Assembly (NCBI GenBank): GCA_020186115.1
Contig: WSYJ01000060.1
Location: 124,001-188,000 of the forward strand
From: Histomonas meleagridis
Taxonomy: Eukaryota; Parabasalia; Tritrichomonadida; Dientamoebidae
Direction of reading: 5' to 3'
DNA: 64,000 nucleotides
Below are positions 1 through 64,000 of this stretch, piece by piece. The notes beneath the pieces are model-generated. The model saw nothing but the letters and a program-made list of their open reading frames with translations, was not told the DNA's origin and made no database searches. Position 1 is the stretch's first letter, and each line of letters starts with the position of its first letter. Position numbers and translations under genes: made by a program.

Positions 1-985
1 TTAAATCTGCTTTTGGTAAACTTATTTCTTTGATTAAATCAATTCCATCTTCAAAAGTTTGAATAGATGAAAAATTAAAAACACACTCAGGACTTGGAGA
101 AGGTTCGAAAGATTCATATCTTTGTTCATTAGGAAGTATTAAGTCATGATTTTGTGATTCAATTTTCCCAATTATATCTCCTGGTAATGTTTGAAAAAAA
201 GAAATAATTTTGTTGGTTTCAAGAAAAGGTAAAATGTTTTCGAAGATAATAAATGCTTCATTTTGTAATTTATGTAAAAATGATTGAATAACTTCAAATG
301 AATGTCGAATGATTTTTGGTGTTATATATTCTTTTTTATTCATACAAAGAATTGATATTAATAAGCCTAAATCATTCGCATTTGATTTATGTCTTAACCC
401 TCCTTCTTCCTTAATTAATAATTCTAAATATATCGGAAGATATGATGCAATTTCTGGTGTAACTGATGGATTCGCAAAAAAATAATTTGTAAATGACGAA
501 TAAATTGAGGAAAATAATTGCTTGGTAAATGATTGGGAAATAATATAAAAAATGTCAGTGAATGCCATGTTAACCATGTCTTGAAATTCATGATTTGAAA
601 TGAATGTAAATGCTGGAAATAATGAATCGATACCTTCCGGAGTGGTGGTAATTTCGTATTGAACTAAAAATGCTATATATTGATAGAGTACAAAAAAACC
701 TAAATAATTGTTAACAATTGGATCTTTTAAATCTGCTTTTGGAATCTCGCTTAAAGAAAATGTGTCAAGTGATAAATAAATTCCTAATTTGGATATTAAT
801 TCAAAAACAGATTTTGCATCTTTAGGAATTGATTTAATTTGTTGACTATTTAATAATTTGATTTGGATATTTTTGAGAGACTGAAATTTTGAAAGACGTG
901 AAATAGCATCTTTGGTTTGTAGATTTGCATGACACGATAAAATAGAATATACAATTTTTTTTCGTTCTGGATGAGATGGATCCAT
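1..985 (-). CDS. Unknown helical protein, 3' end cut by window edge
   Basis: The minus frame is open from an ATG at 985 to the window edge, about 328 codons with no stop, so the C-terminus lies outside. It begins MDPSHPERKKIVYSILS. The product is rich in Leu, Ile, Phe and Ser, with no signal peptide, clear membrane segment or motif I recognise. The spacing of hydrophobic residues suggests an all-helical, possibly solenoid protein; that is inference. The phrase PKADL occurs twice (near residues 90 and 323). It is transcribed divergently from fimbrin, sharing a 561-bp gap. A short CG-containing stretch (TTGAACGGCC) lies just upstream of the ATG. Function unknown. Confidence 0.75.
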   Translation of the reverse strand, partial: MDPSHPERKKIVYSILSCHANLQTKDAISRLSKFQSLKNIQIKLLNSQQIKSIPKDAKSVFELISKLGIYLSLDTFSLSEIPKADLKDPIVNNYLGFFVLYQYIAFLVQYEITTTPEGIDSLFPAFTFISNHEFQDMVNMAFTDIFYIISQSFTKQLFSSIYSSFTNYFFANPSVTPEIASYLPIYLELLIKEEGGLRHKSNANDLGLLISILCMNKKEYITPKIIRHSFEVIQSFLHKLQNEAFIIFENILPFLETNKIISFFQTLPGDIIGKIESQNHDLILPNEQRYESFEPSPSPECVFNFSSIQTFEDGIDLIKEISLPKADL

Positions 986-1546
986 CTGGCCGTTCAATAG
1001 TTTACATTTTTTTTAACGTGTTTTTCGTAAAAAGCCAGAATTCATTTTATTTGTTACAAAATCATAAAATAAGAATGAAAAAACTAAAAATAAGTCATAA
1101 CCAAATTCAACAGCATCAACCTCAAATATAATTTTACATAATTACATTAATTTTCTAAAAATATTTTTTTGGTTTTTTAATTGCTTTCATAGTTAACAAG
1201 ACATTTGCAATAAGTTAACATGAAATATATCTTTTTATAGATATTTTTATTATTTTATTAGCTTTTTAGAATTTCATCCACACAAGACTTCGATTGGGGC
1301 ACCCTTCGATAGCCGTTATCGGTGATTTCACTTTTCATTGAGTTTTCGGTTTTTTGAATGGTTTCAGTGATCAAATGTCTTTGATGATAAAATACATTTA
1401 TCTTTAAATTGTAATAATATTATATTGATATTTTAGATTATTTTATTACCAAACTATACTTAAGATTAAATATTAAATATTTTCATATTATTTAATTTAT
1501 ATAAGAAAATATTACTGTTTTATTAATTATCCATAAAAGGGACAAA
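986..1546. promoter_or_regulatory. Divergent intergenic region
   Basis: This 561-bp AT-rich gap separates two divergent genes and should carry both promoters. A more GC-rich island at about 1287-1345 contains AGCCGTTATCGGTGATTTCACTTTT, shown here only by position and its CCGTT and TTCACTTTT parts, both of which recur upstream of other genes in the window. No coding sequence is visible. Confidence 0.35.
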
Positions 1547-3427
1547 ATGAACTATTTAAAAACACTTCACTTAACACATTATATGCCTGTTAACGCAAAC
1601 GAGTACATCCCAAAGTACCCACAACTCACACCTGATGAAATTCTCATGTATTCCCAGCACTTCAACAGCCTTGATGCTGATGATTCTGGAAAATTAGGAA
1701 TCACCGAAATCATGGCCCTCTTCAAGTCTATTCAAGTTCCAGCTACACGTGATGAAGTTAAGAAGTACATCGAAGAAGTAGATATCGATGGTGATGGCCT
1801 TATTGACTTTGGTGAATTCCTTACAATCTTCATCAAAGAAAAGGAAAGTGGTGCAGCATCCAAACTTAGTGAAGGTCTTAAGAAGCAACAAAACCTTATC
1901 AAGGCAGCTGGTGCCCGTGGTGAACACGCTTATCCACAAGAAGAAGTCACTGGTTTTGTTAACTATCTTAACCAAGAACTTGGTGAAGATCCAGCCCTTC
2001 AACACATCCTCCCAATTGATCCAGAAGGTGATGCTCTCTTCACAGCCGTTCAAGATGGTATCCTTATGTGCAAGCTTGTTAACCTTGCTGCTCCAGACAC
2101 AATCCATGACAAAGTTATTGCTCTTCCACCAAAACTTAACCAATACAAGATCCTTGAAAACTGTACACTTGCCATCAACTCCGCCAAGTCCATTGGTATG
2201 TCAACAGTTAACATTGGTCCACACGATATCCGCGAAGGTGTTCCACATCTTGTTCTTGGTCTTACATGGCAACTTATCCGTGAATCACTTCTCAAGGATA
2301 TCCAACTTACAGTTCACCCAGAACTTTTCCGTCTTCTTAAGCCAGGAGAAACAATCGAAGATCTCCTCAAACTTAAGCCAGAAGAAATTCTTCTTCGTTG
2401 GTTGAACTATCATCTTGAAAATGCTGGAAGCCAACGTCGTGCAACCAACTTCACAAAGGATCTTTCTGATTCTGAAATCCTTACCACAGTTCTCAAGCAA
2501 ATCGCACCAGAATGCTGCACAATGGCCCCAATGCGCGAGAGCGATCTTTCCGAACGTGCCGAATTAATGCTCCAAGAAGCCGACAAGATCGAATGCCGCA
2601 AGTTCGTTACACCACGTGAAATTGTCCGTGGCCATCCAAAGCTTAACCTTGCATTTGTTGCTAACATCTTCAACACACGTCCAGGACTTGAGCCATTATC
2701 CGAAGCCGAACTCGCACAACTCGATGAAGCATTATTCGCTGCACAAGGCACACGTATCGAACGTCAATTCTGCCTCTGGATGAACTCATGCGGCGTTGAT
2801 CCGTTCGTTTCCAACCTCGCTGATGGCGTCAAGGACGGACTTGTCTTACTCCAAATGCTTGACAAGCTCGAGCCAGGATGCGTCAACTGGAAGCAAGTCA
2901 GTACACAAAAGATGAACAAGTTCAAGGCAGTCCAGAACAACGACTATGTTGTCAAGATCTGCAAGGACACACTCGGCTTATCACTTGTCAACATCTCCGG
3001 CGCAGATATCAATGATGGAAACACTAAATTGATCTTAGCCGTCATGTGGCAAATGATGAGATACGACTACTTGAAGACATTCAAGAAGCTCGGCGGCGGC
3101 GCTAAGATCAAGGATGAGCAAATCGTCGCATGGGCCAACGAGAAGACAGCCGGCAAATGCGAAATCAAGTCGTTCAAGGACGATGCAATCTCGGACTCTA
3201 AGCCAATCTTGACACTCATCGACGTCCTCAAGCCAGAGACAGTCGACTGGTCAATCTACGACAGCTCAGGCGAACCAGAGATGATGGCACGTAACGCGAA
3301 GTACGTATTGTCAATGGTCCGTAAGTTCGGTGGCACCGTTTATGCACTCCCAGAAGATATCGTTGAACATGTTCCTGAAATGGTTATGACTGTTTACGCA
3401 TCATTAATGGCTATTGCTGAACAGTAA
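1547..3427 (+). CDS. Fimbrin/plastin-type actin-bundling protein
   Basis: The 626-residue product has the full fimbrin layout. Two EF-hands come first (DADDSGKLGITE near residue 43 and DIDGDGLIDFGE near 79). Four calponin-homology domains follow, in two actin-binding modules: about 127-250 and 275-385, then 400-510 and 525-626. Length and order match the family (about 600-650 residues). Fimbrins cross-link F-actin in the cytoplasm, with Ca2+ modulation through the EF-hands, both of which keep their acidic ligand residues here. Translation may start at this ATG or at Met13. Codon use is uneven: C- and G-ending codons dominate at roughly 2500-3300, while both ends favour A/T-ending codons. Family assignment is secure. 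Confidence 0.93.
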   Translation: MNYLKTLHLTHYMPVNANEYIPKYPQLTPDEILMYSQHFNSLDADDSGKLGITEIMALFKSIQVPATRDEVKKYIEEVDIDGDGLIDFGEFLTIFIKEKESGAASKLSEGLKKQQNLIKAAGARGEHAYPQEEVTGFVNYLNQELGEDPALQHILPIDPEGDALFTAVQDGILMCKLVNLAAPDTIHDKVIALPPKLNQYKILENCTLAINSAKSIGMSTVNIGPHDIREGVPHLVLGLTWQLIRESLLKDIQLTVHPELFRLLKPGETIEDLLKLKPEEILLRWLNYHLENAGSQRRATNFTKDLSDSEILTTVLKQIAPECCTMAPMRESDLSERAELMLQEADKIECRKFVTPREIVRGHPKLNLAFVANIFNTRPGLEPLSEAELAQLDEALFAAQGTRIERQFCLWMNSCGVDPFVSNLADGVKDGLVLLQMLDKLEPGCVNWKQVSTQKMNKFKAVQNNDYVVKICKDTLGLSLVNISGADINDGNTKLILAVMWQMMRYDYLKTFKKLGGGAKIKDEQIVAWANEKTAGKCEIKSFKDDAISDSKPILTLIDVLKPETVDWSIYDSSGEPEMMARNAKYVLSMVRKFGGTVYALPEDIVEHVPEMVMTVYASLMAIAEQ

Positions 3428-3648
3428 GTAAACAAAATCATGATTTGAATTCGATATAAAAATGACGTTAACATTAAAAGGGTTAGAACCCGCTTAATTT
3501 TCAATGGGAATTCAATCTTTGTGTTAAAAAATATCTGTTGAATTCAATTTCGGCTTTTTGTGGGCGTGGTGAAAAAAATTCGTTATTTCGGACTCCGAAT
3601 TTGTGGCGGGATGCGAATAAACTATTGAACCCGCAATCTCGTTGCAAA

Positions 3649-6600
3649 ATGGCTTTGGTTGCGCGTGTTTTAGGGAGCCCTGGTGCAATGCCTGGACCAG
3701 GTTCTTATGATACACCTAAACTTTCTGCTTATAAACCAAGAAGCCCAGAGTTCACATTAAAAAGTAGGCACGAGACAAATTCAGAAATAATTGCAGCGCC
3801 TTATCAAGATGTTGGTTCAACTATTGGTCAAGGACCTAAAATTACGATGTCATCACGACATAAGATGAAAGAATTTGAAGACACGCCAGGACCTAATTAT
3901 GTTCCGCCACCACTTGGAGCGGATGCACCTAAAGCAACAATTACATCACGACATTCAGAAACACGTGATTCACGACTTGATAATCCAGGTCCAGGAGCAT
4001 ATAACATTCAACCTAAATTTGCTAATGATGCCAATAAATTTACAATGCATTCACGAACTAATACAGGTGAAGTTGATTCGTGTTCACCAGGTCCAGGTGC
4101 ATATATGCCTAATATTGATGCAGTCAAGAAACGAGCACCATCAGCATCAATGCATATTCGACCAAAGGATCAAGATATTTCAGTTACACCAGGACCATCA
4201 GATTATGTAGTATCACGAGATTTAGGGAGGTAAATCGAGTACTATTGGATGTAAAACAAAAGACAGAGATATTTCAGTTACACCAGGACCAGCAGATTAT
4301 TCACCGAATGATAACAAACCTAAATCACCACAATTTACAATGAAAGGACGACATGAAACTAAACAAGAAGTTATTGCAGCACCATATCGTGATATTGGTT
4401 CAACTATTGGTCAAGGACCTAAAATTACGATGTCATCACGACATAAGATGAAAGAATTTGAAGACACGCCAGGACCCTAATTATGTTCCGCCACCACTTG
4501 GCGCAGATGCACCTAAAGCAACAATTACATCACGACATTCAGAAACACGTGATTCACGACTTGATAATCCAGGTCCAGGAGCATATAACATTCAACCTAA
4601 ATTTGCTAATGATGCCAATAAATTTACAATGCATTCACGAACTAATACAGGTGAAGTTGATTCGTGTTCACCAGGTCCAGGTGCATATATGCCTAATATT
4701 GATGCAGTCAAGAAACGAGCACCATCAGCATCAATGCATATTCGACCAAAGGATCAAGATATTTCAGTTACACCAGGACCATCAGATTATGTAGTATCAC
4801 GAGATTTAGGGAGGTAAATCGAGTACTATTGGATGTAAAACAAAAGACAGAGATATTTCAGTTACACCAGGACCAGCAGATTATTCACCGAATGATAACA
4901 AACCTAAATCACCACAATTTACAATGAAAGGACGACATGAAACTAAACAAGAAGTTATTGCAGCACCATATCGTGATATTGGTTCAACTATTGGTCAAGG
5001 ACCTAAAATTACGATGTCATCACGACATAAGATGAAAGAATTTGAAGACACGCCAGGACCTAATTATGTTCCCGCCACCACTTGGCGCAGATGCACCTAA
5101 AGCAACAATTACATCACGACATTCAGAAACACGTGATTCACGACTTGATAATCCAGGTCCAGGAGCATATAACATTCAACCTAAATTTGCTAATGATGCC
5201 AATAAATTTACAATGCATTCACGAACTAATACAGGTGAAGTTGATTCGTGTTCACCAGGTCCAGGTGCATATATGCCTAATATTGATGCAGTCAAGAAAC
5301 GAGCACCATCAGCATCAATGCATATTCGACCAAAGGATCAAGATATTTCAGTTACACCAGGACCATCAGATTATGTAGTATCACGAGATTTAGGGAGGTA
5401 AATCGAGTACTATTGGATGTAAAACAAAAGACAGAGATATTTCAGTTACACCAGGACCAGCAGATTATTCACCGAATGATAACAAACCTAAATCACCACA
5501 ATTTACAATGAAAGGACGACATGAAACTAAACAAGAAGTTATTGCAGCACCATATCGTGATATTGGTTCAACTATTGGTCAAGGACCTAAAAATTACGAT
5601 GTCATCACGACATAAGATGAAAGAATTTGAAGACACGCCAGGACCTAATTATGTTCCGCCACCACTTGGCGCAGATGCACCTAAAGCAACAATTACATCA
5701 CGACATTCAGAAACACGTGATTCACGACTTGATAATCCAGGTCCAGGAGCATATAACATTCAACCTAAATTTGCTAATGATGCCAATAAATTTACAATGC
5801 ATTCACGAACTAATACAGGTGAAGTTGATTCGTGTTCACCAGGTCCAGGTGCATATATGCCTAATATTGATGCAGTCAAGAAACGAGCACCATCAGCATC
5901 AATGCATATTCGACCAAAGGATCAAGATATTTCAGTTACACCAGGACCATCAGATTATGTAGTATCACGAGATTTAGGGAGGTAAATCGAGTACTATTGG
6001 ATGTAAAACAAAAGACAGAGATATTTCAGTTACACCAGGACCAGCAGATTATTCACCGAATGATAACAAACCTAAATCACCACAATTTACAATGAAAGGA
6101 CGACATGAAACTAAACAAGAAGTTATTGCAGCACCATATCGTGATATTGGTTCAACTATTGGTCAAGGACCTAAAATTACGATGTCATCACGACATAAGA
6201 TGAAAGAATTTGAAGACACGCCAGGACCTAATTATGTTCCGCCACCACTTGGCGCAGATGCACCTAAAGCAACAATTACATCACGACATTCAGAAACACG
6301 TGATTCACGACTTGATAATCCAGGTCCAGGAGCATATAACATTCAACCTAAATTTGCTAATGATGCCAATAAATTTACAATGCATTCACGAACTAATACA
6401 GGTGAAGTTGATTCGTGTTCACCAGGTCCAGGTGCATATATGCCTAATATTGATGCAGTCAAGAAACGAGCACCATCAGCATCAATGCATATTCGACCAA
6501 AGGATCAAGATATTTCAGTTACACCAGGACCATCAGATTATGTAGTATCACGAGATTTAGGAGGTAAATCGAGTACTATTGGATGTAAAACAAAAAGACA

Positions 6601-8359
6601 GAGATATTTCAGTTACACCAGGACCAGCAGATTATTCACCGAATGATAACAAACCTAAATCACCACAATTTACAATGAAAGGACGACATGAAACTAAACA
6701 AGAAGTTATTGCAGCACCATATCGTGATATTGGTTCAACTATTGGTCAAGGACCTAAAATTACGATGTCATCACGACATAAGATGAAAGAATTTGAAGAC
6801 ACGCCAGGACCCTAATTATGTTCCGCCACCACTTGGCGCAGATGCACCTAAAGCAACAATTACATCACGACATTCAGAAACACGTGATTCACGACTTGAT
6901 AATCCAGGTCCAGGAGCATATAACATTCAACCTAAATTTGCTAATGATGCCAATAAATTTACTATGCATTCACGAACTAATACAGGTGAAGTTGATTCGT
7001 GTTCACCAGGTCCAGGTGCATATATGCCTAATATTGATGCAGTCAAGAAACGAGCACCATCAGCATCAATGCATATTCGACCAAAGGATCAAGATATTTC
7101 AGTTACACCAGGACCATCAGATTATGTAGTATCACGAGATTTAGGAGGTAAATCGAGTACTATTGGATGTAAAACAAAAGACAGAGATATTTCAGTTACA
7201 CCAGGACCAGCAGATTATTCACCGAATGATAACAAACCTAAATCACCACAATTTACAATGAAAGGACGACATGAAACTAAACAAGAAGTTATTGCAGCAC
7301 CATATCGTGATATTGGTTCAACTATTGGTCAAGGACCTAAAATTACGATGTCATCACGACATAAGATGAAAGAATTTGAAGACACGCCAGGACCTAATTA
7401 TGTTCCGCCACCACTTGGCGCAGATGCACCTAAAGCAACAATTACATCACGACATTCAGAAACACGTGATTCACGACTTGATAATCCAGGTCCAGGAGCA
7501 TATAACATTCAACCTAAATTTGCTAATGATGCCAATAAATTTACAATGCATTCACGAACTAATACAGGTGAAGTTGATTCGTGTTCACCAGGTCCAGGTG
7601 CATATATGCCTAATATTGATGCAGTCAAGAAACGAGCACCTTCTGCTAGTATGCATATTCGACCAAAGGATCAAGATATTTCAGTTACACCAGGACCATC
7701 AGATTATGTAGTATCACGAGATTTAGGAGGTAAATCGAGTACTATTGGATGTAAAACAAAAGACAGAGATATTTCAGTTACACCAGGACCAGCAGATTAT
7801 TCACCGAATGATAACAAACCTAAATCACCACAATTTACAATGAAAGGACGACATGAAACTAAACAAGAAGTTATTGCAGCACCATATCGTGATATTGGTT
7901 CAACTATTGGTCAAGGACCTAAAATTACGATGTCATCACGACATAAGATGAAAGAATTTGAAGACACGCCAGGACCCTAATTATGTTCCGCCACCACTTG
8001 GCGCAGATGCACCTAAAGCAACAATTACATCACGACATTCAGAAACACGTGATTCACGACTTGATAATCCAGGTCCAGGAGCATATAACATTCAACCTAA
8101 ATTTGCTAATGATGCCAATAAATTTACAATGCATTCACGAACTAATACAGGTGAAGTTGATTCGTGTTCACCAGGTCCAGGAGCATATATGCCTAATATT
8201 GATGCAGTCAAGAAACGAGCACCTTCTGCTAGTATGCATATTCGACCTAAAGATAAAGGATCAGAAGAAACCCCAGGTTATGTGGCTTTACCATCAACAC
8301 TTCAAGGACCATATTGGACGATTAAAGGTCGTGAAAATTTGGACCTCATTCCAGTTTAA
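3649..8359 (+). CDS. STPGR (sperm-tail PG-rich repeat) protein, interrupted by ten +1 homopolymer insertions
   Basis: Starting at ATG 3649 (MALVARVLGSPGAMPGPGSY), the product is built from PGPxxY motifs: TPGPNY, NPGPGAY, SPGPGAY, TPGPSDY and TPGPADY, five per 194-residue unit. This is the sperm-tail PG-rich repeat (ODF3/SHIPPO) signature of axonemal and microtubule-associated proteins, which fits a flagellate. As given, the frame breaks repeatedly. Every break is one extra base in a homopolymer: GGG for GG in TTAGGAGG (near 4225, 4809, 5393, 5977), CCC for CC in GGACCTAA (near 4476, 6811, 7977), an extra C near 5071, and an extra A near 5591 and 6594. The span is 4,711 nt; minus ten it is 4,701, or 1,566 codons plus TAA. 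I read this as one gene with unpolished sequence errors, though true decay is possible. A longer frame opens at 3538, but its first 37 codons look non-coding. Confidence 0.8.
3813..8247 (+). repeat. Tandem array of 582-bp (194-codon) coding repeats, about 7.6 copies
   Basis: The landmark GAGATTTAGG recurs at 4217, 4801, 5385, 5969, 6552, 7136 and 7718, giving spacings of 584, 584, 584, 583, 584 and 582. The true unit is 582 bp and the excess equals the single-base insertions in each unit. Internal units are nearly identical. The ends diverge first: the first unit has a different N-terminal half (MPGPGSYDTPKL region), and the last two share a synonymous block (CCTTCTGCTAGT for CCATCAGCATCA). 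This is typical of homogenisation by unequal exchange, and copy number may be collapsed or variable. Confidence 0.93.
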
Positions 8360-9137
8360 TTTGGATTTTTTTTTCCTATATTTTTTTAACCAATTTGTTT
8401 ATAAGGTATATGATACCATTTATAATAAATTAAAAATAACAAAAATCAATATATTTTGTTTTCAAATTTGTTTTTATTTATACAAAAATTTATAAATTGA
8501 AAAATTATCCTCGTTTTCAAGGTTTAAAACAAAAGTTATTTTATGATTCCGTTGATAATAAATTTTGATATTATTAAATGAATTTTTTCAAATATTGTAA
8601 AAAATATTTGGAATCAAGTTTATCATTACTATTCTTTTTTCGTTCTATTTCAAAAGTAAAGAACCTTAAAAAAAGGTGAAATTATTTTGGTCTATTGTTT
8701 ACGAACAAAAAGAGTTAGCCCAGAACAATCCACTTATTCGAACCCAATTAATTGTTGTTAATTGCATTGAAATTTGTGATAAAAAAGTATGATGAAACAA
8801 TTATATAATCGTTATTTTGAATGAACACCCCCCATTTAAAGGGTTCGTTAGTTGGTACGAACAAAAATCCATAGAAATATTGAACTGAAAGTTATCAAAC
8901 GTTCATCAATATTGGAGGTTATCACCTATTCAATTTTGATCGCTATTCAAAATTAGTTTTCTCCGTAATAACGATAAGCATGCTCAGAATCGGTTTGGGT
9001 ACAGAGAATTTTGAATGGTGATCGCACATGCGGTGTTTTCAGATAAATTTTTCTGGTGCGCCTGCTCTGAATTTTGAATCGCATTCAATTTTCTATCCAA
9101 AGCGTATTTTGACAGTTACTTATCATTTGATACATTC
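8360..9137. other. Intergenic, no gene seen
   Basis: The first 300 bases are very AT-rich and probably hold the 3' end of the STPGR transcript. At 9122 TCATTTG, sixteen bases before the Myb ATG, resembles a trichomonad initiator. I see no coding sequence or RNA gene. Confidence 0.4.
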
Positions 9138-9605
9138 ATGACCCAAAACATCAGCCAAAATCAAACGGCACAACTCCCTGGAATAACAGAATTACCTTTG
9201 TCAAACGTAGATATTGCTTTCTTTCGTAATGGAGAAAAAGCAATTCAACAAATCCTTCAATCAAAAGTAAAAGGTTCATGGTCACCAGAAGAAGATGAAT
9301 TACTAAAAGCAGCAGTTTCAAAAAGTCAGCCAATATTATGGGAAGTTGTTGCTGAATCAGTACCAGGAAGAACAGCTATTCAATGTAAAGAAAGATGGGT
9401 ATATCGCCTTTCTCCAGACGTGAAGAAAACAAGATTTGAAAGGTGGGAAGATGAATTAATCATTAGAGAAAGGAAACGAGTGGGAAATCATTGGACATTA
9501 ATATCCAATTTATTACCAGGCCGCACATCACAATCTGTCAAAAATAGATGGTATTCTGTTCTTAGAAACAGAGTTCCTGTCGCAGAGGAGAGAGCGATAT
9601 ATTAA
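9138..9605 (+). CDS. R2R3 Myb DNA-binding protein
   Basis: The 155-residue protein carries two Myb/SANT repeats. The first runs about residues 50-97 (GSWSPEEDELLKAAV, ending CKERWVYRL), the second about 101-150 (RFERWEDELIIRERK, ending VKNRWYSVLRNR). The spaced Trp residues are kept, with the usual variation at the first Trp of repeat 2. Short R2R3 Myb proteins are a large trichomonad family, and some bind core promoter elements in Trichomonas vaginalis. It is expected in the nucleus as a sequence-specific DNA-binding factor. The start is supported by a TCATTTG initiator-like site 16 nt upstream. Which genes it regulates cannot be read from the sequence. Confidence 0.92.
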   Translation: MTQNISQNQTAQLPGITELPLSNVDIAFFRNGEKAIQQILQSKVKGSWSPEEDELLKAAVSKSQPILWEVVAESVPGRTAIQCKERWVYRLSPDVKKTRFERWEDELIIRERKRVGNHWTLISNLLPGRTSQSVKNRWYSVLRNRVPVAEERAIY

Positions 9606-10231
9606 GAAGATAGTTTGGAAACATCGAAAACATGTTTTTTGAAAAAACTGGATTATAATTCAGAAATAAAATAGAAAGTAAAGTTAATAAAATACAATGT
9701 GATTACATGAACAATCTTAATGAATAAGATAAGATAACAACAAAAAACTCATGATTATCACATCATCTTTTCATAAAATTGTATCAATTTTTATCGGGCA
9801 TAATTCAAAATTTAAGGGCATCAACACAAAAATGTTTATAAAAGTGTTTACAACTGTGATCACTGAATTTCTTTTGTTCTTTGTTTTTATTAAAGTTTCC
9901 TTATGTTAATTTTCTCTTTAAAGTGTATGCTCGAAATAAAATATAAAAATCAAAATATGATTTGATCAATGACCCTTATTTAAGATCTTTTGTAAACTAA
10001 CATAATTCTTGATAAATCAAGGAAACTAAGAATATAACAAAAGATTATATTTATCTTTTTTGGTCAATTCCTGTTTTCCAAAGAAAGATATCACAGAAGA
10101 TTATCTTCTATTTGATCTGTACACTTGAAACCGTTACAGACATGACGATTAAAAACAACTGAAAAAGATATGGCAAATGTCGATGTCAAAAACGGTTTGG
10201 TTGGCTAAACTGGCGAACGATAGAAGGGCAA
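9606..10231. other. Intergenic region with Myb-like site
   Basis: AT-rich, with no coding sequence visible. Near its right end AAACGGTTT (10190-10198) is a palindrome-like match to a Myb recognition core, 34 nt before the lectin ATG. Confidence 0.4.
10190..10198 (+). promoter_or_regulatory. Candidate Myb-type promoter element AAACGGTTT
   Basis: AAACGGTTT lies 34 nt upstream of the lectin ATG. The same nonamer lies between the divergent pair at 21059/21165. Related CGGTTTTC sites precede other genes. The match to a Myb core (AACGG) is seen directly; function is inferred. Confidence 0.4.
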
Positions 10232-11536
10232 TTGCAAATGTTTTTCTTTCTTTCACTTGCAAGACTCATCTTCTCTCTATCTTTATCCGACCTCAACCCG
10301 CCTTTTGAAGTAGATAAAGAAGGAAATGTTGGTCATTGGGAATTTGCTGGTTCTGCAGGCGTGAGAGATAATGTTGTGATGCTTGTTCCACCAATCCAAT
10401 ACAACATGGGATGCGCTTGGACTAATGTTCAAATCCCAAGTGGTACATGGTCAATGATTTATAAGTTACGCATTTATGATGGAACAGGTGGTGGCGGTGG
10501 TTTTGGTATATGGTTTGTTGACAAATATGGTGCATACGGAAATATTCATGCAGGTCCACAAAAGTTCAAAGGAATTGGTCTTTCTGGCTCTGTAATTACT
10601 GATGCACGTAATTCACATTCATTAAAACTTAGTTTTTTACAAAACGACGGCACAATAACATATGATCCCGAAAATCTTCCAGATCCAATCGTTTATAAAT
10701 TCAGACGTGCAAATGTTGTTACTATCAAATTCAAATTCAACGGAAAGAATCTTCGTATCTCAATCACTGATACTGATGATGACTTTGACATATTCAATGA
10801 AGAAATCAAAGTTCCATATGAAAAAGGATATATGGGTATTACAGCTAATACAGATGCACACACATGCCGTATTGATCTCCACAGCATTGAATTTATTCTT
10901 GGTGAAGAATCAAAGTCTGTTAATGATGATTTTGTTTCACGTAAAGTACATATTGATGAAAATAATCCCAGCACATATGAACCAGAGATCAAAGGAATCC
11001 TCCGTAATCCTATTTTCAACAAAACAGCCAGAGCTGTTGATGTATATTTTTCACCTAATACACGTAAACCTACTGAAGCAACCGCTGACGAAGTTTTAGA
11101 CATTGTAAGCGAGATGTGCTTTGTCTCTTTCTTTGTTTCATCCTTCAGTGAGCTTAACGACTACATCAGAGGTACACTTGGCCCTTACGCGCAAAAGTGG
11201 CACCGAAGAACCGTTAGAATGGTGGAGAACGTTAAGAAGGCACGCAATGTTTTCGAACTTGCATTTAACTCTACGGATTCAATTGTACGTAATTTGAACT
11301 CTACTATCACTGTTAACTTAGTTAAGACGACACTTAATGTTATTGATCTTACTGAGCTTATGACACAAGAAGCCGAAAAAGATATCGAAGAAGTCGATGA
11401 GGAAATGGCACAAGTATCAAAGACACCAATAACAAAAGTACTCGTAATAATTGCTATTGTAGAGTTCGTGTTGTTAGCATTGTTCCTTTTATTAAGCAGA
11501 AATAAGAATATACAATCAAAGATATTTGGCTTTTAA
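10232..11536 (+). CDS. L-type (legume-like) lectin, ER-Golgi cargo receptor
   Basis: The 434-residue product begins with a signal peptide (MFFFLSLARLIFSLSLS if Met3 is used). A legume-like lectin domain follows at about residues 22-230: HWEFAGSAGVRDNVVMLVPP, then GGGGGFGIWFVDKYG, then the GYMGITANTDAH strand. There is a lumenal stalk and one C-terminal membrane helix near 400-422 (VLVIIAIVEFVLLALFLLL) with a short tail ending KIFGF. This is the ERGIC-53/VIP36 layout. Such proteins bind high-mannose N-glycans on cargo and carry it from ER to Golgi. The FGF terminus could serve as an aromatic ER-exit signal, by analogy with C-terminal FF motifs; that is inference. Confidence 0.88.
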   Translation: MQMFFFLSLARLIFSLSLSDLNPPFEVDKEGNVGHWEFAGSAGVRDNVVMLVPPIQYNMGCAWTNVQIPSGTWSMIYKLRIYDGTGGGGGFGIWFVDKYGAYGNIHAGPQKFKGIGLSGSVITDARNSHSLKLSFLQNDGTITYDPENLPDPIVYKFRRANVVTIKFKFNGKNLRISITDTDDDFDIFNEEIKVPYEKGYMGITANTDAHTCRIDLHSIEFILGEESKSVNDDFVSRKVHIDENNPSTYEPEIKGILRNPIFNKTARAVDVYFSPNTRKPTEATADEVLDIVSEMCFVSFFVSSFSELNDYIRGTLGPYAQKWHRRTVRMVENVKKARNVFELAFNSTDSIVRNLNSTITVNLVKTTLNVIDLTELMTQEAEKDIEEVDEEMAQVSKTPITKVLVIIAIVEFVLLALFLLLSRNKNIQSKIFGF

Positions 11537-12502
11537 TTGAAAATTTACTAAATCACATTGTCAAAAACTTTGAAATGAGATAAAATTTTATTTTATTTTT
11601 AATTTTTAATGCGACAGAATGAAATATAAAGCGATTGTTTTATAAGAGTATGATTAAGATTATTTCAAGATCATTAAGAAGTTCTTGGATATCAAATATT
11701 AAAGAAGCTAGCTTTTCGTAAAGCCTCAATGATTAATGCAAGATGTTCACAGCAATTTGTAAAGAATTCTCCATTGAAAACACTTAAAATTGTTGATGCT
11801 AGAAATATTGATGATTTTTTTTAATGTAATTACAGACTATCCATTAGTTTTCAAAAAGATTTTATAATTGTTTGTTCCATAGTTGATCACTTGTCTTTAG
11901 CTGGAGTTAAAATACTCAGTTTTGATTATTTAACAACAAGAAAGAGGTTAATGAATGAGTGTAATATGGAATACAATGAAATTGTTTTTAACACATAAGA
12001 AAATGAAGAGCCGCAGGGATACGCAATGCAAAATATATCAATACCTCATTTTCTATCCATATCATTGAAGCATTTTTTACTATTAATCGAATGATGAGGA
12101 ATATTCCACAATCTTCGTGACCTTCAGTTCAGAATGTAATCATAGATATCTATCATTGATACCTAAAGCTTTATTTTATTCAAATATTCGTTCATAATCC
12201 TCAATAATTATTTCATCTCTTTTGTCAGAAAAATACCTTAAAAATATGAATTATTAAATTACATCTATTAATCATGTTAAAGGAACCTTAATATGATTAT
12301 AGTGACACAACTCCACAATCATGAACTTCAGCATTATGATTCACATAAATCACATTAGAATTCTTTGAAATAATTATTGCTGAAAGTGTAAAATATTTTA
12401 CATAGTTTCCACTTTAAAAGTATTCTGTTACATTTAATTTTACAATTTTGAACATTAATTTCATATTCCGAACAATATACAAATAAAAGTTTTTATTTAA
12501 TT
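11537..12502. other. Intergenic with possible decayed reading frames
   Basis: This 966-bp gap separates convergent genes (lectin + and pseudoprotease -). Short open stretches interrupted by stops occur on both strands, for example around 11650-11850 (+) and 12290-12480 (-). Their residue composition looks more protein-like than random spacer, so part may be a degraded gene. I cannot assign a family. Confidence 0.3.
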
Positions 12503-14866
12503 TCACAACAATTTTTCACTATTAGTCAGCAGCAAAGCCGTCGTCAGATCACTTTTCCTTCTATTTACGAAGAAGAATACGCCAATGAACAACGCGAACA
12601 AGCACAAAAACAGAATTCCTACGATCATTGCAAGCGGCGATTGCTTTTTCTTTTCTGGCTCAGGTGACGGCGTTGGCGGCATTGGCGTTGGGGTCAATAT
12701 TCCGGGCGGAATCGGGCATTTTTCATTAAGTTGCAAAGGGAATTGTTCCGGAATAGTGTCCAATCGATTAATGATACTTATCGGCTGTATCATTGTTACG
12801 CATGATCCCAAAATGTTGTTATGCCAAGCAGGAACCACGGACAGTATACAATGTATACATTTATTCCCATTATATTTTATGGAAATTGGATTTAATAAAC
12901 TTTGGAATGACGTAAATAAAATAGTATTATTGTCAATATCATATAATGTGATATATAAGTTCTGGGAATGAGTGCCATCGATCCAATAGTCCGCTGACAT
13001 GGAAGGCGATATATTGATCGTAACTGTGTTTGTGTCGGGATCTAAATAATAAACTTGATATCGTGTGGGTTGATATAAGAAATAGCCTTCGTTGACATTT
13101 AATAATGTAAGCTTGGTTTCGCCATATGATTTGGTGGCAAGATTCTCCGCTATGAGGTATAACGATTTGTTATTCGAAAATAAACATGGAATGGTAATGG
13201 TCGAATTAGTATTGGTTTTTCTGTCTAAACTGGTAGGCCAACGACTGTTACGTAACTCGTCACTAAGATAAAGTGTGACATTGATGGTTTCGTTCGAATT
13301 TAATTTGATGGTAAAATCATCACCACATGGAATATTAGATTTGGAAGGCGTGATGACAACGTCGCTAGAGCCTTGAAGTTTTTGATATGAATTTCCTCCA
13401 CGGTCATGGTTAATGTAATTAATATTGGGTTTTTGAATGCAGCCATTAACCTTCATCTCGACCGAGTGGATAATGGGTTCATCACCAACAGAATCGCTGT
13501 TAAATATCAACTCCCAATCTCCATTCGGATCTTCTCCAAAGAATGCACGCATTGTAAATGAGAAAATTCGTTTTTCATATGAATCAGATTTAAATAAAGA
13601 GAACTTTTTAACATTTGTGACAATGCCTGATGGAGATTTAAGAACAAATCTTAATAAAGAAAATTCTTTTGCTGTTAAATTAAGTTTGAGCTGAACGGTT
13701 TCTGTGAAAATAACCGTCGATGATATGGAGAGTGTGAAACTTGATGAACCTCTTCTCATGGTTGGAACAGTTAAATTCGTAAAGAAGTTGAACAATTCGG
13801 ACTTTTGTGAAGGTAGGGCTTTCCAGGTACTGACAGCCGTACGTAATTTATTGAGATTAATACGACCAAATCCATAAAAGTTAGAAAAAAGAAGATCAGG
13901 AGTAGAGGTATTTCGCCAAGATGGATGCTTTGGATCATTGTATGTAGATGTAAGAATAATTAATGCTTGAACATCACGCCAAGTTAAACTTGGATTCATT
14001 TCAAGAATTAGAGCAACTGCTCCGGCTACAATACCAGCGCCAGCTCCAATTGGAGGTTGATCACTTTTACATCCGGTGGTACTTGCGATGTCAAGTCCAG
14101 GAAGATATGGTTTATAATTATCATGAAATGTTGAGCTTCCACCTGCTGGTGCATTTGCAATAATATTCGATCCATGTGTTGACCAAGCGCTAGAAGAGCC
14201 TCTATTTCCAGTATCAGAAATGACCATTACTCGTGGATGTCTTAATAATGAATTGAAATTGGTGTCGCTAGAAATGAATGCATCATCACCTGCACTTGCT
14301 ATAAAATTAACGCTTGAAGGCGCACTGTCTAAAATTTGTTCTAGCTCTTGATCATCATCTTCATATTCACAAAACTCTTTAGATTTTGGTGGAAATGCAA
14401 GAACTTTGACTCGAACTTTGTCATTGTTTCGTTTGAGTGCATTATAAAGATTAGATTTAGTATATGCTTTGTTAAATAAATTTGTACACGAAATTTTAGA
14501 CAATGGTGCAACACCAACTGAGCACAGAGAATTAGCACGTGCAGAGGATAAACCTGCTATATATGTTCCATAGCCTGGATTTGTTTCTTCTAAATCTGGT
14601 GAAGGATTACTTGAATTTGTTAAGTAATTCCATGATGTATTTACGTCAAAACCATCTGCTAAGTCTTCGTGTTGAGAGCAGCCATTACTTATAACATTTA
14701 TTAAGATATTTTTTCCAAAAATATTGTTGTCCCAAATTTCTTCAATATGAATATCTTCATTTGCAATACCAAAGAATTGCCCCGTGTTGTGTAGAGAAAA
14801 TTGGTCTGGATAATCTGGATCAGTTATGTTAAACCCAGAAATAAAAGAAAAGAAAACAAAAAGCAT
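12503..14866 (-). CDS. Kexin/furin-like pseudoprotease with P domain, membrane anchored
   Basis: The 787-residue product has a signal peptide and then an S8B (proprotein convertase) fold. It opens with DPDYPDQFSLHNTGQ and keeps GFGRINL-type landmarks and the SLTWRDVQALI helix. A P-domain follows at about 370-480 (EDPNGDWELIF), then a Ser/Pro stalk, a membrane helix near 747-769 and a short cytoplasmic tail. The catalytic positions are all changed: the VDDG aspartate is Ser60 (VISNG), the HGT histidine is Tyr99 (GYGT), the oxyanion Asn region reads SAGDD (192-195), and the GTSA nucleophile is Gly276 (GAGA). No prodomain is evident. It therefore cannot cleave as a serine protease. A scaffold, receptor or trafficking role is possible but unproven. 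The ORF is intact, arguing for retained function. Confidence 0.88.
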   Translation of the reverse strand: MLFVFFSFISGFNITDPDYPDQFSLHNTGQFFGIANEDIHIEEIWDNNIFGKNILINVISNGCSQHEDLADGFDVNTSWNYLTNSSNPSPDLEETNPGYGTYIAGLSSARANSLCSVGVAPLSKISCTNLFNKAYTKSNLYNALKRNNDKVRVKVLAFPPKSKEFCEYEDDDQELEQILDSAPSSVNFIASAGDDAFISSDTNFNSLLRHPRVMVISDTGNRGSSSAWSTHGSNIIANAPAGGSSTFHDNYKPYLPGLDIASTTGCKSDQPPIGAGAGIVAGAVALILEMNPSLTWRDVQALIILTSTYNDPKHPSWRNTSTPDLLFSNFYGFGRINLNKLRTAVSTWKALPSQKSELFNFFTNLTVPTMRRGSSSFTLSISSTVIFTETVQLKLNLTAKEFSLLRFVLKSPSGIVTNVKKFSLFKSDSYEKRIFSFTMRAFFGEDPNGDWELIFNSDSVGDEPIIHSVEMKVNGCIQKPNINYINHDRGGNSYQKLQGSSDVVITPSKSNIPCGDDFTIKLNSNETINVTLYLSDELRNSRWPTSLDRKTNTNSTITIPCLFSNNKSLYLIAENLATKSYGETKLTLLNVNEGYFLYQPTRYQVYYLDPDTNTVTINISPSMSADYWIDGTHSQNLYITLYDIDNNTILFTSFQSLLNPISIKYNGNKCIHCILSVVPAWHNNILGSCVTMIQPISIINRLDTIPEQFPLQLNEKCPIPPGILTPTPMPPTPSPEPEKKKQSPLAMIVGILFLCLFALFIGVFFFVNRRKSDLTTALLLTNSEKLL

Positions 14867-15234
14867 TTGACACTTTTATAATATCCTTTTAGTCATTTCA
14901 ACAAAATTCCATCATATATACTCATTTACAATCAATAACACAGCATGCTTTTGTACGAACGTATGTTGCTAATCCATGTTTATCATATTTATATTCTAAT
15001 GTTTCTTGACATGTTATGATATGTTTAAAATATCTTCTACCAACCTTTTTTATAAGATTTAAAAATCAAACTGCTTATTGAAACCTCAAACAATTCGTTA
15101 TGTTGATCAAATGATAAAGGATCTTTGGAAATTCACTAATTATCATGCTGTTACTGTTGGCTTTTATGCAACAAGCAACTCATTAAATCATTTTTAATCT
15201 AGCAATTTAAAACATTTAGACTTTTACTTTAAAT
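14867..15234. other. Intergenic, no gene seen
   Basis: A 368-bp spacer between tandem minus-strand genes. A GTGTCAA sequence directly before the pseudoprotease ATG could be its initiator. No coding sequence or RNA gene is visible. Confidence 0.35.
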
Positions 15235-15843
15235 TCAGTTTTGTTGATAATTAAGTACCATAAGAGAACTATGAGCATTAGAACCCTGAGGTATTCCCTG
15301 TATCTGAGCCATACTCATTCCAGGGATTGTACCCATTCTACTTATTTGTTGATTCATTCCGCTTGATGGAGGCACATCACCTATTTGTCCTACTCCAGAC
15401 ATTTGGTTCATTCCATATATTTGACCCATTCCTTGTATTGGATATCCCATTTGCATCATTGCGAATTGATCATAATTTGGAATCGCTTGACTACTCTTTG
15501 CAAGCAACTCGTGTAGTGTTCTTTTCCTTCGAGCTTTTTGGTAAGTATAATCTGGGTGATCACGTTTAAATTCTTCTTGTAATTTTGCAGCTTCCTTTTT
15601 ATATTGAAGTTTTGTATCATTTGGTACTTCTTTCCACATTTCCCCAAGAATGCGACTGATTTCTATGTTCGAAAGAGAAGGATTTTGTTGATGAACTTCA
15701 GAACGCATCGCTTGCGAATATAATATGAAAGCATTTGGTGGCCTTTTTGCATGACTTTCACTTCCTTTAACACTTGGACCTGAAGAAGCAATGAGTTGCT
15801 GCCAATTTGAACAAGAATCAAAAGTTCCGTGTTGTGTGTACAT
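15235..15843 (-). CDS. HMG-box protein of SOX/MATA type
   Basis: The 202-residue product has one HMG box at about residues 34-104, opening KRPPNAFILYSQ and continuing SNIEISRILGEMWKEV and YKKEAAKLQEEFKRDHPDY, followed by basic KARRKRTLHELL. The RPPNAFILY start and NIEISRILGEMW helix are the form seen in sequence-specific SOX and fungal MATA-HMG proteins rather than generic HMGB proteins. Residues 130-190 are a low-complexity stretch of GM, QI and SGM units. It is expected to bind and bend DNA in the nucleus. The start is supported by an initiator-like TCATTTAT 11 nt upstream and a CGGTTTTC site just beyond. Whether it is a transcription factor or a chromatin protein is open. Confidence 0.9.
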   Translation of the reverse strand: MYTQHGTFDSCSNWQQLIASSGPSVKGSESHAKRPPNAFILYSQAMRSEVHQQNPSLSNIEISRILGEMWKEVPNDTKLQYKKEAAKLQEEFKRDHPDYTYQKARRKRTLHELLAKSSQAIPNYDQFAMMQMGYPIQGMGQIYGMNQMSGVGQIGDVPPSSGMNQQISRMGTIPGMSMAQIQGIPQGSNAHSSLMVLNYQQN

Positions 15844-16830
15844 TCAATAAATGAAAACCGTGTCAATTTTGTGGGTTGATCTGAAAAAGTTCCATTACAA
15901 AAAACGAAAACACACGCTTTTCAATTATCAATAACTCAATTTTCTGTCATTTGGTCATTAGACCATTGTAATTGGTAAAAAACTGAACTCATTTTTTTTC
16001 TTTCTGTATGAGTTCAAAAAGATTTTGAAAAATTGATTCGTAGAACTTAATTTTACAGAATTAAATTTGAAATTATCATGGAAATCCTTTGTTACGAAAA
16101 CTTTGCATTCATTTTTATATGGTATTTTAAACAGTTATTCGAATTTGAAAGATCTTAGTTCTAGATTCCTTTACAAGTGGTATTATTTCATAAATATTCA
16201 AAAAAGTTAGGAATGGAAAATAGAAAATATAACCAAGAAACAGAAAAGAGTATATAAAAATGCCAAAATCAAACTAAAACATTTCATATAAATAAATATG
16301 AAACATGGTAATTCTAGAATTTCAAATTAATTTTAGAAAGATATGATATTGATCATGAGTTTAGTATATTGAAATTTTTTAATACTAATATTGTTTAAAT
16401 ACACAAAATTATATGTTTACATTCAGGCTATAAGAGACAAGTTTCCTCAAGCAACTGTAACAAATTGTTAAGTTTATTTTGGATTTGAATTTGCCAAACA
16501 CAGATATTGAATTTTTTCTATCATTTTTCTGGAAACATGAGTCAAGCATTCCAAACGAAATAACACTCGGAAAGGAATTGTTGTTCGAAAAAGAGCGTCG
16601 TGGATAACTCTAGTATTGATCGTTTATTAAATGATTTTTTATTAAAATCATATAATTAATTTTTCTTTTCAACCCTAACTAAACATTACTGCTTATTGGC
16701 ATTCAGGAAGACATTGTGTTCCTTTAGTTAAAAATCATTTTCTTTTTCACAAAATGTTTCCTGAAACATGGCCATTCAGTCAGTTAAAAGTTGATACAAA
16801 CCGAAAATAAAGTTGTCAAAAAACAATTAA
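15844..16830. promoter_or_regulatory. Divergent intergenic region, no gene seen
   Basis: A 987-bp AT-rich gap between divergent genes. The left end holds the HMG gene's CGGTTTTC site (about 15853-15862, minus). At the right end GTTGTCAAAAAA lies about 20 nt upstream of the plus gene. I find no coding or RNA gene. Confidence 0.35.
15853..15862 (-). promoter_or_regulatory. Candidate promoter element (CGGTTTTC)
   Basis: On the minus strand ACACGGTTTTCATTTATTG leads to the HMG-box ATG. It combines the recurrent CGGTTTTC motif with an overlapping TCATTT initiator-like sequence. The same CGGTTTTCG core precedes the CHD gene and the 37346 membrane gene. Confidence 0.4.
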
Positions 16831-18159
16831 TTGATGAGTGGTAAAACGAACCATGAAGAATCCCTCTTTGATAAGATCGCAAATACCGAGGAATTCAACC
16901 CACACCTAGCTAGTGAGGGAGCAGAATTCAAACATTGCAGCGATATGGAGCAATTGGATCAATATCAAGAAAATCTCAAAAAGAAATATAAAGATATAAA
17001 AGCAAAGCTCAATAAATCTGCTGACGAAGTGCCCAAATTCCCTGAATTTGATGATGGATTTAATTATAAAAAAAATTTTTATGATAAAAACGATAAAAAA
17101 ATCCTTAATCGTTTTGGTCAAGATTCTCTGATCTACATTATGGCAATTCAAGAACGTGCAGAGAGGAGAGCAAACTTTAAAAAAATATATGATAAATATC
17201 GAGAAAAATATGATCAACTTCTAAAAGAGCACACCAAAGATCAAAAACTTAACGCAAAATTCTCTATATCAGAATCATCTGAAGGCGATTATAATATTTC
17301 TGAATATTCTTCTGATGAGCCACAACACAAAGATGATAGGCGAAAGACAAAAATTCCCTGGAGCAAAATATCCAAATCCCAAGTCTTTCCGAAAGATCTT
17401 GTTGATCATATCAATAATCCCAATTTCGAAAACATCATAGAGAAGCAGCTTATTAAAACCAAAGATGGTCACATTGTACGAGTTATCTCAGTTGATAAAG
17501 CTGATTCTCCATATACTGTATTTGATAAACCATTTGATAAGAAGTTTCAAGTCTTTGACTTTGTTGAAGACAGCGAAAGGACACTACGTGTCGATGACTT
17601 CAGTTCGGAGAGGTTTACGCAAGAAGATTTTGATCGGATTCGAGAAGATTATAATCCAAAGTTGAAAGATCTTAACGAGAAAATCGAACAACTTCACTCT
17701 CTTCGAAACCCTACGCGCGATCCGAGTGAAGAGAAAGACCTTCGATATAACATGGCAATTAGTGGTCAGATTACATCTCTTGAATTTCTTGAAAGTGTTC
17801 TCCGTGAACAAAAGAAGATTCTTTTTGATCTTAATGCGCTCGAAAGCCCTGACGAAAAGGTTGAGGAATCGATTAAGTTGCAAAATGAAAAAGTTGCAAA
17901 GATAAAAGAAATCATACATTCAAGAAATTCATTTCTACAGCCTCAAAATATAACATCTGAAGAAGCTAACGAAGAAAATAATAAACAAATGCAAACTGAA
18001 GAAAAGCATAGAAGGATGCAAGAAAGAGCACGAGAACACGCAGAGATGGCAAAGAAGGAGCAACAAAAGATAACTTCGATGCAACAAAAGGATTTGTTGA
18101 AGAATGCATTCGGTGATGATGCAGAAGAGGAGGAGGATGACGATGATATTACCTTTTAA
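16831..18159 (+). CDS. Charged coiled-coil protein, unknown function
   Basis: The 442-residue product is highly charged with long Lys/Glu stretches. Coiled-coil-like segments fall at about 40-60, 110-140, 280-350 and 390-425. It ends in a run of acidic residues (GDDAEEEEDDDDITF). A Ser/Glu-rich linker (SISESSEGDYN, about 148-165) could be phosphorylated. It has no signal peptide or membrane segment, so it is probably cytoplasmic or nuclear. Translation may begin at Met2 (MSGKTNHEES). It is convergent with the ArfGAP gene. I do not recognise the family, and the acidic tail alone does not define a role. Confidence 0.8.
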   Translation: MMSGKTNHEESLFDKIANTEEFNPHLASEGAEFKHCSDMEQLDQYQENLKKKYKDIKAKLNKSADEVPKFPEFDDGFNYKKNFYDKNDKKILNRFGQDSLIYIMAIQERAERRANFKKIYDKYREKYDQLLKEHTKDQKLNAKFSISESSEGDYNISEYSSDEPQHKDDRRKTKIPWSKISKSQVFPKDLVDHINNPNFENIIEKQLIKTKDGHIVRVISVDKADSPYTVFDKPFDKKFQVFDFVEDSERTLRVDDFSSERFTQEDFDRIREDYNPKLKDLNEKIEQLHSLRNPTRDPSEEKDLRYNMAISGQITSLEFLESVLREQKKILFDLNALESPDEKVEESIKLQNEKVAKIKEIIHSRNSFLQPQNITSEEANEENNKQMQTEEKHRRMQERAREHAEMAKKEQQKITSMQQKDLLKNAFGDDAEEEEDDDDITF

Positions 18160-18444
18160 CAAATATAATAATAAAGTTATGAATTCACAGTTTGGATGAA
18201 ATGTGAATTGTTGTAAATCGTTTAATAAAGAAATTTGTGAGTGAAAAATGTTTTTTCTGAAAAATGAATTAATTTCATCGGTACACACTGAAAAGTTATA
18301 TTGAAAATTGTATCGTTACAAATAAAACATTGAAAAATAGTGAAGGGCATCCCGAACGATAGAAATGAATTCACAGAGAAATTATCGTTGATATTGACGA
18401 ACGAAAGAGAACTTACAGTATAGGTTATTTTAGAGAACATATGA

Positions 18445-19794
18445 TTAAAATCCGCGAGACTCATCCAGTTCTATGAAACCAAACGAATCATATTGCTGTT
18501 TCTGTGATTCACTTTGAACAATCTTCTGTTTTTTCATTGGCTTTTTTGGTTCTGTTCCATTCAGAAAGTCCCGTAATTGCTCATCGTCGTCTTTCTGTGA
18601 GAAGAAATCTTCAAGATCTTCTGTGGAATTCTTTTTTATATCTGGTTCTAGTGGAGTCATTGAATAGTTAGGTTCAGCCGTGGGAAGAAACGCGAAGTCG
18701 TTTTCTTCATTCTGTTTATTTTGAGTAGATTCAACTTCAAGCAAATTTATGTTTTCATCATACTTAGGTTCTTTGGGCGGAGGATTGTTTTGAGGATTTT
18801 CTTTTATAAGAGAGGCATCACATGCATGCTCATTAAAGAAGTTTTCGAGAGCATTTGTATCAGGTGCTTGCAAATCTGAAAGTGCATCAGCAAGAGGATC
18901 TTTAGGTTCATCAATGTCGTATTCAAATTCTTGATTATTTGTAGTCTCTTCTTGAGATGGTTCTGGAGTATTATTATTGTTACGAGTGAAAAGCGACGAC
19001 ACTTTTCCATAAAGCTTAGAAAATCCACCAGCAATTATTCCAAATTTGGAAGTTTGTTGTTGGTTTTGTGGTTGCTCTTGTTTTGTTTCTTCTTCGGCTT
19101 TTATGGGAGCTTCTACATGTGTTTCTGTTTTATGATTATCTCCCATTCCAAAAAATGATTGTAGAGCTGCAAGGCGATTTTTGCTTTGAGTGTTTGATGA
19201 TTTGTTTTCTTCGGGCGGTGGTTCAAATGTAACAGATTCATATTGAACATGCTTAACTTCCGGCTCTTGTAAAATTGTTGGATTATCGATTTGATCCAAA
19301 AGATCATCAATAGAATAATCAGGGTGGGACTTTTCTTCATCAGCACGGGCTGAGTAAGATAGTATTTCTTCATCTGATCTACATGTCAATTTTGAAATTG
19401 GTAATTCATGAGGACCTGGGATTGATGGGTTGATCCATTTTTTATTAACATATTTATCTCTGATAAAACGTTCCATTGAACTCCTGTCATTGGGATCTGG
19501 TCGTTGAAAGTCTGGAGGGAGATTGTATTCCCAATAATCATTTGCCTTCTGATTTCCAATATATTTCATTCGCATTTCTTGTTCAGGTTCCCATGAGTCA
19601 AGGTTGCATGAGCGAACAAAAGAAATATGAGTTCCGAGTGATCGATGAATTCCTGAACATTCAAGACAAATAAAAATACCAAGATTACAACTTGCCCATT
19701 TTGGTCGGTGTTTTTTACAGTCAGCACAAAGGTAATTTTCTGGAAGTTTTAATAAGCTCATTACGAGTTTAGATGTTTTCGCACCAGGCTTCAT
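18445..19794 (-). CDS. SMAP-type ArfGAP
   Basis: The 449-residue product starts with an ArfGAP domain (about residues 8-125). The CxxC(x16)CxxC zinc finger is complete (Cys23, Cys26, Cys43, Cys46), and the catalytic arginine finger is Arg51 in GIHRSLG. LDSWEPEQEMRMKYIGNQKAN is the family's following helix. ArfGAPs stimulate GTP hydrolysis on Arf and so control coat release and vesicle traffic. The long C-terminal half is disordered and rich in Gln, Asn and Pro. It contains LLEVE, which fits the clathrin-box consensus, as in SMAP proteins, and ends FIELDESRGF. An initiator-like TCATTTT lies about 25 nt upstream of the ATG. Confidence 0.92.
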   Translation of the reverse strand: MKPGAKTSKLVMSLLKLPENYLCADCKKHRPKWASCNLGIFICLECSGIHRSLGTHISFVRSCNLDSWEPEQEMRMKYIGNQKANDYWEYNLPPDFQRPDPNDRSSMERFIRDKYVNKKWINPSIPGPHELPISKLTCRSDEEILSYSARADEEKSHPDYSIDDLLDQIDNPTILQEPEVKHVQYESVTFEPPPEENKSSNTQSKNRLAALQSFFGMGDNHKTETHVEAPIKAEEETKQEQPQNQQQTSKFGIIAGGFSKLYGKVSSLFTRNNNNTPEPSQEETTNNQEFEYDIDEPKDPLADALSDLQAPDTNALENFFNEHACDASLIKENPQNNPPPKEPKYDENINLLEVESTQNKQNEENDFAFLPTAEPNYSMTPLEPDIKKNSTEDLEDFFSQKDDDEQLRDFLNGTEPKKPMKKQKIVQSESQKQQYDSFGFIELDESRGF

Positions 19795-20177
19795 TTTTAT
19801 AGGAAATTGAAAAGAAAATGATCGTTAACCCAACAAAATGGAACAAGAGATTAACTTGGGTAAAGATTAATTTTTTGTTTTTGTAATAAATAAAAACATG
19901 AACACTCAGATTTATCTTATTGAAATTTTCTATATAATAAAAAAATTTTATAAATGGTCATTATAACGAATAGACTGAAGGTTTTTTAATTCATTGATAT
20001 TATTACAGAAAAATCAAGATTGATTATAATGAAGTATTTAAAAATTAAAATTAAGAAAGATATAATTTATTAACAAAAAAAAACTATTCATTTCGATTGC
20101 TCAATTAAAGAGTACGAAACAATTTCATCCTGATAAAATCATAATTGATTTCAATAAAACAGGTGCATAGTGAATTT
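19795..20177. other. Intergenic, no gene seen
   Basis: A 383-bp AT-rich spacer between two minus-strand genes. The left edge holds the ArfGAP promoter; the rest is homopolymer-rich with no coding signal. Confidence 0.35.
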
Positions 20178-21059
20178 TCACACATTAATTCTGTTATTTG
20201 TTTGTTGCGGTATTGGCGGAAGTACCATATCATCATTGTATTCCTTTAATTGATAATTTGCCACAACATAATCATTTTCATCATCTCCATAGGTAGCAGA
20301 CATTGCTACTCTAATTCTAAATTTATAAGTCAATGAAACAAACAGGAAAATTTGGAATAATGACTGAATTAATACAATTAGCCAAGAAGGTAAAATATTT
20401 TTCACAAACAAAGAAATGCAAAATATTATGGCAATACAGAAAAAAATTATAAGAGAAATAAACCTAGTAAATTTTAAAAGATTAACTTTTCGATATGATG
20501 GTGTTGTTACCGGATCAATTCCCCTTTCTAAAATTAATTGTAAATGTGTTTTTAATGCACGAAGTGAATCTGAAGAAAAGAAAAAACATACAAAAAAGAA
20601 CATTAAATAAAATAAAACAAAAAATCCCAATGAAATCCATGTTGCTATCATATTAGTATCAGCATTAGTACTTAGTGTAAATTCTTCAAGTTCATATAAT
20701 GATACAGAATAACCAATAGATGAAACAACAATCAATATATATTTATATACTGGCAATTTATCAAACACAATTGAAAGTCCAGAAGACATTATTAATGAAA
20801 TAGATGTAATTAATATGTATTTGAAAACTTCTGCAATAGCTAAAAATGTTTCATATAGAGAACCTCCAATGCAGAGGTTAAGTATTCCAAATATTACCGA
20901 AATTAGCGAAGTTAATATTTCCAATAAAATGTAAATTGAAATAATTTTGTGAATCAATGCTTTTATTTTTTTGTGGTGAGCCGAATTCACTTTCCAGCAG
21001 GTTAATATTACACAATATAAGATCATTTCTATTGATTTAATTATGATTATTTGCAACAT
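20178..21059 (-). CDS. Seven-transmembrane protein, unknown
   Basis: The 293-residue product has about seven hydrophobic helices (near residues 3-22, 36-64, 72-94, 104-120, 137-164, 201-222, 228-246). A loop of about 35 residues separates helices 5 and 6, and a hydrophilic tail ends with Asn/Gln/Pro-rich sequence. The count and lengths suggest a 7TM receptor-like protein, but I see no diagnostic GPCR motif. It is divergent from the 21165 gene with only 105 bp between the ATGs. Confidence 0.78.
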   Translation of the reverse strand: MLQIIIIKSIEMILYCVILTCWKVNSAHHKKIKALIHKIISIYILLEILTSLISVIFGILNLCIGGSLYETFLAIAEVFKYILITSISLIMSSGLSIVFDKLPVYKYILIVVSSIGYSVSLYELEEFTLSTNADTNMIATWISLGFFVLFYLMFFFVCFFFSSDSLRALKTHLQLILERGIDPVTTPSYRKVNLLKFTRFISLIIFFCIAIIFCISLFVKNILPSWLIVLIQSLFQIFLFVSLTYKFRIRVAMSATYGDDENDYVVANYQLKEYNDDMVLPPIPQQTNNRINV

Positions 21060-21164
21060 GTTTTTCTTTTAAGAAGAAATTAACGTATAATACCACAAAC
21101 GGTTTCCATACAAATGAATTTGAGCGAATTGAATTCAATTCAAACGAAAGTTTACTGACAACTC
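21060..21164. promoter_or_regulatory. Compact bidirectional promoter
   Basis: Only 105 bp separate divergent ATGs at 21059 (-) and 21165 (+). The centre holds AAACGGTTT (21097-21105), which reads AAACCGTTT on the other strand, so one site could serve both genes. TTTACTGACAACTC directly precedes the plus ATG. Confidence 0.5.
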
Positions 21165-24100
21165 ATGAGTAAACCCAAAGTAAAAAGACAGAGAATACAA
21201 AGGAATACTGAACAGCATGTAAACCCAGCGCCACATGCTCCACCACCAATGCAATCACATGTTGATGTATCTCAATTTGAAATGCAACGAAATTTGATCA
21301 AACAAATGCGACAGTCAGGGCAAACAGACACTGCTGACTTACTTGAGCTTCAAATGGAACTTCAAATTAAACAAGAAGAAGTCAAAGGACTTCGTTTACA
21401 AGGCCAAAAAGAAGCTGCTGATCAACTCAATTCTCATGTTGAAGATCTTATCCAGAGGATTACTGCCTTGCAAGATAGGCTACAAGGTTTTACAGCACAA
21501 CCACAACCACAATCTCCACCAGTTCAATCACCACCACAACAACAGCAACAACAAGCCCATACTCAACCACCACCAGTTCAACCAGCATCACCGCCGCCGC
21601 CACAAATCCAACCATCATCGCCACCTCCCCCATCCCCATCTCCTCAACCACAATATAAGCCATCACCACCACCTCCACCACAACATCAGCCTCCATCACC
21701 ACAATATCAGCCACCTCCACCACAACATCAATCTCCTCAACCACAGTATCAGCCTCCATCACCACAACATCAGCCACCTCCTCAATCAGAAGTAAGGAAG
21801 AAGAAAAACATAAAAAGCAAACAAATTGGCGGAGGCAAAAAGGAAGCACCAGTTTCGCCGCCTCCACAGCAGCAAAAGCAAGTCACAGGCAAGCAGTCCA
21901 CTGTTGCTGCAGGTGTTATTTCACTTCTTGGGCAGACGCCAACCACATCAGCACCCTCGAGTAATGAAATTGTTGAATCTGATGATATTCCAGACATTGA
22001 TATCTTTGATGAAAACGGCGGTCTTAAAACCAATGAATTATCATCATATTCAAGTTCATCATTATTACTTAATACGTCTGTAAGTGGCGGGTATGTAAGT
22101 ACAGCGCAATTAAGGCCAAGCTTTTTCGGAGCTGATGATGAAAAAGTACCGCAATATTGCCATAAGAATTATGATCTATCCAAGCTCAAACGTTCAGAAG
22201 CTGTTAAGATAATGGGGAAATATTCTACATATGAATATGCAAAATATTTTGGTCGAAAGATGGAGGAAATTGAAGAAAGATTTGAACAAGAATATAAATC
22301 AATGGCGAAACAAGATACACCACCTATGGTTATTGAAGAAGAAGAAGAAAAAACTCAAGGAAGAAAAGATGTAGAAAAGATTATGGTTGGATTAACAGGT
22401 ACAATGACTGATATCGCAATGAACTTCATGTTGACAAAATGTAACTTCACAAAAATACCATATAAAGCGCCTTCATTTGATTTCGAAAAAGGAGGTCTAA
22501 ATGATATTTATACATATAGTGTAGATGAAGCTTCTAATTATATTATGGGAAAAACAAATGATGACTTAACTATTAAGAAGATGATTTCTGATTTAGAAGT
22601 AACAATTGGAATTCAAAAAGAAAACGAAGAAGAAGAACAAATTGAAGTTAAAGAAGAAAATGAAACGAAAGAAGAAGAAAAAGAGGAAAAGGAAGTAATA
22701 CAAAAAGAAGAAAAAGAAGTAAAAGAGGAAAAGGAAGTAATAAAAAAAGAAGAAAAAGAAGAACAGAAAGTCGAAAAAGAAGTGAAAGAAAACATTGAAA
22801 AAGTAGAGAATGATGAGAAAGAAAAACAACCAAAAGAAGAAACAAATAAAGAAGAGGAGAAAGAAGAAACGAAAGAACAGCCGAAGGAAGAGAAACCAAG
22901 TCCACAACCAAAGCAAAACTTGAAGGAAATTCCTATTTCTGAAATGATGAAGAACTTAAGGACAATGGTCGGAATGTGGGCAACCGAAAACGCGCAGAAA
23001 AGCACCAACGAAGCTGAAAAGCCACCAACACCAGAAGCTAAAGAAACGAAAGAAGAAGCTAAAGAAGAGCCAAACACTGAGAAGAAAGAGAACGAAACTA
23101 AGGAAGAAGCGAATGCTGAAAAGAAAGAAACAGAAACTAAAGAAGAACCACAAGCTAAAGAAGAACCAAATTTTGAGAAGAAAGAAGACAAAGCGAAAGA
23201 AGAACCAAATGTTGAGAAGAAAGAAGACAAAGCGAAAGAAGAACCAAATGTTGAGAAGAAAGAAGACAAAGCGAAAGAAGAACCAAATGTTGAGAAGAAA
23301 GAAGACAAAGCGAATGTCGAGAAGAAAGAAGAAAAAGCGAAAGAAGAACCAAATGTTGAGAAGAAGGAAGACAAAGCGAAAGAAGAACCAAATGTCGAAA
23401 AGAAAGAAGAAAAAGCGAAAGAAGAACCAAATTTTGAGAAGAAGGAAGACAAAGCGAATGTTGAGAAGAAAGAAGAAAATGATATTCAGCCAAAAGAATC
23501 GAATGAGACAGAAGAAGATGACGAGGTGGCGCTATACAAAGAGCTGTTTCAGGATGACGACGACATCAACTATCCCAAAGAGATCGCAAGGACGTATGCC
23601 TCAATGATTGGCGATACGCCAAGTGATAAATTTGTATTTGACTTATCAAGCCATAACTCATTCAAGATAATAATGATGATATCAAGTTTCTTTGCAGATG
23701 GTTTAAAGGAAACACCACAAAAATTATTCCAAGAAATGAATCGAATTCTATTGGATGATGAAAACGAGAAATTAATTTTCAAAGACTTCAAGTTGACCGT
23801 TAACCCTCCAAAAGGAAAAGTGACACCGGTTATGATCGTTGTCAAAACTGTTATTGAACTTCTTATTAATGGATATTGTTCAGAATTATTACGATACTTT
23901 AATAACAATGAATCATTTAAACGTGAATATTATTATGAAGATTCGCCATTTATGAACAATGAAGTTAATGAATCGATTTCAGAAATCATTAATGAGATTG
24001 AATGTCATAAATTCATAGGCCAGTTTCCATATTCTGAATTACCAATTACATTCCAACCAATACCATCCACACAAATCTCAAAGAGATTTACTAACATTAT

Positions 24101-24566
24101 TAATAATTATATTTTAATCTCACGAAATAATTTATTGACTAAAAGTGAACCACCAATTGAACCGATCATCGAATTAATTAAAGTATATAACGAAACATTC
24201 TTAACATATAAGAATGGTGAAATTGCATCAAACGATAATCTTTGGGATATCTATTTGTCAATTGCTAAGAATAAGCCAAAAGTTTTACATCATCAAATGT
24301 ATGAATCATTTAAAGAAATTGTCATAACAGAAGCTGCAAGTAAAGGTTCATCTTCAGCAAAGGCATTACAAGTGACAGTAAATGCATTAAATGCGGGTGT
24401 TCTCCCATTCGTAATTCTCTTCACAATCGATTTGGATAACTTCAATGGAAATAAAGTGCCTGCATATGTTGGTAACCCGTTGACATGCTTAAGAATTGCT
24501 CATGCACTATTACCATTGAAGCTGTTGAAGCTAAACGTAAATGTCCAACAGTTGAAGATGAAATAA
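21165..24566 (+). CDS. Large Pro/Gln- and Glu/Lys-rich protein with conserved-looking C-terminal domain
   Basis: The 1,133-residue product has four parts. Residues 30-110 are amphipathic helix or coiled coil. Residues 110-210 are Pro/Gln/Ser repeats (SPPPPQ, QYQPP). Residues 270-480 and about 780-1133 are globular and helical. Residues 485-780 are almost entirely Glu/Lys, ending in a 13-residue repeat (KEEPNVEKKEDKA). There is no signal peptide or membrane helix. I do not recognise the C-terminal domain; its regular Leu/Ile spacing suggests a helical bundle. The low-complexity middle may be a spacer or phase-forming linker (inference). The frame is intact despite repeats, unlike the STPGR gene. 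Confidence 0.85.
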   Translation: MSKPKVKRQRIQRNTEQHVNPAPHAPPPMQSHVDVSQFEMQRNLIKQMRQSGQTDTADLLELQMELQIKQEEVKGLRLQGQKEAADQLNSHVEDLIQRITALQDRLQGFTAQPQPQSPPVQSPPQQQQQQAHTQPPPVQPASPPPPQIQPSSPPPPSPSPQPQYKPSPPPPPQHQPPSPQYQPPPPQHQSPQPQYQPPSPQHQPPPQSEVRKKKNIKSKQIGGGKKEAPVSPPPQQQKQVTGKQSTVAAGVISLLGQTPTTSAPSSNEIVESDDIPDIDIFDENGGLKTNELSSYSSSSLLLNTSVSGGYVSTAQLRPSFFGADDEKVPQYCHKNYDLSKLKRSEAVKIMGKYSTYEYAKYFGRKMEEIEERFEQEYKSMAKQDTPPMVIEEEEEKTQGRKDVEKIMVGLTGTMTDIAMNFMLTKCNFTKIPYKAPSFDFEKGGLNDIYTYSVDEASNYIMGKTNDDLTIKKMISDLEVTIGIQKENEEEEQIEVKEENETKEEEKEEKEVIQKEEKEVKEEKEVIKKEEKEEQKVEKEVKENIEKVENDEKEKQPKEETNKEEEKEETKEQPKEEKPSPQPKQNLKEIPISEMMKNLRTMVGMWATENAQKSTNEAEKPPTPEAKETKEEAKEEPNTEKKENETKEEANAEKKETETKEEPQAKEEPNFEKKEDKAKEEPNVEKKEDKAKEEPNVEKKEDKAKEEPNVEKKEDKANVEKKEEKAKEEPNVEKKEDKAKEEPNVEKKEEKAKEEPNFEKKEDKANVEKKEENDIQPKESNETEEDDEVALYKELFQDDDDINYPKEIARTYASMIGDTPSDKFVFDLSSHNSFKIIMMISSFFADGLKETPQKLFQEMNRILLDDENEKLIFKDFKLTVNPPKGKVTPVMIVVKTVIELLINGYCSELLRYFNNNESFKREYYYEDSPFMNNEVNESISEIINEIECHKFIGQFPYSELPITFQPIPSTQISKRFTNIINNYILISRNNLLTKSEPPIEPIIELIKVYNETFLTYKNGEIASNDNLWDIYLSIAKNKPKVLHHQMYESFKEIVITEAASKGSSSAKALQVTVNALNAGVLPFVILFTIDLDNFNGNKVPAYVGNPLTCLRIAHALLPLKLLKLNVNVQQLKMK
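23155..23480 (+). repeat. 39-bp (13-codon) KEEPNVEKKEDKA coding repeat
   Basis: About eight imperfect copies encode KEEPN(V/F)EKKE(D/E)KA. Some units are shortened to ANVEKKE. Indels between copies are multiples of three, so the frame is kept. Confidence 0.85.
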
Positions 24567-24907
24567 ATAAAAAAACAAATAATAGGAATTGTGACGTGAA
24601 AACACTTTCATCGTTCTAAACCGACAAAACTTTTTGAACGCAAAGCGAATGACATTTTTATGGTGCCGACAATTTTATTTTCTCACAAATATCTTGAACA
24701 GGAAAAGGTTTTGGATGTTGATTTAACAATTTAGCAAATTTAAACGCTTTAAACAATTTAGTTACTACGGAATAATGCTTTGGAGAAAAGTATAATATTT
24801 TTTCTTGGGAAAATTGGAAAAATAATTTAATTTTATCTGTTTTTATTGAAACTTTTAAGATACATTAGGTGTCTAAAAAAATTCAGACATGAGTTTGAGG
24901 AATCTAA
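24567..24907. other. Intergenic, no gene seen
   Basis: A 341-bp region between convergent genes. I see no coding sequence. Confidence 0.35.
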
Positions 24908-25564
24908 CTAAAACTGATTAATAGTCATGAAATCAACAATATTTTCTGTTTTGATGAGCAAAGAGGACATGAGACAAGGAAATATTATAGCAGCAATCAA
25001 CTTGGGGAATGAGTAAAGAATAAATAAGCAAAGAGTGATGATGAGAAAACCTTTAGCTGGTGTCATATATGCTTTGATCCTGTGATATGTGAAAAATAAT
25101 ATCATTCCTAGTTTGAGAGATTTGGAGTTTTTGTCAAAGGTCCATTTATTGTCAAAGCGCTTTTTAATAAATAATGGAAGACAATAAATAAATAAGGAAA
25201 TGATACCAACACAAAAACCACATCCAACTGAAAGGGCAGACCATATGGCTGCTATTACCCAAAAATATGTTTTAATTGATTGAATATAATCAGACCAAAG
25301 GAAACCTCCAAAAAAATAAGCAATTTCAGGAATTTCTTCGAACATAGAAGAATATTGAGAAAGTATTTTGACTGTGTCATCATGTAATATCCAATTTGCA
25401 CCTTGGAAAGAAATCTGAATTTGTTGCGGAGCCATTAGTTGACACTTTTCATACAAGGGCACCCCAGAAGATGAAAATCGAAAACGAATTTCAATTAATG
25501 ACGTTATATAAATTATCAAAAAGTGGTTGATCCAAAATGGAAACAGATCTAAATGAAGATCCAT
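24908..25564 (-). CDS. Membrane protein, unknown
   Basis: The 218-residue frame opens with a hydrophobic segment that could be a signal peptide (FPFWINHFLIIYITSLIEI). An extracellular-like stretch of about 70 residues follows, then helices near 98-130 (VIAAIWSALSVGCGFCVG and ISLFIYCLPLFI) and near 172-204. The upstream ATG at 25564 overlaps the divergent plus gene by 28 bp. An alternative ATG at 25435 (MAPQQIQ) avoids the overlap and is preceded by GTGTCAACTA, but it would lose the signal-like segment. I favour the longer form only slightly. Family unknown. Confidence 0.65.
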   Translation of the reverse strand: MDLHLDLFPFWINHFLIIYITSLIEIRFRFSSSGVPLYEKCQLMAPQQIQISFQGANWILHDDTVKILSQYSSMFEEIPEIAYFFGGFLWSDYIQSIKTYFWVIAAIWSALSVGCGFCVGIISLFIYCLPLFIKKRFDNKWTFDKNSKSLKLGMILFFTYHRIKAYMTPAKGFLIITLCLFILYSFPKLIAAIIFPCLMSSLLIKTENIVDFMTINQF

Positions 25565-26835
25565 TCCATCAATGGGCCTTCAGTAACCAATGGATAACTC
25601 CATTTTTGAGTTTTGATTATTTCCAACAACCAAATTCGGAAGAAAGTCGTATATTAAATATCATTTCTTATATTGAAAAAATTTCTGACTTTTATGAGTA
25701 CCAGATGAAAGCAACAGCACCTCAAAAGCCATGTTTTCAACCTTTTCCGATGTCAATGACATCATCCTCATTATATTTAGCAAACATTCATTTTTTTCTT
25801 CAGAAAAAGTTATACAAAGCTCGATGTAAGGCGTATGAATTAGCTATGAAACGCATATGTGATTTAGTTGATGTCCTTCATTTAGCACTTACTTCTAAAA
25901 TTAAGATATTTATTATCATTGATCTTCAAAAACTCTTTCATTCACTTTTATGCGACGACGAAAAGTGCGCAAGGATTTCAAGCAAAGATTCGGAAATTGT
26001 GAACCAAATCTCCAAAGAAGATATCATTATATCTGATGTCAACAGCCAAAAAGCTATTTTGAACCAAGTCCTAACTGGGATGAGTTCTGTGTTCGACCGA
26101 AAGTCACTTATTGTTGCTGATCATCCGATTGAAGAGAAGTTTTGTCAGCTAATTTTTAGCAACAATTTCCATTTCAGACAAGAAATTGATCAGCTTTTTT
26201 CAGGTTTTCATAGTCGCCATTCTTTTCGTGACCATTGTCTCTCTCTCATGCAACAGATCATCAACTTCTTCAACCTTAGGGATTCTGTGAGCGTTTCAAC
26301 TTTTTCTTTTATTTACTTTCGAACGATTTTTTCACATGGCATTTCTCTAAATCCAGATTTTTTTTTCGAACAAACAGAATGTGCATTCCACCTTAAATCT
26401 GATCAAATCAAAATTAAACAGACAGGGGTGCTAGAAGAGTTTTTACCTCAGCATGAAGAAAATGAATCAATTAAACAAATTGTAGCAAAAAACAAAGTAC
26501 TTATGGAAGCTTCCCATGATATTACATCACTTGGTTTTATGTCAAATCCTTTGGACGTGCTTGCGGGTGTAAATAATGTGCCTGTAAAAATACGTGAATT
26601 TGTTTCAGCCAAAGCAAAAAGTGAAGATGCACTTTCGTTTGATACTGTGTTCGGCCTGTTCATTGTGATTTTAGTAGCTAGTGATTTGCCTAATCAAGAA
26701 GAAGTTTTCAAGTTTGCGATAGATTTCACACCTGAAGAAGGACTCTCAGTTCCTCTTGAATATGCTAAGGCAACTGTTGTTGCGGCTATAATGCAATGTA
26801 ATACTATATTGGAAAACCTGAAAAATCATACCTAA
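25537..26835 (+). CDS. Probable VPS9-domain (Rab5 GEF-like) protein
   Basis: The 432-residue product is soluble and helical. Residues about 345-425 (KAKSEDALSFDTVFGLFIVI, then LPNQEEVFKFAIDF, then LEYAKATVVAAIM) follow the VPS9 pattern: an Asp-containing helix, a hydrophobic (L/I)IVxx helix and a closing helix with small residues. Residues 200-270 resemble the helical bundle preceding VPS9 domains. VPS9 proteins activate Rab5-type GTPases on endosomes. The match is by pattern and the catalytic Asp/Tyr pair cannot be assigned with certainty, so the call is tentative. It is divergent from and overlapping the 25564 minus frame. Confidence 0.5.
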   Translation: METDLNEDPFHQWAFSNQWITPFLSFDYFQQPNSEESRILNIISYIEKISDFYEYQMKATAPQKPCFQPFPMSMTSSSLYLANIHFFLQKKLYKARCKAYELAMKRICDLVDVLHLALTSKIKIFIIIDLQKLFHSLLCDDEKCARISSKDSEIVNQISKEDIIISDVNSQKAILNQVLTGMSSVFDRKSLIVADHPIEEKFCQLIFSNNFHFRQEIDQLFSGFHSRHSFRDHCLSLMQQIINFFNLRDSVSVSTFSFIYFRTIFSHGISLNPDFFFEQTECAFHLKSDQIKIKQTGVLEEFLPQHEENESIKQIVAKNKVLMEASHDITSLGFMSNPLDVLAGVNNVPVKIREFVSAKAKSEDALSFDTVFGLFIVILVASDLPNQEEVFKFAIDFTPEEGLSVPLEYAKATVVAAIMQCNTILENLKNHT

Positions 26836-26944
26836 TAAATGTGTTTTTGAAGTATCTCCCACTTGCTACTTTTGTGTGAAACAAAATCCCATATATTGAG
26901 TTCAAAGTAGAAATTCAAACATTATAGAGATGATAAAGAAAGAA

Positions 26945-26956
26945 GACGGCTTAAAG
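26945..26956 (+). promoter_or_regulatory. Candidate promoter element GACGGCTTAAAG
   Basis: GACGGCTTAAAG lies 26-37 nt upstream of the 26982 ATG. Similar sequences precede SmD1 (ACCGGCTAAAGG, minus, near 62650) and the Rab-like gene (AACGGCTTTTAA, minus, near 50075). Function is inferred from recurrence. Confidence 0.4.
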
Positions 26957-26981
26957 ATGGGTAAAAATTACCCTTATAACG

Positions 26982-27722
26982 ATGCCCGAGGTTCTTTTCG
27001 AGCCAAAATTCGATGAACCCGAGAAAATGCAGGCCTTTTTTGATGAGAAAGGGTTTGATGACTTTCTTCGATTTTCAGTATTCGAATCTTATTGTATAAT
27101 CGAATTTCCAACCATCAATAGAGCAAATGATTTTGTCGATTTTTTTAACGGAAAAATATTTAATGAACAAAAAGTACAGGCTAGAATTCTTGAAGACATT
27201 CCCCCTCCAAGATCGCCAGCTCCAATTCATAATGATTATCCTACAAATAATTTCAGATCAAAAACAATTTTGATTGAAGGGTATCCTCCAGATTTTTCAA
27301 CAGATCGAAATATGTATGAAGATTTTCGACACTATGGCTTTATTCGACAAGTTGAATCACATGTCGATTATGGTTACATCTCTTTTGATACCATAAATGA
27401 CGCAGAAAATGCTGTTCAACAAATGGATGGAGCAGTTGTGCATAATTCAAAAATAGCAGTTTCAATGATTCCAGATCGAATTCTAAATCGACCAAATATC
27501 TTAATTCCCTTAGCAATTGCAGAAAAAGAGGAACTATCTCCTGTAGCATTACGACCAAAAGATCCATATGTAGACAAAAAGAGAGATCGAATAAAACGTG
27601 AGTTTCCAAGAGATGATTCTTACAGGCCCAGAAGTATTCCGACTGAAAGAGATCATTCATATGCTAAAAGGGGTCAATTTGATAAGGAGAGAGTTCGGGA
27701 CTACGAGCGTGGTATTACATAA
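26982..27722 (+). CDS. RNA-binding protein with two RRMs, SR-like tail
   Basis: The 246-residue product has two RNA-recognition motifs. RRM1 (about 2-70) contains RFSVFESYCIIEFPT. RRM2 (about 93-160) contains KTILIEGYPPDFSTDRNMYE and the RNP1 strand VDYGYISFDTINDAENAVQQM. The tail (about 185-246) is rich in Arg, Asp, Lys and Ser, like the basic regions of splicing regulators. A role in pre-mRNA processing or RNP assembly is likely; the exact orthologue cannot be fixed. RRM1 is degenerate at its aromatic RNP positions. Confidence 0.85.
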   Translation: MPEVLFEPKFDEPEKMQAFFDEKGFDDFLRFSVFESYCIIEFPTINRANDFVDFFNGKIFNEQKVQARILEDIPPPRSPAPIHNDYPTNNFRSKTILIEGYPPDFSTDRNMYEDFRHYGFIRQVESHVDYGYISFDTINDAENAVQQMDGAVVHNSKIAVSMIPDRILNRPNILIPLAIAEKEELSPVALRPKDPYVDKKRDRIKREFPRDDSYRPRSIPTERDHSYAKRGQFDKERVRDYERGIT

Positions 27723-27935
27723 TTATGTTTAAATGTGTTCTTATTTAGTGATAGAAAATAAAATAAAGAATATGACTAACTATTTATTCAAATCCATTAG
27801 CATTCAAGTCTCCAAAAAAAATTCATGGCTAGTTGTTTCTTTGACTCTATTGATCATCATTTTCAATCATTAATTTTTCCTTTTTCTTTATATATTTAAA
27901 TATTATCAATAATAATATTTTTTATTAAACGAAGA

Positions 27936-28007
27936 GGGGCTGTAGCATAATGGCATTGCGTGAGACTCCAGATCTCAAGGTTGGGGGTTCGAGTCCCTTC
28001 GGCCTCA
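27936..28007 (+). tRNA. tRNA-Trp (anticodon CCA)
   Basis: The 72-nt sequence folds as a full cloverleaf. The acceptor stem GGGGCTG pairs with CGGCCTC (with G-U at positions 2 and 6), plus discriminator A. The anticodon stem TGAGA/TCTCA carries loop CTCCAGA, with CCA at 27968-27970. The T arm is GGGGG, loop TTCGAGT, CCCTT with two G-U pairs. The A box TAGCATAATGG and B box GGTTCGAGTCC match Pol III consensus. No CCA tail is encoded. Confidence 0.95.
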
Positions 28008-28009
28008 AA

Positions 28010-28019
28010 TTTTTTTTTT
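28010..28019 (+). terminator. Pol III T-run terminator of tRNA-Trp
   Basis: Ten consecutive T residues begin three bases after the tRNA 3' end, the standard RNA polymerase III termination signal. Confidence 0.85.
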
Positions 28020-28306
28020 CTTGTATTAATTCACGAATAAAAAGTCACTATAAATATAAAATATTTTTTGGTATTTTTCAGATAAAACTTTTGGAAAAAA
28101 TTTCATAAATCAGCTATCGTCATATATCATTTTTGTGTGAAGGTATCTCTTATTTTTATTTTGGAGATGGATTAAAGTGGTTGCAAAAGGAACCCCCAAA
28201 CACTTCAGTTTTTGAATAATAATCCGATTATTTTCTATTCATTCGATTCTGTCGTTTGGAAAGGTGACGTTTAGAATTTTTTTAAAGCGCCCTCGTAACT
28301 ACCAGC

Positions 28307-30139
28307 ATGACAGAAAAAAGAGAAGATATTCAGGAAGAAAAATATGACGAAGGAGAGGAAGATGAACAAGAAAAAATGTTAGGAAAAAAATCAAATGATG
28401 ATGAAATTAATAATATTGAAGGCAAAAAAGAAAATTGTGAAAAAGAAGAGGAAAACAAGGAAGAATCAAGTAATACAAAAGAAAACACAAGTGATAAAGA
28501 GAAATCTAGTGATACAGAAGATGATAAAGAAGAAAATAGTTACACAGAAAGTACAGAATCAAATGACAAAGAGAAGTCCGATGACACAGAAGACAAAGAA
28601 GAAAATAGTGAAAAAGAAGAGGAAGATAATGAAGAACTCAGTAATTCAAAAGAAAGCTTAAGCGATAAAGAGAAATCTAGCGGAATAGAAGAAGATAATA
28701 AAGAAGAAAATAGTGACGAAGAAGACAATGAGAAATCTAGTGATAAAGAAGATAAAGAAGAAATGAGTGGTAAAGAAGAAAATAGTGATAAAGAAGAAGA
28801 TAAAGAAGAAATGAGTGATAAAGAAGAAGACAAAGAAGAGAATAAAGAAGAAAATAGTGATAAAGAAGAAGATAAAGAAGAAATGAGTGATAAAGAAGAA
28901 GACAAAGAAGAGAATAAAGAAGAAAATAGTGATAAAGAAGAAGATAAAGAAGAAACAAGTGATAAAGAAAACAATGAGAAATCTAGTGATAAAGAAGATA
29001 AAGAAGAAATGAGTGATAAAGAAGAAGACACAGAAGAAACAAGTGACAAAGAAGAAGATAAAGAAGAAACAAGTGACAAAGAAGGCAAGGAAGAAAATAA
29101 CGATAAAGAAGAAACTAGTGATAAAGAAGACAAAGAAGAAAATAGTGATAAAGAAGACAAAGAAGAAAATAGTGATAAAGAAGACAAAGAAGAAATGAGT
29201 GATAAAGAGAAATCTAGTGATAAAGAAGAAGACAAAGAAGAAACAAGTGACAAAGAAGAAGATAAAGAAGAAAATAGTGATAAAGAAGAAGACACAGAAG
29301 AAACAAGTGACAAAGAAGAAGATAAAGAAGAAAATAGTGATAAAGAAGAAGACAAAGAAGAAACAAGTGACAAAGAAGAAGATAAAGAAGAAAATAGTGA
29401 TAAAGAAGAAGACACAGAAGAAACAAGTGACAAAGAAGAAGATAAAGAAGAAAATAGTGATAAAGAAGAAGACAAAGAAGAAACAAGTGACAAAGAAGAA
29501 GATAAAGAAGAAAATAGTGATAAAGAAGAAGACACAGAAGAAACAAGTGACAAAGAAGAAGATAAAGAAGAAAATAGTGATAAAGAAGAAGACAAAGAAG
29601 AAACAAGTGACAAAGAAGGCAAGGAAGAAAATAACGATAAAGAAGAAACTAGTGATAAAGAAGACAAAGAAGAAATGAGTGATAAAGAGAAATCTAGTGA
29701 TAAAGAAGAAGACAAAGAAGAAAATAGTGATAAAGAGAAATCTAGTGATAAAGAAGAAGACAAAGAAGAAACAAGTGACAAAGAAGGCAAGGAAGAAAAT
29801 AACGATAAAGAAGAAACAAGTGATAAAGAAGACAAAGAAGAAATGAGTGATAAAGAGAAATCTAGTGATAAAGAAGAAGACAAAGAAGAAAATAGTGATA
29901 AAGAAGAAGACAAAGAAGAAATGAGTGATAAAAATGAAAATAAAGATGAAGACAAAGACGAAACAAGTGATGACGAAGAAAGTGAAAGCGATGATAAAGA
30001 TGAGCCTAAAAATATGACCAAGGAAACAAATGAAGAAAAAGAAGTTAAATCCATTTCGATTACTACAATAGCAGTTGTTACTTTCGGTCTGGTTGCTGCA
30101 GTTGCAGGATTTTTGATATACAGAAGAAGACGTAAATAA
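28307..30139 (+). CDS. Acidic Asp/Glu/Lys/Ser repeat protein with C-terminal membrane anchor
   Basis: The 610-residue product is almost entirely low complexity: DKEEDKEE, NSDKEED and TSDKEE units over residues about 60-550. The last 30 residues are a membrane helix (SITTIAVVTFGLVAAVAGFLIY) followed by RRRRK. There is no N-terminal signal, so it fits a tail-anchored protein with a long acidic cytoplasmic rod, targeting ER, Golgi or hydrogenosome outer membrane. Ser in (N/T)SDKEE is an excellent casein kinase 2 context. The repeat may be length-variable. Long stop-free antisense frames here are by-products of the repeat. Function unknown. Confidence 0.85.
   Translation: MTEKREDIQEEKYDEGEEDEQEKMLGKKSNDDEINNIEGKKENCEKEEENKEESSNTKENTSDKEKSSDTEDDKEENSYTESTESNDKEKSDDTEDKEENSEKEEEDNEELSNSKESLSDKEKSSGIEEDNKEENSDEEDNEKSSDKEDKEEMSGKEENSDKEEDKEEMSDKEEDKEENKEENSDKEEDKEEMSDKEEDKEENKEENSDKEEDKEETSDKENNEKSSDKEDKEEMSDKEEDTEETSDKEEDKEETSDKEGKEENNDKEETSDKEDKEENSDKEDKEENSDKEDKEEMSDKEKSSDKEEDKEETSDKEEDKEENSDKEEDTEETSDKEEDKEENSDKEEDKEETSDKEEDKEENSDKEEDTEETSDKEEDKEENSDKEEDKEETSDKEEDKEENSDKEEDTEETSDKEEDKEENSDKEEDKEETSDKEGKEENNDKEETSDKEDKEEMSDKEKSSDKEEDKEENSDKEKSSDKEEDKEETSDKEGKEENNDKEETSDKEDKEEMSDKEKSSDKEEDKEENSDKEEDKEEMSDKNENKDEDKDETSDDEESESDDKDEPKNMTKETNEEKEVKSISITTIAVVTFGLVAAVAGFLIYRRRRK
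29221..29600 (+). repeat. 120-bp higher-order repeat (two 60-bp, 20-codon units)
   Basis: Successive 60-bp blocks encode DKEEDxEETSDKEEDKEENS with x alternating Lys and Thr, giving a 120-bp higher-order period repeated three times almost without change. Looser copies extend to about 28740 and 29930. Confidence 0.88.
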
Positions 30140-30251
30140 ATACACTAAACAAAAAAGACGTAAATAAATACACTAAATACACACACACAAAAACATATCA
30201 TATTAATTGAACAATTTTGATTTCTTTAACAAAATATGTGTTTTGAGTTCT

Positions 30252-31423
30252 TTATTTAGCTCTTAATTCAGTAACTGCTTTGATTAATGCATTAGTACCT
30301 GCTTCAAGCATTGGCTTTGGAACACTAAAGAGTACCCTAAACAAACCAGGAACATTTCCATGGAAACCCGAAGCAACAGGAAGTATATGAAGTTTATATT
30401 CATCCATTAACTTATTCCAGATTTCCAATTCTTGTTCAATACTTTTTCCAGCAATATCAGTGAGATCCACAACAACGAAAAGAGAGTTGTCGCAATCTTT
30501 ATACTTAATCCCAGCATCGTCAAGTCTTTTTGTAAAGTAATTGTAGGCTTCGATAAGCCTTTCTTGAAATGTTTTAATGAGATTATCACGGATTGACATT
30601 GTGCCTATCACCTTAGTAATAAAGAAAAGAGTATCACTACTGAGGTGGTAGCAACCTTTAGCAAGTTTCATATAGCGAAGGAGTTCCTCATTTCGAGTCC
30701 AGAAAACACCAACTTCAAGTCCTGCCATTCCCCAATCCTTACTTACTCCATAGAAAAGATGAACACGGTCAGGAAGTGCATCAGGACGCGCTGCAATTGA
30801 AGTAAACTCAACACCCTTTCGATTTGATAATGCATATACTTCATCTGTAACAATATGAAGATTAGGATTTGATAAGCCCATTTAAGGAGATGACCTTGGT
30901 TAGAAATGATATCACCATAAGGATTTCCAGGATTTGTTAATAATAATAACTTAGCATTTTCGGGTGGTTTCTCAGGAAGATGATCTAAGTCTATATAGAC
31001 AATTTTAGCACGTGATGTTTGCATGTCTGGTTCAAAACATCCATAACATGGGGAAGGTATAAGAACGACATCACCAGGCTCACATAGTACAAGAGCTATT
31101 TTTTCAACAAGAGAAGAAATACCACTTCCATCAGTCATTTGGTCTGCTCGAGCATCTTTTAACCCAAAATAATCGCGGAATAAAGCTGCAAATGCTTCAT
31201 ACATAGGAGTAGGATTGAATGAAAAAGTATATGAAAAATGTGTTACATCTTCATCTTTCCTTTCTTTGATAAGAGGATTTAATATATCATCAATCAATCT
31301 ATTTTCGGCTGTTCCAAGATTGATTATATCTGGGTTTGCAATGCATTTTTGAAAGCCTGTCGCAAGAGCTGCCTTTGGAGCTTGTTCCAAATTTTTAATA
31401 TATTCTGTTTTTCTCAACGACAT
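30252..31423 (-). pseudogene. Class I/II aminotransferase (ACC-synthase-like), one-base frameshift
   Basis: Two overlapping minus frames are halves of one fold-type I PLP enzyme. The N-terminal half (ATG 31423, MSLRKTEYIKN) has SSLVEKIALVLCEPGDVVLIP, PCYGCFEPDM and NPGNPYGD. The C-terminal half has TDEVYALS, the PLP-lysine loop YGVSKDWGMAG and GLFRVLFSVP with the substrate-carboxylate Arg. They join at about 30874, where restoring one T (minus strand GGCTTAT) would give KWALSNPNLHIVTDEVY. The break is in a short homopolymer, so it may be a sequencing error. The usual Arg of SKDxGxxGxR is Glu (GLEVG), which should weaken PLP-phosphate binding. Substrate unknown. The start is preceded by TTCACTTCACACTTTTC. 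Confidence 0.8.
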
Positions 31424-31483
31424 GAAAAGTGTGAAGTGAAAACTGCCGAAAATCAATTTTGGCGGTTTGAGGTACAATTTCAA

Positions 31484-31690
31484 TCGAAGACGATCATGAA
31501 ATTATCGATCACTTCACTTTTGCACGGGAGATAATTGCAATAAATAAAAGCTAATATACAGCGAATAACGACTACTCCTGTATTAGAAAGCATTAAATAG
31601 TGATTTACATGAAAATATGGAAAATGAAACATGTCGAAAACAATGTTTATACACTAATTTTAAAAATAATAAACATCATATTATTTGCTC
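31484..31690. other. Intergenic, no gene seen
   Basis: AT-rich sequence upstream of the aminotransferase, containing paired TCACTTCACTTTT-like sequences near 31505-31520. It merges into the decayed Rap-GAP region. Confidence 0.3.
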
Positions 31691-32490
31691 AAAATAACCA
31701 ATATGGCTTTGATCAAGTTGAAAAGGAGCCTTTTATTTCATTTGTTAATTGGGTAACATAATCCAAAAAGTTGTATAGATGCTTTTGAAGCCGAAGATAA
31801 GACTCAACATCCTCTAGAAATAATAGGTGATAGTGATATATAACCTCAACTTAATACAAGATAATTATCAAAATTATATTTCACAAGTTAATGAAATAAA
31901 GTATTAGGCCTAACACTAAATCACCTAATAATGTTGCTTCTGCTTTAGTATCCTTCGGTAAACTTAATGTTTCTCGAACAATGAGATACAATTCGTCGAC
32001 TTAAACCATGTAATAACTTCCCATTCCATTTACAAGTCATTCCTACGCATAGCCATCGTTATGAGATGAAGATAGCAGGGTATATAATGGTTATGACCAA
32101 GAAGATGAAATATTATCAACAACAATTAATGAAACTTTGTTACATTTCAGGAATTCCTTAGCGGCTTTGAGTGGGTCACTAATCTTACCACACATTGTAG
32201 TTAATCTGGCGGACTTGATATTCGCAATAATCGAAATTGCCAAACCTCATTTTATTTCTACTTTAGTCATGAAGTAAAGTTTCATGTTGCACCATTATTA
32301 CCATCCAATCCGGGTCACAACAAGTCTTAAAGAAGCGACAAACTGTTTGCATTTAAAATCCGTGGATAAACGATAGATAAATTGAATGATTAGGAAACTG
32401 TTTTACACAGAAAAAAACTATCGTCGTTTTGAAATTCCTATCATTGGAAATGATGACATTCCATTCTACAAATATCAAAAAATCATGTAA
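31690..32490 (+). pseudogene. Decayed Rap-GAP domain gene
   Basis: No long ORF exists, but fragments in shifting plus frames read as a Rap/Ran-GAP domain. LNVSRTMRYNSST is near 31960-32000. YNGYDQEDEILSTTINETLL is near 32083. QEFLSGFEWVTNLTTHCS, SGGLDIRNNRNCQTSFYFYF and HEVKFHVAPLLPSNPGH run to about 32330. IPIIGNDD is near 32440. These match the family's order (FL..LGW..DL.TH, GGLD, EV.FHV..LLP, IGND). Several in-frame stops and shifts separate them, more than sequencing error would explain. The functional domain would have accelerated GTP hydrolysis on Rap-like GTPases. Confidence 0.7.
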
Positions 32491-32678
32491 CCCAAATTAT
32501 TATAAAAAATCCAGCATGATCTTTGTAATGTTTTCCCAATAATTTTTTGTTTAAGTTTTTCTTATAATGTACTTTATAATATTATTGTATTGCTGTATTT
32601 ACATTTTGCTTTGTGATTATATTTGTTAGTAGGTAAATTTACCAACAAATTTGTTATGTATATTGATTTTGATGATTT

Positions 32679-32924
32679 TCATATGTTTGGGCTTATATCA
32701 ACTTTTATTTTGATATTTTTCTTTCTATTGTTTTTTGCGTGCATTTGATCTTTGAGTTGATTTTGATTATTTGCAATATATGCTTCATTTCCATTTCTTA
32801 TTAAAAATGAAGATTTGGTGTTTATAGAAGAAGGTTCTGTATTAGAATTTTCGTTTGTACTTTTTTCAAGAAGTAAATTTACTATTTCCATGTAACCTTT
32901 TTGCTGTGCAATTTTAAGTGCTGT
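32679..32924 (-). pseudogene. Orphan terminal ankyrin-repeat fragment
   Basis: On the minus strand, ACAGCACTT at 32924 begins TALKIAQQKGYMEIVNLLLEK and runs on through about 60 polar residues to a stop at 32679. This is the last ankyrin repeat plus tail of a DUF3447/ankyrin protein. Upstream is AT-rich sequence ending AATAATTTGAA, resembling the 3' end of the spacers in the 42.6-47.8 kb genes. No preceding repeat is found. It is therefore a truncated remnant, or a last exon whose partner is lost. Confidence 0.6.
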
Positions 32925-33090
32925 TTCAAATTATTAAAACATATATAAAATTATTTTCTTGCGTGCGTGTTTGCCATGTTTTTAGAATTTTTGGTGGGAA
33001 TAAAAGTGTTTAAAGAAATGTACCAAGTATTTCAGTCAACACTATTTCTCGAAGCAAAATTTTGATTTTCACATAGCATTTCTGTCCTAA

Positions 33091-33465
33091 ATGGCCCAAA
33101 TCGAAGTTCTTGCTGCAGACCAAGAAAAGATAAATAGATTTGGAAATCTAAATTCTCAATGCATCGCTTTAAAAATGGAGCTTGAAGCGCTCGAAAAGAA
33201 AAAAGAATCTTACCAAAATTCTAATGATGATCTTGAAGAAGCCCAAATGATGGAAACATTCGATAAAGCTCCATACCAAGTTGGAAATGCATTCGTCGTA
33301 CTTCCGATTGATACAGCTATTGAAGAAATTGAACACGATAAAGGATTAATTGAACAAAAGATAGCACAAATAAAAGGGCAAATTGATGAAAGAGAGTCAG
33401 AAATGAGCACTCTTCGTACAGCCCTTTATGCTAAATTCGGTCGTGAAAACATTAATTTAGGATAA
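33091..33465 (+). CDS. Prefoldin subunit 4
   Basis: The 124-residue product is the right size for a beta-type prefoldin subunit. An N-terminal coiled-coil helix (about 5-50, VLAADQEKINRFGNLNSQ) leads to the beta-hairpin region (about 62-80, KAPYQVGNAFVVLP) and a C-terminal coiled coil (about 82-118). It ends with YAKFGRENINLG, nearly the family's YAKFG..INL terminus. Prefoldin is the hexameric co-chaperone that delivers nascent actin and tubulin to the CCT chaperonin in the cytoplasm. Confidence 0.93.
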   Translation: MAQIEVLAADQEKINRFGNLNSQCIALKMELEALEKKKESYQNSNDDLEEAQMMETFDKAPYQVGNAFVVLPIDTAIEEIEHDKGLIEQKIAQIKGQIDERESEMSTLRTALYAKFGRENINLG

Positions 33466-34510
33466 ACGAGGTATCATTATAATATTTTATAATTTCTTTT
33501 TTATATTAACTTTAAAATCTTTATCGGTTTTGGTAGAAATAAGTTCTTTGGAATTACATGTAATCTAATTTTTTTTATAATATTATCTAAATTCAGTAAA
33601 TAATTTAACTGCTTCGACATAAAGCAAATAAAAATTACCTAGAACATTTGTTCATTAATGATATTCTAGGGATGAAATATATTTCATTCAATTTATAAAA
33701 CTTCACTTGTTCAGATTCGATTTAATGATAAATGTACTATAAACATACTGTTATTAGTAGTAGAAATTTTTCGGTATTTGTACATTTGAATAAAATTTTT
33801 TATTTTGAAAGATTCATCACAGAAATTAAGAACACTCTATTTATACACTTTCATCGCTAACTAAAACAAAAAAGGGCAAACACAAATAATCTCCTAATAA
33901 AATGGGTAATCTGCAGATTACAGAAAAGTGACAAAGCATGGAACCGATCAAAAGCGTTTGCCTGAGTTATCAGTCAAAAAAAGTTTCTTTTTTATCAATA
34001 GATTAAATCAAATCAACATTCTCCCTTTGAATTTGAATATGAATATGTGCGGATTCAAGAAGAATCAAGTTATGTTAGTGATAATTTTTTAAATTTTGGC
34101 AATTTATGTATAAATTAAAATTTGTAATGGAAATCATATTGCTTTCTGTTTTCTTTGTTGTCATATAAGCATTGGAAAAGTTTTCAAAAATATTATAAAT
34201 TTTCAAAATCAGAAAAATTCAAATTTTTGACAATAAAATTGCTTGCTTTGGTTGTTGGTTTTATTTCATATTTTTGTAGCCGATTTTTTTATTTATCTTG
34301 AAATTCTTATTTTACTTTACTTTCCAATAAAAGTGCTAACTATTGTTGCTTTACAAATTTGTGAAGAAAAGCCGCTGACTTAACATTATCGTACAAAATC
34401 GGTTAATTAAAATCTATCGGAGAAATGCTTCTTCTCAAAATCGATTTGAATTCAGAATTTAATTGAAAATTTAAATGCAAAGTAAAAGAGAATTTCTGAC
34501 AGGATAAAAA
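33466..34510. other. Long intergenic region, no gene seen
   Basis: A 1,045-bp AT-rich gap between two plus genes. I see no coding sequence, tRNA or structured RNA. Immediately before the kinase ATG is TCTGACAGGATAAAAA. Confidence 0.35.
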
Positions 34511-35893
34511 ATGGAAGAAAAAGATCAAAACATCCCAAAATCCATTGGTAATTACACACTCCTAGAGAAAATCGGTACTGGCTCTTTCTCATCTGTTTAT
34601 AAAGCATGCCATATATCGACTAACACTCTTGTAGCAATTAAAGTTATTCTCAAAAGCTCAATTCCAAAAGAGAAGTATGAACGAGAGCTAGCTGTTTTAA
34701 AGAGCCTTGATCATCCATTTTGTATTGCATTTTTTGAAAATATGGAAGATGATTTTAACTATTATTTAGTTCAAGAATTAATTCAAGGAAAATCTCTTCT
34801 TACAATCATCAACTCTAACTCTCCTTTACCAGAAGCAACTCGTCGTCATTATTTTTGCCAGCTAATTTCAGCTTTTGATTATCTTCATAATGTTATTCAT
34901 TTTGTTCATAGAGATGTAAAACCTGAAAACATCATGATAGATCAATATGGGAATATCAGGTTAATAGATTTTGGTCTTGGTAATGTTTTAGAAACTGGAG
35001 TATTAAAAACTGCATGCGGATCAGCAGCATATGCGGCACCAGAGGTCATAAAAGGGAATCCTTACGACTCCAAAGCCGACATATGGAGTGCAGGTGTAGT
35101 ATTATATGTTATGAGTGTTGGTAAACTTCCATTTGATGATCCCAATATCCATCGAATGGCCAAAAAAGTTGTTTATCAAGAGCCCAGGTTCCCACATTTC
35201 CTTTCGCCAGACCTTCTTGACCTTCTCCAGTCACTTCTGACGAAAGATCCACAAAAACGCATCGATATTAATGGGATCAAAAATCACACGTGGTTCCTTC
35301 AGCATCCCTTCGAAGGTGTTCTTAATGCCAATTTTGGTCTTCAATACTATTTTTGCTGGCGGAATTTTGAGAAGATCAAAGCATTTGCTCCACCGAACAT
35401 TCTTATTACATTCCGACATTTTGGGATCAACGTAAATCAAGCGTGCAAAGAGCTTGAGACCCATAACTACGGAGATACCACAGTTGGCTGCAAAATCATT
35501 CATCGAATGTACGTGACAAAAAAGATGGAAAACCTTTTTTACGGAGGGGAAAAGTCACGTAGGAACTCGAGCTTCGACCCAATCCACCTTCCATCCATTA
35601 AACAGTCTGAATATTCAACAAGGAGATGGAGCTTCAGAAAATCAGAAAGAGGCGGAAATAATGAGTCAGGACTGCCGCCGTTCTTAATGAGGGAATCGAA
35701 GCCAAGCGATGACACATCGAATTTGGGACAAGCGACAAGAAAGTTGTCAATCAATCAATTGACACCACCAACACCACATACAAAAATATTGTTAACAAGA
35801 AGAGTAAGAAAGAACTATTACTCACCCAACTTTCAAAATGTTCCTAAGCTTCCTTTTGCCGGAAATTATGAATATTCTAATGATATTATATAA
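34511..35893 (+). CDS. Serine/threonine protein kinase, CAMK/SNF1-like
   Basis: The 460-residue product has a complete kinase domain at about residues 15-270. It has the glycine loop GTGSFSSV (22-29), the lysine in VAIK (Lys44), HRDVKPEN (133-140), DFGLGN (153-158), the CGSAAYAAPEVI activation-end segment, and DIWSAGVVLYVM. The CGSxxYxAPE form and overall order are those of CAMK/SNF1/MARK kinases. All catalytic residues are present, so it should be active. The C-terminal 190 residues contain a segment with SNF1-like spacing (about 285-320) and a Ser/Arg-rich tail. Substrates unknown. Confidence 0.92.
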   Translation: MEEKDQNIPKSIGNYTLLEKIGTGSFSSVYKACHISTNTLVAIKVILKSSIPKEKYERELAVLKSLDHPFCIAFFENMEDDFNYYLVQELIQGKSLLTIINSNSPLPEATRRHYFCQLISAFDYLHNVIHFVHRDVKPENIMIDQYGNIRLIDFGLGNVLETGVLKTACGSAAYAAPEVIKGNPYDSKADIWSAGVVLYVMSVGKLPFDDPNIHRMAKKVVYQEPRFPHFLSPDLLDLLQSLLTKDPQKRIDINGIKNHTWFLQHPFEGVLNANFGLQYYFCWRNFEKIKAFAPPNILITFRHFGINVNQACKELETHNYGDTTVGCKIIHRMYVTKKMENLFYGGEKSRRNSSFDPIHLPSIKQSEYSTRRWSFRKSERGGNNESGLPPFLMRESKPSDDTSNLGQATRKLSINQLTPPTPHTKILLTRRVRKNYYSPNFQNVPKLPFAGNYEYSNDII

Positions 35894-36038
35894 ATGTTAA
35901 TAATCGAAATGCTTTTTATGGTAAAATAATTGATTAATTGTATGTAGTTGTAAGAATTAGAAAACTTTGAGGAAAATTCGTTGATATGAAATATGAAATC
36001 ATCCAAAATATCATCACTTAAATTAACTTTCGTGAGTA

Positions 36039-36827
36039 GATTAATAACAAGTGTTGTGCCATTGTAAGGAATGAAAGTCTAAATACATGATTTGTATTGG
36101 TCAATGTAATAATGTTTCATCTTCTAAAAAAAAAATAAAAAATAAAAATAAAATGAAAATTCAAAATGGTTATCCATTTTATTGTTGTTGTTGAGATGAG
36201 TTCTTCTTGTAATCAATGATCCTGCTTTCACCATTAGATGAAATAACAGTAACAATGATTTCATCTCCTGAATCGTTGTTTTCATATTCATTAATAACCT
36301 TTTGGCAAATTTCATCATCACCAAGTTCAACATCTTCGCGCATGTTGCCTTGAAGATCAAGAAGTTGAGTGTTCTTACCATCAATATTGATAAGTGCATA
36401 ATCTTGACGTTGAACAAACGGAACTTCAATGTCGTGTGAAGTGGGAAGATGTGCTTCATAACGACGACCTGTGAAGATATCAGTACCTGCAATATTAGCT
36501 TTAGCATGACCATGTTTACCTGTCTTAGACTTGGCAATATCAACAACACGACATGGACGTCCTTCAAGGAGAACATAACCACCCTTCTTAAGTTTGTTGA
36601 CTGGAATAGATGTAGATTCAAGTGCACCAGTATCAATATGGGCAATATCAAGATCGTGATGTTCTTCTTCAGCCATTATAATTTGTGGCCTAAAATTCAA
36701 TAGACTTCGTTTGGTCTCACTTTTATTTCAATTTTTCTTTAAATTTCTGTTTGACCATACATTTCGTTGTCATTTTAGGTCCTAACTTTTTCATCGAGTT
36801 TTTTGAACCAAAATTTTACATTTCAAT
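36039..36827. repeat. Segmental duplication copy 1 (eIF5A locus)
   Basis: This 789-bp block is almost identical to 50154-50941. It covers the eIF5A gene plus about 140 bp on each side. I see only two differences by eye: one extra A in a homopolymer (ten versus nine A near 36126) and one synonymous change in the coding sequence (GGC versus GGT in GGNAACATGCGC on the minus strand). Confidence 0.93.
36179..36676 (-). CDS. eIF5A translation factor, copy 1
   Basis: Starting from MAEEEHHDLD (ATG 36676) the 165-residue protein is eIF5A. The hypusination loop SKTGKHGHAK is intact, with the modified lysine at Lys54. The KGGYVLLEGRPCRVVDIA strand block and C-terminal OB-fold (DYALINIDGKNTQLLDL) follow. 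eIF5A assists peptide bond formation at stalled ribosomes and termination, and requires hypusine. A Gln-rich tail (SSQQQQ) is unusual. An upstream in-frame ATG at 36700 adds eight residues and is less likely. The encoded protein is identical to the second copy 14 kb away on the same strand. Confidence 0.95.
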   Translation of the reverse strand: MAEEEHHDLDIAHIDTGALESTSIPVNKLKKGGYVLLEGRPCRVVDIAKSKTGKHGHAKANIAGTDIFTGRRYEAHLPTSHDIEVPFVQRQDYALINIDGKNTQLLDLQGNMREDVELGDDEICQKVINEYENNDSGDEIIVTVISSNGESRIIDYKKNSSQQQQ

Positions 36828-36831
36828 GTTG

Positions 36832-37345
36832 TGTCAGGTGTAAAGATTGTGTCGATTTTAAATCTAATTGATGTTCATTTGAATTAATTAAATTTTATAA
36901 TAAGCTCATCGCTCAGGTGTTGTAATACAACATAAAATCTGTCACATGGAAAAATCGTATAATTAACTAACTAATTTTAATGAATTTAAATTATATTCAA
37001 TACTTAAAACTATAATGCATAGACTAGAAATGGGAAGGTCAATCGATTGACAATAATTTGAATTGGGTCTTCCAATTTTTTATAAACATATGGGATAATG
37101 TTTGGTTTAATTGGAATATAAAAAAAATCAAAAATCATAATGTGTTACAAAAGCAATCTATGATATTCAGGATAATATTGATTTATGGTAGAGTGCCAAC
37201 CTTTTCCCTCCATTGTAGGAGGACGTTAAGTAACCTATAACTTAGTAAAAATTTTTGAGATGAATGTCATTGAAATTTTGAACTCAATTAAAATATCGGT
37301 TTTCGTTCGATTTACTGATCTAACCTCCTTCTCACTCAAGGCTCA
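36832..37345. other. Intergenic, no gene seen
   Basis: Sequence between the divergent eIF5A copy 1 and the 37346 membrane gene. It is AT-rich with no coding signal. TCGGTTTTCG at 37296-37305 is a candidate promoter element 41 nt before the plus ATG. Confidence 0.35.
37296..37305 (+). promoter_or_regulatory. Candidate promoter element TCGGTTTTCG
   Basis: TCGGTTTTCG lies about 41 nt upstream of the ATG at 37346. It shares CGGTTTTCG with the element upstream of the CHD gene. Function is inferred from recurrence and position. Confidence 0.4.
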
Positions 37346-38464
37346 ATGTTCTTTTTACTGGCACTTGGAAAGGTTTCTTGCTCTGTCTCAAAGTGGGATT
37401 ACGATTCTTTCATGACGGAGGGCGAAAATATAACATGTGGAGATGTTTTATGTTCAGGTCTTTGTATCAAATATATTAATCATTCGATAAACACAGACAA
37501 ACCTATCTATTATGGAAATGTTTCTTATTGCTACACTGGTGATTATAACCTATGCTATAAGGTTCGATACATATACATTTTAGCAACTTTCATATTTTTA
37601 ATTCCAAACTTTATTGTATATATATACATTTCCGCCAAGAAATGCTTTTTATTTGAGACCATGGATAAGTTTGATTTTGGTTTTCTTTTTACAACGATAA
37701 TTGGTCCACCAAGTATTGGTCTGACCATCGCAGGTGCTTATTGTATTGTTGCATTCGGGAATGACTTTGATAGTACTGGCTTAAATATGGAGATTGTATT
37801 TCCATGTTTATATGCGTATTCAATGATTATGGGTTCTATTTATATTTTTGTGTCAAAACCTGAAGAGGGTGTTTCATATTTTCAATTCATTGGAGCTAAG
37901 TTTTGTTCTTTGTCTGAATTAACAGATAAAATTGCAGAAGTTCGAGCAGCACCACCAATCTTTCAACTCAATCAAACTATCGGCAAAGGTCCAAGTAGCT
38001 TATTCAAGTATGTTGAATATCTTACATGGGAAGAAACAGAAAGTATAATTTCCATACCATCTAAATGCCCTGTTTGCGTTGCATACAAATTCTATACTGA
38101 ACAGAGTGAAAACATTAAAAACGAAGTAAAAGAAATTTCATCTTCAAATCCTGGAATATCTTTTTCCAGCCACGTCGACGTTGAAACACCGCTTTTAATT
38201 GCAGGAAACAACATCACTCCAATTGTTAAGTTTATGACGCGACCGTTTATGAAAGTCGTTTATATAATTCTCGTAATTTTCCAATATGAATTTTTGCTGG
38301 ATTTAATATTTTTCTCGAATTGTAAGTTATTGGTTGTGAAGTCTTACAAAAGGGCTGATGTTGAGCCTTTATTTAGAACAAAGGCAGGTGAAAAAGATTT
38401 TGAAGCAGCAACATCTATGATTCAAAATGAAGAAGCTGTAGATAAAAATGAAGATCTTTTATAA
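37346..38464 (+). CDS. Multi-pass membrane protein with Cys-rich ectodomain, unknown
   Basis: The 372-residue product has a signal peptide and a short ectodomain with six or more Cys and two N-glycosylation sequons (ENITCGDVLCSGLC, KYINHSIN). Membrane helices follow near residues 75-97, 113-136, 147-168 and 302-328. A cytoplasmic loop of about 120 residues separates the last two, and an acidic tail ends EDLL. The layout suggests a plasma-membrane or endolysosomal protein. The tail's acidic-dileucine-like EDLL could be a sorting signal (inference). I do not recognise the family. Confidence 0.75.
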   Translation: MFFLLALGKVSCSVSKWDYDSFMTEGENITCGDVLCSGLCIKYINHSINTDKPIYYGNVSYCYTGDYNLCYKVRYIYILATFIFLIPNFIVYIYISAKKCFLFETMDKFDFGFLFTTIIGPPSIGLTIAGAYCIVAFGNDFDSTGLNMEIVFPCLYAYSMIMGSIYIFVSKPEEGVSYFQFIGAKFCSLSELTDKIAEVRAAPPIFQLNQTIGKGPSSLFKYVEYLTWEETESIISIPSKCPVCVAYKFYTEQSENIKNEVKEISSSNPGISFSSHVDVETPLLIAGNNITPIVKFMTRPFMKVVYIILVIFQYEFLLDLIFFSNCKLLVVKSYKRADVEPLFRTKAGEKDFEAATSMIQNEEAVDKNEDLL

Positions 38465-38559
38465 ATAAAAAAAAATTTTTTTCAAGTTCTTGAAACATTG
38501 AGGATATGGTTTTGATGGCCATATGGCACAATTGAGCTCAATGTTTATCGACTGAGAAG

Positions 38560-38935
38560 AAGGGGTGGCAGGAAATTCTTGTGTATTTTTCGAAGTTGAT
38601 AAATTAAATAGAAATGTGACCAAATATTTTCTATGTAATTCATCAACAGAAATTGAATTACCTGCTGCTCTCGAATCATTTGGAACTAATGTATTTTCTT
38701 CTTGTTATTAAAATTAACAAATATTGAAATACCATCTGTTCAATCAATTGAAAATTATCTATTTTCTGCTTGTCTTGCATTAACAAATATTACAATTCCA
38801 TCTTCTGTTATCAATTGGAAATAATGCTTTCTATAACTGTATTTCATTAACAAGTATAATAATTCCATTTAATGTCACATCAATTGGTAATAATGCATTT
38901 GGTAATTGTGGTGAACTTAAGTGCATTTATTAGGA
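38560..38935 (+). pseudogene. BspA-type leucine-rich-repeat relic
   Basis: Short plus-frame stretches encode the Treponema-type/BspA LRR pattern: STEIELPAALESFGTNVFSSC, then LTNITIPSSV, then SIGNNAFYNCISLTSIIIPF, then VTSIGNNAFGNCGELK. Stops and shifts separate them. BspA-like proteins are the largest trichomonad surface family and degrade often. No start or anchor remains. Confidence 0.75.
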
Positions 38936-38965
38936 AGGAAAAAAAAACAGAAGAAGAAGTGAGTT

Positions 38966-39002
38966 GAAGTGACTTAACGTCTTTTCGTACGTTAATCACT
39001 TC
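38966..39002. repeat. Imperfect palindrome
   Basis: GAAGTGACTTAACGT (38966-38980) faces ACGTTAATCACTTC (38989-39002) across eight bases, differing by one extra C. Half-sites resembling TTAACGT and CACTTC recur upstream of other genes (near 50100 and 54090), so it may be a paired regulatory site. It lies 160 bp outside the transposon. Confidence 0.7.
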
Positions 39003-39154
39003 ACATCCAAAATTTTGAAAGAATTAAAAAGTGACAGAAGTTATGTGAAGGCCTTGTCTCAAACCGTATTAAGTATCGTACCATTGAAAATATGCGAAAA
39101 GTGGAACAAACAAAGTTCTGTTAAGATAATGGGTCAGAATCTTTTTAACATACA

Positions 39155-39162
39155 CCCTAAAT
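39155..39162 (+). repeat. Target-site duplication, left (CCCTAAAT)
   Basis: CCCTAAAT directly abuts the left inverted repeat and is repeated at 42605-42612 directly after the right one. An 8-bp duplication is typical of hAT, P and KDZ elements. Confidence 0.8.
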
Positions 39163-42100
39163 AGGACGTGGTCAGGTCGCATTCTCTGAAAAAATTAATT
39201 ATAATTAAAATATAATATCTTCTATTATTAATAAAGTATTTTTAATTCTAGTATATTGGATTAAAATTATTATTGGACAAATTATTTACGTGTTTTTATT
39301 TATTTTAATTCAATACGAATTGGTCGTTGCTTTGAAAGCAGTAATGCTTTTCAATGATTTACAAGACAATTTTTTTCCACTGATACAGAGACCATACTCT
39401 TATTTTCCCAAAGATAGACATGATTTGACAATGTTTTATTGCATTAAATCAAGATGCTTTTCAGTTGTGGCTAATATGCCTTTTAAAAAACTTTTAAAAC
39501 TAAAATTTATTATTCAGCTTAGCAGGATTCAAGCAATTAATGTAGTAATAGCCTTAGCAACTCTTGGCCTTAAGCAAGCAGGATTATTGTTTATGAAACT
39601 CATATCTAATGTACCATTAATTACAAATAAATTATCGAATAATTGGACAGAAGAAGAAGATAATGCTCTTTTTTGGTCTTTTTTACATAATAATGAAATT
39701 TTAGGGGAAAATATTAATGGTAGATCATTTAATGCAGTTTTATCTCGTATGAATCGATGGATTTTTTGACTCCAAGATTTACAACTCAGTGAAATTATTT
39801 TAAAACAAAGATACGTCATTGAAAAAAACGAAAATAATAATACTTTCTTAAATCAAGATTTAATTCAAACTAATTCTTTAAATTTAACAGAAAGAAACAA
39901 ATTACCTTCATCAGAATAAACCGGTGATGCTCAATTAACAGCCTCTATTGGAACATATTCATCTAAACGCCTTTTATAGGAAAAGAAAATAAATCAACTG
40001 GCTGAGGCTCGAAAAAAGAAAGCAGAGATAAATAAAGTTAGAAATGAAACTGAAAATAAAGGCACAACACAAAAAAAACGAAAACAGAACAAGAAGGGCA
40101 AAGAAAAATGTTCCATCCTTTGTTTTAAAGCGTTTGGAAAAAATCGAATGACAATCTTGGGAAACCTATTTATGATATAGAGTTGAAAATGTTTTGGATT
40201 AGAGTTCATATGTTTGGAAGGAAATGCTTTAATTTTTTCACTAAAATGTTTCATGGTCCATCACATAGCTCAATAATTTCATGGTTGAAGAACACAAAAT
40301 TTTTGAAGTGGAATAATTTTTTAAGCATCGATAATATTCCAACAATTCTTGAATATTTTGATAAAAAAAAAACTTTTAAATTCAACTATGTTGTTATTTA
40401 TCGATGCAATGATGGTAGATGAAGATATTTACATTGATCATACTGGACAAGTTGATGGATTGGTTAATATTCGAACAGTATCTTATCCAGAGAAGTACAG
40501 ACAATGTCATTAAACATATTTACAGTTATGAAATCATATGAAAAAACATAACGAAATTGCAATAGAATTATACGTTATTTCTGCTTGTCCAATTAATAGA
40601 TTACAGAGATTTCCAATTCATATTTTTTTGGCTTGTATAAAAAAATAATCATGATCCTGTAGGAACCATAAAAAAAGTTATTCAAAAATTAACTAAATCT
40701 AATATATGTATACAATATATTGGGTCTGATTCTGATACTGAGTATCGCGATAAGTTTAATGAACAATATAATGAATGGTCAGAATATATAACATCAAAAT
40801 ATGGAAATGTAATGAATATTAATAAACCAGTGTTAATGTGGACAAGTGATGCAGCACATCTCCTCATAAGAGGAAGACCCAGGCTTGTTATCCATAAAAC
40901 ACTCTATACAAGTAGAGTTGATCAGTCGTCTTTTGAAAATGATCCAAATAATCCCGCATATAATTTTCATGTGATTAATTATAATATTCTTATCCTTACA
41001 TATTCTCAATTATCTTCAAATTGATTTAGAAACAATGGAAGATATTCTATGGACGATCATTACCCTCACTATATATTTTCTGGCAAAACATTATTAGGTA
41101 TTCTCAATTCGATGAAGTTTCAAGATAATCAAAATCACATCTTATCTTATATTGTACCAATGTTATGTATTGTAAGAATTCTAAGGGATAAAAATGCAAA
41201 AAAAAATTTTAAGATTAAAATGGGCATACATTTCTTCATTTATTATGCTCTTCCATCACAGTTGGATGAAATTACAATGTGGTGAAAAAGAAAACAAAAA
41301 AGAAAATTATAATTCATATTTTACAATGAATATGTGTATTGATTGTGCAAATTGGCTCTTTTCTGTTATTCACATTTTATATTAAGTAAAAGAATCATTT
41401 AGTATGTCTAAAGTAGGATCAATAACTTCTGAACATTAATTTTTTCAAATTATATATCACGCTGGGAAAGAACAAACATGTAGAAGCGTTAGATTTGCAT
41501 TCGATCGAGTAATGATCATGAAAGAACTCGGAGATTCATATTAAGGAAAATTTGAAAAAAGAATGTTTAGATGTGCTAAAATTGAAGAAGGAACGGTTAT
41601 ACTCTATCAAGTCGAAATTGATATATGCAAAATTATTGCTTATAAAATTTCACTAATGTCTGGAATTTTATTTCCCCGTGAATGTGAATTTTATGATCTT
41701 GTAAAAGACATAAATTCAGAAAGCGAATATGAGTTTAATAATAACGAAATTCATTTACTATACACATTGCTAAACGATGACTTCGAAACAAAAAACAACC
41801 CAAAAAGCTGGCGAATTCAGTCATCGCGATTCCGAATTGGTCCACATAAAGTTGGACGAAATATTTCGATGAGATATGCTACTGCATTAAATGACACGAA
41901 TGAGAAAAAACAAACCCAGCAGGAAGATGCAATAAAGTAATAACCATCAGTAAACTTGATAATCTTCAATCTTTGGTATTAGTAAAAATTGTGAATTCGT
42001 GAATTACAATGGTTTATGATCCGAAATTTGATATAAAAGTGTTGCCGACCGTCAATGAAAAAGTCGAGCGATTTCATTGAAAAAGTGAAATTTCCATCAA

Positions 42101-42604
42101 GTGGTCACATCACATCGTCGGTTTTTTCGATGTAAGATATTCAAAAAGTTGAAAAAAATCATTTTGCGATTTAGGTTTTATAAGCTTATGCAATTATTGT
42201 TTTGATTATTTATTTGATAATAATAAAATCCATAAGAATGTCTAGAAATTTGTCAGACAGATTTTCAATTTAGGTCTTATTTTTCGCAATAAAAATGTTT
42301 TAAAATTAAAATAAAAATTTCTTGAAAATTCTCTGATAGAAATCAAAATAAATCATTACTTAAAAAGAAAATAATATATTTGTAAAAATTTTACTTTGTA
42401 TGGGTTTTGGTGGGATTGAAAAAAAAAATCAAGATTGCTAACAAAGCATAATCATAACATGCAAATAATATGGAAAAATAGATTGGGAGAAGTAGGAGAT
42501 TTACTGAAAAGGAAAAGTTTATATCTATCAAGCATAATGCTGTGAGCGAAAAATAATTTCATTAACGTACAGATTTTTGACCGTTTAAAATCCGACCACG
42601 TCCT
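39163..42604. mobile_element. 3,442-bp DNA transposon with 11-bp TIRs and 8-bp TSD
   Basis: The ends are perfect inverted repeats: AGGACGTGGTC at 39163-39173 and GACCACGTCCT at 42594-42604. Both are flanked immediately by CCCTAAAT. This precise structure defines an inserted cut-and-paste element. The interior carries a decayed transposase-like frame (about 39290-41940) read in the plus direction. The right end lies one base from the duplicated target and ten bases from the ATG of the DUF3447/ankyrin gene at 42614, so the insertion split that gene from its native upstream region. The 8-bp duplication excludes mariner and argues against Maverick elements. It fits hAT, P-element or KDZ-type families. 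Confidence 0.85.
39290..41940 (+). pseudogene. Decayed transposase of the 39.2-42.6 kb element
   Basis: Plus-strand fragments in shifting frames make one protein. A Myb/SANT-like DNA-binding segment (NWTEEEDNALFWSFLHNNE) ends near 39766. Lys-rich sequence runs to about 40100. Then come IELKMFWIRVHMFGRKCFNF (about 40180), SIDAMMVDEDIYIDHTGQVD (about 40400), ISACPINRLQRFPIHIFLA (about 40580), TIKKVIQKLTKSNICIQYIG with SDSDTEYRDKFNEQYNEW (about 40670-40780), and a C-terminal stretch at 41563-41940. The order (helical HTH, a beta strand with an acidic pair, then a GSD strand) recalls P-element/THAP9 RNase-H-fold transposases, which make 8-bp duplications. That assignment is inference. At least five stops or shifts interrupt it, so it is inactive. 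Confidence 0.6.
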
Positions 42605-42612
42605 CCCTAAAT
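42605..42612 (+). repeat. Target-site duplication, right (CCCTAAAT)
   Basis: Second copy of the 8-bp target, directly outside the right inverted repeat and followed by C and the ATG of the ankyrin gene. Confidence 0.8.
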
Positions 42613-42613
42613 C

Positions 42614-44797
42614 ATGTCGGAAACCACAAATAACTCAAATAAAAAATATCAAAATTTTAGAACAGAAGAAACAGAGATCATTGGATCAATTCAACAAATA
42701 ATATTTAATTTGAATAAAGAAAATATTTTTCAATCAGCTCAATCAATTATTTCCATATTTGATTATAGTTATCCATATTCTTTTAATATAGTTATAAGTC
42801 AATTTATTTTAATTTGTATTTTTAATGCAAATAATGATTTTGATATATATTTCAATTTTATGAAAGAAGTAGAAAAATTTCAAGAAATTAATAAAGTTAA
42901 ATATAAAATTTTCAACGCCTTTGCTAATCTTCTTCTTTTAAAACCTGGTAATCAAGAAACAAATTATCCCCTCTTTAAAATGTTTGAGCATAATATTCTT
43001 GATATAAAATTATCAAAAAATAAGCCGAATCCATATTTTGTCCACTACATGTCTAAAGAAGAAATTAAAAAGCAACATGATATTTTTAAATGGGTCTTAG
43101 GAAACATGAAAGAATTATCAAAGAATGATTGGGAACTTCATAAACAATTAATTGAAGAAGGACTTAATCCGAATGAAATTGCACAAATAATTAGAAAAGA
43201 TGAAATAGAAAAACTTCAAGAAATAGCATCACAAACAGAATTTGATTTTAATCAATTAATTCCAAAATCAATTTATGAAAGATGTTCATTTATTAATCAA
43301 TATAATGTTTCATTAATTGATTATGCAGCATTTTTTTCATCTGTTAAATGTTTTAAATATTTACTTATGAATGGTGCAAAAGTAGAAAATACAGGCAAAT
43401 ATGCAGTTGCAGGTGGAAATCTTGAAATAATTCATTTATGTGAACAAAATCGTTCATCATTTCAAAATGCATATGAAGCAGCAATTAAGTTTCATCGAAA
43501 TGATATCTTTAACTATCTTTATGAAAATAAAATAGGAAACATTGATAATTTAGAAGAATTAGGATATCTATGTATTATGTTATGGAACATTGAAATTTTT
43601 ACTCTTTTACAGAAAAATGGTTTGAAAATTAATGATTATATTATTAATAATGTTGCAAGAAGTGGGAATCTTTATCTCATCAAACACTTCCTAAAAGAAT
43701 ATCCAATTCCAAGAGATATTTTAATATTCTCCCCAAAATCGGGAAATATTGAACTTGTTGAGTATATTTTAAAGCAGAAAGGAATTGATGTTAATGTTAA
43801 AGATATTCATTTGTTTTATTCCTTATTGATATGAGTTATTTAATATTTTAAAATAATATTCCAAAATTATTCAAAATATTTTATACAGCTCTTATGTGTG
43901 CAGCTGAATATGGTCATACAGAAATTGTAAAATTACTTCTTGAACAAGAAGGAATTGATATTAATGCTAAAAATATTTATTTGTTTTATTTTTTATTTAT
44001 TTTAATAATTTATGATTTCAAAATAATATTTGGAAATTATTTCTATTATTTGATACAGCACTTATGAAAGCGTCATGGGTTGAGCATACAGAAATTGTGA
44101 AATTACTTCTTGAACAAGAAGGAATTAACATAAATAATAACGGAGCTTCTTTTTTGTCATATATTTGAATAATTTTATGTTTCTAAATAATTTTTGGAAA
44201 TTATTTAATTTGTTTTATAGAGTATTTATGCATGCAACTAAAAATAATTACATAAAAATAGTTAAATTACTTCTTGAACGAGAAGGAATTGATATCAATA
44301 AAAAAGATTTTTATTTGTTTTATTTAATAAATACTCTAATGATTTTGGATTTCAAGATAATATTTGGAAAATATTTAAATTCTTTCGAACAGCACTTATG
44401 TATGCATCGATAAGAAATCACATAGATTTAGTTTCATTACTTCTTGAACAAGAAAGAATTGATATTAATGCTAATGATATTTATTCGTTTTATTTAAAAT
44501 TAATTTTAACAATTTTGGATTTCAAAATAATATTTGGAAATTATTTAAATTATTTAATACAGCACTTATGTATGCAAGTGAAAAAGGGAATACAGAAATC
44601 GTTAAATTACTTCTTGAACAAAAAGGAATTGATATTAATGCACAAGATATTTATTTGTTTTGTTTAAAAATAATTTTAAGAATTTAATATTTCAATACAA
44701 TATTTGGAAATTATCCAAATTATTTGACACTGCACTTAACAAAGCATCTCAGAAAGGTTTTACAGAAATAGTTGATTTATTTAATCGAATATTTTAG
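42614..44797 (+). CDS. DUF3447/ankyrin-repeat protein, interrupted by six intervening spacers
   Basis: ATG 42614 opens a 399-codon block: a helical N-terminus, then the trichomonad DUF3447-type region (SLIDYAAFFSSVKCFKYLLM, GAKVENTGKYAVAGGNLEII) ending VKDIH at 43810. Six canonical ankyrin pieces follow, each beginning TALM or similar: 43885-43980, 44055-44150, 44219-44314, 44389-44484, 44559-44654 and 44729-44797. The five internal pieces are exactly 96 nt and open; the last ends DLFNRIF and TAG at 44795. Spacers of 74, 74, 68, 74, 74 and 74 nt lie between. Every spacer is 2 mod 3, so reading through breaks frame and removal restores it. Ankyrin arrays bind proteins; partner unknown. The promoter was displaced by the upstream transposon. 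Confidence 0.7.
43811..44728 (+). repeat. Six intron-like spacers in ankyrin gene 1 (170-bp composite period)
   Basis: Spacers are 43811-43884, 43981-44054, 44151-44218, 44315-44388, 44485-44558 and 44655-44728. Each starts near TTGTTTTATT, contains TTTCAAAATAATATTTGG about 37 nt in, and ends AAATTATTT plus one variable codon before ACAGCACTT. Five are exactly 74 nt; one is 68. Each ankyrin block plus spacer is 170 nt, not a multiple of three. There is no GTATGT start and no ACTAACACACAG end. Confidence 0.85.
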
Positions 44798-45603
44798 TGT
44801 GAACTATTATTTCATATTGAATTAGTAACAATCTATGAAATAAAAAGTTTATTACCAATTTGGTATCATTTTTGAGTAAAGTCATTTAAAAAAAATGCTT
44901 TTGATGATGAAATACCATTTCCGAAACCATTCAAAATTTAAATTTTATTTAACACCTTTCTCATGAAGTACAATTTAAGAAGTAATTAAGTTAATTTCAA
45001 AAAATGAATGTTTTCTCAATGGATATCAAAGCAATTGTAAATTCAAAGGTTGCTAATCATTAAAAAACATACCTGCTGTTAATACTGATTCCTTCAAAGG
45101 TAATATGTCATTTGATTCCAAAGATGAAGTGAAAAGTTCATTAATACCTTAAGGTAGGTCTGAATCGGACGATATTTAAGATATGATGAAAAATCTAATA
45201 AATATAATCATTAGCCCTTCATATCCAGTTCATTATTTTCATTAAAAATGTTTTTTGGTTGATTTTTTTTATTATTTATTGTTAGCAGATAAAAATTTAA
45301 TTGAGTAGTTTATTCGAACCCATTCAAATCCGATTTGTCACCCCACCTCAAAAAGTTGAGAAATTTCTCGTATTAAAATATGAATTTCTTGTTACAAAAT
45401 TGATTTTGGACCATATGCATTAATTCAAATACTCCACACTATAGTGGTGGGATATATTTATTTATTTATATTCAAATCTATAAGAGAACCTCGATCCTGA
45501 AGCAACGATTCATATGTTACCAGTTGCTGACGCATAAACAAGTTAAATAAAATTGTTAAATAGATGACAAATATTTTTTTTTTTTTGAAATATTTAACTT
45601 TAC
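44798..45603. other. Intergenic, possible coding remnants
   Basis: About 800 bp between the two ankyrin genes. Short open stretches around 44990-45150 (for example NECFLNGYQSNCKFKG) are interrupted by stops and may be a degraded gene. I cannot name it. CCGTTTAATTATAAACGA just after its right edge resembles promoter elements elsewhere. Confidence 0.3.
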
Positions 45604-47815
45604 TTGAAAACATTTTGTGGCCGTTTAATTATAAACGATTTGATTGTAGCTAAAGTTCAACAGAGTGAATTAGAAAAACTAGAAAAAATTCATCAAATTA
45701 CTTATAACTTAGATAGCAGGAACGTTGTATTATCTGCACATACAATAATCGATATATTAGATCTTAATTACATATTATCATTTAACATAATTATTAGCGA
45801 GATGATATATTATTCATTTTTTTCTCAATCAAATGATTCTACAATATATCTTGATTTTTTAATAGAGATTGAAGAATATGAAAAAATGAATAAGGTCAAG
45901 CTCAGAATATTAAATGTTTTTTCACACTTCCTTATTAAAAAAAATTCACAAGATGCAAATTATTTTCTTATGAATATGATTGAGCAAAATCTAATAGATT
46001 CATACATTCTAGATATTATAAAAAATACAAAAAATAAATACTATATACTGTATATGTTACCTGAAGAATCAAATAAATTAAAAAGGTATTTTAAGAAAAG
46101 ATTTAATGCTAACTATGAAGAACTTTCAAAGAATGATTTTGCACTTCATAAACAATTAGTGAAAGAAGGACATAATCCAAATGAAATTGCAAAAATCATT
46201 CGAAATGAGGACTTAGAAAAACTTCAAGAATTATCATCGCAAACAAACTTTGATTTTAATCAAACAATTCCAAAATCACTTTATGAAAGATGTTCATTTA
46301 TAAATAAAGAAAATGTTACATTAATTGATTATGCAGCCTTTTTTTCTTCAGTGAAATGTTTTAAGTATTTACTTATGAACGGAGCAAAAGTATATTATAC
46401 ATATGAATATGCAATTGCTGGTGGAAATCTTGAAATCATTCATTTGTGCGCACAAAACAAAGCAGCATTTAAAAATTTATATAAAACATCTATCGAATTT
46501 CATCGAAATGATATCTTTAAATATCTTTATGAAAATAAAATTTATATAAACCTAAAAAAAATTGGAAAAAAATGTCTTTTATATCATAATTATGAAATTC
46601 TATCATTTTTACTTGAAAATAGAATGAAAATCAACAATTTTATTATGAATGAAACAGCAAGAGCTGGAAATATATTTCTTCTCAAACATTTTCATAAGTT
46701 TAAACAACTTCCCAAAAATATTTTTGTATTTGCTTCAGAATCAGGAAATATAGAAATAGTAAAATATGTTTTAGGACAAAAAGAAATTGATATTCATTTG
46801 AAAAATATACATTTATTATATTTAATAATTACTTCAATATTTTGATATTCTAAAATAATATTTGGATTTTTTGTCAATTATTTAAAACAGCTCTTATGAT
46901 TGCATCTGAAAATGGTCATGTAGATATTGTAAAATTAATTTTAGAACAAAAAGATATTGATATCAATGAGAAAACTCTTTATTTATTTTATTTAAAATTT
47001 AATTTAACTTTAAAATATTTCAAAATAAAACTTGGAATTTATATGAAATATTTACCACAGCACTAATTTTAGCAACTGAAAACCGGCATGCAGAAATCGT
47101 TAAATTACTTCTTGAACAAAAAGAAATTGATGTTAATGCCAAACGTGTTTGCTTGTTTTATCCAAGATTTAATCCAATGATTTGATACTTCAAAATAATA
47201 TTTGATAATCAAATAAATCATTTCGAACTTCACTTATTTTGGCATCAAAACTTGGCGATTTAGAAATAGTTAAATTATTTCTTGAATATAAAGGAATTAA
47301 CATAAATAATAGAGATACTTTTTTTTTCTTTTTTGCAATTTATTTGAATAATTTTGTGTTTCTAAATAATTTTTGGAAATTATTTAGATTATTTAATACA
47401 GCACTTATATTGGCATCTAAAAATAAACACATAAAAATAGTTAAATTGCTTCTTGAACAAAAAGGAATTGATATCAATAAAAAAGATTTTTATTTGTTTT
47501 GTTCTTTATTTATTCCAATGATTTTGGATTTCAAAATAATATTTGGAAAATATTTAAATTCTTTCGAACAGCACTTATTTGGTCATCTGAATATGGTCAT
47601 ACAGAAATTGTTAAATTACTTCTTGAACAAGAAGGAATTGATATTAATGCTAAAGATATTTATTTGTTTTATTTTTAATTTATTTTAATAATTTATGATT
47701 TCAAAATAATATTCAGAAATTATTTAAATTAATTGAAACAGCACTAATAAAAGCCTACAAAAAAAGTTATTCTGTAATAGTAAAATTACTTTCCGAGCAA
47801 AAGAATTTCTATTAG
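45604..47815 (+). CDS. DUF3447/ankyrin paralogue with six spacers and no ATG in its conserved N-terminus
   Basis: This is a paralogue of the 42614 gene. ELEKLEKIHQITYNLDSRN aligns with its residues 20-40, and YERCSFIN, LIDYAAFFSSVKCFKYLLMN and EFHRNDIFKYLYENKI are nearly shared. The frame is open from 45598, just after a stop, but has no ATG until 45799, about 65 codons into the conserved region. So the start is lost, non-AUG, or in an unseen upstream exon. Ankyrin blocks lie at 46887-46982, 47057-47152, 47227-47322, 47398-47493, 47568-47663 (each 96 nt) and 47738-47815, ending LSEQKNFY and TAG. Spacers are 74, 74, 74, 75, 74 and 74 nt. The 75 lies in an eight-T run. Confidence 0.62.
46813..47737 (+). 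repeat. Six intron-like spacers in ankyrin gene 2
   Basis: Spacers are 46813-46886, 46983-47056, 47153-47226, 47323-47397, 47494-47567 and 47664-47737. They share the TT(G/A)TTTTATT start and TTTCAAAATAATATTTGG-like core with those of gene 1, yet differ at many positions while keeping length. The 75-nt one would be 74 with one T fewer in its homopolymer. Confidence 0.85.
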
Positions 47816-48047
47816 TTTTTGATATAATGACTAGATATTAAAAATAAAAAAATTTATTTAATCTTTTTTAAGCTCAAAAAAATTTTTGGAACTTGAGTCC
47901 CATGAATTGAACAGGGCGATAGAAAAAGCTTTAATCAAAAAAAACTGTTTACACCACACAAAATTCAATGTTCTTCGCCACAACAATTCAAATGTGTTGT
48001 AAATAAAATCTGTGGGTGCCCGTTTTATTAAATCAACGGAGAAGAAA

Positions 48048-48929
48048 ATGCCAATGGATGCTACCTACAACGAACTTTTAATATCAGAAGATCCTTCAGA
48101 AATGGAATCTTTTGAAGAAAAGAAACCGAAAAAGAAATGTTACCGTAGTTGGTACATGATTCTTCTTTACATTCTTCTTGGAATCATAGTAATTTTGGCA
48201 ATAACTTTATGGATTGTTATAGTTTTTGCAGAGTATGGTCAATGTACAAGATCGTGTAAGCTTGAATTATGTGAATATCCAAACATGTCTGAATGCTTAC
48301 TGGGAAATACAATTACAGGAAAAAGAAAAAAGGCATCTGACCGAAAAAAGTGCATTTGTCAAGCTCCTGAGCTTGGTGTAAAAGATCTTGAAATTGATCG
48401 TTATGCAGCTGTTGCAGATACTTGGTCAATAGACAAAAACGAAACACGCTATTGTGCAGTACCACAAAATTCCACTAGTGGAAATGGCGTCACATATGCA
48501 TCTAAATCCGATGCTGAAGCAGATAATGCTCTTCTTCTTCATTTAGGCCCTTGCGGAACGTGCTCAAGTATTAGTGATAAAGATGCGTATAATAAGACTG
48601 CACAAACGCTTACAAAAACTTCTACAAAAGCAGCAATTGCTGCAGTATTTGGTGAAGGAATGGCTCGAAATATATTACGGAAAACAAATTTATCCGAAAA
48701 ATGTATTGACTGTTGGATTGGTAACATTCATCAAACATTAATTCATTGTTTTGGTAGATGCATATTTGGTGATCGTTCCGGGTGTAACAAGAACGGTGAA
48801 TTAACTGATTGCCTTTACTGTGACGAGGTTTATTCTGGTATGTATTTTAGAAAATGTGCTGGTATGACAAGAAGAAGAGCTGGAATTGTAACAGATATTT
48901 GTAGAAAACCAGGCGAAGTTGTAGAATAA
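48048..48929 (+). CDS. Type II membrane protein with Cys-rich ectodomain
   Basis: From ATG 48048 (MPMDATYNELLISEDPSEM) the 293-residue product has a short acidic and basic cytoplasmic tail and one membrane anchor near residues 45-68 (ILLYILLGIIVILAITLWIVIVF). A lumenal or extracellular domain follows with about 20 Cys, including LGPCGTCSS, EKCIDCWIGNIHQTLIHCFG, DCLYCDEV and a terminal AGMTRRRAGIVTDICR. The Cys spacing implies disulphides. The block GPCGTCS...CIDCW...AGxTRRxxGI looks like a conserved protist secretory domain I have no name for. A Tyr-based motif (YNEL) and acidic cluster in the tail may direct sorting (inference). An upstream GTG-initiated extension is discounted. Confidence 0.8.
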   Translation: MPMDATYNELLISEDPSEMESFEEKKPKKKCYRSWYMILLYILLGIIVILAITLWIVIVFAEYGQCTRSCKLELCEYPNMSECLLGNTITGKRKKASDRKKCICQAPELGVKDLEIDRYAAVADTWSIDKNETRYCAVPQNSTSGNGVTYASKSDAEADNALLLHLGPCGTCSSISDKDAYNKTAQTLTKTSTKAAIAAVFGEGMARNILRKTNLSEKCIDCWIGNIHQTLIHCFGRCIFGDRSGCNKNGELTDCLYCDEVYSGMYFRKCAGMTRRRAGIVTDICRKPGEVVE

Positions 48930-49444
48930 GTTTAAAAATAAGAAAAAAATAATTATATCTATTTTTGAAAGATTCATTATGATGATAGTTTAATACTGAC
49001 TTAAATGATTTAATAAAACTTTTGATAAATAACTGGATTGACTTAAATTGTTGTAAATTCATCTAAACAAAATTAACATTGAGTTGAAGATAAGCTAAAA
49101 AATGAAAAACATTCCGGTGGAAAACATTACGGTCAAAAAACCGTTTGTTTGATAGTTAAAAAGTTAATTAAATCAGTAGTTTACAAAACACGAAAGAAAA
49201 TATTTTGTGTAAAAAGGAAGTAAACATCAATTTGATTTTAAAACAAGAGCTATTCGAATAGCGTGTTAAAAAAATATTACTAATTTCACAAGTATTTTGC
49301 TGAAATATTATTGAGGTGACAAATTAAATAAATGTAGCATGAAAAATTGTGACGGATTGCATTTCTAAAATCTCAGCTTTGCTTTTCAATTTATAAAGAA
49401 ATACTTTGAGAAATAATTTAGTAAAAAGGAATTAAACAGGACAT
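48930..49444. other. Intergenic, no gene seen
   Basis: A 515-bp AT-rich region between convergent genes. It includes a repeated ACATTCCGGTGGAAAACATTACGG-like stretch near 49109-49133 of no clear meaning. No coding sequence is visible. Confidence 0.3.
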
Positions 49445-50038
49445 TTAGGAGATAATGCACTTTCGCTTTTGTGAATCTTGTTCGGTTTGCTCTTGCTGTT
49501 GGGTATCGCATGGGGAACCTGTGAATTTAACAGATTCGATTGCAGCAAAAGAAAATAATTTATCAACATTATCACCAGAATGTGCGGAAACAAAAAAGAT
49601 GTTTTCGAATACTCCATCATAGGACGCGTGAATTTCATTTTCAGTGAACACAAAAGAATCAGTTTTATCAGTTTTGTTCACAGCTAAAGCCATTGGAGGT
49701 AGTTTTTTGCAATTTTCCTTTACGATGTTAACCCATCTCTGTATAGATGCGAATGAATCTCTGTTCGTTATTGAAGCTACGATAATAACAAAAGATGCTC
49801 CTTTGGCATATATTGGCATTAAAGATTGATAATCTTGCCCAGCAGTATCCCAAATATGAACATCTATAGGTCCATATGTATCAAGGATTAATCGTTTTCT
49901 TAGATGATCGCAGCCAACTGTTTGTTTTTCGTTTGTTGAATAAACTCCCATCATCCACTTATTCACCAATGATGTTTTCCCTGTTTCAGTGTCTCCAAGT
50001 AGAACAATCTTAAAGTGCTGTATCTCTCCATCAGCCAT
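49445..50038 (-). CDS. Rab-like small GTPase with CAAX-like end
   Basis: The 197-residue product has all five G motifs: GDTETGKT (15-22), Thr40 of the switch I TVG (TIG is usual), DTAGQ (64-68), NKTD (121-124) and SAH (151-153; SAK is usual). Core sequence (FKIVLLGD, WDTAGQDYQSLMPIYAKGA) is Rab-type. The C-terminus KRKCIIS is a single-cysteine CAAX-like end rather than the double Cys of most Rabs. So it may be farnesylated, or be a divergent Rab/Ras-like protein. Switch II lacks the RF pair (QDYQSL). It should cycle between membranes as a traffic regulator. It lies beside eIF5A copy 2, upstream on the minus strand. Confidence 0.9.
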   Translation of the reverse strand: MADGEIQHFKIVLLGDTETGKTSLVNKWMMGVYSTNEKQTVGCDHLRKRLILDTYGPIDVHIWDTAGQDYQSLMPIYAKGASFVIIVASITNRDSFASIQRWVNIVKENCKKLPPMALAVNKTDKTDSFVFTENEIHASYDGVFENIFFVSAHSGDNVDKLFSFAAIESVKFTGSPCDTQQQEQTEQDSQKRKCIIS

Positions 50039-50153
50039 TATTTGATTTGAATGAGGAAACGATTAAAAGCCGTTATTTATCCATTTTTTGAATGAATTTT
50101 AACGTACTTCACTTCAAGCAAGAGATTTTAACGTTCTTCCGTTCCAATGAACG

Positions 50154-50941
50154 GATTAATAACAAGTGTTGTGCCATTGTAAGGAATGAAAGTCTAAATA
50201 CATGATTTGTATTGGTCAATGTAATAATGTTTCATCTTCTAAAAAAAAATAAAAAATAAAAATAAAATGAAAATTCAAAATGGTTATCCATTTTATTGTT
50301 GTTGTTGAGATGAGTTCTTCTTGTAATCAATGATCCTGCTTTCACCATTAGATGAAATAACAGTAACAATGATTTCATCTCCTGAATCGTTGTTTTCATA
50401 TTCATTAATAACCTTTTGGCAAATTTCATCATCACCAAGTTCAACATCTTCGCGCATGTTACCTTGAAGATCAAGAAGTTGAGTGTTCTTACCATCAATA
50501 TTGATAAGTGCATAATCTTGACGTTGAACAAACGGAACTTCAATGTCGTGTGAAGTGGGAAGATGTGCTTCATAACGACGACCTGTGAAGATATCAGTAC
50601 CTGCAATATTAGCTTTAGCATGACCATGTTTACCTGTCTTAGACTTGGCAATATCAACAACACGACATGGACGTCCTTCAAGGAGAACATAACCACCCTT
50701 CTTAAGTTTGTTGACTGGAATAGATGTAGATTCAAGTGCACCAGTATCAATATGGGCAATATCAAGATCGTGATGTTCTTCTTCAGCCATTATAATTTGT
50801 GGCCTAAAATTCAATAGACTTCGTTTGGTCTCACTTTTATTTCAATTTTTCTTTAAATTTCTGTTTGACCATACATTTCGTTGTCATTTTAGGTCCTAAC
50901 TTTTTCATCGAGTTTTTTGAACCAAAATTTTACATTTCAAT
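50154..50941. repeat. Segmental duplication copy 2 (eIF5A locus)
   Basis: This 788-bp block matches 36039-36827 almost base for base and in the same orientation. Flanking sequence is unrelated: Rab-like gene promoter on the left, the end of an LRR gene on the right. No terminal repeats or target duplications are evident at the edges. Confidence 0.93.
50293..50790 (-). CDS. eIF5A translation factor, copy 2
   Basis: The protein is identical to copy 1, with the hypusine loop TGKHGHAK (Lys54) intact, and one synonymous base differs in the gene. Its own 5' region (about 150 bp beyond the ATG at 50790) is included in the duplicated block, so both copies probably have a working core promoter. Its 5' flank beyond the block is the 3' end of the LRR gene, which ends at 51023. 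Confidence 0.94.
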   Translation of the reverse strand: MAEEEHHDLDIAHIDTGALESTSIPVNKLKKGGYVLLEGRPCRVVDIAKSKTGKHGHAKANIAGTDIFTGRRYEAHLPTSHDIEVPFVQRQDYALINIDGKNTQLLDLQGNMREDVELGDDEICQKVINEYENNDSGDEIIVTVISSNGESRIIDYKKNSSQQQQ

Positions 50942-51022
50942 TTAACCTCAGACGTTTATAACGATGAACAAAATTCTCAAAAATTTTTTCCATTCGCCAA
51001 ATAACAACAACAAATTCTTTAT

Positions 51023-52747
51023 TTACATATTGAAAAACACAGTATCTTTTGCCATTGCTGACATATCCTTCATCAAGATATTATGTTGATAATAATTATT
51101 TCTTTCCAAGTAGTCGGTACTTCTATTTAATATCTCATCTAAACCTGGCTCTCCGTCATCTGCCGCATTATTATCGCCATAAAAAGGGTTTTCATTTTGA
51201 TCCAATTTCATCAACGAATAATTTCCTTGTAAAGCCTCGAGTATCATTCTTGCTCCTTCAATTGATATATTATTCTTCGATATATCCAACTCCAATAATG
51301 TCGAGTTACCAGCGATACCTTCTGCGATATATTTACATCCTTCATCAGATATCATACATGATGACATTCCGATTACTTGAAGAGTTTTATTTGTCTTCAA
51401 TAACTTCGAAAATGACTTCATAGCCGAATCCGAAGTGAAGAAGTTTTTGCTCAATGAAATATGTTCCAATGTATTATTAATAATTAATGCGTTACACAAC
51501 GCTACGAACCCATCACTTGTCATTGATACTTCATTTAGCTCCAAATCTTTCAGTGTCTTATTAACTTTTAACTTCTCAGCAATCATTTTAATCGAATTAC
51601 TATCGAATGTATTGCCGCTTAAGCGCATTACTGTGATCGATGTGTTCTTCGCAATTAATTCGCATAAGATTTCGGCTCCGCTCGAGTCAATAGAGTTATA
51701 TCGTAAGTCAATTGTCTTCAACGTTTTGTTGTTCATTAACGAAACGGCGATGGGCCATACTCCATAAGAGCGTAAGTTGTTCCGCGACAAATCCAAAAAT
51801 TGTAATGTCGCGTTCTTGGATAACGCAACGCCGAAGTATCCGGCGGTGTGCGTTGAGAATAAATTAGCGCCGAGTTGTAGCTTTAATAAACTTTTGTTCT
51901 TAAAGATCATGTCGGCTAAGTATATCGCGCCTTTGTCATCGATTTTATTATACGATAACGCTAAAGTGGTTAATGAACAGTTCATGCGTAGGCTCATGCA
52001 TAGTTCTTCTAATAGTTTCGCAGTGAGGGAACAATGCCAAAGATATAATGCTTGCAGTGAACATGTCGGAGCTTCGAATAGACGGCCTAAGGAATTAATG
52101 GCATTAAAATTAAGCTCGTCTTGAATGAGTAAGGTCTTGAGTGTATGATTGTCTAATAAAGAATCGGCTAAGGCGGCAGCTCCTAATTCATTACATCCAC
52201 ATTTGATGACATCTAAGCCCGTAAGATTGGTGTTACTTGTAAGTGAACACGCAATGGATTCAATCCCACGGTCTCCTATTTGTGGATTGTCACGAAGATC
52301 AAGCCAATAGACGGGAACATTAGAACGTAAAGCACCAGCTAAGGCTTCAGCACCCATTAATGAAAAGTCATTCTTACGAAGACAAACACTAATAGGGTCA
52401 CGATTGGGTGGAAGCTTTTTAAGAGTTTTGGATAATTCAATTATTGATTCATCCGAAAGTTTGTTATTGGAGATTTCAAGGTGTGTAAGTTTGGGGTTGG
52501 TTAGAAGTAGATTGAAGATTTTAATGGCAGATTTTTCGGTTAATGCATTATCAAAAAGAACAATTTTGGAAATAAAACTATTACTGTTAAGTGCTTCAAT
52601 TAGAATATCAATCATATCATCGGTCATTTGAATTGTACACATGTTGAGCGAGTTAATAATAGGATCATTTCTCTTGAGCAGTGGCACTATCCTTTGAAAC
52701 CGCTCCATTATTTGTGAAAACGTTAAATACTCATTAACGTTCATCAA
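51023..52747 (-). CDS. RNI-type leucine-rich-repeat protein
   Basis: The 574-residue product is a chain of about 16 ribonuclease-inhibitor-type LRRs of roughly 28 residues: LTHLEISNNKLSDESI, VYWLDLRDNPQIGDRGI, LTTLALSYNKIDDKGA, LQFLDLSRNNLRSYGV, LLELDISKNNISIEGA. The leucine framework L..LdLs.N.i...G is regular. There is no signal peptide, membrane helix or NACHT domain, so it is a cytosolic scaffold of the NLRC3/TCTE1/RanGAP-like type. Such proteins occur in axonemes and as Ran regulators; the exact role is unknown. Codon use has more C/G-ending codons in the central third (about 51600-52050). Confidence 0.88.
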   Translation of the reverse strand: MMNVNEYLTFSQIMERFQRIVPLLKRNDPIINSLNMCTIQMTDDMIDILIEALNSNSFISKIVLFDNALTEKSAIKIFNLLLTNPKLTHLEISNNKLSDESIIELSKTLKKLPPNRDPISVCLRKNDFSLMGAEALAGALRSNVPVYWLDLRDNPQIGDRGIESIACSLTSNTNLTGLDVIKCGCNELGAAALADSLLDNHTLKTLLIQDELNFNAINSLGRLFEAPTCSLQALYLWHCSLTAKLLEELCMSLRMNCSLTTLALSYNKIDDKGAIYLADMIFKNKSLLKLQLGANLFSTHTAGYFGVALSKNATLQFLDLSRNNLRSYGVWPIAVSLMNNKTLKTIDLRYNSIDSSGAEILCELIAKNTSITVMRLSGNTFDSNSIKMIAEKLKVNKTLKDLELNEVSMTSDGFVALCNALIINNTLEHISLSKNFFTSDSAMKSFSKLLKTNKTLQVIGMSSCMISDEGCKYIAEGIAGNSTLLELDISKNNISIEGARMILEALQGNYSLMKLDQNENPFYGDNNAADDGEPGLDEILNRSTDYLERNNYYQHNILMKDMSAMAKDTVFFNM

Positions 52748-53526
52748 TATACAAAACTGTTCTTTCGATAAAATACAAAATATAATATAAAAAATTTCAA
52801 GAAAGAAGTTTTTTTCAAGTTACCAAGTGAAGCGGTATTTTTTTTAAATTAATATTATTTATTCATCCTTTTTCGATTATGACAAAAAAGAGTTAACTAA
52901 AGTAGATTAATATGCCATTTTGAAATCATTTTAGAAATGCAAGTAGTTCTTATATATTGATTCATATTGGTGATAAAAAAATTCAAATTTTATATCCAGT
53001 TTCTTCCAGAATTGTTATGCTTATATACATATTACAAATGGTTTAACGTCTTTAAAGAAAAAAATCATATTTTTGTAGATAATAAATAAAATTCATTTTT
53101 TATTGAGAATTGAGTTAACCTTCATAAAGTATTTACTGATTCCTGAATTATAAAAATGTATATTGAATATGGCCTTAGTTACTGAGATATGAATCAAAAT
53201 TTTTCGATTAATAAAAACTAGGAATTTTTTTGACTTAAATATTATTATAGAACATAAAATGTAATGGTCGTTCATCCTGGCTTGATGATATAAACCCAAT
53301 TTTTTAACGAGTTATGATCAATCAAAATTCAGAAGAAATTATTTTGTATAATCAAATTACATATAATTGACAGAAAAACCATATTGAAATATAGCATGTG
53401 AATATAACTTTTTTAGTTCTTTGATTATATTTCTAAAGCATAACTAAAAAAATCAAAAATATTAACTAAAAAACGAATTTTTGGTGACCGTTTAGAAATT
53501 AACAGTGTCCTTCTGCATTTGATTCA
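52748..53526. other. Intergenic, no gene seen
   Basis: A 779-bp AT-rich gap between tandem minus genes. A 68-codon minus frame at 53093-53299 lacks any protein-like feature. ACCGTTTAGAAATTAACAG near 53488 resembles promoter elements but lies downstream of the adjacent gene. Confidence 0.3.
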
Positions 53527-54048
53527 CTAATGGGCCCCTTCTGTCTGAGCTCTTTCCCGCTGATGTTGTATAATTCGCAGATAGTTTGATAATACAGCAC
53601 ATGAAATTGGAAAACTCCCCAAAAAAAGGATACAAGAAGTGATAATGGAATTAATTCCAACACCTTTCGAGGAGCGAAGAAATGAATCGCATTCTTGCAT
53701 CGAAAGATTTTCACAAATATCTGAATTTCCATAATGGACAAGCGTTGAACCCAAACCTATTTGAACAATGGAAATAACTAAACAAAAAATCAAGTAATAG
53801 ATAAAAAGATTACCCTGATTCCATTTCTTGACTGATATTATCCGGATCAAAACCACAATAAAAATTGTAACTGCAAGCACAAAACTTGTTAACCCGATTA
53901 TGCTTTGGCAAATTCTGTTAGTGTTGTTCGGAATAGCGCCAAGATCATTTCGACAGTAAACAAAAATTGAGTGAATGAAAGGAGGAAGTTCCAGAATGGA
54001 AGTGAGAACACAGAGTCCAAATAAAAATGCAAGGTCGAGATTGTTCAT
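53527..54048 (-). CDS. Four-transmembrane protein, unknown
   Basis: The 173-residue product has four hydrophobic helices (near residues 5-28, 48-70, 82-104 and 130-152), a Cys-containing loop between helices 3 and 4 (SDICENLSMQECDSF) and a short basic tail (RIIQHQRERAQTEGAH). The topology recalls tetraspan proteins, but there is no CCG tetraspanin motif. Upstream, AACGTTAAGACACTTCACG lies about 75-95 nt before the ATG. Family not recognised. Confidence 0.75.
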   Translation of the reverse strand: MNNLDLAFLFGLCVLTSILELPPFIHSIFVYCRNDLGAIPNNTNRICQSIIGLTSFVLAVTIFIVVLIRIISVKKWNQGNLFIYYLIFCLVISIVQIGLGSTLVHYGNSDICENLSMQECDSFLRSSKGVGINSIITSCILFLGSFPISCAVLSNYLRIIQHQRERAQTEGAH

Positions 54049-54289
54049 AGATGATATCTACGTTTTTAGATGGGCTTCGTAGTTTCAAAACGTGAAGTGT
54101 CTTAACGTTCTCTGCGGACAAACCTTGTCAATTTTAGTAGCAAAAAAATTGTGTAAAAAAAGCGGGGTTTTCACCAATGTTTTTGGAAATGTGATATAAA
54201 AAAACTGAATAAGAATATTTAAATTATCTTCAATTTCATGATCTTCAAAAAAAGGTAGAATTTTTATATATGATTTAATTTGTTAAATT

Positions 54290-55098
54290 TATTTATTGGA
54301 AATGTTAAAGATTTTTCATTACTTTTACTAAAATAAATATGAACATCAGATGTATAATTTGTTATATAATTATACCATTCCATATTATTTGGTGAAAATG
54401 GTTTAATTCCAAAACGACTTGAATAATGTTCATTTGTAGTATAATAACACTAAGTAATGTATAACATGGATTTTCAAGTATATTAAAACATATTTATCAT
54501 TAATTATTTTATTTGTTATATATTTAACTCTTTCTTCACACCAAAATGAAGAATTATCTAAAGACCAAGGATTTACATTTTTATTTTTACTAATAATATG
54601 ATTACTTGTTTTTAATAAACCTAGATAAAATTCTTCTTTTCCATTAATTAGTGAAATATTTTTACCTGCAAATGGATCAAAATCATTAACATTTGTAATA
54701 TCGATTGAATATTTATAATAGAAAGAAATTCAATGTTAATGATATGAAAATGGTTTTTCTAGTTTTATATATGCAGTAAATATATTCGATTTTAAATCTA
54801 AATATGGTTGAGATGAATAAACATTTGAAATTGATGAAGTTATTTCAACATTAAATCCATTCATGTTTTGAAGTAAAGCATTTTCATAAATATATAAGAA
54901 TTTTGGAAATATCATAACACTCCTACAATTTAGATATGAAACTATATCATTACATTCAAATATATAACAATTTAATATAATATTTGCTTCATTTACAAAA
55001 CTATGTATATTTGATTCATGAATTATAACTGTATCAATGTTAAGTCTATCTGGAATTGGACAATTTCCTATGATTATTAAATTAATATTCAGTTGCAT
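54290..55098 (-). pseudogene. Broken gene of unknown family
   Basis: ATG 55098 opens 120 codons (MQLNINLIIIGNCPIP ... KLEKPFSYH) to a stop at 54736. Reading continues in a shifted frame with good composition (YSIDITNVNDFDPFAGKNIS, SLDNSSFWCEERVKYITN) and shifts again near 54440 to NEHYSSRFGIKPFSPNN and INKFNKLNHI at 54290. At least two frameshifts separate three blocks, near homopolymers. It is either a recent pseudogene or a gene with sequence errors. The product would be about 265 residues, Asn/Ile/Tyr-rich, with no known motif. The AT content is higher than in neighbouring conserved genes. Confidence 0.55.
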
Positions 55099-56318
55099 TT
55101 TTGTTTAAAATATAAGTTAGATTTGTGTTATGTGTGTTTATTGTTAGTTCTTGCGCTTTTTTCCTTGTTATGATTCTTTTCGTTTGGGAAGATAATTAAA
55201 ATATTGTTGAATTTCGGATTCCATTTCTTTTGTTTGTTCGATATTTAATTGGTTATTATCTTCTAAGTGAATTGTTGCGTTATGGGATAATGTTCCTGCT
55301 GTTTGTGTTAAACGATGCTTTGATGAAATTATTGATAAAATTGATTTCAAATCAGTTTCATAATTTATAATTCATGAATTGTTGTTGAGAAAAGCGCCTG
55401 ACTTCACTTCCTCCACTTTTTGAGCGAATTATACAATAAATTATATTAGTTGATGGAAAAAATATCGTATACGAACTTTTTGAATTGTATTTACAACAGA
55501 GTTCACAAAATGTTTCCTCGAATATTTCATAATCATGACAGCGTTGAGCAAAACGTCTTTAAGATAATCACGTCGTGTACATATAAGTTCCCTGACATTG
55601 AGTAATCTAATGAAGCAATTGACTCATTAGTAAAATTGAATTTAGATTCTAAGAAAAGATTTGGGTCGAGAGATAGTAATGATATTTTTAATCACTCATT
55701 CCTATGCCGGTATAAACGAGTATAATTAAAAGCCGCCTTTTATACCATAGCTTGATTCACTATAAGATACAACGTATTTCTTGGAAAGATATATGTTCAG
55801 AGAAAATGATGTATCTGATATATTGTTCGATAATAATGAGTTAAGATTTTTATATTAAAGAATTAATTTAAAGTAAAAAAGAAATTCGAAGTTAACAGAA
55901 AAAAAACATTATCATGTGATAAACACCCTGTAGTTTGACCATCTTTACACTCAAAATTTGTAAAATTACCAATTTTATAATAACGAATTATATTTGGACT
56001 GTGAAAATGAAATAGTTAAGTGGTCTTAATTTTTTTTAGATATTAATAATACTTTTATCAGAAATATTAAGTAACAATTCACTTTAAAAAATACCTTTAT
56101 TAATATGCTAGTATATAATATATAGAATTTCAAGTAGATTCATCTAATCTTCGATCTGAAGATTTGCTTTTTCACGTCATATTACATATGATAAAGATAA
56201 ACTATTGAAAATGAAAAACTGGATGATTTTTAAGTACCTTAATTTTGAGTGTAAATTGAATCCGAAGTGGATTTTTTTCAGAAATGGTTGTCAGCTTGAC
56301 GTTTTAATCTTCCAAAAC
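55099..56318. other. Gene-poor region with fragments
   Basis: A 60-codon minus frame at 55168-55350 (ending YFNYLPKRKES) has no ATG. A plus frame from ATG 55510 (MFPRIFHNHDSVEQNVFKII) is interrupted twice by 55735 and ends near CRYKRV. Both look like relics, and I cannot name them. AAAAGCCGCC near 55730 resembles CGGC-type promoter sites. Confidence 0.3.
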
Positions 56319-56900
56319 ATGCTTTTTCTGTTTGCGTTATGCTCATTAAGGAAACATACTAAAGCAACTTCTCACAAATACACTGTAGAATATCATGATC
56401 ATGATAGCGAGAAAGGAAAACCTTCCACAGCTGTTGACGATGACAAAAATATCACATTATTAAAAAATTATTCAGAATATCTCAATCAAGAAACAGTACA
56501 GAATAATAAAAAACGATCTAGATATGAGCAAGAAAGTGATGATGAACAAGAAAGTGATGATGAACAAGATGGATTTGGGTTTGTTGGTGGATATGATGAT
56601 GATGATGATACTTCTGATTTCATATATGATGACTCATGGTTGTATGTTAGTCCTAATCAACCCAACTCACGAAGTTCAATTTTGAAACACGCGTCTTCTA
56701 TCACAACAAAAGATCGCGATCGAATTCATACTGGCTTATCTAAAGAAGGCAAAGAGGGCCAATGGATCGAAGTCATCAAAGCTGGCAAAAAAGTTTTCGA
56801 CAAACTTAAAAAAGAGAAAGAAGCGAATAAAATCGTTAGCCAAAAGAAAATCACTGTCTTGAAGTCATATTCTGAATTCTTGAAAAAAGGAATCGTTTAA
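56319..56900 (+). CDS. Small acidic, probably secreted protein
   Basis: ATG 56319 gives MLFLFALCSLRKHTKATSH, a short signal-peptide-like start, followed by about 175 hydrophilic residues. There is an Asp/Glu-rich centre (EQESDDEQESDDEQ, DDDDDTSDF) and a Lys-rich C-terminus. Related phrases LLKNYSEYLNQE (about residue 49) and LKSYSEFLKKG (end) suggest an internal duplication flanking the acidic part. A longer frame starts at 56205, but its first 38 codons have an unlikely composition; TTGACGTTTTAATC just upstream of 56319 looks like a promoter or initiator. Function unknown. Confidence 0.65.
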   Translation: MLFLFALCSLRKHTKATSHKYTVEYHDHDSEKGKPSTAVDDDKNITLLKNYSEYLNQETVQNNKKRSRYEQESDDEQESDDEQDGFGFVGGYDDDDDTSDFIYDDSWLYVSPNQPNSRSSILKHASSITTKDRDRIHTGLSKEGKEGQWIEVIKAGKKVFDKLKKEKEANKIVSQKKITVLKSYSEFLKKGIV

Positions 56901-57353
56901 ACAAGTGATTTTTTTTTTACTTATGTTTTTCGGTTTATTTAATTAATCTCATAAAATTACTGAAATTAAAAAATTGATTTTGAAAATTGCAATAAAACGG
57001 ATGTCATCTTAAAATAATTTTATGACAGGTGTATTCCCTTCTGTTTCATGTCTGAACCTTAGTCAACTTAATCTGAGTGCGTATATGAAATTCATTTAAT
57101 GCCTTTATATAGAGGCATAGCACCAGGGATATATAGGCAATATTGATGACGAAATTACGTTTCTAATGTTTATGAATATACGAATTTATTCGCATTTTTA
57201 ACAAGTTATGACTTAACAAATGCGCATCACCACTCAATGTGTGGATATAATGCAGTATCACATGAATAAGTTCATCATCACATGAAAAATTAACAAATTT
57301 CACCAAAATAATTTATATATTTTATTAAATAATTTTATATTTTTCTGATATAA
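56901..57353. other. Intergenic, no gene seen
   Basis: A 453-bp AT-rich region between convergent genes. It includes imperfect palindromes such as TTTATATAGAGGCATAG near 57103. No coding or RNA gene is visible. Confidence 0.3.
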
Positions 57354-60300
57354 CTATAATACTGAAGGGAAGAATCTTCTTTTCCTTCCTCTCATTCTTG
57401 GGATTGGTGCGTCGAACTCATCGTCATTTTCTTTCGGCTCCTTTTTAATTTCTTCGAACTCTATGCTCTTATATCCCGTGACCTTCTTAATTCCGAGGTT
57501 CTTTTGTAGCCAAAATCTTATTGGTGGACATCCAATCCCAAACAATTCAAACGGATTTATTTCGGGAGGAAGTTCACCGCCGATAGCCTTTTCAATGGCC
57601 ATTTTTGGGGTGTCCCCTCTTCCTTTCAATTGTTCACCGTGCATTTGAACTTCAAATGGGAACAATATGTTGTCAATAACTCTGCAATAATAAGTTTTGT
57701 TTTCATATTTAATACGTGATCTAAATCCAATTTGACATAGGTAACCAAATATAGAAAAGAATTCACCAGTACCAAGTGCTTCAATAATAGTATCTTTAAT
57801 AGTGAATGGTAATATTATATCTTGGAAATACTTTGACTTTAATTGTATCTTTGGTGATGGAATTTTACTTTCTATGATATATGAAATAATTGAATCAATT
57901 TGTGCCATTAATTGTTTCTTAGAAAAGAAAATTGCTAAACGTGGATTCACATTATTGATTTTACCTTTAATATTTTCATTAATTTCTTTTTCACTACCAA
58001 TTTGATATTGTTCAATTTCTTCTTCTGGTATTAAATGAAGAAAAGGTTGTTGAATAACTAATGTACAAGGCTTACTAAATCCAAACTTATAAATATGTTG
58101 GAATAAAATTGGGTCCATTTCATAATGATTCCACCAATCTGTCTGGCTCTGTAAACTTTTGAAATCCACTTTTTCAAACTCGTTTTCAAAAAATTCGTTA
58201 AAACGATCAAACCACTTTTTAGCGTTAATTATTGAATTAGCGATTGAATACGTCATAAAACTAAATTCAGGTTTTTCATAGAAGACAACCGTCGGGTTAA
58301 AATCTTGTGAAGAGAGTAATTCTTCAGCTGAAATAATAATATTTTTTAAGTCTTCCATTGGATCATTTACATTAGCAAACTCTGCAAAAAGATTACAATG
58401 TTCTTCTGATTTAGGGATACCGAAATATTTAATAGTTTTAGTAATTGATAATAATCGAGGTGAGATTTGAATTTCTTTTGGAGTTTCATCTTCTTTTTTC
58501 TCGACAATTCTTTTTGTGTGTTTATGTTTTTTAGATTTTTTATGAGTTCTTCGATAACTTTTCGGGTTAATTCTTTTGAATAATTGATTAAATCTCTTTT
58601 TAAGGAATTTCTTTTCTACGTTTTGTTTATCATTAAATACATTTTCAAGTATTGGACCGAATTGATTCCAACCGAATTGATAAACGCCATTAATTAATCG
58701 TTGGTCATCATCTACATTCCAATCATCATCATCGTCATCATCCAATTTTGGAATACTTTTTGGGAAATTTTGTGAATTCTTTTCATACCATTCATTAAAA
58801 TATTTTAAGTCCAAAAATCGTTTCTTTAAAGTTCGAGATCTTTTATCTATTTCGATTAAAAGATCGGATTTTCTTTTCTTTTTAACAAAACGTTTTAAAT
58901 CATTTTGTTCATTTGTTAATTCTTCATAACCAGTAAATAACTTTAATAAATTATCTTGAATTTCTTCTGATATAATTTGTAATATAACACAACAAACATC
59001 AATTAATTTATCTTCGCCGAAATCAAATTTACATCTTTCACTAATTTCTTTCCATCTTCCCCATCCATAAATTTCTAATCCTTTTAATATGGTATAAAAA
59101 TCAAAATGTTTTAAATCTTTTTCTTCAAAATCATCAAGATCATCATCATCATAATATAAACTTTTCGTTCGATTTCTTTTTTGTTCTGTTGGTGTATCTA
59201 TTAAATTTGGATGATTATTTATATAATCATTTAAGAACTCATCTAAAACAATTTTATTTTCTAATAAATTATCATTAGTTTCATTAATAATAACTTCTGG
59301 TTTATGAGTTCTTTTTGTTAATATTTCTTCAATAGTTTCTTCTTTAAATTGTTTAAATTGTAAATTATTTTCAAGTTTTTCTTTCTTAATAAATTTTATA
59401 CCTTTTTGTAATGTATCGTTATCATTATCTTGTTGATTACGTGAATTAGATTTGTTTTCATTAAACATATTCTCTTGATTTAATTGTTTTTGTAATATTT
59501 TTCGTACCATATCATCTTCATATGTATCACGACATACTAAACGATATACTTCGACTTTATTCTTTTGTCCAATTCGATGACATCTTGCTTGAGCTTGTGC
59601 ATCATTTTGTGGGTTCCAATCAGAATCATATAATATTACGGTGTTACCTGCTGTTAAATTTAATCCTGTACCACCTGCTTTAGTACATAATAAAAAGATA
59701 AAAACATTCGGATCAGAATTAAAACTATCGATTCTTCTTTGTCTTTCATTCCCTGTAATTGATCCATCAATTCTTTGGAATAAATAATTTCGACATAAAC
59801 AAAATGTTTCTAAAATACCTAACATTTGAACAAATTGTGAAAATATTAATATTTTTGCATTCTCTTGTTTAAGTTTCATGAATAATTTATCTAAAAATAT
59901 TAATTTACCTGATGTATTAATAATTAATTCATTTTCATTTTCACATTTATCTATAGGATCAATGAATTTCATCCAACTATTTTTCTCATCAAATAATTTC
60001 GGATGATTACATATCTTACGTAATTGCATTATATAATTATTACCATGATTTTGAAAGTTTATCATTTTATAATTATCACGTTGTGTTGATGCAATACCCA
60101 TTGCTATTAAATATTCATATAAATTCTTTTGTGTTTGTGTTAATTCTATATCAACAATATGTTCTTCTTTTTCACCTATTGATTTTTCGACTTGATTTTT
60201 CTCTCTTCGTAACATATATTTATTAATGACATTATTCTTTAATAATTCAACTTTATCTTCATATTCTTCATTAAATTTATCTAAATCATTAAATTGTTCT

Positions 60301-61922
60301 GGTTCAATAAAATGTAATAATGACCAAAACTCAGATAATTTATTTTGTATTGGTGTCCCTGTTAATAATAATTTATGTCGGACTTTTAATTCTTGTAATA
60401 CTCCATAAATCTTTTTATTATGATCTTTTAATCGATGTGCTTCATCAACTATGAAATATTCCCATGTAAAACTATTAACTAAATTAAAGACATCTTCTTT
60501 AAGTAATTTCTCAAAATTTAATAACATAACTTCAAACTTACAAACATCTCGATTATCATGATAATATAATTCATAATCTGTAATGATTTTCCTTTGTTCT
60601 GGTCCTCCTGAGAATAAAACAACATTTAAATTTGTCCAATTATGGAATTCTCGTTCCCATTGTTTCAATGTAGATAATGGTGCAACAATTAAATATGGTC
60701 CACGAAATCCAATTTGAAATAAATCATTGATCATACAAACACTTTGCGCTGTCTTTCCTAAGCCCATTTCATCAGCTAAGATTGATGAACGATGTTCATA
60801 CCAACATTTACGTAACCAATTTAACCCGTCAACTTGATAACTACGTAATTCTCGTCCATCTTTAAACTCTGGTAATGGTATTTGATAAGGTTTTAATGTC
60901 ATCGAAAATTCATATTCAGACATTTCTTCAGGTTTCGAGACATATTCTCGATAATTCTCTGGACGTTGGACTTCAGTACGATTCGGTGGTATTTGTCGCA
61001 TTATTTCAGTAAGTTTCTCTTCGCGTTGACGATATTCAGCTATGGATTGATCATTATCAATGAAATCACGATATTCCCAGGTGACAACTTCATAGTTGTT
61101 CTCCGATTTTTGATTCATATGGTCACTCTCTTTTTGCCAGATCACTAAATATTGATCGGTTTCTTCATTATACCCAATTACTTTGGAAACTTCGATATTT
61201 TCACTTTGGAGAATTTGGAGATTGGGTATATTATGGAATTTAACCATTTCAACGCCTTTGCGAAGAGTCTTATAAAACGACTTAAGAAAACGATCACCAT
61301 TAAACGAATCAATTTGATTCTTTGTAAGCCACCGACATTGCCCATATGATTCCCCTTTGAATTTAACATAATATTTTGGTTCTTCCGATGGTTCAATTTC
61401 AGTCCCAATCACTTTCTCAATAATTGGGCCTTTGGGTTCGTTTTTTTCTTGCTCATTTTCGTCTTCTTCACTTTCGTTTGTTGAGCTGTCGGATTCTGCA
61501 TAGTTCTGACCATTACGACTTCGTGTATCGTGAAAACGGTAAGCAATCCCAGAACTATCACCAGAATCAAATTCACTCTCTGTGGTGATCTCGCTGGAAT
61601 AGTCATCGGAATCAAAGTCATGACGTCTTTTCCTTTTAGTTGTTCTGGCTCCTGTGTCGACCTTTTGAACATTGTCTTGTTGAAATTGTTTGTTTTGTGA
61701 TTGTTTGGACCTAATCCTGCTTTTTTTTGAGAAACCATATTCGTAGTCGGAATCATCTGATTCATAACTTGAACTTGTATCGCTAAAACTTGTTGAGCTA
61801 TCAGAACTCATTTCACTTGATGACTCTGCATAGTTCACTGATTGCAATGGGCGATCTGAATGCCTTATAGGTTGGCCATATTGAAAATTATTGCTTTCAT
61901 TGTTATAATATGAACCGTCCAT
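57354..61922 (-). CDS. CHD-type chromatin remodelling ATPase
   Basis: The 1,522-residue product starts with a Ser/Asp-rich disordered region (1-160). Tandem chromodomains follow (about 165-300; EPKYYVKFKGESYGQCRWLT and a degenerate second copy with DQYLVIWQKES). The SNF2 ATPase has LRSYQVDGLNWL, Walker A DEMGLGKT (about 384-391), DEAH (about 495), then the helicase C lobe with ILIFSQFVQMLGIL, RIDGSITGNERQ, LLCTKAGGTGLNLT and ARCHRIGQ. The C-terminal half includes a SANT/SLIDE-like region (about 960-1150). This is CHD1-type architecture: it slides and spaces nucleosomes and reads methylated H3. All ATPase motifs are intact. It ends with a basic PRMRGRKRRFF tail. Confidence 0.95.
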   Translation of the reverse strand: MDGSYYNNESNNFQYGQPIRHSDRPLQSVNYAESSSEMSSDSSTSFSDTSSSYESDDSDYEYGFSKKSRIRSKQSQNKQFQQDNVQKVDTGARTTKRKRRHDFDSDDYSSEITTESEFDSGDSSGIAYRFHDTRSRNGQNYAESDSSTNESEEDENEQEKNEPKGPIIEKVIGTEIEPSEEPKYYVKFKGESYGQCRWLTKNQIDSFNGDRFLKSFYKTLRKGVEMVKFHNIPNLQILQSENIEVSKVIGYNEETDQYLVIWQKESDHMNQKSENNYEVVTWEYRDFIDNDQSIAEYRQREEKLTEIMRQIPPNRTEVQRPENYREYVSKPEEMSEYEFSMTLKPYQIPLPEFKDGRELRSYQVDGLNWLRKCWYEHRSSILADEMGLGKTAQSVCMINDLFQIGFRGPYLIVAPLSTLKQWEREFHNWTNLNVVLFSGGPEQRKIITDYELYYHDNRDVCKFEVMLLNFEKLLKEDVFNLVNSFTWEYFIVDEAHRLKDHNKKIYGVLQELKVRHKLLLTGTPIQNKLSEFWSLLHFIEPEQFNDLDKFNEEYEDKVELLKNNVINKYMLRREKNQVEKSIGEKEEHIVDIELTQTQKNLYEYLIAMGIASTQRDNYKMINFQNHGNNYIMQLRKICNHPKLFDEKNSWMKFIDPIDKCENENELIINTSGKLIFLDKLFMKLKQENAKILIFSQFVQMLGILETFCLCRNYLFQRIDGSITGNERQRRIDSFNSDPNVFIFLLCTKAGGTGLNLTAGNTVILYDSDWNPQNDAQAQARCHRIGQKNKVEVYRLVCRDTYEDDMVRKILQKQLNQENMFNENKSNSRNQQDNDNDTLQKGIKFIKKEKLENNLQFKQFKEETIEEILTKRTHKPEVIINETNDNLLENKIVLDEFLNDYINNHPNLIDTPTEQKRNRTKSLYYDDDDLDDFEEKDLKHFDFYTILKGLEIYGWGRWKEISERCKFDFGEDKLIDVCCVILQIISEEIQDNLLKLFTGYEELTNEQNDLKRFVKKKRKSDLLIEIDKRSRTLKKRFLDLKYFNEWYEKNSQNFPKSIPKLDDDDDDDWNVDDDQRLINGVYQFGWNQFGPILENVFNDKQNVEKKFLKKRFNQLFKRINPKSYRRTHKKSKKHKHTKRIVEKKEDETPKEIQISPRLLSITKTIKYFGIPKSEEHCNLFAEFANVNDPMEDLKNIIISAEELLSSQDFNPTVVFYEKPEFSFMTYSIANSIINAKKWFDRFNEFFENEFEKVDFKSLQSQTDWWNHYEMDPILFQHIYKFGFSKPCTLVIQQPFLHLIPEEEIEQYQIGSEKEINENIKGKINNVNPRLAIFFSKKQLMAQIDSIISYIIESKIPSPKIQLKSKYFQDIILPFTIKDTIIEALGTGEFFSIFGYLCQIGFRSRIKYENKTYYCRVIDNILFPFEVQMHGEQLKGRGDTPKMAIEKAIGGELPPEINPFELFGIGCPPIRFWLQKNLGIKKVTGYKSIEFEEIKKEPKENDDEFDAPIPRMRGRKRRFFPSVL

Positions 61923-62299
61923 AATGGAATTGATCGAAAACCGTCGAAATTACTTCAAAAAGTACTTAATTTTTGGTCGGCATCAAAGCACAGCCTTGCC
62001 ATTCATTTTAGTTACACTTTGAAAAAATGAATACTTTATTCTGATTCTGAAAAATTTTCACTTGTGAATACCAATTTGCTCTTTTATTTTGGTTAAATTA
62101 AATTATTTTTAATAGTAAAATTGTTGTTATTGCTTTTTTTTCATAATGAGCAAAATATAATTTTTAAATCTTTATTTGGAATTTCAACTCATAAGTTATA
62201 AAAATGTGTTGATGAGCGGATGTTTATTCTTTTAGTTGGGGTAACCAAGGAAATCAAACCAGAATTGGTAAAATCCATAAATGGAATAAAAATATATTT
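61923..62299. promoter_or_regulatory. CHD gene promoter region
   Basis: A 377-bp gap between tandem minus genes. The CHD ATG is preceded by GACGGTTTTCGATCAATTCC (element at 61935-61945, minus), combining the recurrent CGGTTTTCG core with a TCAATT initiator-like site. No coding sequence is visible. Confidence 0.4.
61935..61945 (-). promoter_or_regulatory. Candidate promoter element GACGGTTTTCG
   Basis: GACGGTTTTCG lies 13-23 nt upstream of the CHD ATG on the minus strand. It is the clearest example of the CGGTTTTCG motif seen before several genes in the window. Confidence 0.45.
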
Positions 62300-62635
62300 T
62301 TACCATTTCCTGATTTGGAAAAGTTCTGGCTTTCTGTCCTTTTCTTCTTTGGATTCTCCGTGCCTGATCCTTGTCTTCTTTGGACGATCATCGACAAGAA
62401 GTGTACCTAAGTTAATTGCTTCTGGTAAGATTACGTATCTAATGGATGCACCACGTATTGTCATGTTCTCAAGTCTTTCTTTTGGTTTTCCAGGTCTTTG
62501 AATTTGAACGAGTCTGACATGAGTATTCATTGCTGAGTCAACACCAACAACAGTCCCTTCAATTACGGTATTATCTTTCAGTTCAATTGTAACGTGTTCA
62601 CGAACCAATTTCCTGAGGAAATGGACTAGCTTCAT
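62300..62635 (-). CDS. Spliceosomal Sm protein D1
   Basis: The 111-residue product matches SmD1 from the first residue. It has MKLVHFLRKL, then Sm1 (VTIELKDNTVIEGTVVGVDSAMNTH) and Sm2 (MTIRGASIRYVILPEAINLGTLLVDD). SmD1 is a core ring subunit of U1, U2, U4 and U5 snRNPs. The C-terminal tail is short and basic (PKKTRIRHG) without the GR repeats of animal SmD1, as in many protists. Its presence shows the cell keeps spliceosomal snRNPs, relevant to the intron-like spacers at 43.8-47.7 kb. Upstream, TACCGGCTAAAGGGGCATTTCC precedes the ATG; its CCGGCTAAAG part resembles the site at 26945. Confidence 0.95.
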   Translation of the reverse strand: MKLVHFLRKLVREHVTIELKDNTVIEGTVVGVDSAMNTHVRLVQIQRPGKPKERLENMTIRGASIRYVILPEAINLGTLLVDDRPKKTRIRHGESKEEKDRKPELFQIRKW

Positions 62636-62877
62636 TTGGAAATGCCCCTTTAGCCGGTACGATAGGAAAGTGGCAATATTAAAAAAATCGACAAAAAAAT
62701 CTCATAAACAAAAAAGAATGTTTAAATAATAAAACACTTTATTAAACTTTCTGGTTATTTACATTTTTCTCTGGTAAATTATTTTTCAAGTATGAAGTAC
62801 TCATAATAAGTAAAAATTGCAATATCAAAAAGTACTTTAAATCTATTTTATTAAAAGATGATAAAATCAGGGAATTA
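62636..62877. other. Intergenic, no gene seen
   Basis: A 242-bp spacer holding the SmD1 promoter at its left edge (CGTACCGGCT, minus, 62652-62661). No coding sequence is visible. Confidence 0.35.
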
Positions 62878-64000
62878 CTAATCTATTTCGAAACTTGATT
62901 TCTTTGATAAAAAACTCTCAAGAAATTTCTTTGCATTAATATAATATTGTTCTGTTACACCATAAGCCGAGTTTATACAAATTGTTCTTGAGTCATGAGG
63001 ATTTATTCCCTCAAATGGATTATCATCATCTTTATAATAAATAAATCTTGCGTTATTAATTAATGCGTCACCTTCTAATTCAACATATTTACATAATTTA
63101 CTATATGCGACACATGTTTGTATTATTGAAGCTTGAAATTGAAAATCAGGAAAAGCTCTAAAATGCTTTGCCAATGTTTTATTAATTTCTTTTGGAAATA
63201 ATTCATGAACTTTACGTAACAATGTTAAAGATATTGGTAATACTGAATGAGTTGTTTCACCTCTTGGTGTTACATTTGTACGATTTACACATGCACTCAG
63301 CGTATAATGTAATGAAGCCCAATATTCATCTCCATCAATTGATGGTGATTTTAATTTATTCTTAAAATTTACATAAAAATTATATTTTCTATGTACATAT
63401 TTCCAATTATTTTGTTTTACTGCAATAATTGGAAGATGCGTTTCTTTATCAAAAAAATCCCATTTCGTTGTTGGGCGGGAAAAGAAAAAATCATCATTTA
63501 AATATAAAAAATGTTCAGATAACTCAGGAATATTTATAATACAATGTTCTATTACACGTGAATTATAAGTTGGTAAAGCAAATTTAGGGATGATTTGTGT
63601 ATGATCAACATATACGATCTTTGAATGATTTTGTCTAACAAACGGAATGGTTTGATTGTCAGTTATAATGAATATTTTGCGAACCCATGGTGCATATAAT
63701 TCAACACTTCGAAGTGAGTATCGGATTTCTTCAATATTTTGGAAACGAACTTTATCTAGTTCTTTGTTATGTTCTACTCCGCATTGTATTTCGGTTTTTT
63801 TCTTTTTGGCTTGCCATACTGGATCGTTGCCATTTACATATGTATAAACAATATCAACATCAATATCATTAGGATCCGTTTTTTTAGATAATAGTATTTG
63901 GGCTAACATCGGTTCTTGCTTAGTAATTTTATTATTAAAATTAGATGTTGAAATCGTTGTGACTTTAAAAGATATTGAAGAACAAAAATTTAGTGACAGA
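62878..64000 (-). CDS. Stealth-family phosphotransferase (GNPTAB-like), 5' end beyond window
   Basis: The minus frame is open to the window edge. An internal ATG at 63909 gives 343 residues. Stealth regions are clear: CR1 VDIVYTYVNGNDPVW, then CR2 EIRYSLRSVELYAPWVRKIF with IITDNQTIPF, VYVDHTQIIPK, LPTYNSRVIE and SEHFLYLNDDFFF, then CR3/CR4-like FRAFPDFQFQ and INSAYG. The family transfers phosphosugars: GlcNAc-1-phosphotransferase of lysosomal enzyme tagging, and bacterial capsule synthases. Residues upstream of Met63909 read on in frame (SISFKVTTISTSNFNNKITKQEP), so the real start and any membrane anchor lie past 64000. It probably acts in the Golgi lumen. Confidence 0.88.
   Translation of the reverse strand, partial: LSLNFCSSISFKVTTISTSNFNNKITKQEPMLAQILLSKKTDPNDIDVDIVYTYVNGNDPVWQAKKKKTEIQCGVEHNKELDKVRFQNIEEIRYSLRSVELYAPWVRKIFIITDNQTIPFVRQNHSKIVYVDHTQIIPKFALPTYNSRVIEHCIINIPELSEHFLYLNDDFFFSRPTTKWDFFDKETHLPIIAVKQNNWKYVHRKYNFYVNFKNKLKSPSIDGDEYWASLHYTLSACVNRTNVTPRGETTHSVLPISLTLLRKVHELFPKEINKTLAKHFRAFPDFQFQASIIQTCVAYSKLCKYVELEGDALINNARFIYYKDDDNPFEGINPHDSRTICINSAYGVTEQYYINAKKFLESFLSKKSSFEID

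Follow-up and report, generated by a model that had tools for sequence, protein, structure and literature searches.

Among parabasalids, spliceosomal introns have been described in Trichomonas vaginalis and T. stableri, where all are reported to be GT/AG introns with an extended 5' motif and with ACTAA and the 3' site fused into one; in T. vaginalis 63 are active (PMC12316389). For the turkey parasite Histomonas meleagridis the published annotation puts the predicted introns at 573, with no gene having more than one (PMC8529796); this count comes from a gene finder, but it speaks against the intron reading proposed here. The spacers of the ankyrin genes described below, if introns, resemble those of Trichomonas in being short and in belonging to a parabasalid, a few of the Trichomonas introns also lying in ankyrin genes and parts of the spliceosome also being present in H. 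meleagridis; unlike them, they lack the motifs given in that report and occur in thousands within one type of unit (PMC12316389).

Other systems offer further parallels. Nonconventional introns of Euglena likewise ignore the GT-AG rule and have ambiguous borders (PMC11170887, PMC4770533), but they are described as bringing their ends together by base pairing (PMC11170887). A fold test of the Histomonas units had no power in this respect, since the consensus energy of 46 diverged units was 0 and that of their shuffled columns 0 as well; the single-sequence z was 0.09. Amoebophrya has introner elements and other introns with non-canonical ends that form a repeated, multiplying family; these are described as carrying direct and inverted repeats (PMC7789003), whereas the spacers of H. 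meleagridis multiply together with one exon type. Fungal NLRs contain highly conserved, near-identical repeats of the ANK, WD or TPR type, in which a few surface positions are under positive selection and which are exchanged between genes, but the available text makes no mention of intron separators after each repeat (PMC4986451). The Histomonas genes, for their part, begin with DUF3447, and Pfam shows no NLR core in the two first parts searched.

Among DUF3447 ankyrin proteins of Tritrichomonas (P0043, P0044, P0046), several open reading frames stop just past an ankyrin hairpin with a tail rich in T, which would fit an intron starting at the position seen in Histomonas; unlike the Histomonas spacers, these tails, known from proteins alone, start with valine (GTN) codons, which fits a normal GT start. 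P0052 and P0062, for which no source is named, are listed with them. None of the 38 database proteins read is a Histomonas-like protein with a full ankyrin array. The first spacer is missing from P0005, whereas P0002 and P0017 each translate through one, which in P0017 is 57 nt long.

Two Interrupted Ankyrin Genes in H. meleagridis

The window, that is, the whole stretch of 64,000 nucleotides analysed, holds two such genes, both on the + strand, in which a first coding part is followed by alternating AT-rich spacers and ankyrin blocks. The first coding part of gene 1 (42614..43807) encodes a DUF3447 protein (PF11929, 38.2 bits; cut-off 26.9) and the last uninterrupted ankyrin repeat, and its open frame enters the first spacer by 27 nt, including the stop at 43832-43834. 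The six spacers of gene 1 (43808..43881, 43978..44051, 44148..44215, 44312..44385, 44482..44555 and 44652..44725) are each 74 nt long save the third, at 68 nt; a local insertion and deletion in that unit leave the position of the 96/68 split at 44148 open to a shift of a few codons. Between them lie ankyrin blocks at 43882..43977 (32 codons; E 1e-25 to the block profile), 44052..44147, 44216..44311, 44386..44481 and 44556..44651, and after them a last block at 44726..44797 with an in-frame TAG at 44795-44797. The block at 44556..44651, taken singly, passes the curated Pfam Ank cut-off (PF00023, 40.1 bits versus 21.1), which identifies the repeat as ankyrin.

Gene 2 repeats this plan. Its first coding part (45604..46809, start codon provisional) also encodes a DUF3447 protein (PF11929, 35.6 bits; same cut-off), and its open frame likewise runs into the first spacer, with a stop at 46843-46845. 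Spacers at 46810..46883, 46980..47053, 47150..47223, 47491..47564 and 47661..47734 are 74 nt long, and the fourth in order, at 47320..47394, starts in a T run and has 75 nt. The blocks lie at 46884..46979, 47054..47149, 47224..47319, 47395..47490 and 47565..47660, and the last, at 47735..47815, ends with an in-frame TAG at 47813-47815. A Pfam search found no NLR core in either DUF3447 part. The block profile, run with nhmmer, bears out the layout given in the initial annotation, namely ten spacers of 74 nt, one of 68 and one of 75, ten internal blocks all of 96 nt and free of stops, and a closing TAG in each gene.

Coding Signal in Blocks and Spacers

The evidence that separates blocks from spacers comes from in-frame stops, with expected numbers that assume independent variation of columns. 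Among 325 blocks (E<1e-8) there are 2 in-frame stops against 190.9 expected from column composition, and none falls in codons 1, 6, 9 and 10, the four that vary most, where 28.7, 50.3, 51.8 and 17.2 would be expected; the first of these figures indicates that the variable codon before ACAGCACTT, taken as probably exonic in the initial annotation, is coding. By the same measure, 255 spacers of 74 nt hold 162 stops in their first 12 codons against 165.5 expected (99 against 97.3 at one codon) and 99 in their last 13 against 112. Blocks depleted of stops beside spacers with about the expected number indicate that the blocks are translated, now or until recently, and that the spacers are not. The change from coding to noncoding falls within about one codon of the drawn borders. 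A stretch that tolerates stops, set between blocks that in one frame are nearly free of them, is what is generally expected of an intron. The frame also shows in 203 blocks that precede a spacer and a good block, where stop-bearing blocks number 0 in frame 0 and 176 and 203 in the other two.

Two ways of translating across the spacers were rejected: read-through, by the broken frame and spacer stops as frequent as expected, and a frameshift within the spacer, by stops close to both borders. The stops that do occur in blocks gather in the last block of a run (12 of 51, against 4 of 349 others, in 52 loci), as if genes end there. Stop-bearing copies, which the initial annotation had named as part of what would refute its reading, are in these 52 loci confined among non-terminal blocks to those four, all in one locus (L047 carries four blocks with stops).

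Each block amounts to a single ankyrin repeat, in which a small number of surface codons vary strongly. The pN/pS of codons 1, 6, 9, 10 and 12 together is 1.59 (1.28-2.02, bootstrap of loci) and that of the remaining block codons 0.77 (0.64-0.82, likewise). As a test of coding, pN/pS is weak because whole blocks (1.0) are like spacers (1.03-1.30) and wrong-frame blocks give 0.61 and 1.45; the case therefore rests on stops.

Spacers across the Genome

Copies elsewhere in the genome, to which the initial annotation had looked ahead, are plentiful. A 34-place pattern spanning the spacer end and the start of the next block has 2,308 + 2,265 = 4,573 matches with at most three mismatches, whereas the same pattern reversed has 0 + 0, and the 170-nt unit has at least 222. 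In many genes, it seems, such a spacer follows almost every ankyrin repeat. The loci behind the pooled counts are a non-random sample: similarity to the unit brought in L031-L050, the pattern at the spacer end L051-L060, and a match to P0002 both L061-L063 and L068-L087, while L066 and L067 were taken for an intron-like pattern. The counts exclude L001-L030, L052 and L068-L070 (overlaps), L064, L065, and L088 onwards.

The spacers had been called length-locked, which holds for most of them: across 52 loci, 280 of 358 are 74 nt long. It does not hold for the other 78, which run from 17 to 242 nt, some of the longest including a block that the profile missed and one "spacer" being an overlap of -3 at a weak profile match. 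Spacer length is independent of reading frame, the 358 spanning all three classes modulo 3, with multiples of three over-represented among those of other lengths (45, 8 and 25 for 0, 1 and 2 mod 3; 26, 7 and 19 with each length taken once per locus). This excess leaves room for in-frame retention of some spacers. An in-frame stop lies in 16 of a set of 27 spacers of 0 mod 3 length, 10 of the 16 in locus L037, and these spacers are therefore not simply read through. A 20-nt module recurs within some spacers, among them long ones in L031 and L083 (lag-20 self-match 0.53 versus about 0.42).

Twenty DUF3447 genes were fetched by match to P0002, and all continue into at least one ankyrin block. Their spacers are 74 nt long in 34 of 45 cases (15 of 20 first and 19 of 25 later spacers), a set that may be biased toward first spacers of that length because P0002 itself reads through a spacer. 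These 34, all of one length, have diverged to a mean identity of 0.68 (minimum 0.42), but 32 of them keep the G at position 55, 31 the G at position 56 and all 34 the last T; GG is retained in only 80-89% of the 46 diverged units.

A Candidate Family of Non-canonical Introns

The spacers are probably introns that are removed from RNA, joining the blocks into one long ankyrin protein; to this reading, which draws on sequence comparison, we assign a probability of about 0.68. On this view a DUF3447-ankyrin gene ends, on its 3' side, in such an array, where every exon would supply one ankyrin repeat and each spacer would be excised as an intron, so that the joined protein would vary in its surface residues from repeat to repeat. 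Removal would take place in RNA, presumably by a spliceosome acting on unusual ends, ATTTATTTG-like on the 5' side and ATTTGGA, about 13 nt and ATTT on the 3' side. The exon-intron unit may spread by tandem duplication and by exchange between genes, and the variable surface may serve recognition. A non-canonical intron family multiplied by tandem duplication of such units, the explanation put first in the initial annotation, appears to account best for stops that are avoided in blocks and not in spacers, and for ends at which GT is never paired with AG in frame.

Should this prove true, H. meleagridis would have several times the 573 introns predicted, nearly all of one family outside the GT-AG rule; the open reading frames of these DUF3447 genes would end too early, after the first repeat; how the spliceosome or other machinery finds such introns would become testable in existing RNA data; and a large ankyrin protein family with variable binding surfaces would be exposed. 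A fuller version is doubtful as a whole. In it, a protist described as poor in introns would have over 4,500 of them, forming a new class that lacks GT and AG, consists in part of 20-nt modules and leaves the RNA by a novel or much modified pathway. These introns would separate single-repeat exons in a large DUF3447 family, and exchange within introns would shuffle ankyrin modules with diversifying binding residues into a modular recognition repertoire.

To survey the ends, every cut near the borders that keeps the frame and removes 62-86 nt was scored by the dinucleotides most frequent at its ends across 266 units. None of these cuts pairs GT with AG, so U2-type ends are not found among them. 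U12-type introns start with AT and end with AC, and no AT-AC cut occurs among the same options; a single GT-AC cut does, but 21 of the 266 units then retain stops. The removed length is likely 71, 74 or 77 nt, with 68 nt disfavoured: TTATTT, still present at the junction of a gene that has no spacer, would suggest a 68-nt intron, but spacer codon 69-71, with 8 stops in 8 loci against 9.5 expected, speaks against one. Since ATTTATTT comes after the exon in spacers of the 57-nt type as well as in those of 74 nt, the true 5' border may precede block codon 32. A pattern search for spacer-free block pairs gave 68 matches, most of them spacer ends judged by their letters.

Alternative Explanations

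The main rival, unlikely as we judge it, takes the blocks as silent donor cassettes, a store copied by gene conversion into an expressed ankyrin gene, with the spacers as mere separators. Variable surface codons within a near-constant framework would suit such a store, similar spacers could act as homology arms, and 31 pairs of units are near-identical elsewhere yet differ at 5 or more of the 12 bases of the four variable codons. Donors would have no need, however, of stops that cluster in the last block of a run, and all 20 fetched DUF3447 genes continue into an array of their own. No long uninterrupted recipient was seen, although among the frames listed at least three exceed 520 aa (726, 581 and 531 aa) and may include one.

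Removal of the spacers by a route other than RNA splicing, whether ribosomes bypass them or certain cell stages eliminate them from the DNA, is improbable, although ends that are not GT-AG would agree with it, as would the 20-nt modules of some spacers, which are unusual for an intron. Bypassing is opposed by mismatched take-off and landing codons (mostly ATT on the exon side, TTT at the spacer end), and DNA elimination by arrays that stand uncut in the assembly. Neither process is known in parabasalids.

Ordinary spliceosomal introns whose borders have been drawn a few bases off are more improbable still. They would be AT-AG introns taking their AG from an ACAG in the block, which resembles a 3' splice site, and two such cuts, of 86 and 80 nt, keep the frame with 0 and 1 stop-bearing junctions in the 266 units; but that AG occurs in only 83% of these units, and the cuts would remove block codon 1, whose avoidance of stops marks it as coding. 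Least probable of all are dead arrays, in which a broken repeat was amplified and homogenised by gene conversion and yields no product: the tandem structure, many copies, broken read-through frame, whole-block pN/pS of 1.0 and stops in L047 would fit, but so few stops in blocks, beside about-expected numbers in spacers of the same units, already make this hard to hold.

Splicing Signals and Ordinary Introns

Parts of a spliceosome are present: the genome contains a PRP8-like gene, two matches to U2 RNA, one of which was read and retains GTAGTA, and a U6-like RNA with ACAGAGA that scores just below its cut-off. No CTAAC-like branch-site consensus to match U2 appears in the 34 diverged spacers, where C reaches 40% at column 42 only. 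The T. vaginalis-like motif GTATGT..CTAACACACAG has 0 matches in the genome and 0 in the control, a looser form 4 versus 8, and a third form 1 versus 0. Of the four loci with the looser motif, L064 has a plausible ordinary 25-nt GT-AG intron, GTATGT...CTAACTCAACAG, in a PH-like frame, with a PH match on one side of it and an open frame on the other; it does not resemble the ankyrin spacers, which counts against the intron reading. L065 is open across the site, and L066 and L067 were also matched.

Ankyrin Arrays and Their Extent

Each of the two spacer-split genes, gene 1 (42614-44797, plus strand) and gene 2 (45604-47815, plus strand), begins with a DUF3447 protein (PF11929) that reads in frame as far as ...DVNVKDI or ...DIHLKNI, and the open frame so begun ends within the first spacer. 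Positions from a block profile, for the 12 spacers as well as the ten internal blocks of full length, agree with the initial annotation of these genes. The assembly searched has 43,276,120 bases in 121 contigs, with the window at 124001-188000 of contig C40. In it, the 170-nt unit of block and spacer has at least 222 DNA matches, a 34-place pattern joining the spacer end to the next block start has 4,573 with up to 3 mismatches (none when reversed), and DUF3447 has at least 150 (150 scored among 1,695 candidates). At least one block lies downstream in all 20 DUF3447 genes examined. These were taken from the first 21 hits of P0002, itself a DUF3447 protein; the remaining one, L032, was sampled separately.

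Spacer Anatomy

Among the 45 spacers of these 20 diverged genes, 34 are 74 nt long (15/20 first, 19/25 later), as are 280 of 358 in a pooled set of 52 non-overlapping loci with 419 blocks. The 34 share a mean identity of 0.68, against 0.41 expected from composition; at least 31 keep TTTGG at 52-56, T60, A62, T63, A68 and the final three T, together with single T at 7, 12, 19 and 41 and A46. Conservation above 90% is limited to positions 53, 60, 63 and 74 when 46 diverged units from a larger number of loci are compared. Spacers have a 20-nt period (lag-20 match 0.53), and lengths of 54, 94, 214 and 234 nt, like 74, equal 14 + 20n, such lengths accounting for 11 of the 78 spacers not of 74 nt. 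A 20-nt module like GGAATATGTTTTAATAATTT, repeated about 10 or 11 times, makes up the 234-nt spacer after the first block of locus L083 and a 214-nt spacer on the plus strand of L031. In a 57-nt type the first 17 nt are missing, and the sequence begins again with ATTTATTT. Blocks downstream of such variants are stop-free within a set of 203 blocks.

Coding Status of the Blocks

Very probably the blocks undergo translation now or did so not long ago, unlike the spacers. In the 52 loci, in-frame stops occur in 4 of 349 full blocks that precede another block and in 12 of 51 last-in-run blocks. The 325 blocks with E<1e-8 contain 2 stops where column composition predicts 190.9, and the two wrong frames of the 203 blocks have stops in 176 and 203 of them. 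Spacers, counted likewise, hold about the expected numbers: 13 against 15.9 at codon 1-3, but confined to 3 loci; 8 against 9.5 at codon 69-71, spread over 8 loci; and an uninformative 1 against 0.2 at the last codon, 72-74. The case for coding rests on these counts because pN/pS is weak as a control (whole blocks 1.0, spacers 1.03-1.30, wrong-frame blocks 0.61 and 1.45). All four stop-bearing non-terminal blocks fall in L047, the sole such locus of the 52, which is probably decaying.

Proposed Removal of the Spacers

Removal from RNA as a non-GT-AG intron would best account for the spacers, with a probability of roughly two in three. When every in-frame cut of 62-86 nt was tried on 266 units, none had GT-AG ends; near-border cuts free of a junction stop have TT/TA/AT ... 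AT/TT ends and take out either 74 nt or 77 nt, and a 71-nt cut creates a junction stop in one unit of the 266. AT-AG cuts would excise block codon 1, whose stop count marks it as coding. At the junction place, the spacer-free gene L090 of the same genome reads AAT GTA TTA TTT GAA TCT CCA and the database relative P0005 has VMFE, both two codons longer than a block-to-block join. This spacer-free state may precede spacer arrival or follow spacer loss, and it does not fix the cut point elsewhere.

A PRP8-like gene of this genome scores 213 bits against PF10597; U2 has two matches (GTAGTA in the one read in part), and a U6-like RNA with ACAGAGA reaches 43.7 bits (gathering score 44). The exact Trichomonas vaginalis intron motif has no match in the genome. 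A plausible ordinary 25-nt intron, GTATGTTTTTTTTCTAACTCAACAG (GTATGT...CTAACTCAACAG), lies at 1528-1552 on the plus strand of L064, in a PH-like gene, with a PH match (25.9 bits) before it and an open frame after it that fits intron removal; the downstream side by itself has no family match. It hints at the normal splice motif of Histomonas meleagridis, and GT-AG splicing is therefore probably present, the spacers being unlike such introns.

The main rival would have the blocks serve as a silent store, copied by gene conversion into some expressed ankyrin gene, rather than as spliced exons.

Variation among Blocks

Between-locus pN/pS is 1.59 (1.28-2.02, bootstrap over 48 loci) at codons 1, 6, 9, 10 and 12 and 0.77 (0.64-0.82, same bootstrap) at the remaining block codons. 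Codons 1, 6, 9 and 10 form 241 residue combinations across 325 blocks; variable-codon distances track spacer distance weakly (r 0.18) and the framework tracks it better (r 0.58), overall distances being 0.191 for spacers and 0.215 for blocks. Codons 1, 9 and 10 are among the positions randomised in designed ankyrin binders. In fungal ANK repeats, according to PMC4986451, positively selected sites lie on the concave face and hairpin.

Relatives and Other Features

The DUF3447 ORFs P0043, P0044, P0046, P0052 and P0062, from Tritrichomonas and relatives, end just past the ankyrin hairpin in T-rich tails that, in the protein sequences, start with valine, as if introns had been missed by annotation; the shared end point offers a lead toward an intron position common to Tritrichomonas and H. 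meleagridis. P0002, encoded on a 1,932-base contig and with at most 55% identity to this genome among the 101 matches listed, continues in frame across a first spacer equal in length to those here, F-G standing where TTTGG sits, and P0017 carries the 57-nt type in frame (both by eye). According to PMC8529796, Histomonas meleagridis genes were predicted with AUGUSTUS after training on a transcriptome. The titles and abstract openings listed from the open-licence literature on Histomonas introns or ankyrins, or on DUF3447, ankyrin and Trichomonas, contain no description of such spacers.

In the window, a lone ankyrin block (ETALKIAQQKGYMEIVNLLLEK...; 32832-32927, minus strand), preceded by a spacer-like 20-nt module and with no DUF3447 gene beside it in the stretch read, is perhaps a relic terminal exon. 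The window also holds a tRNA-Trp gene (27936-28007, plus strand) and a long tandem array of AAAGAAGAA-like units (28691-29981) inside a 610-codon open frame.
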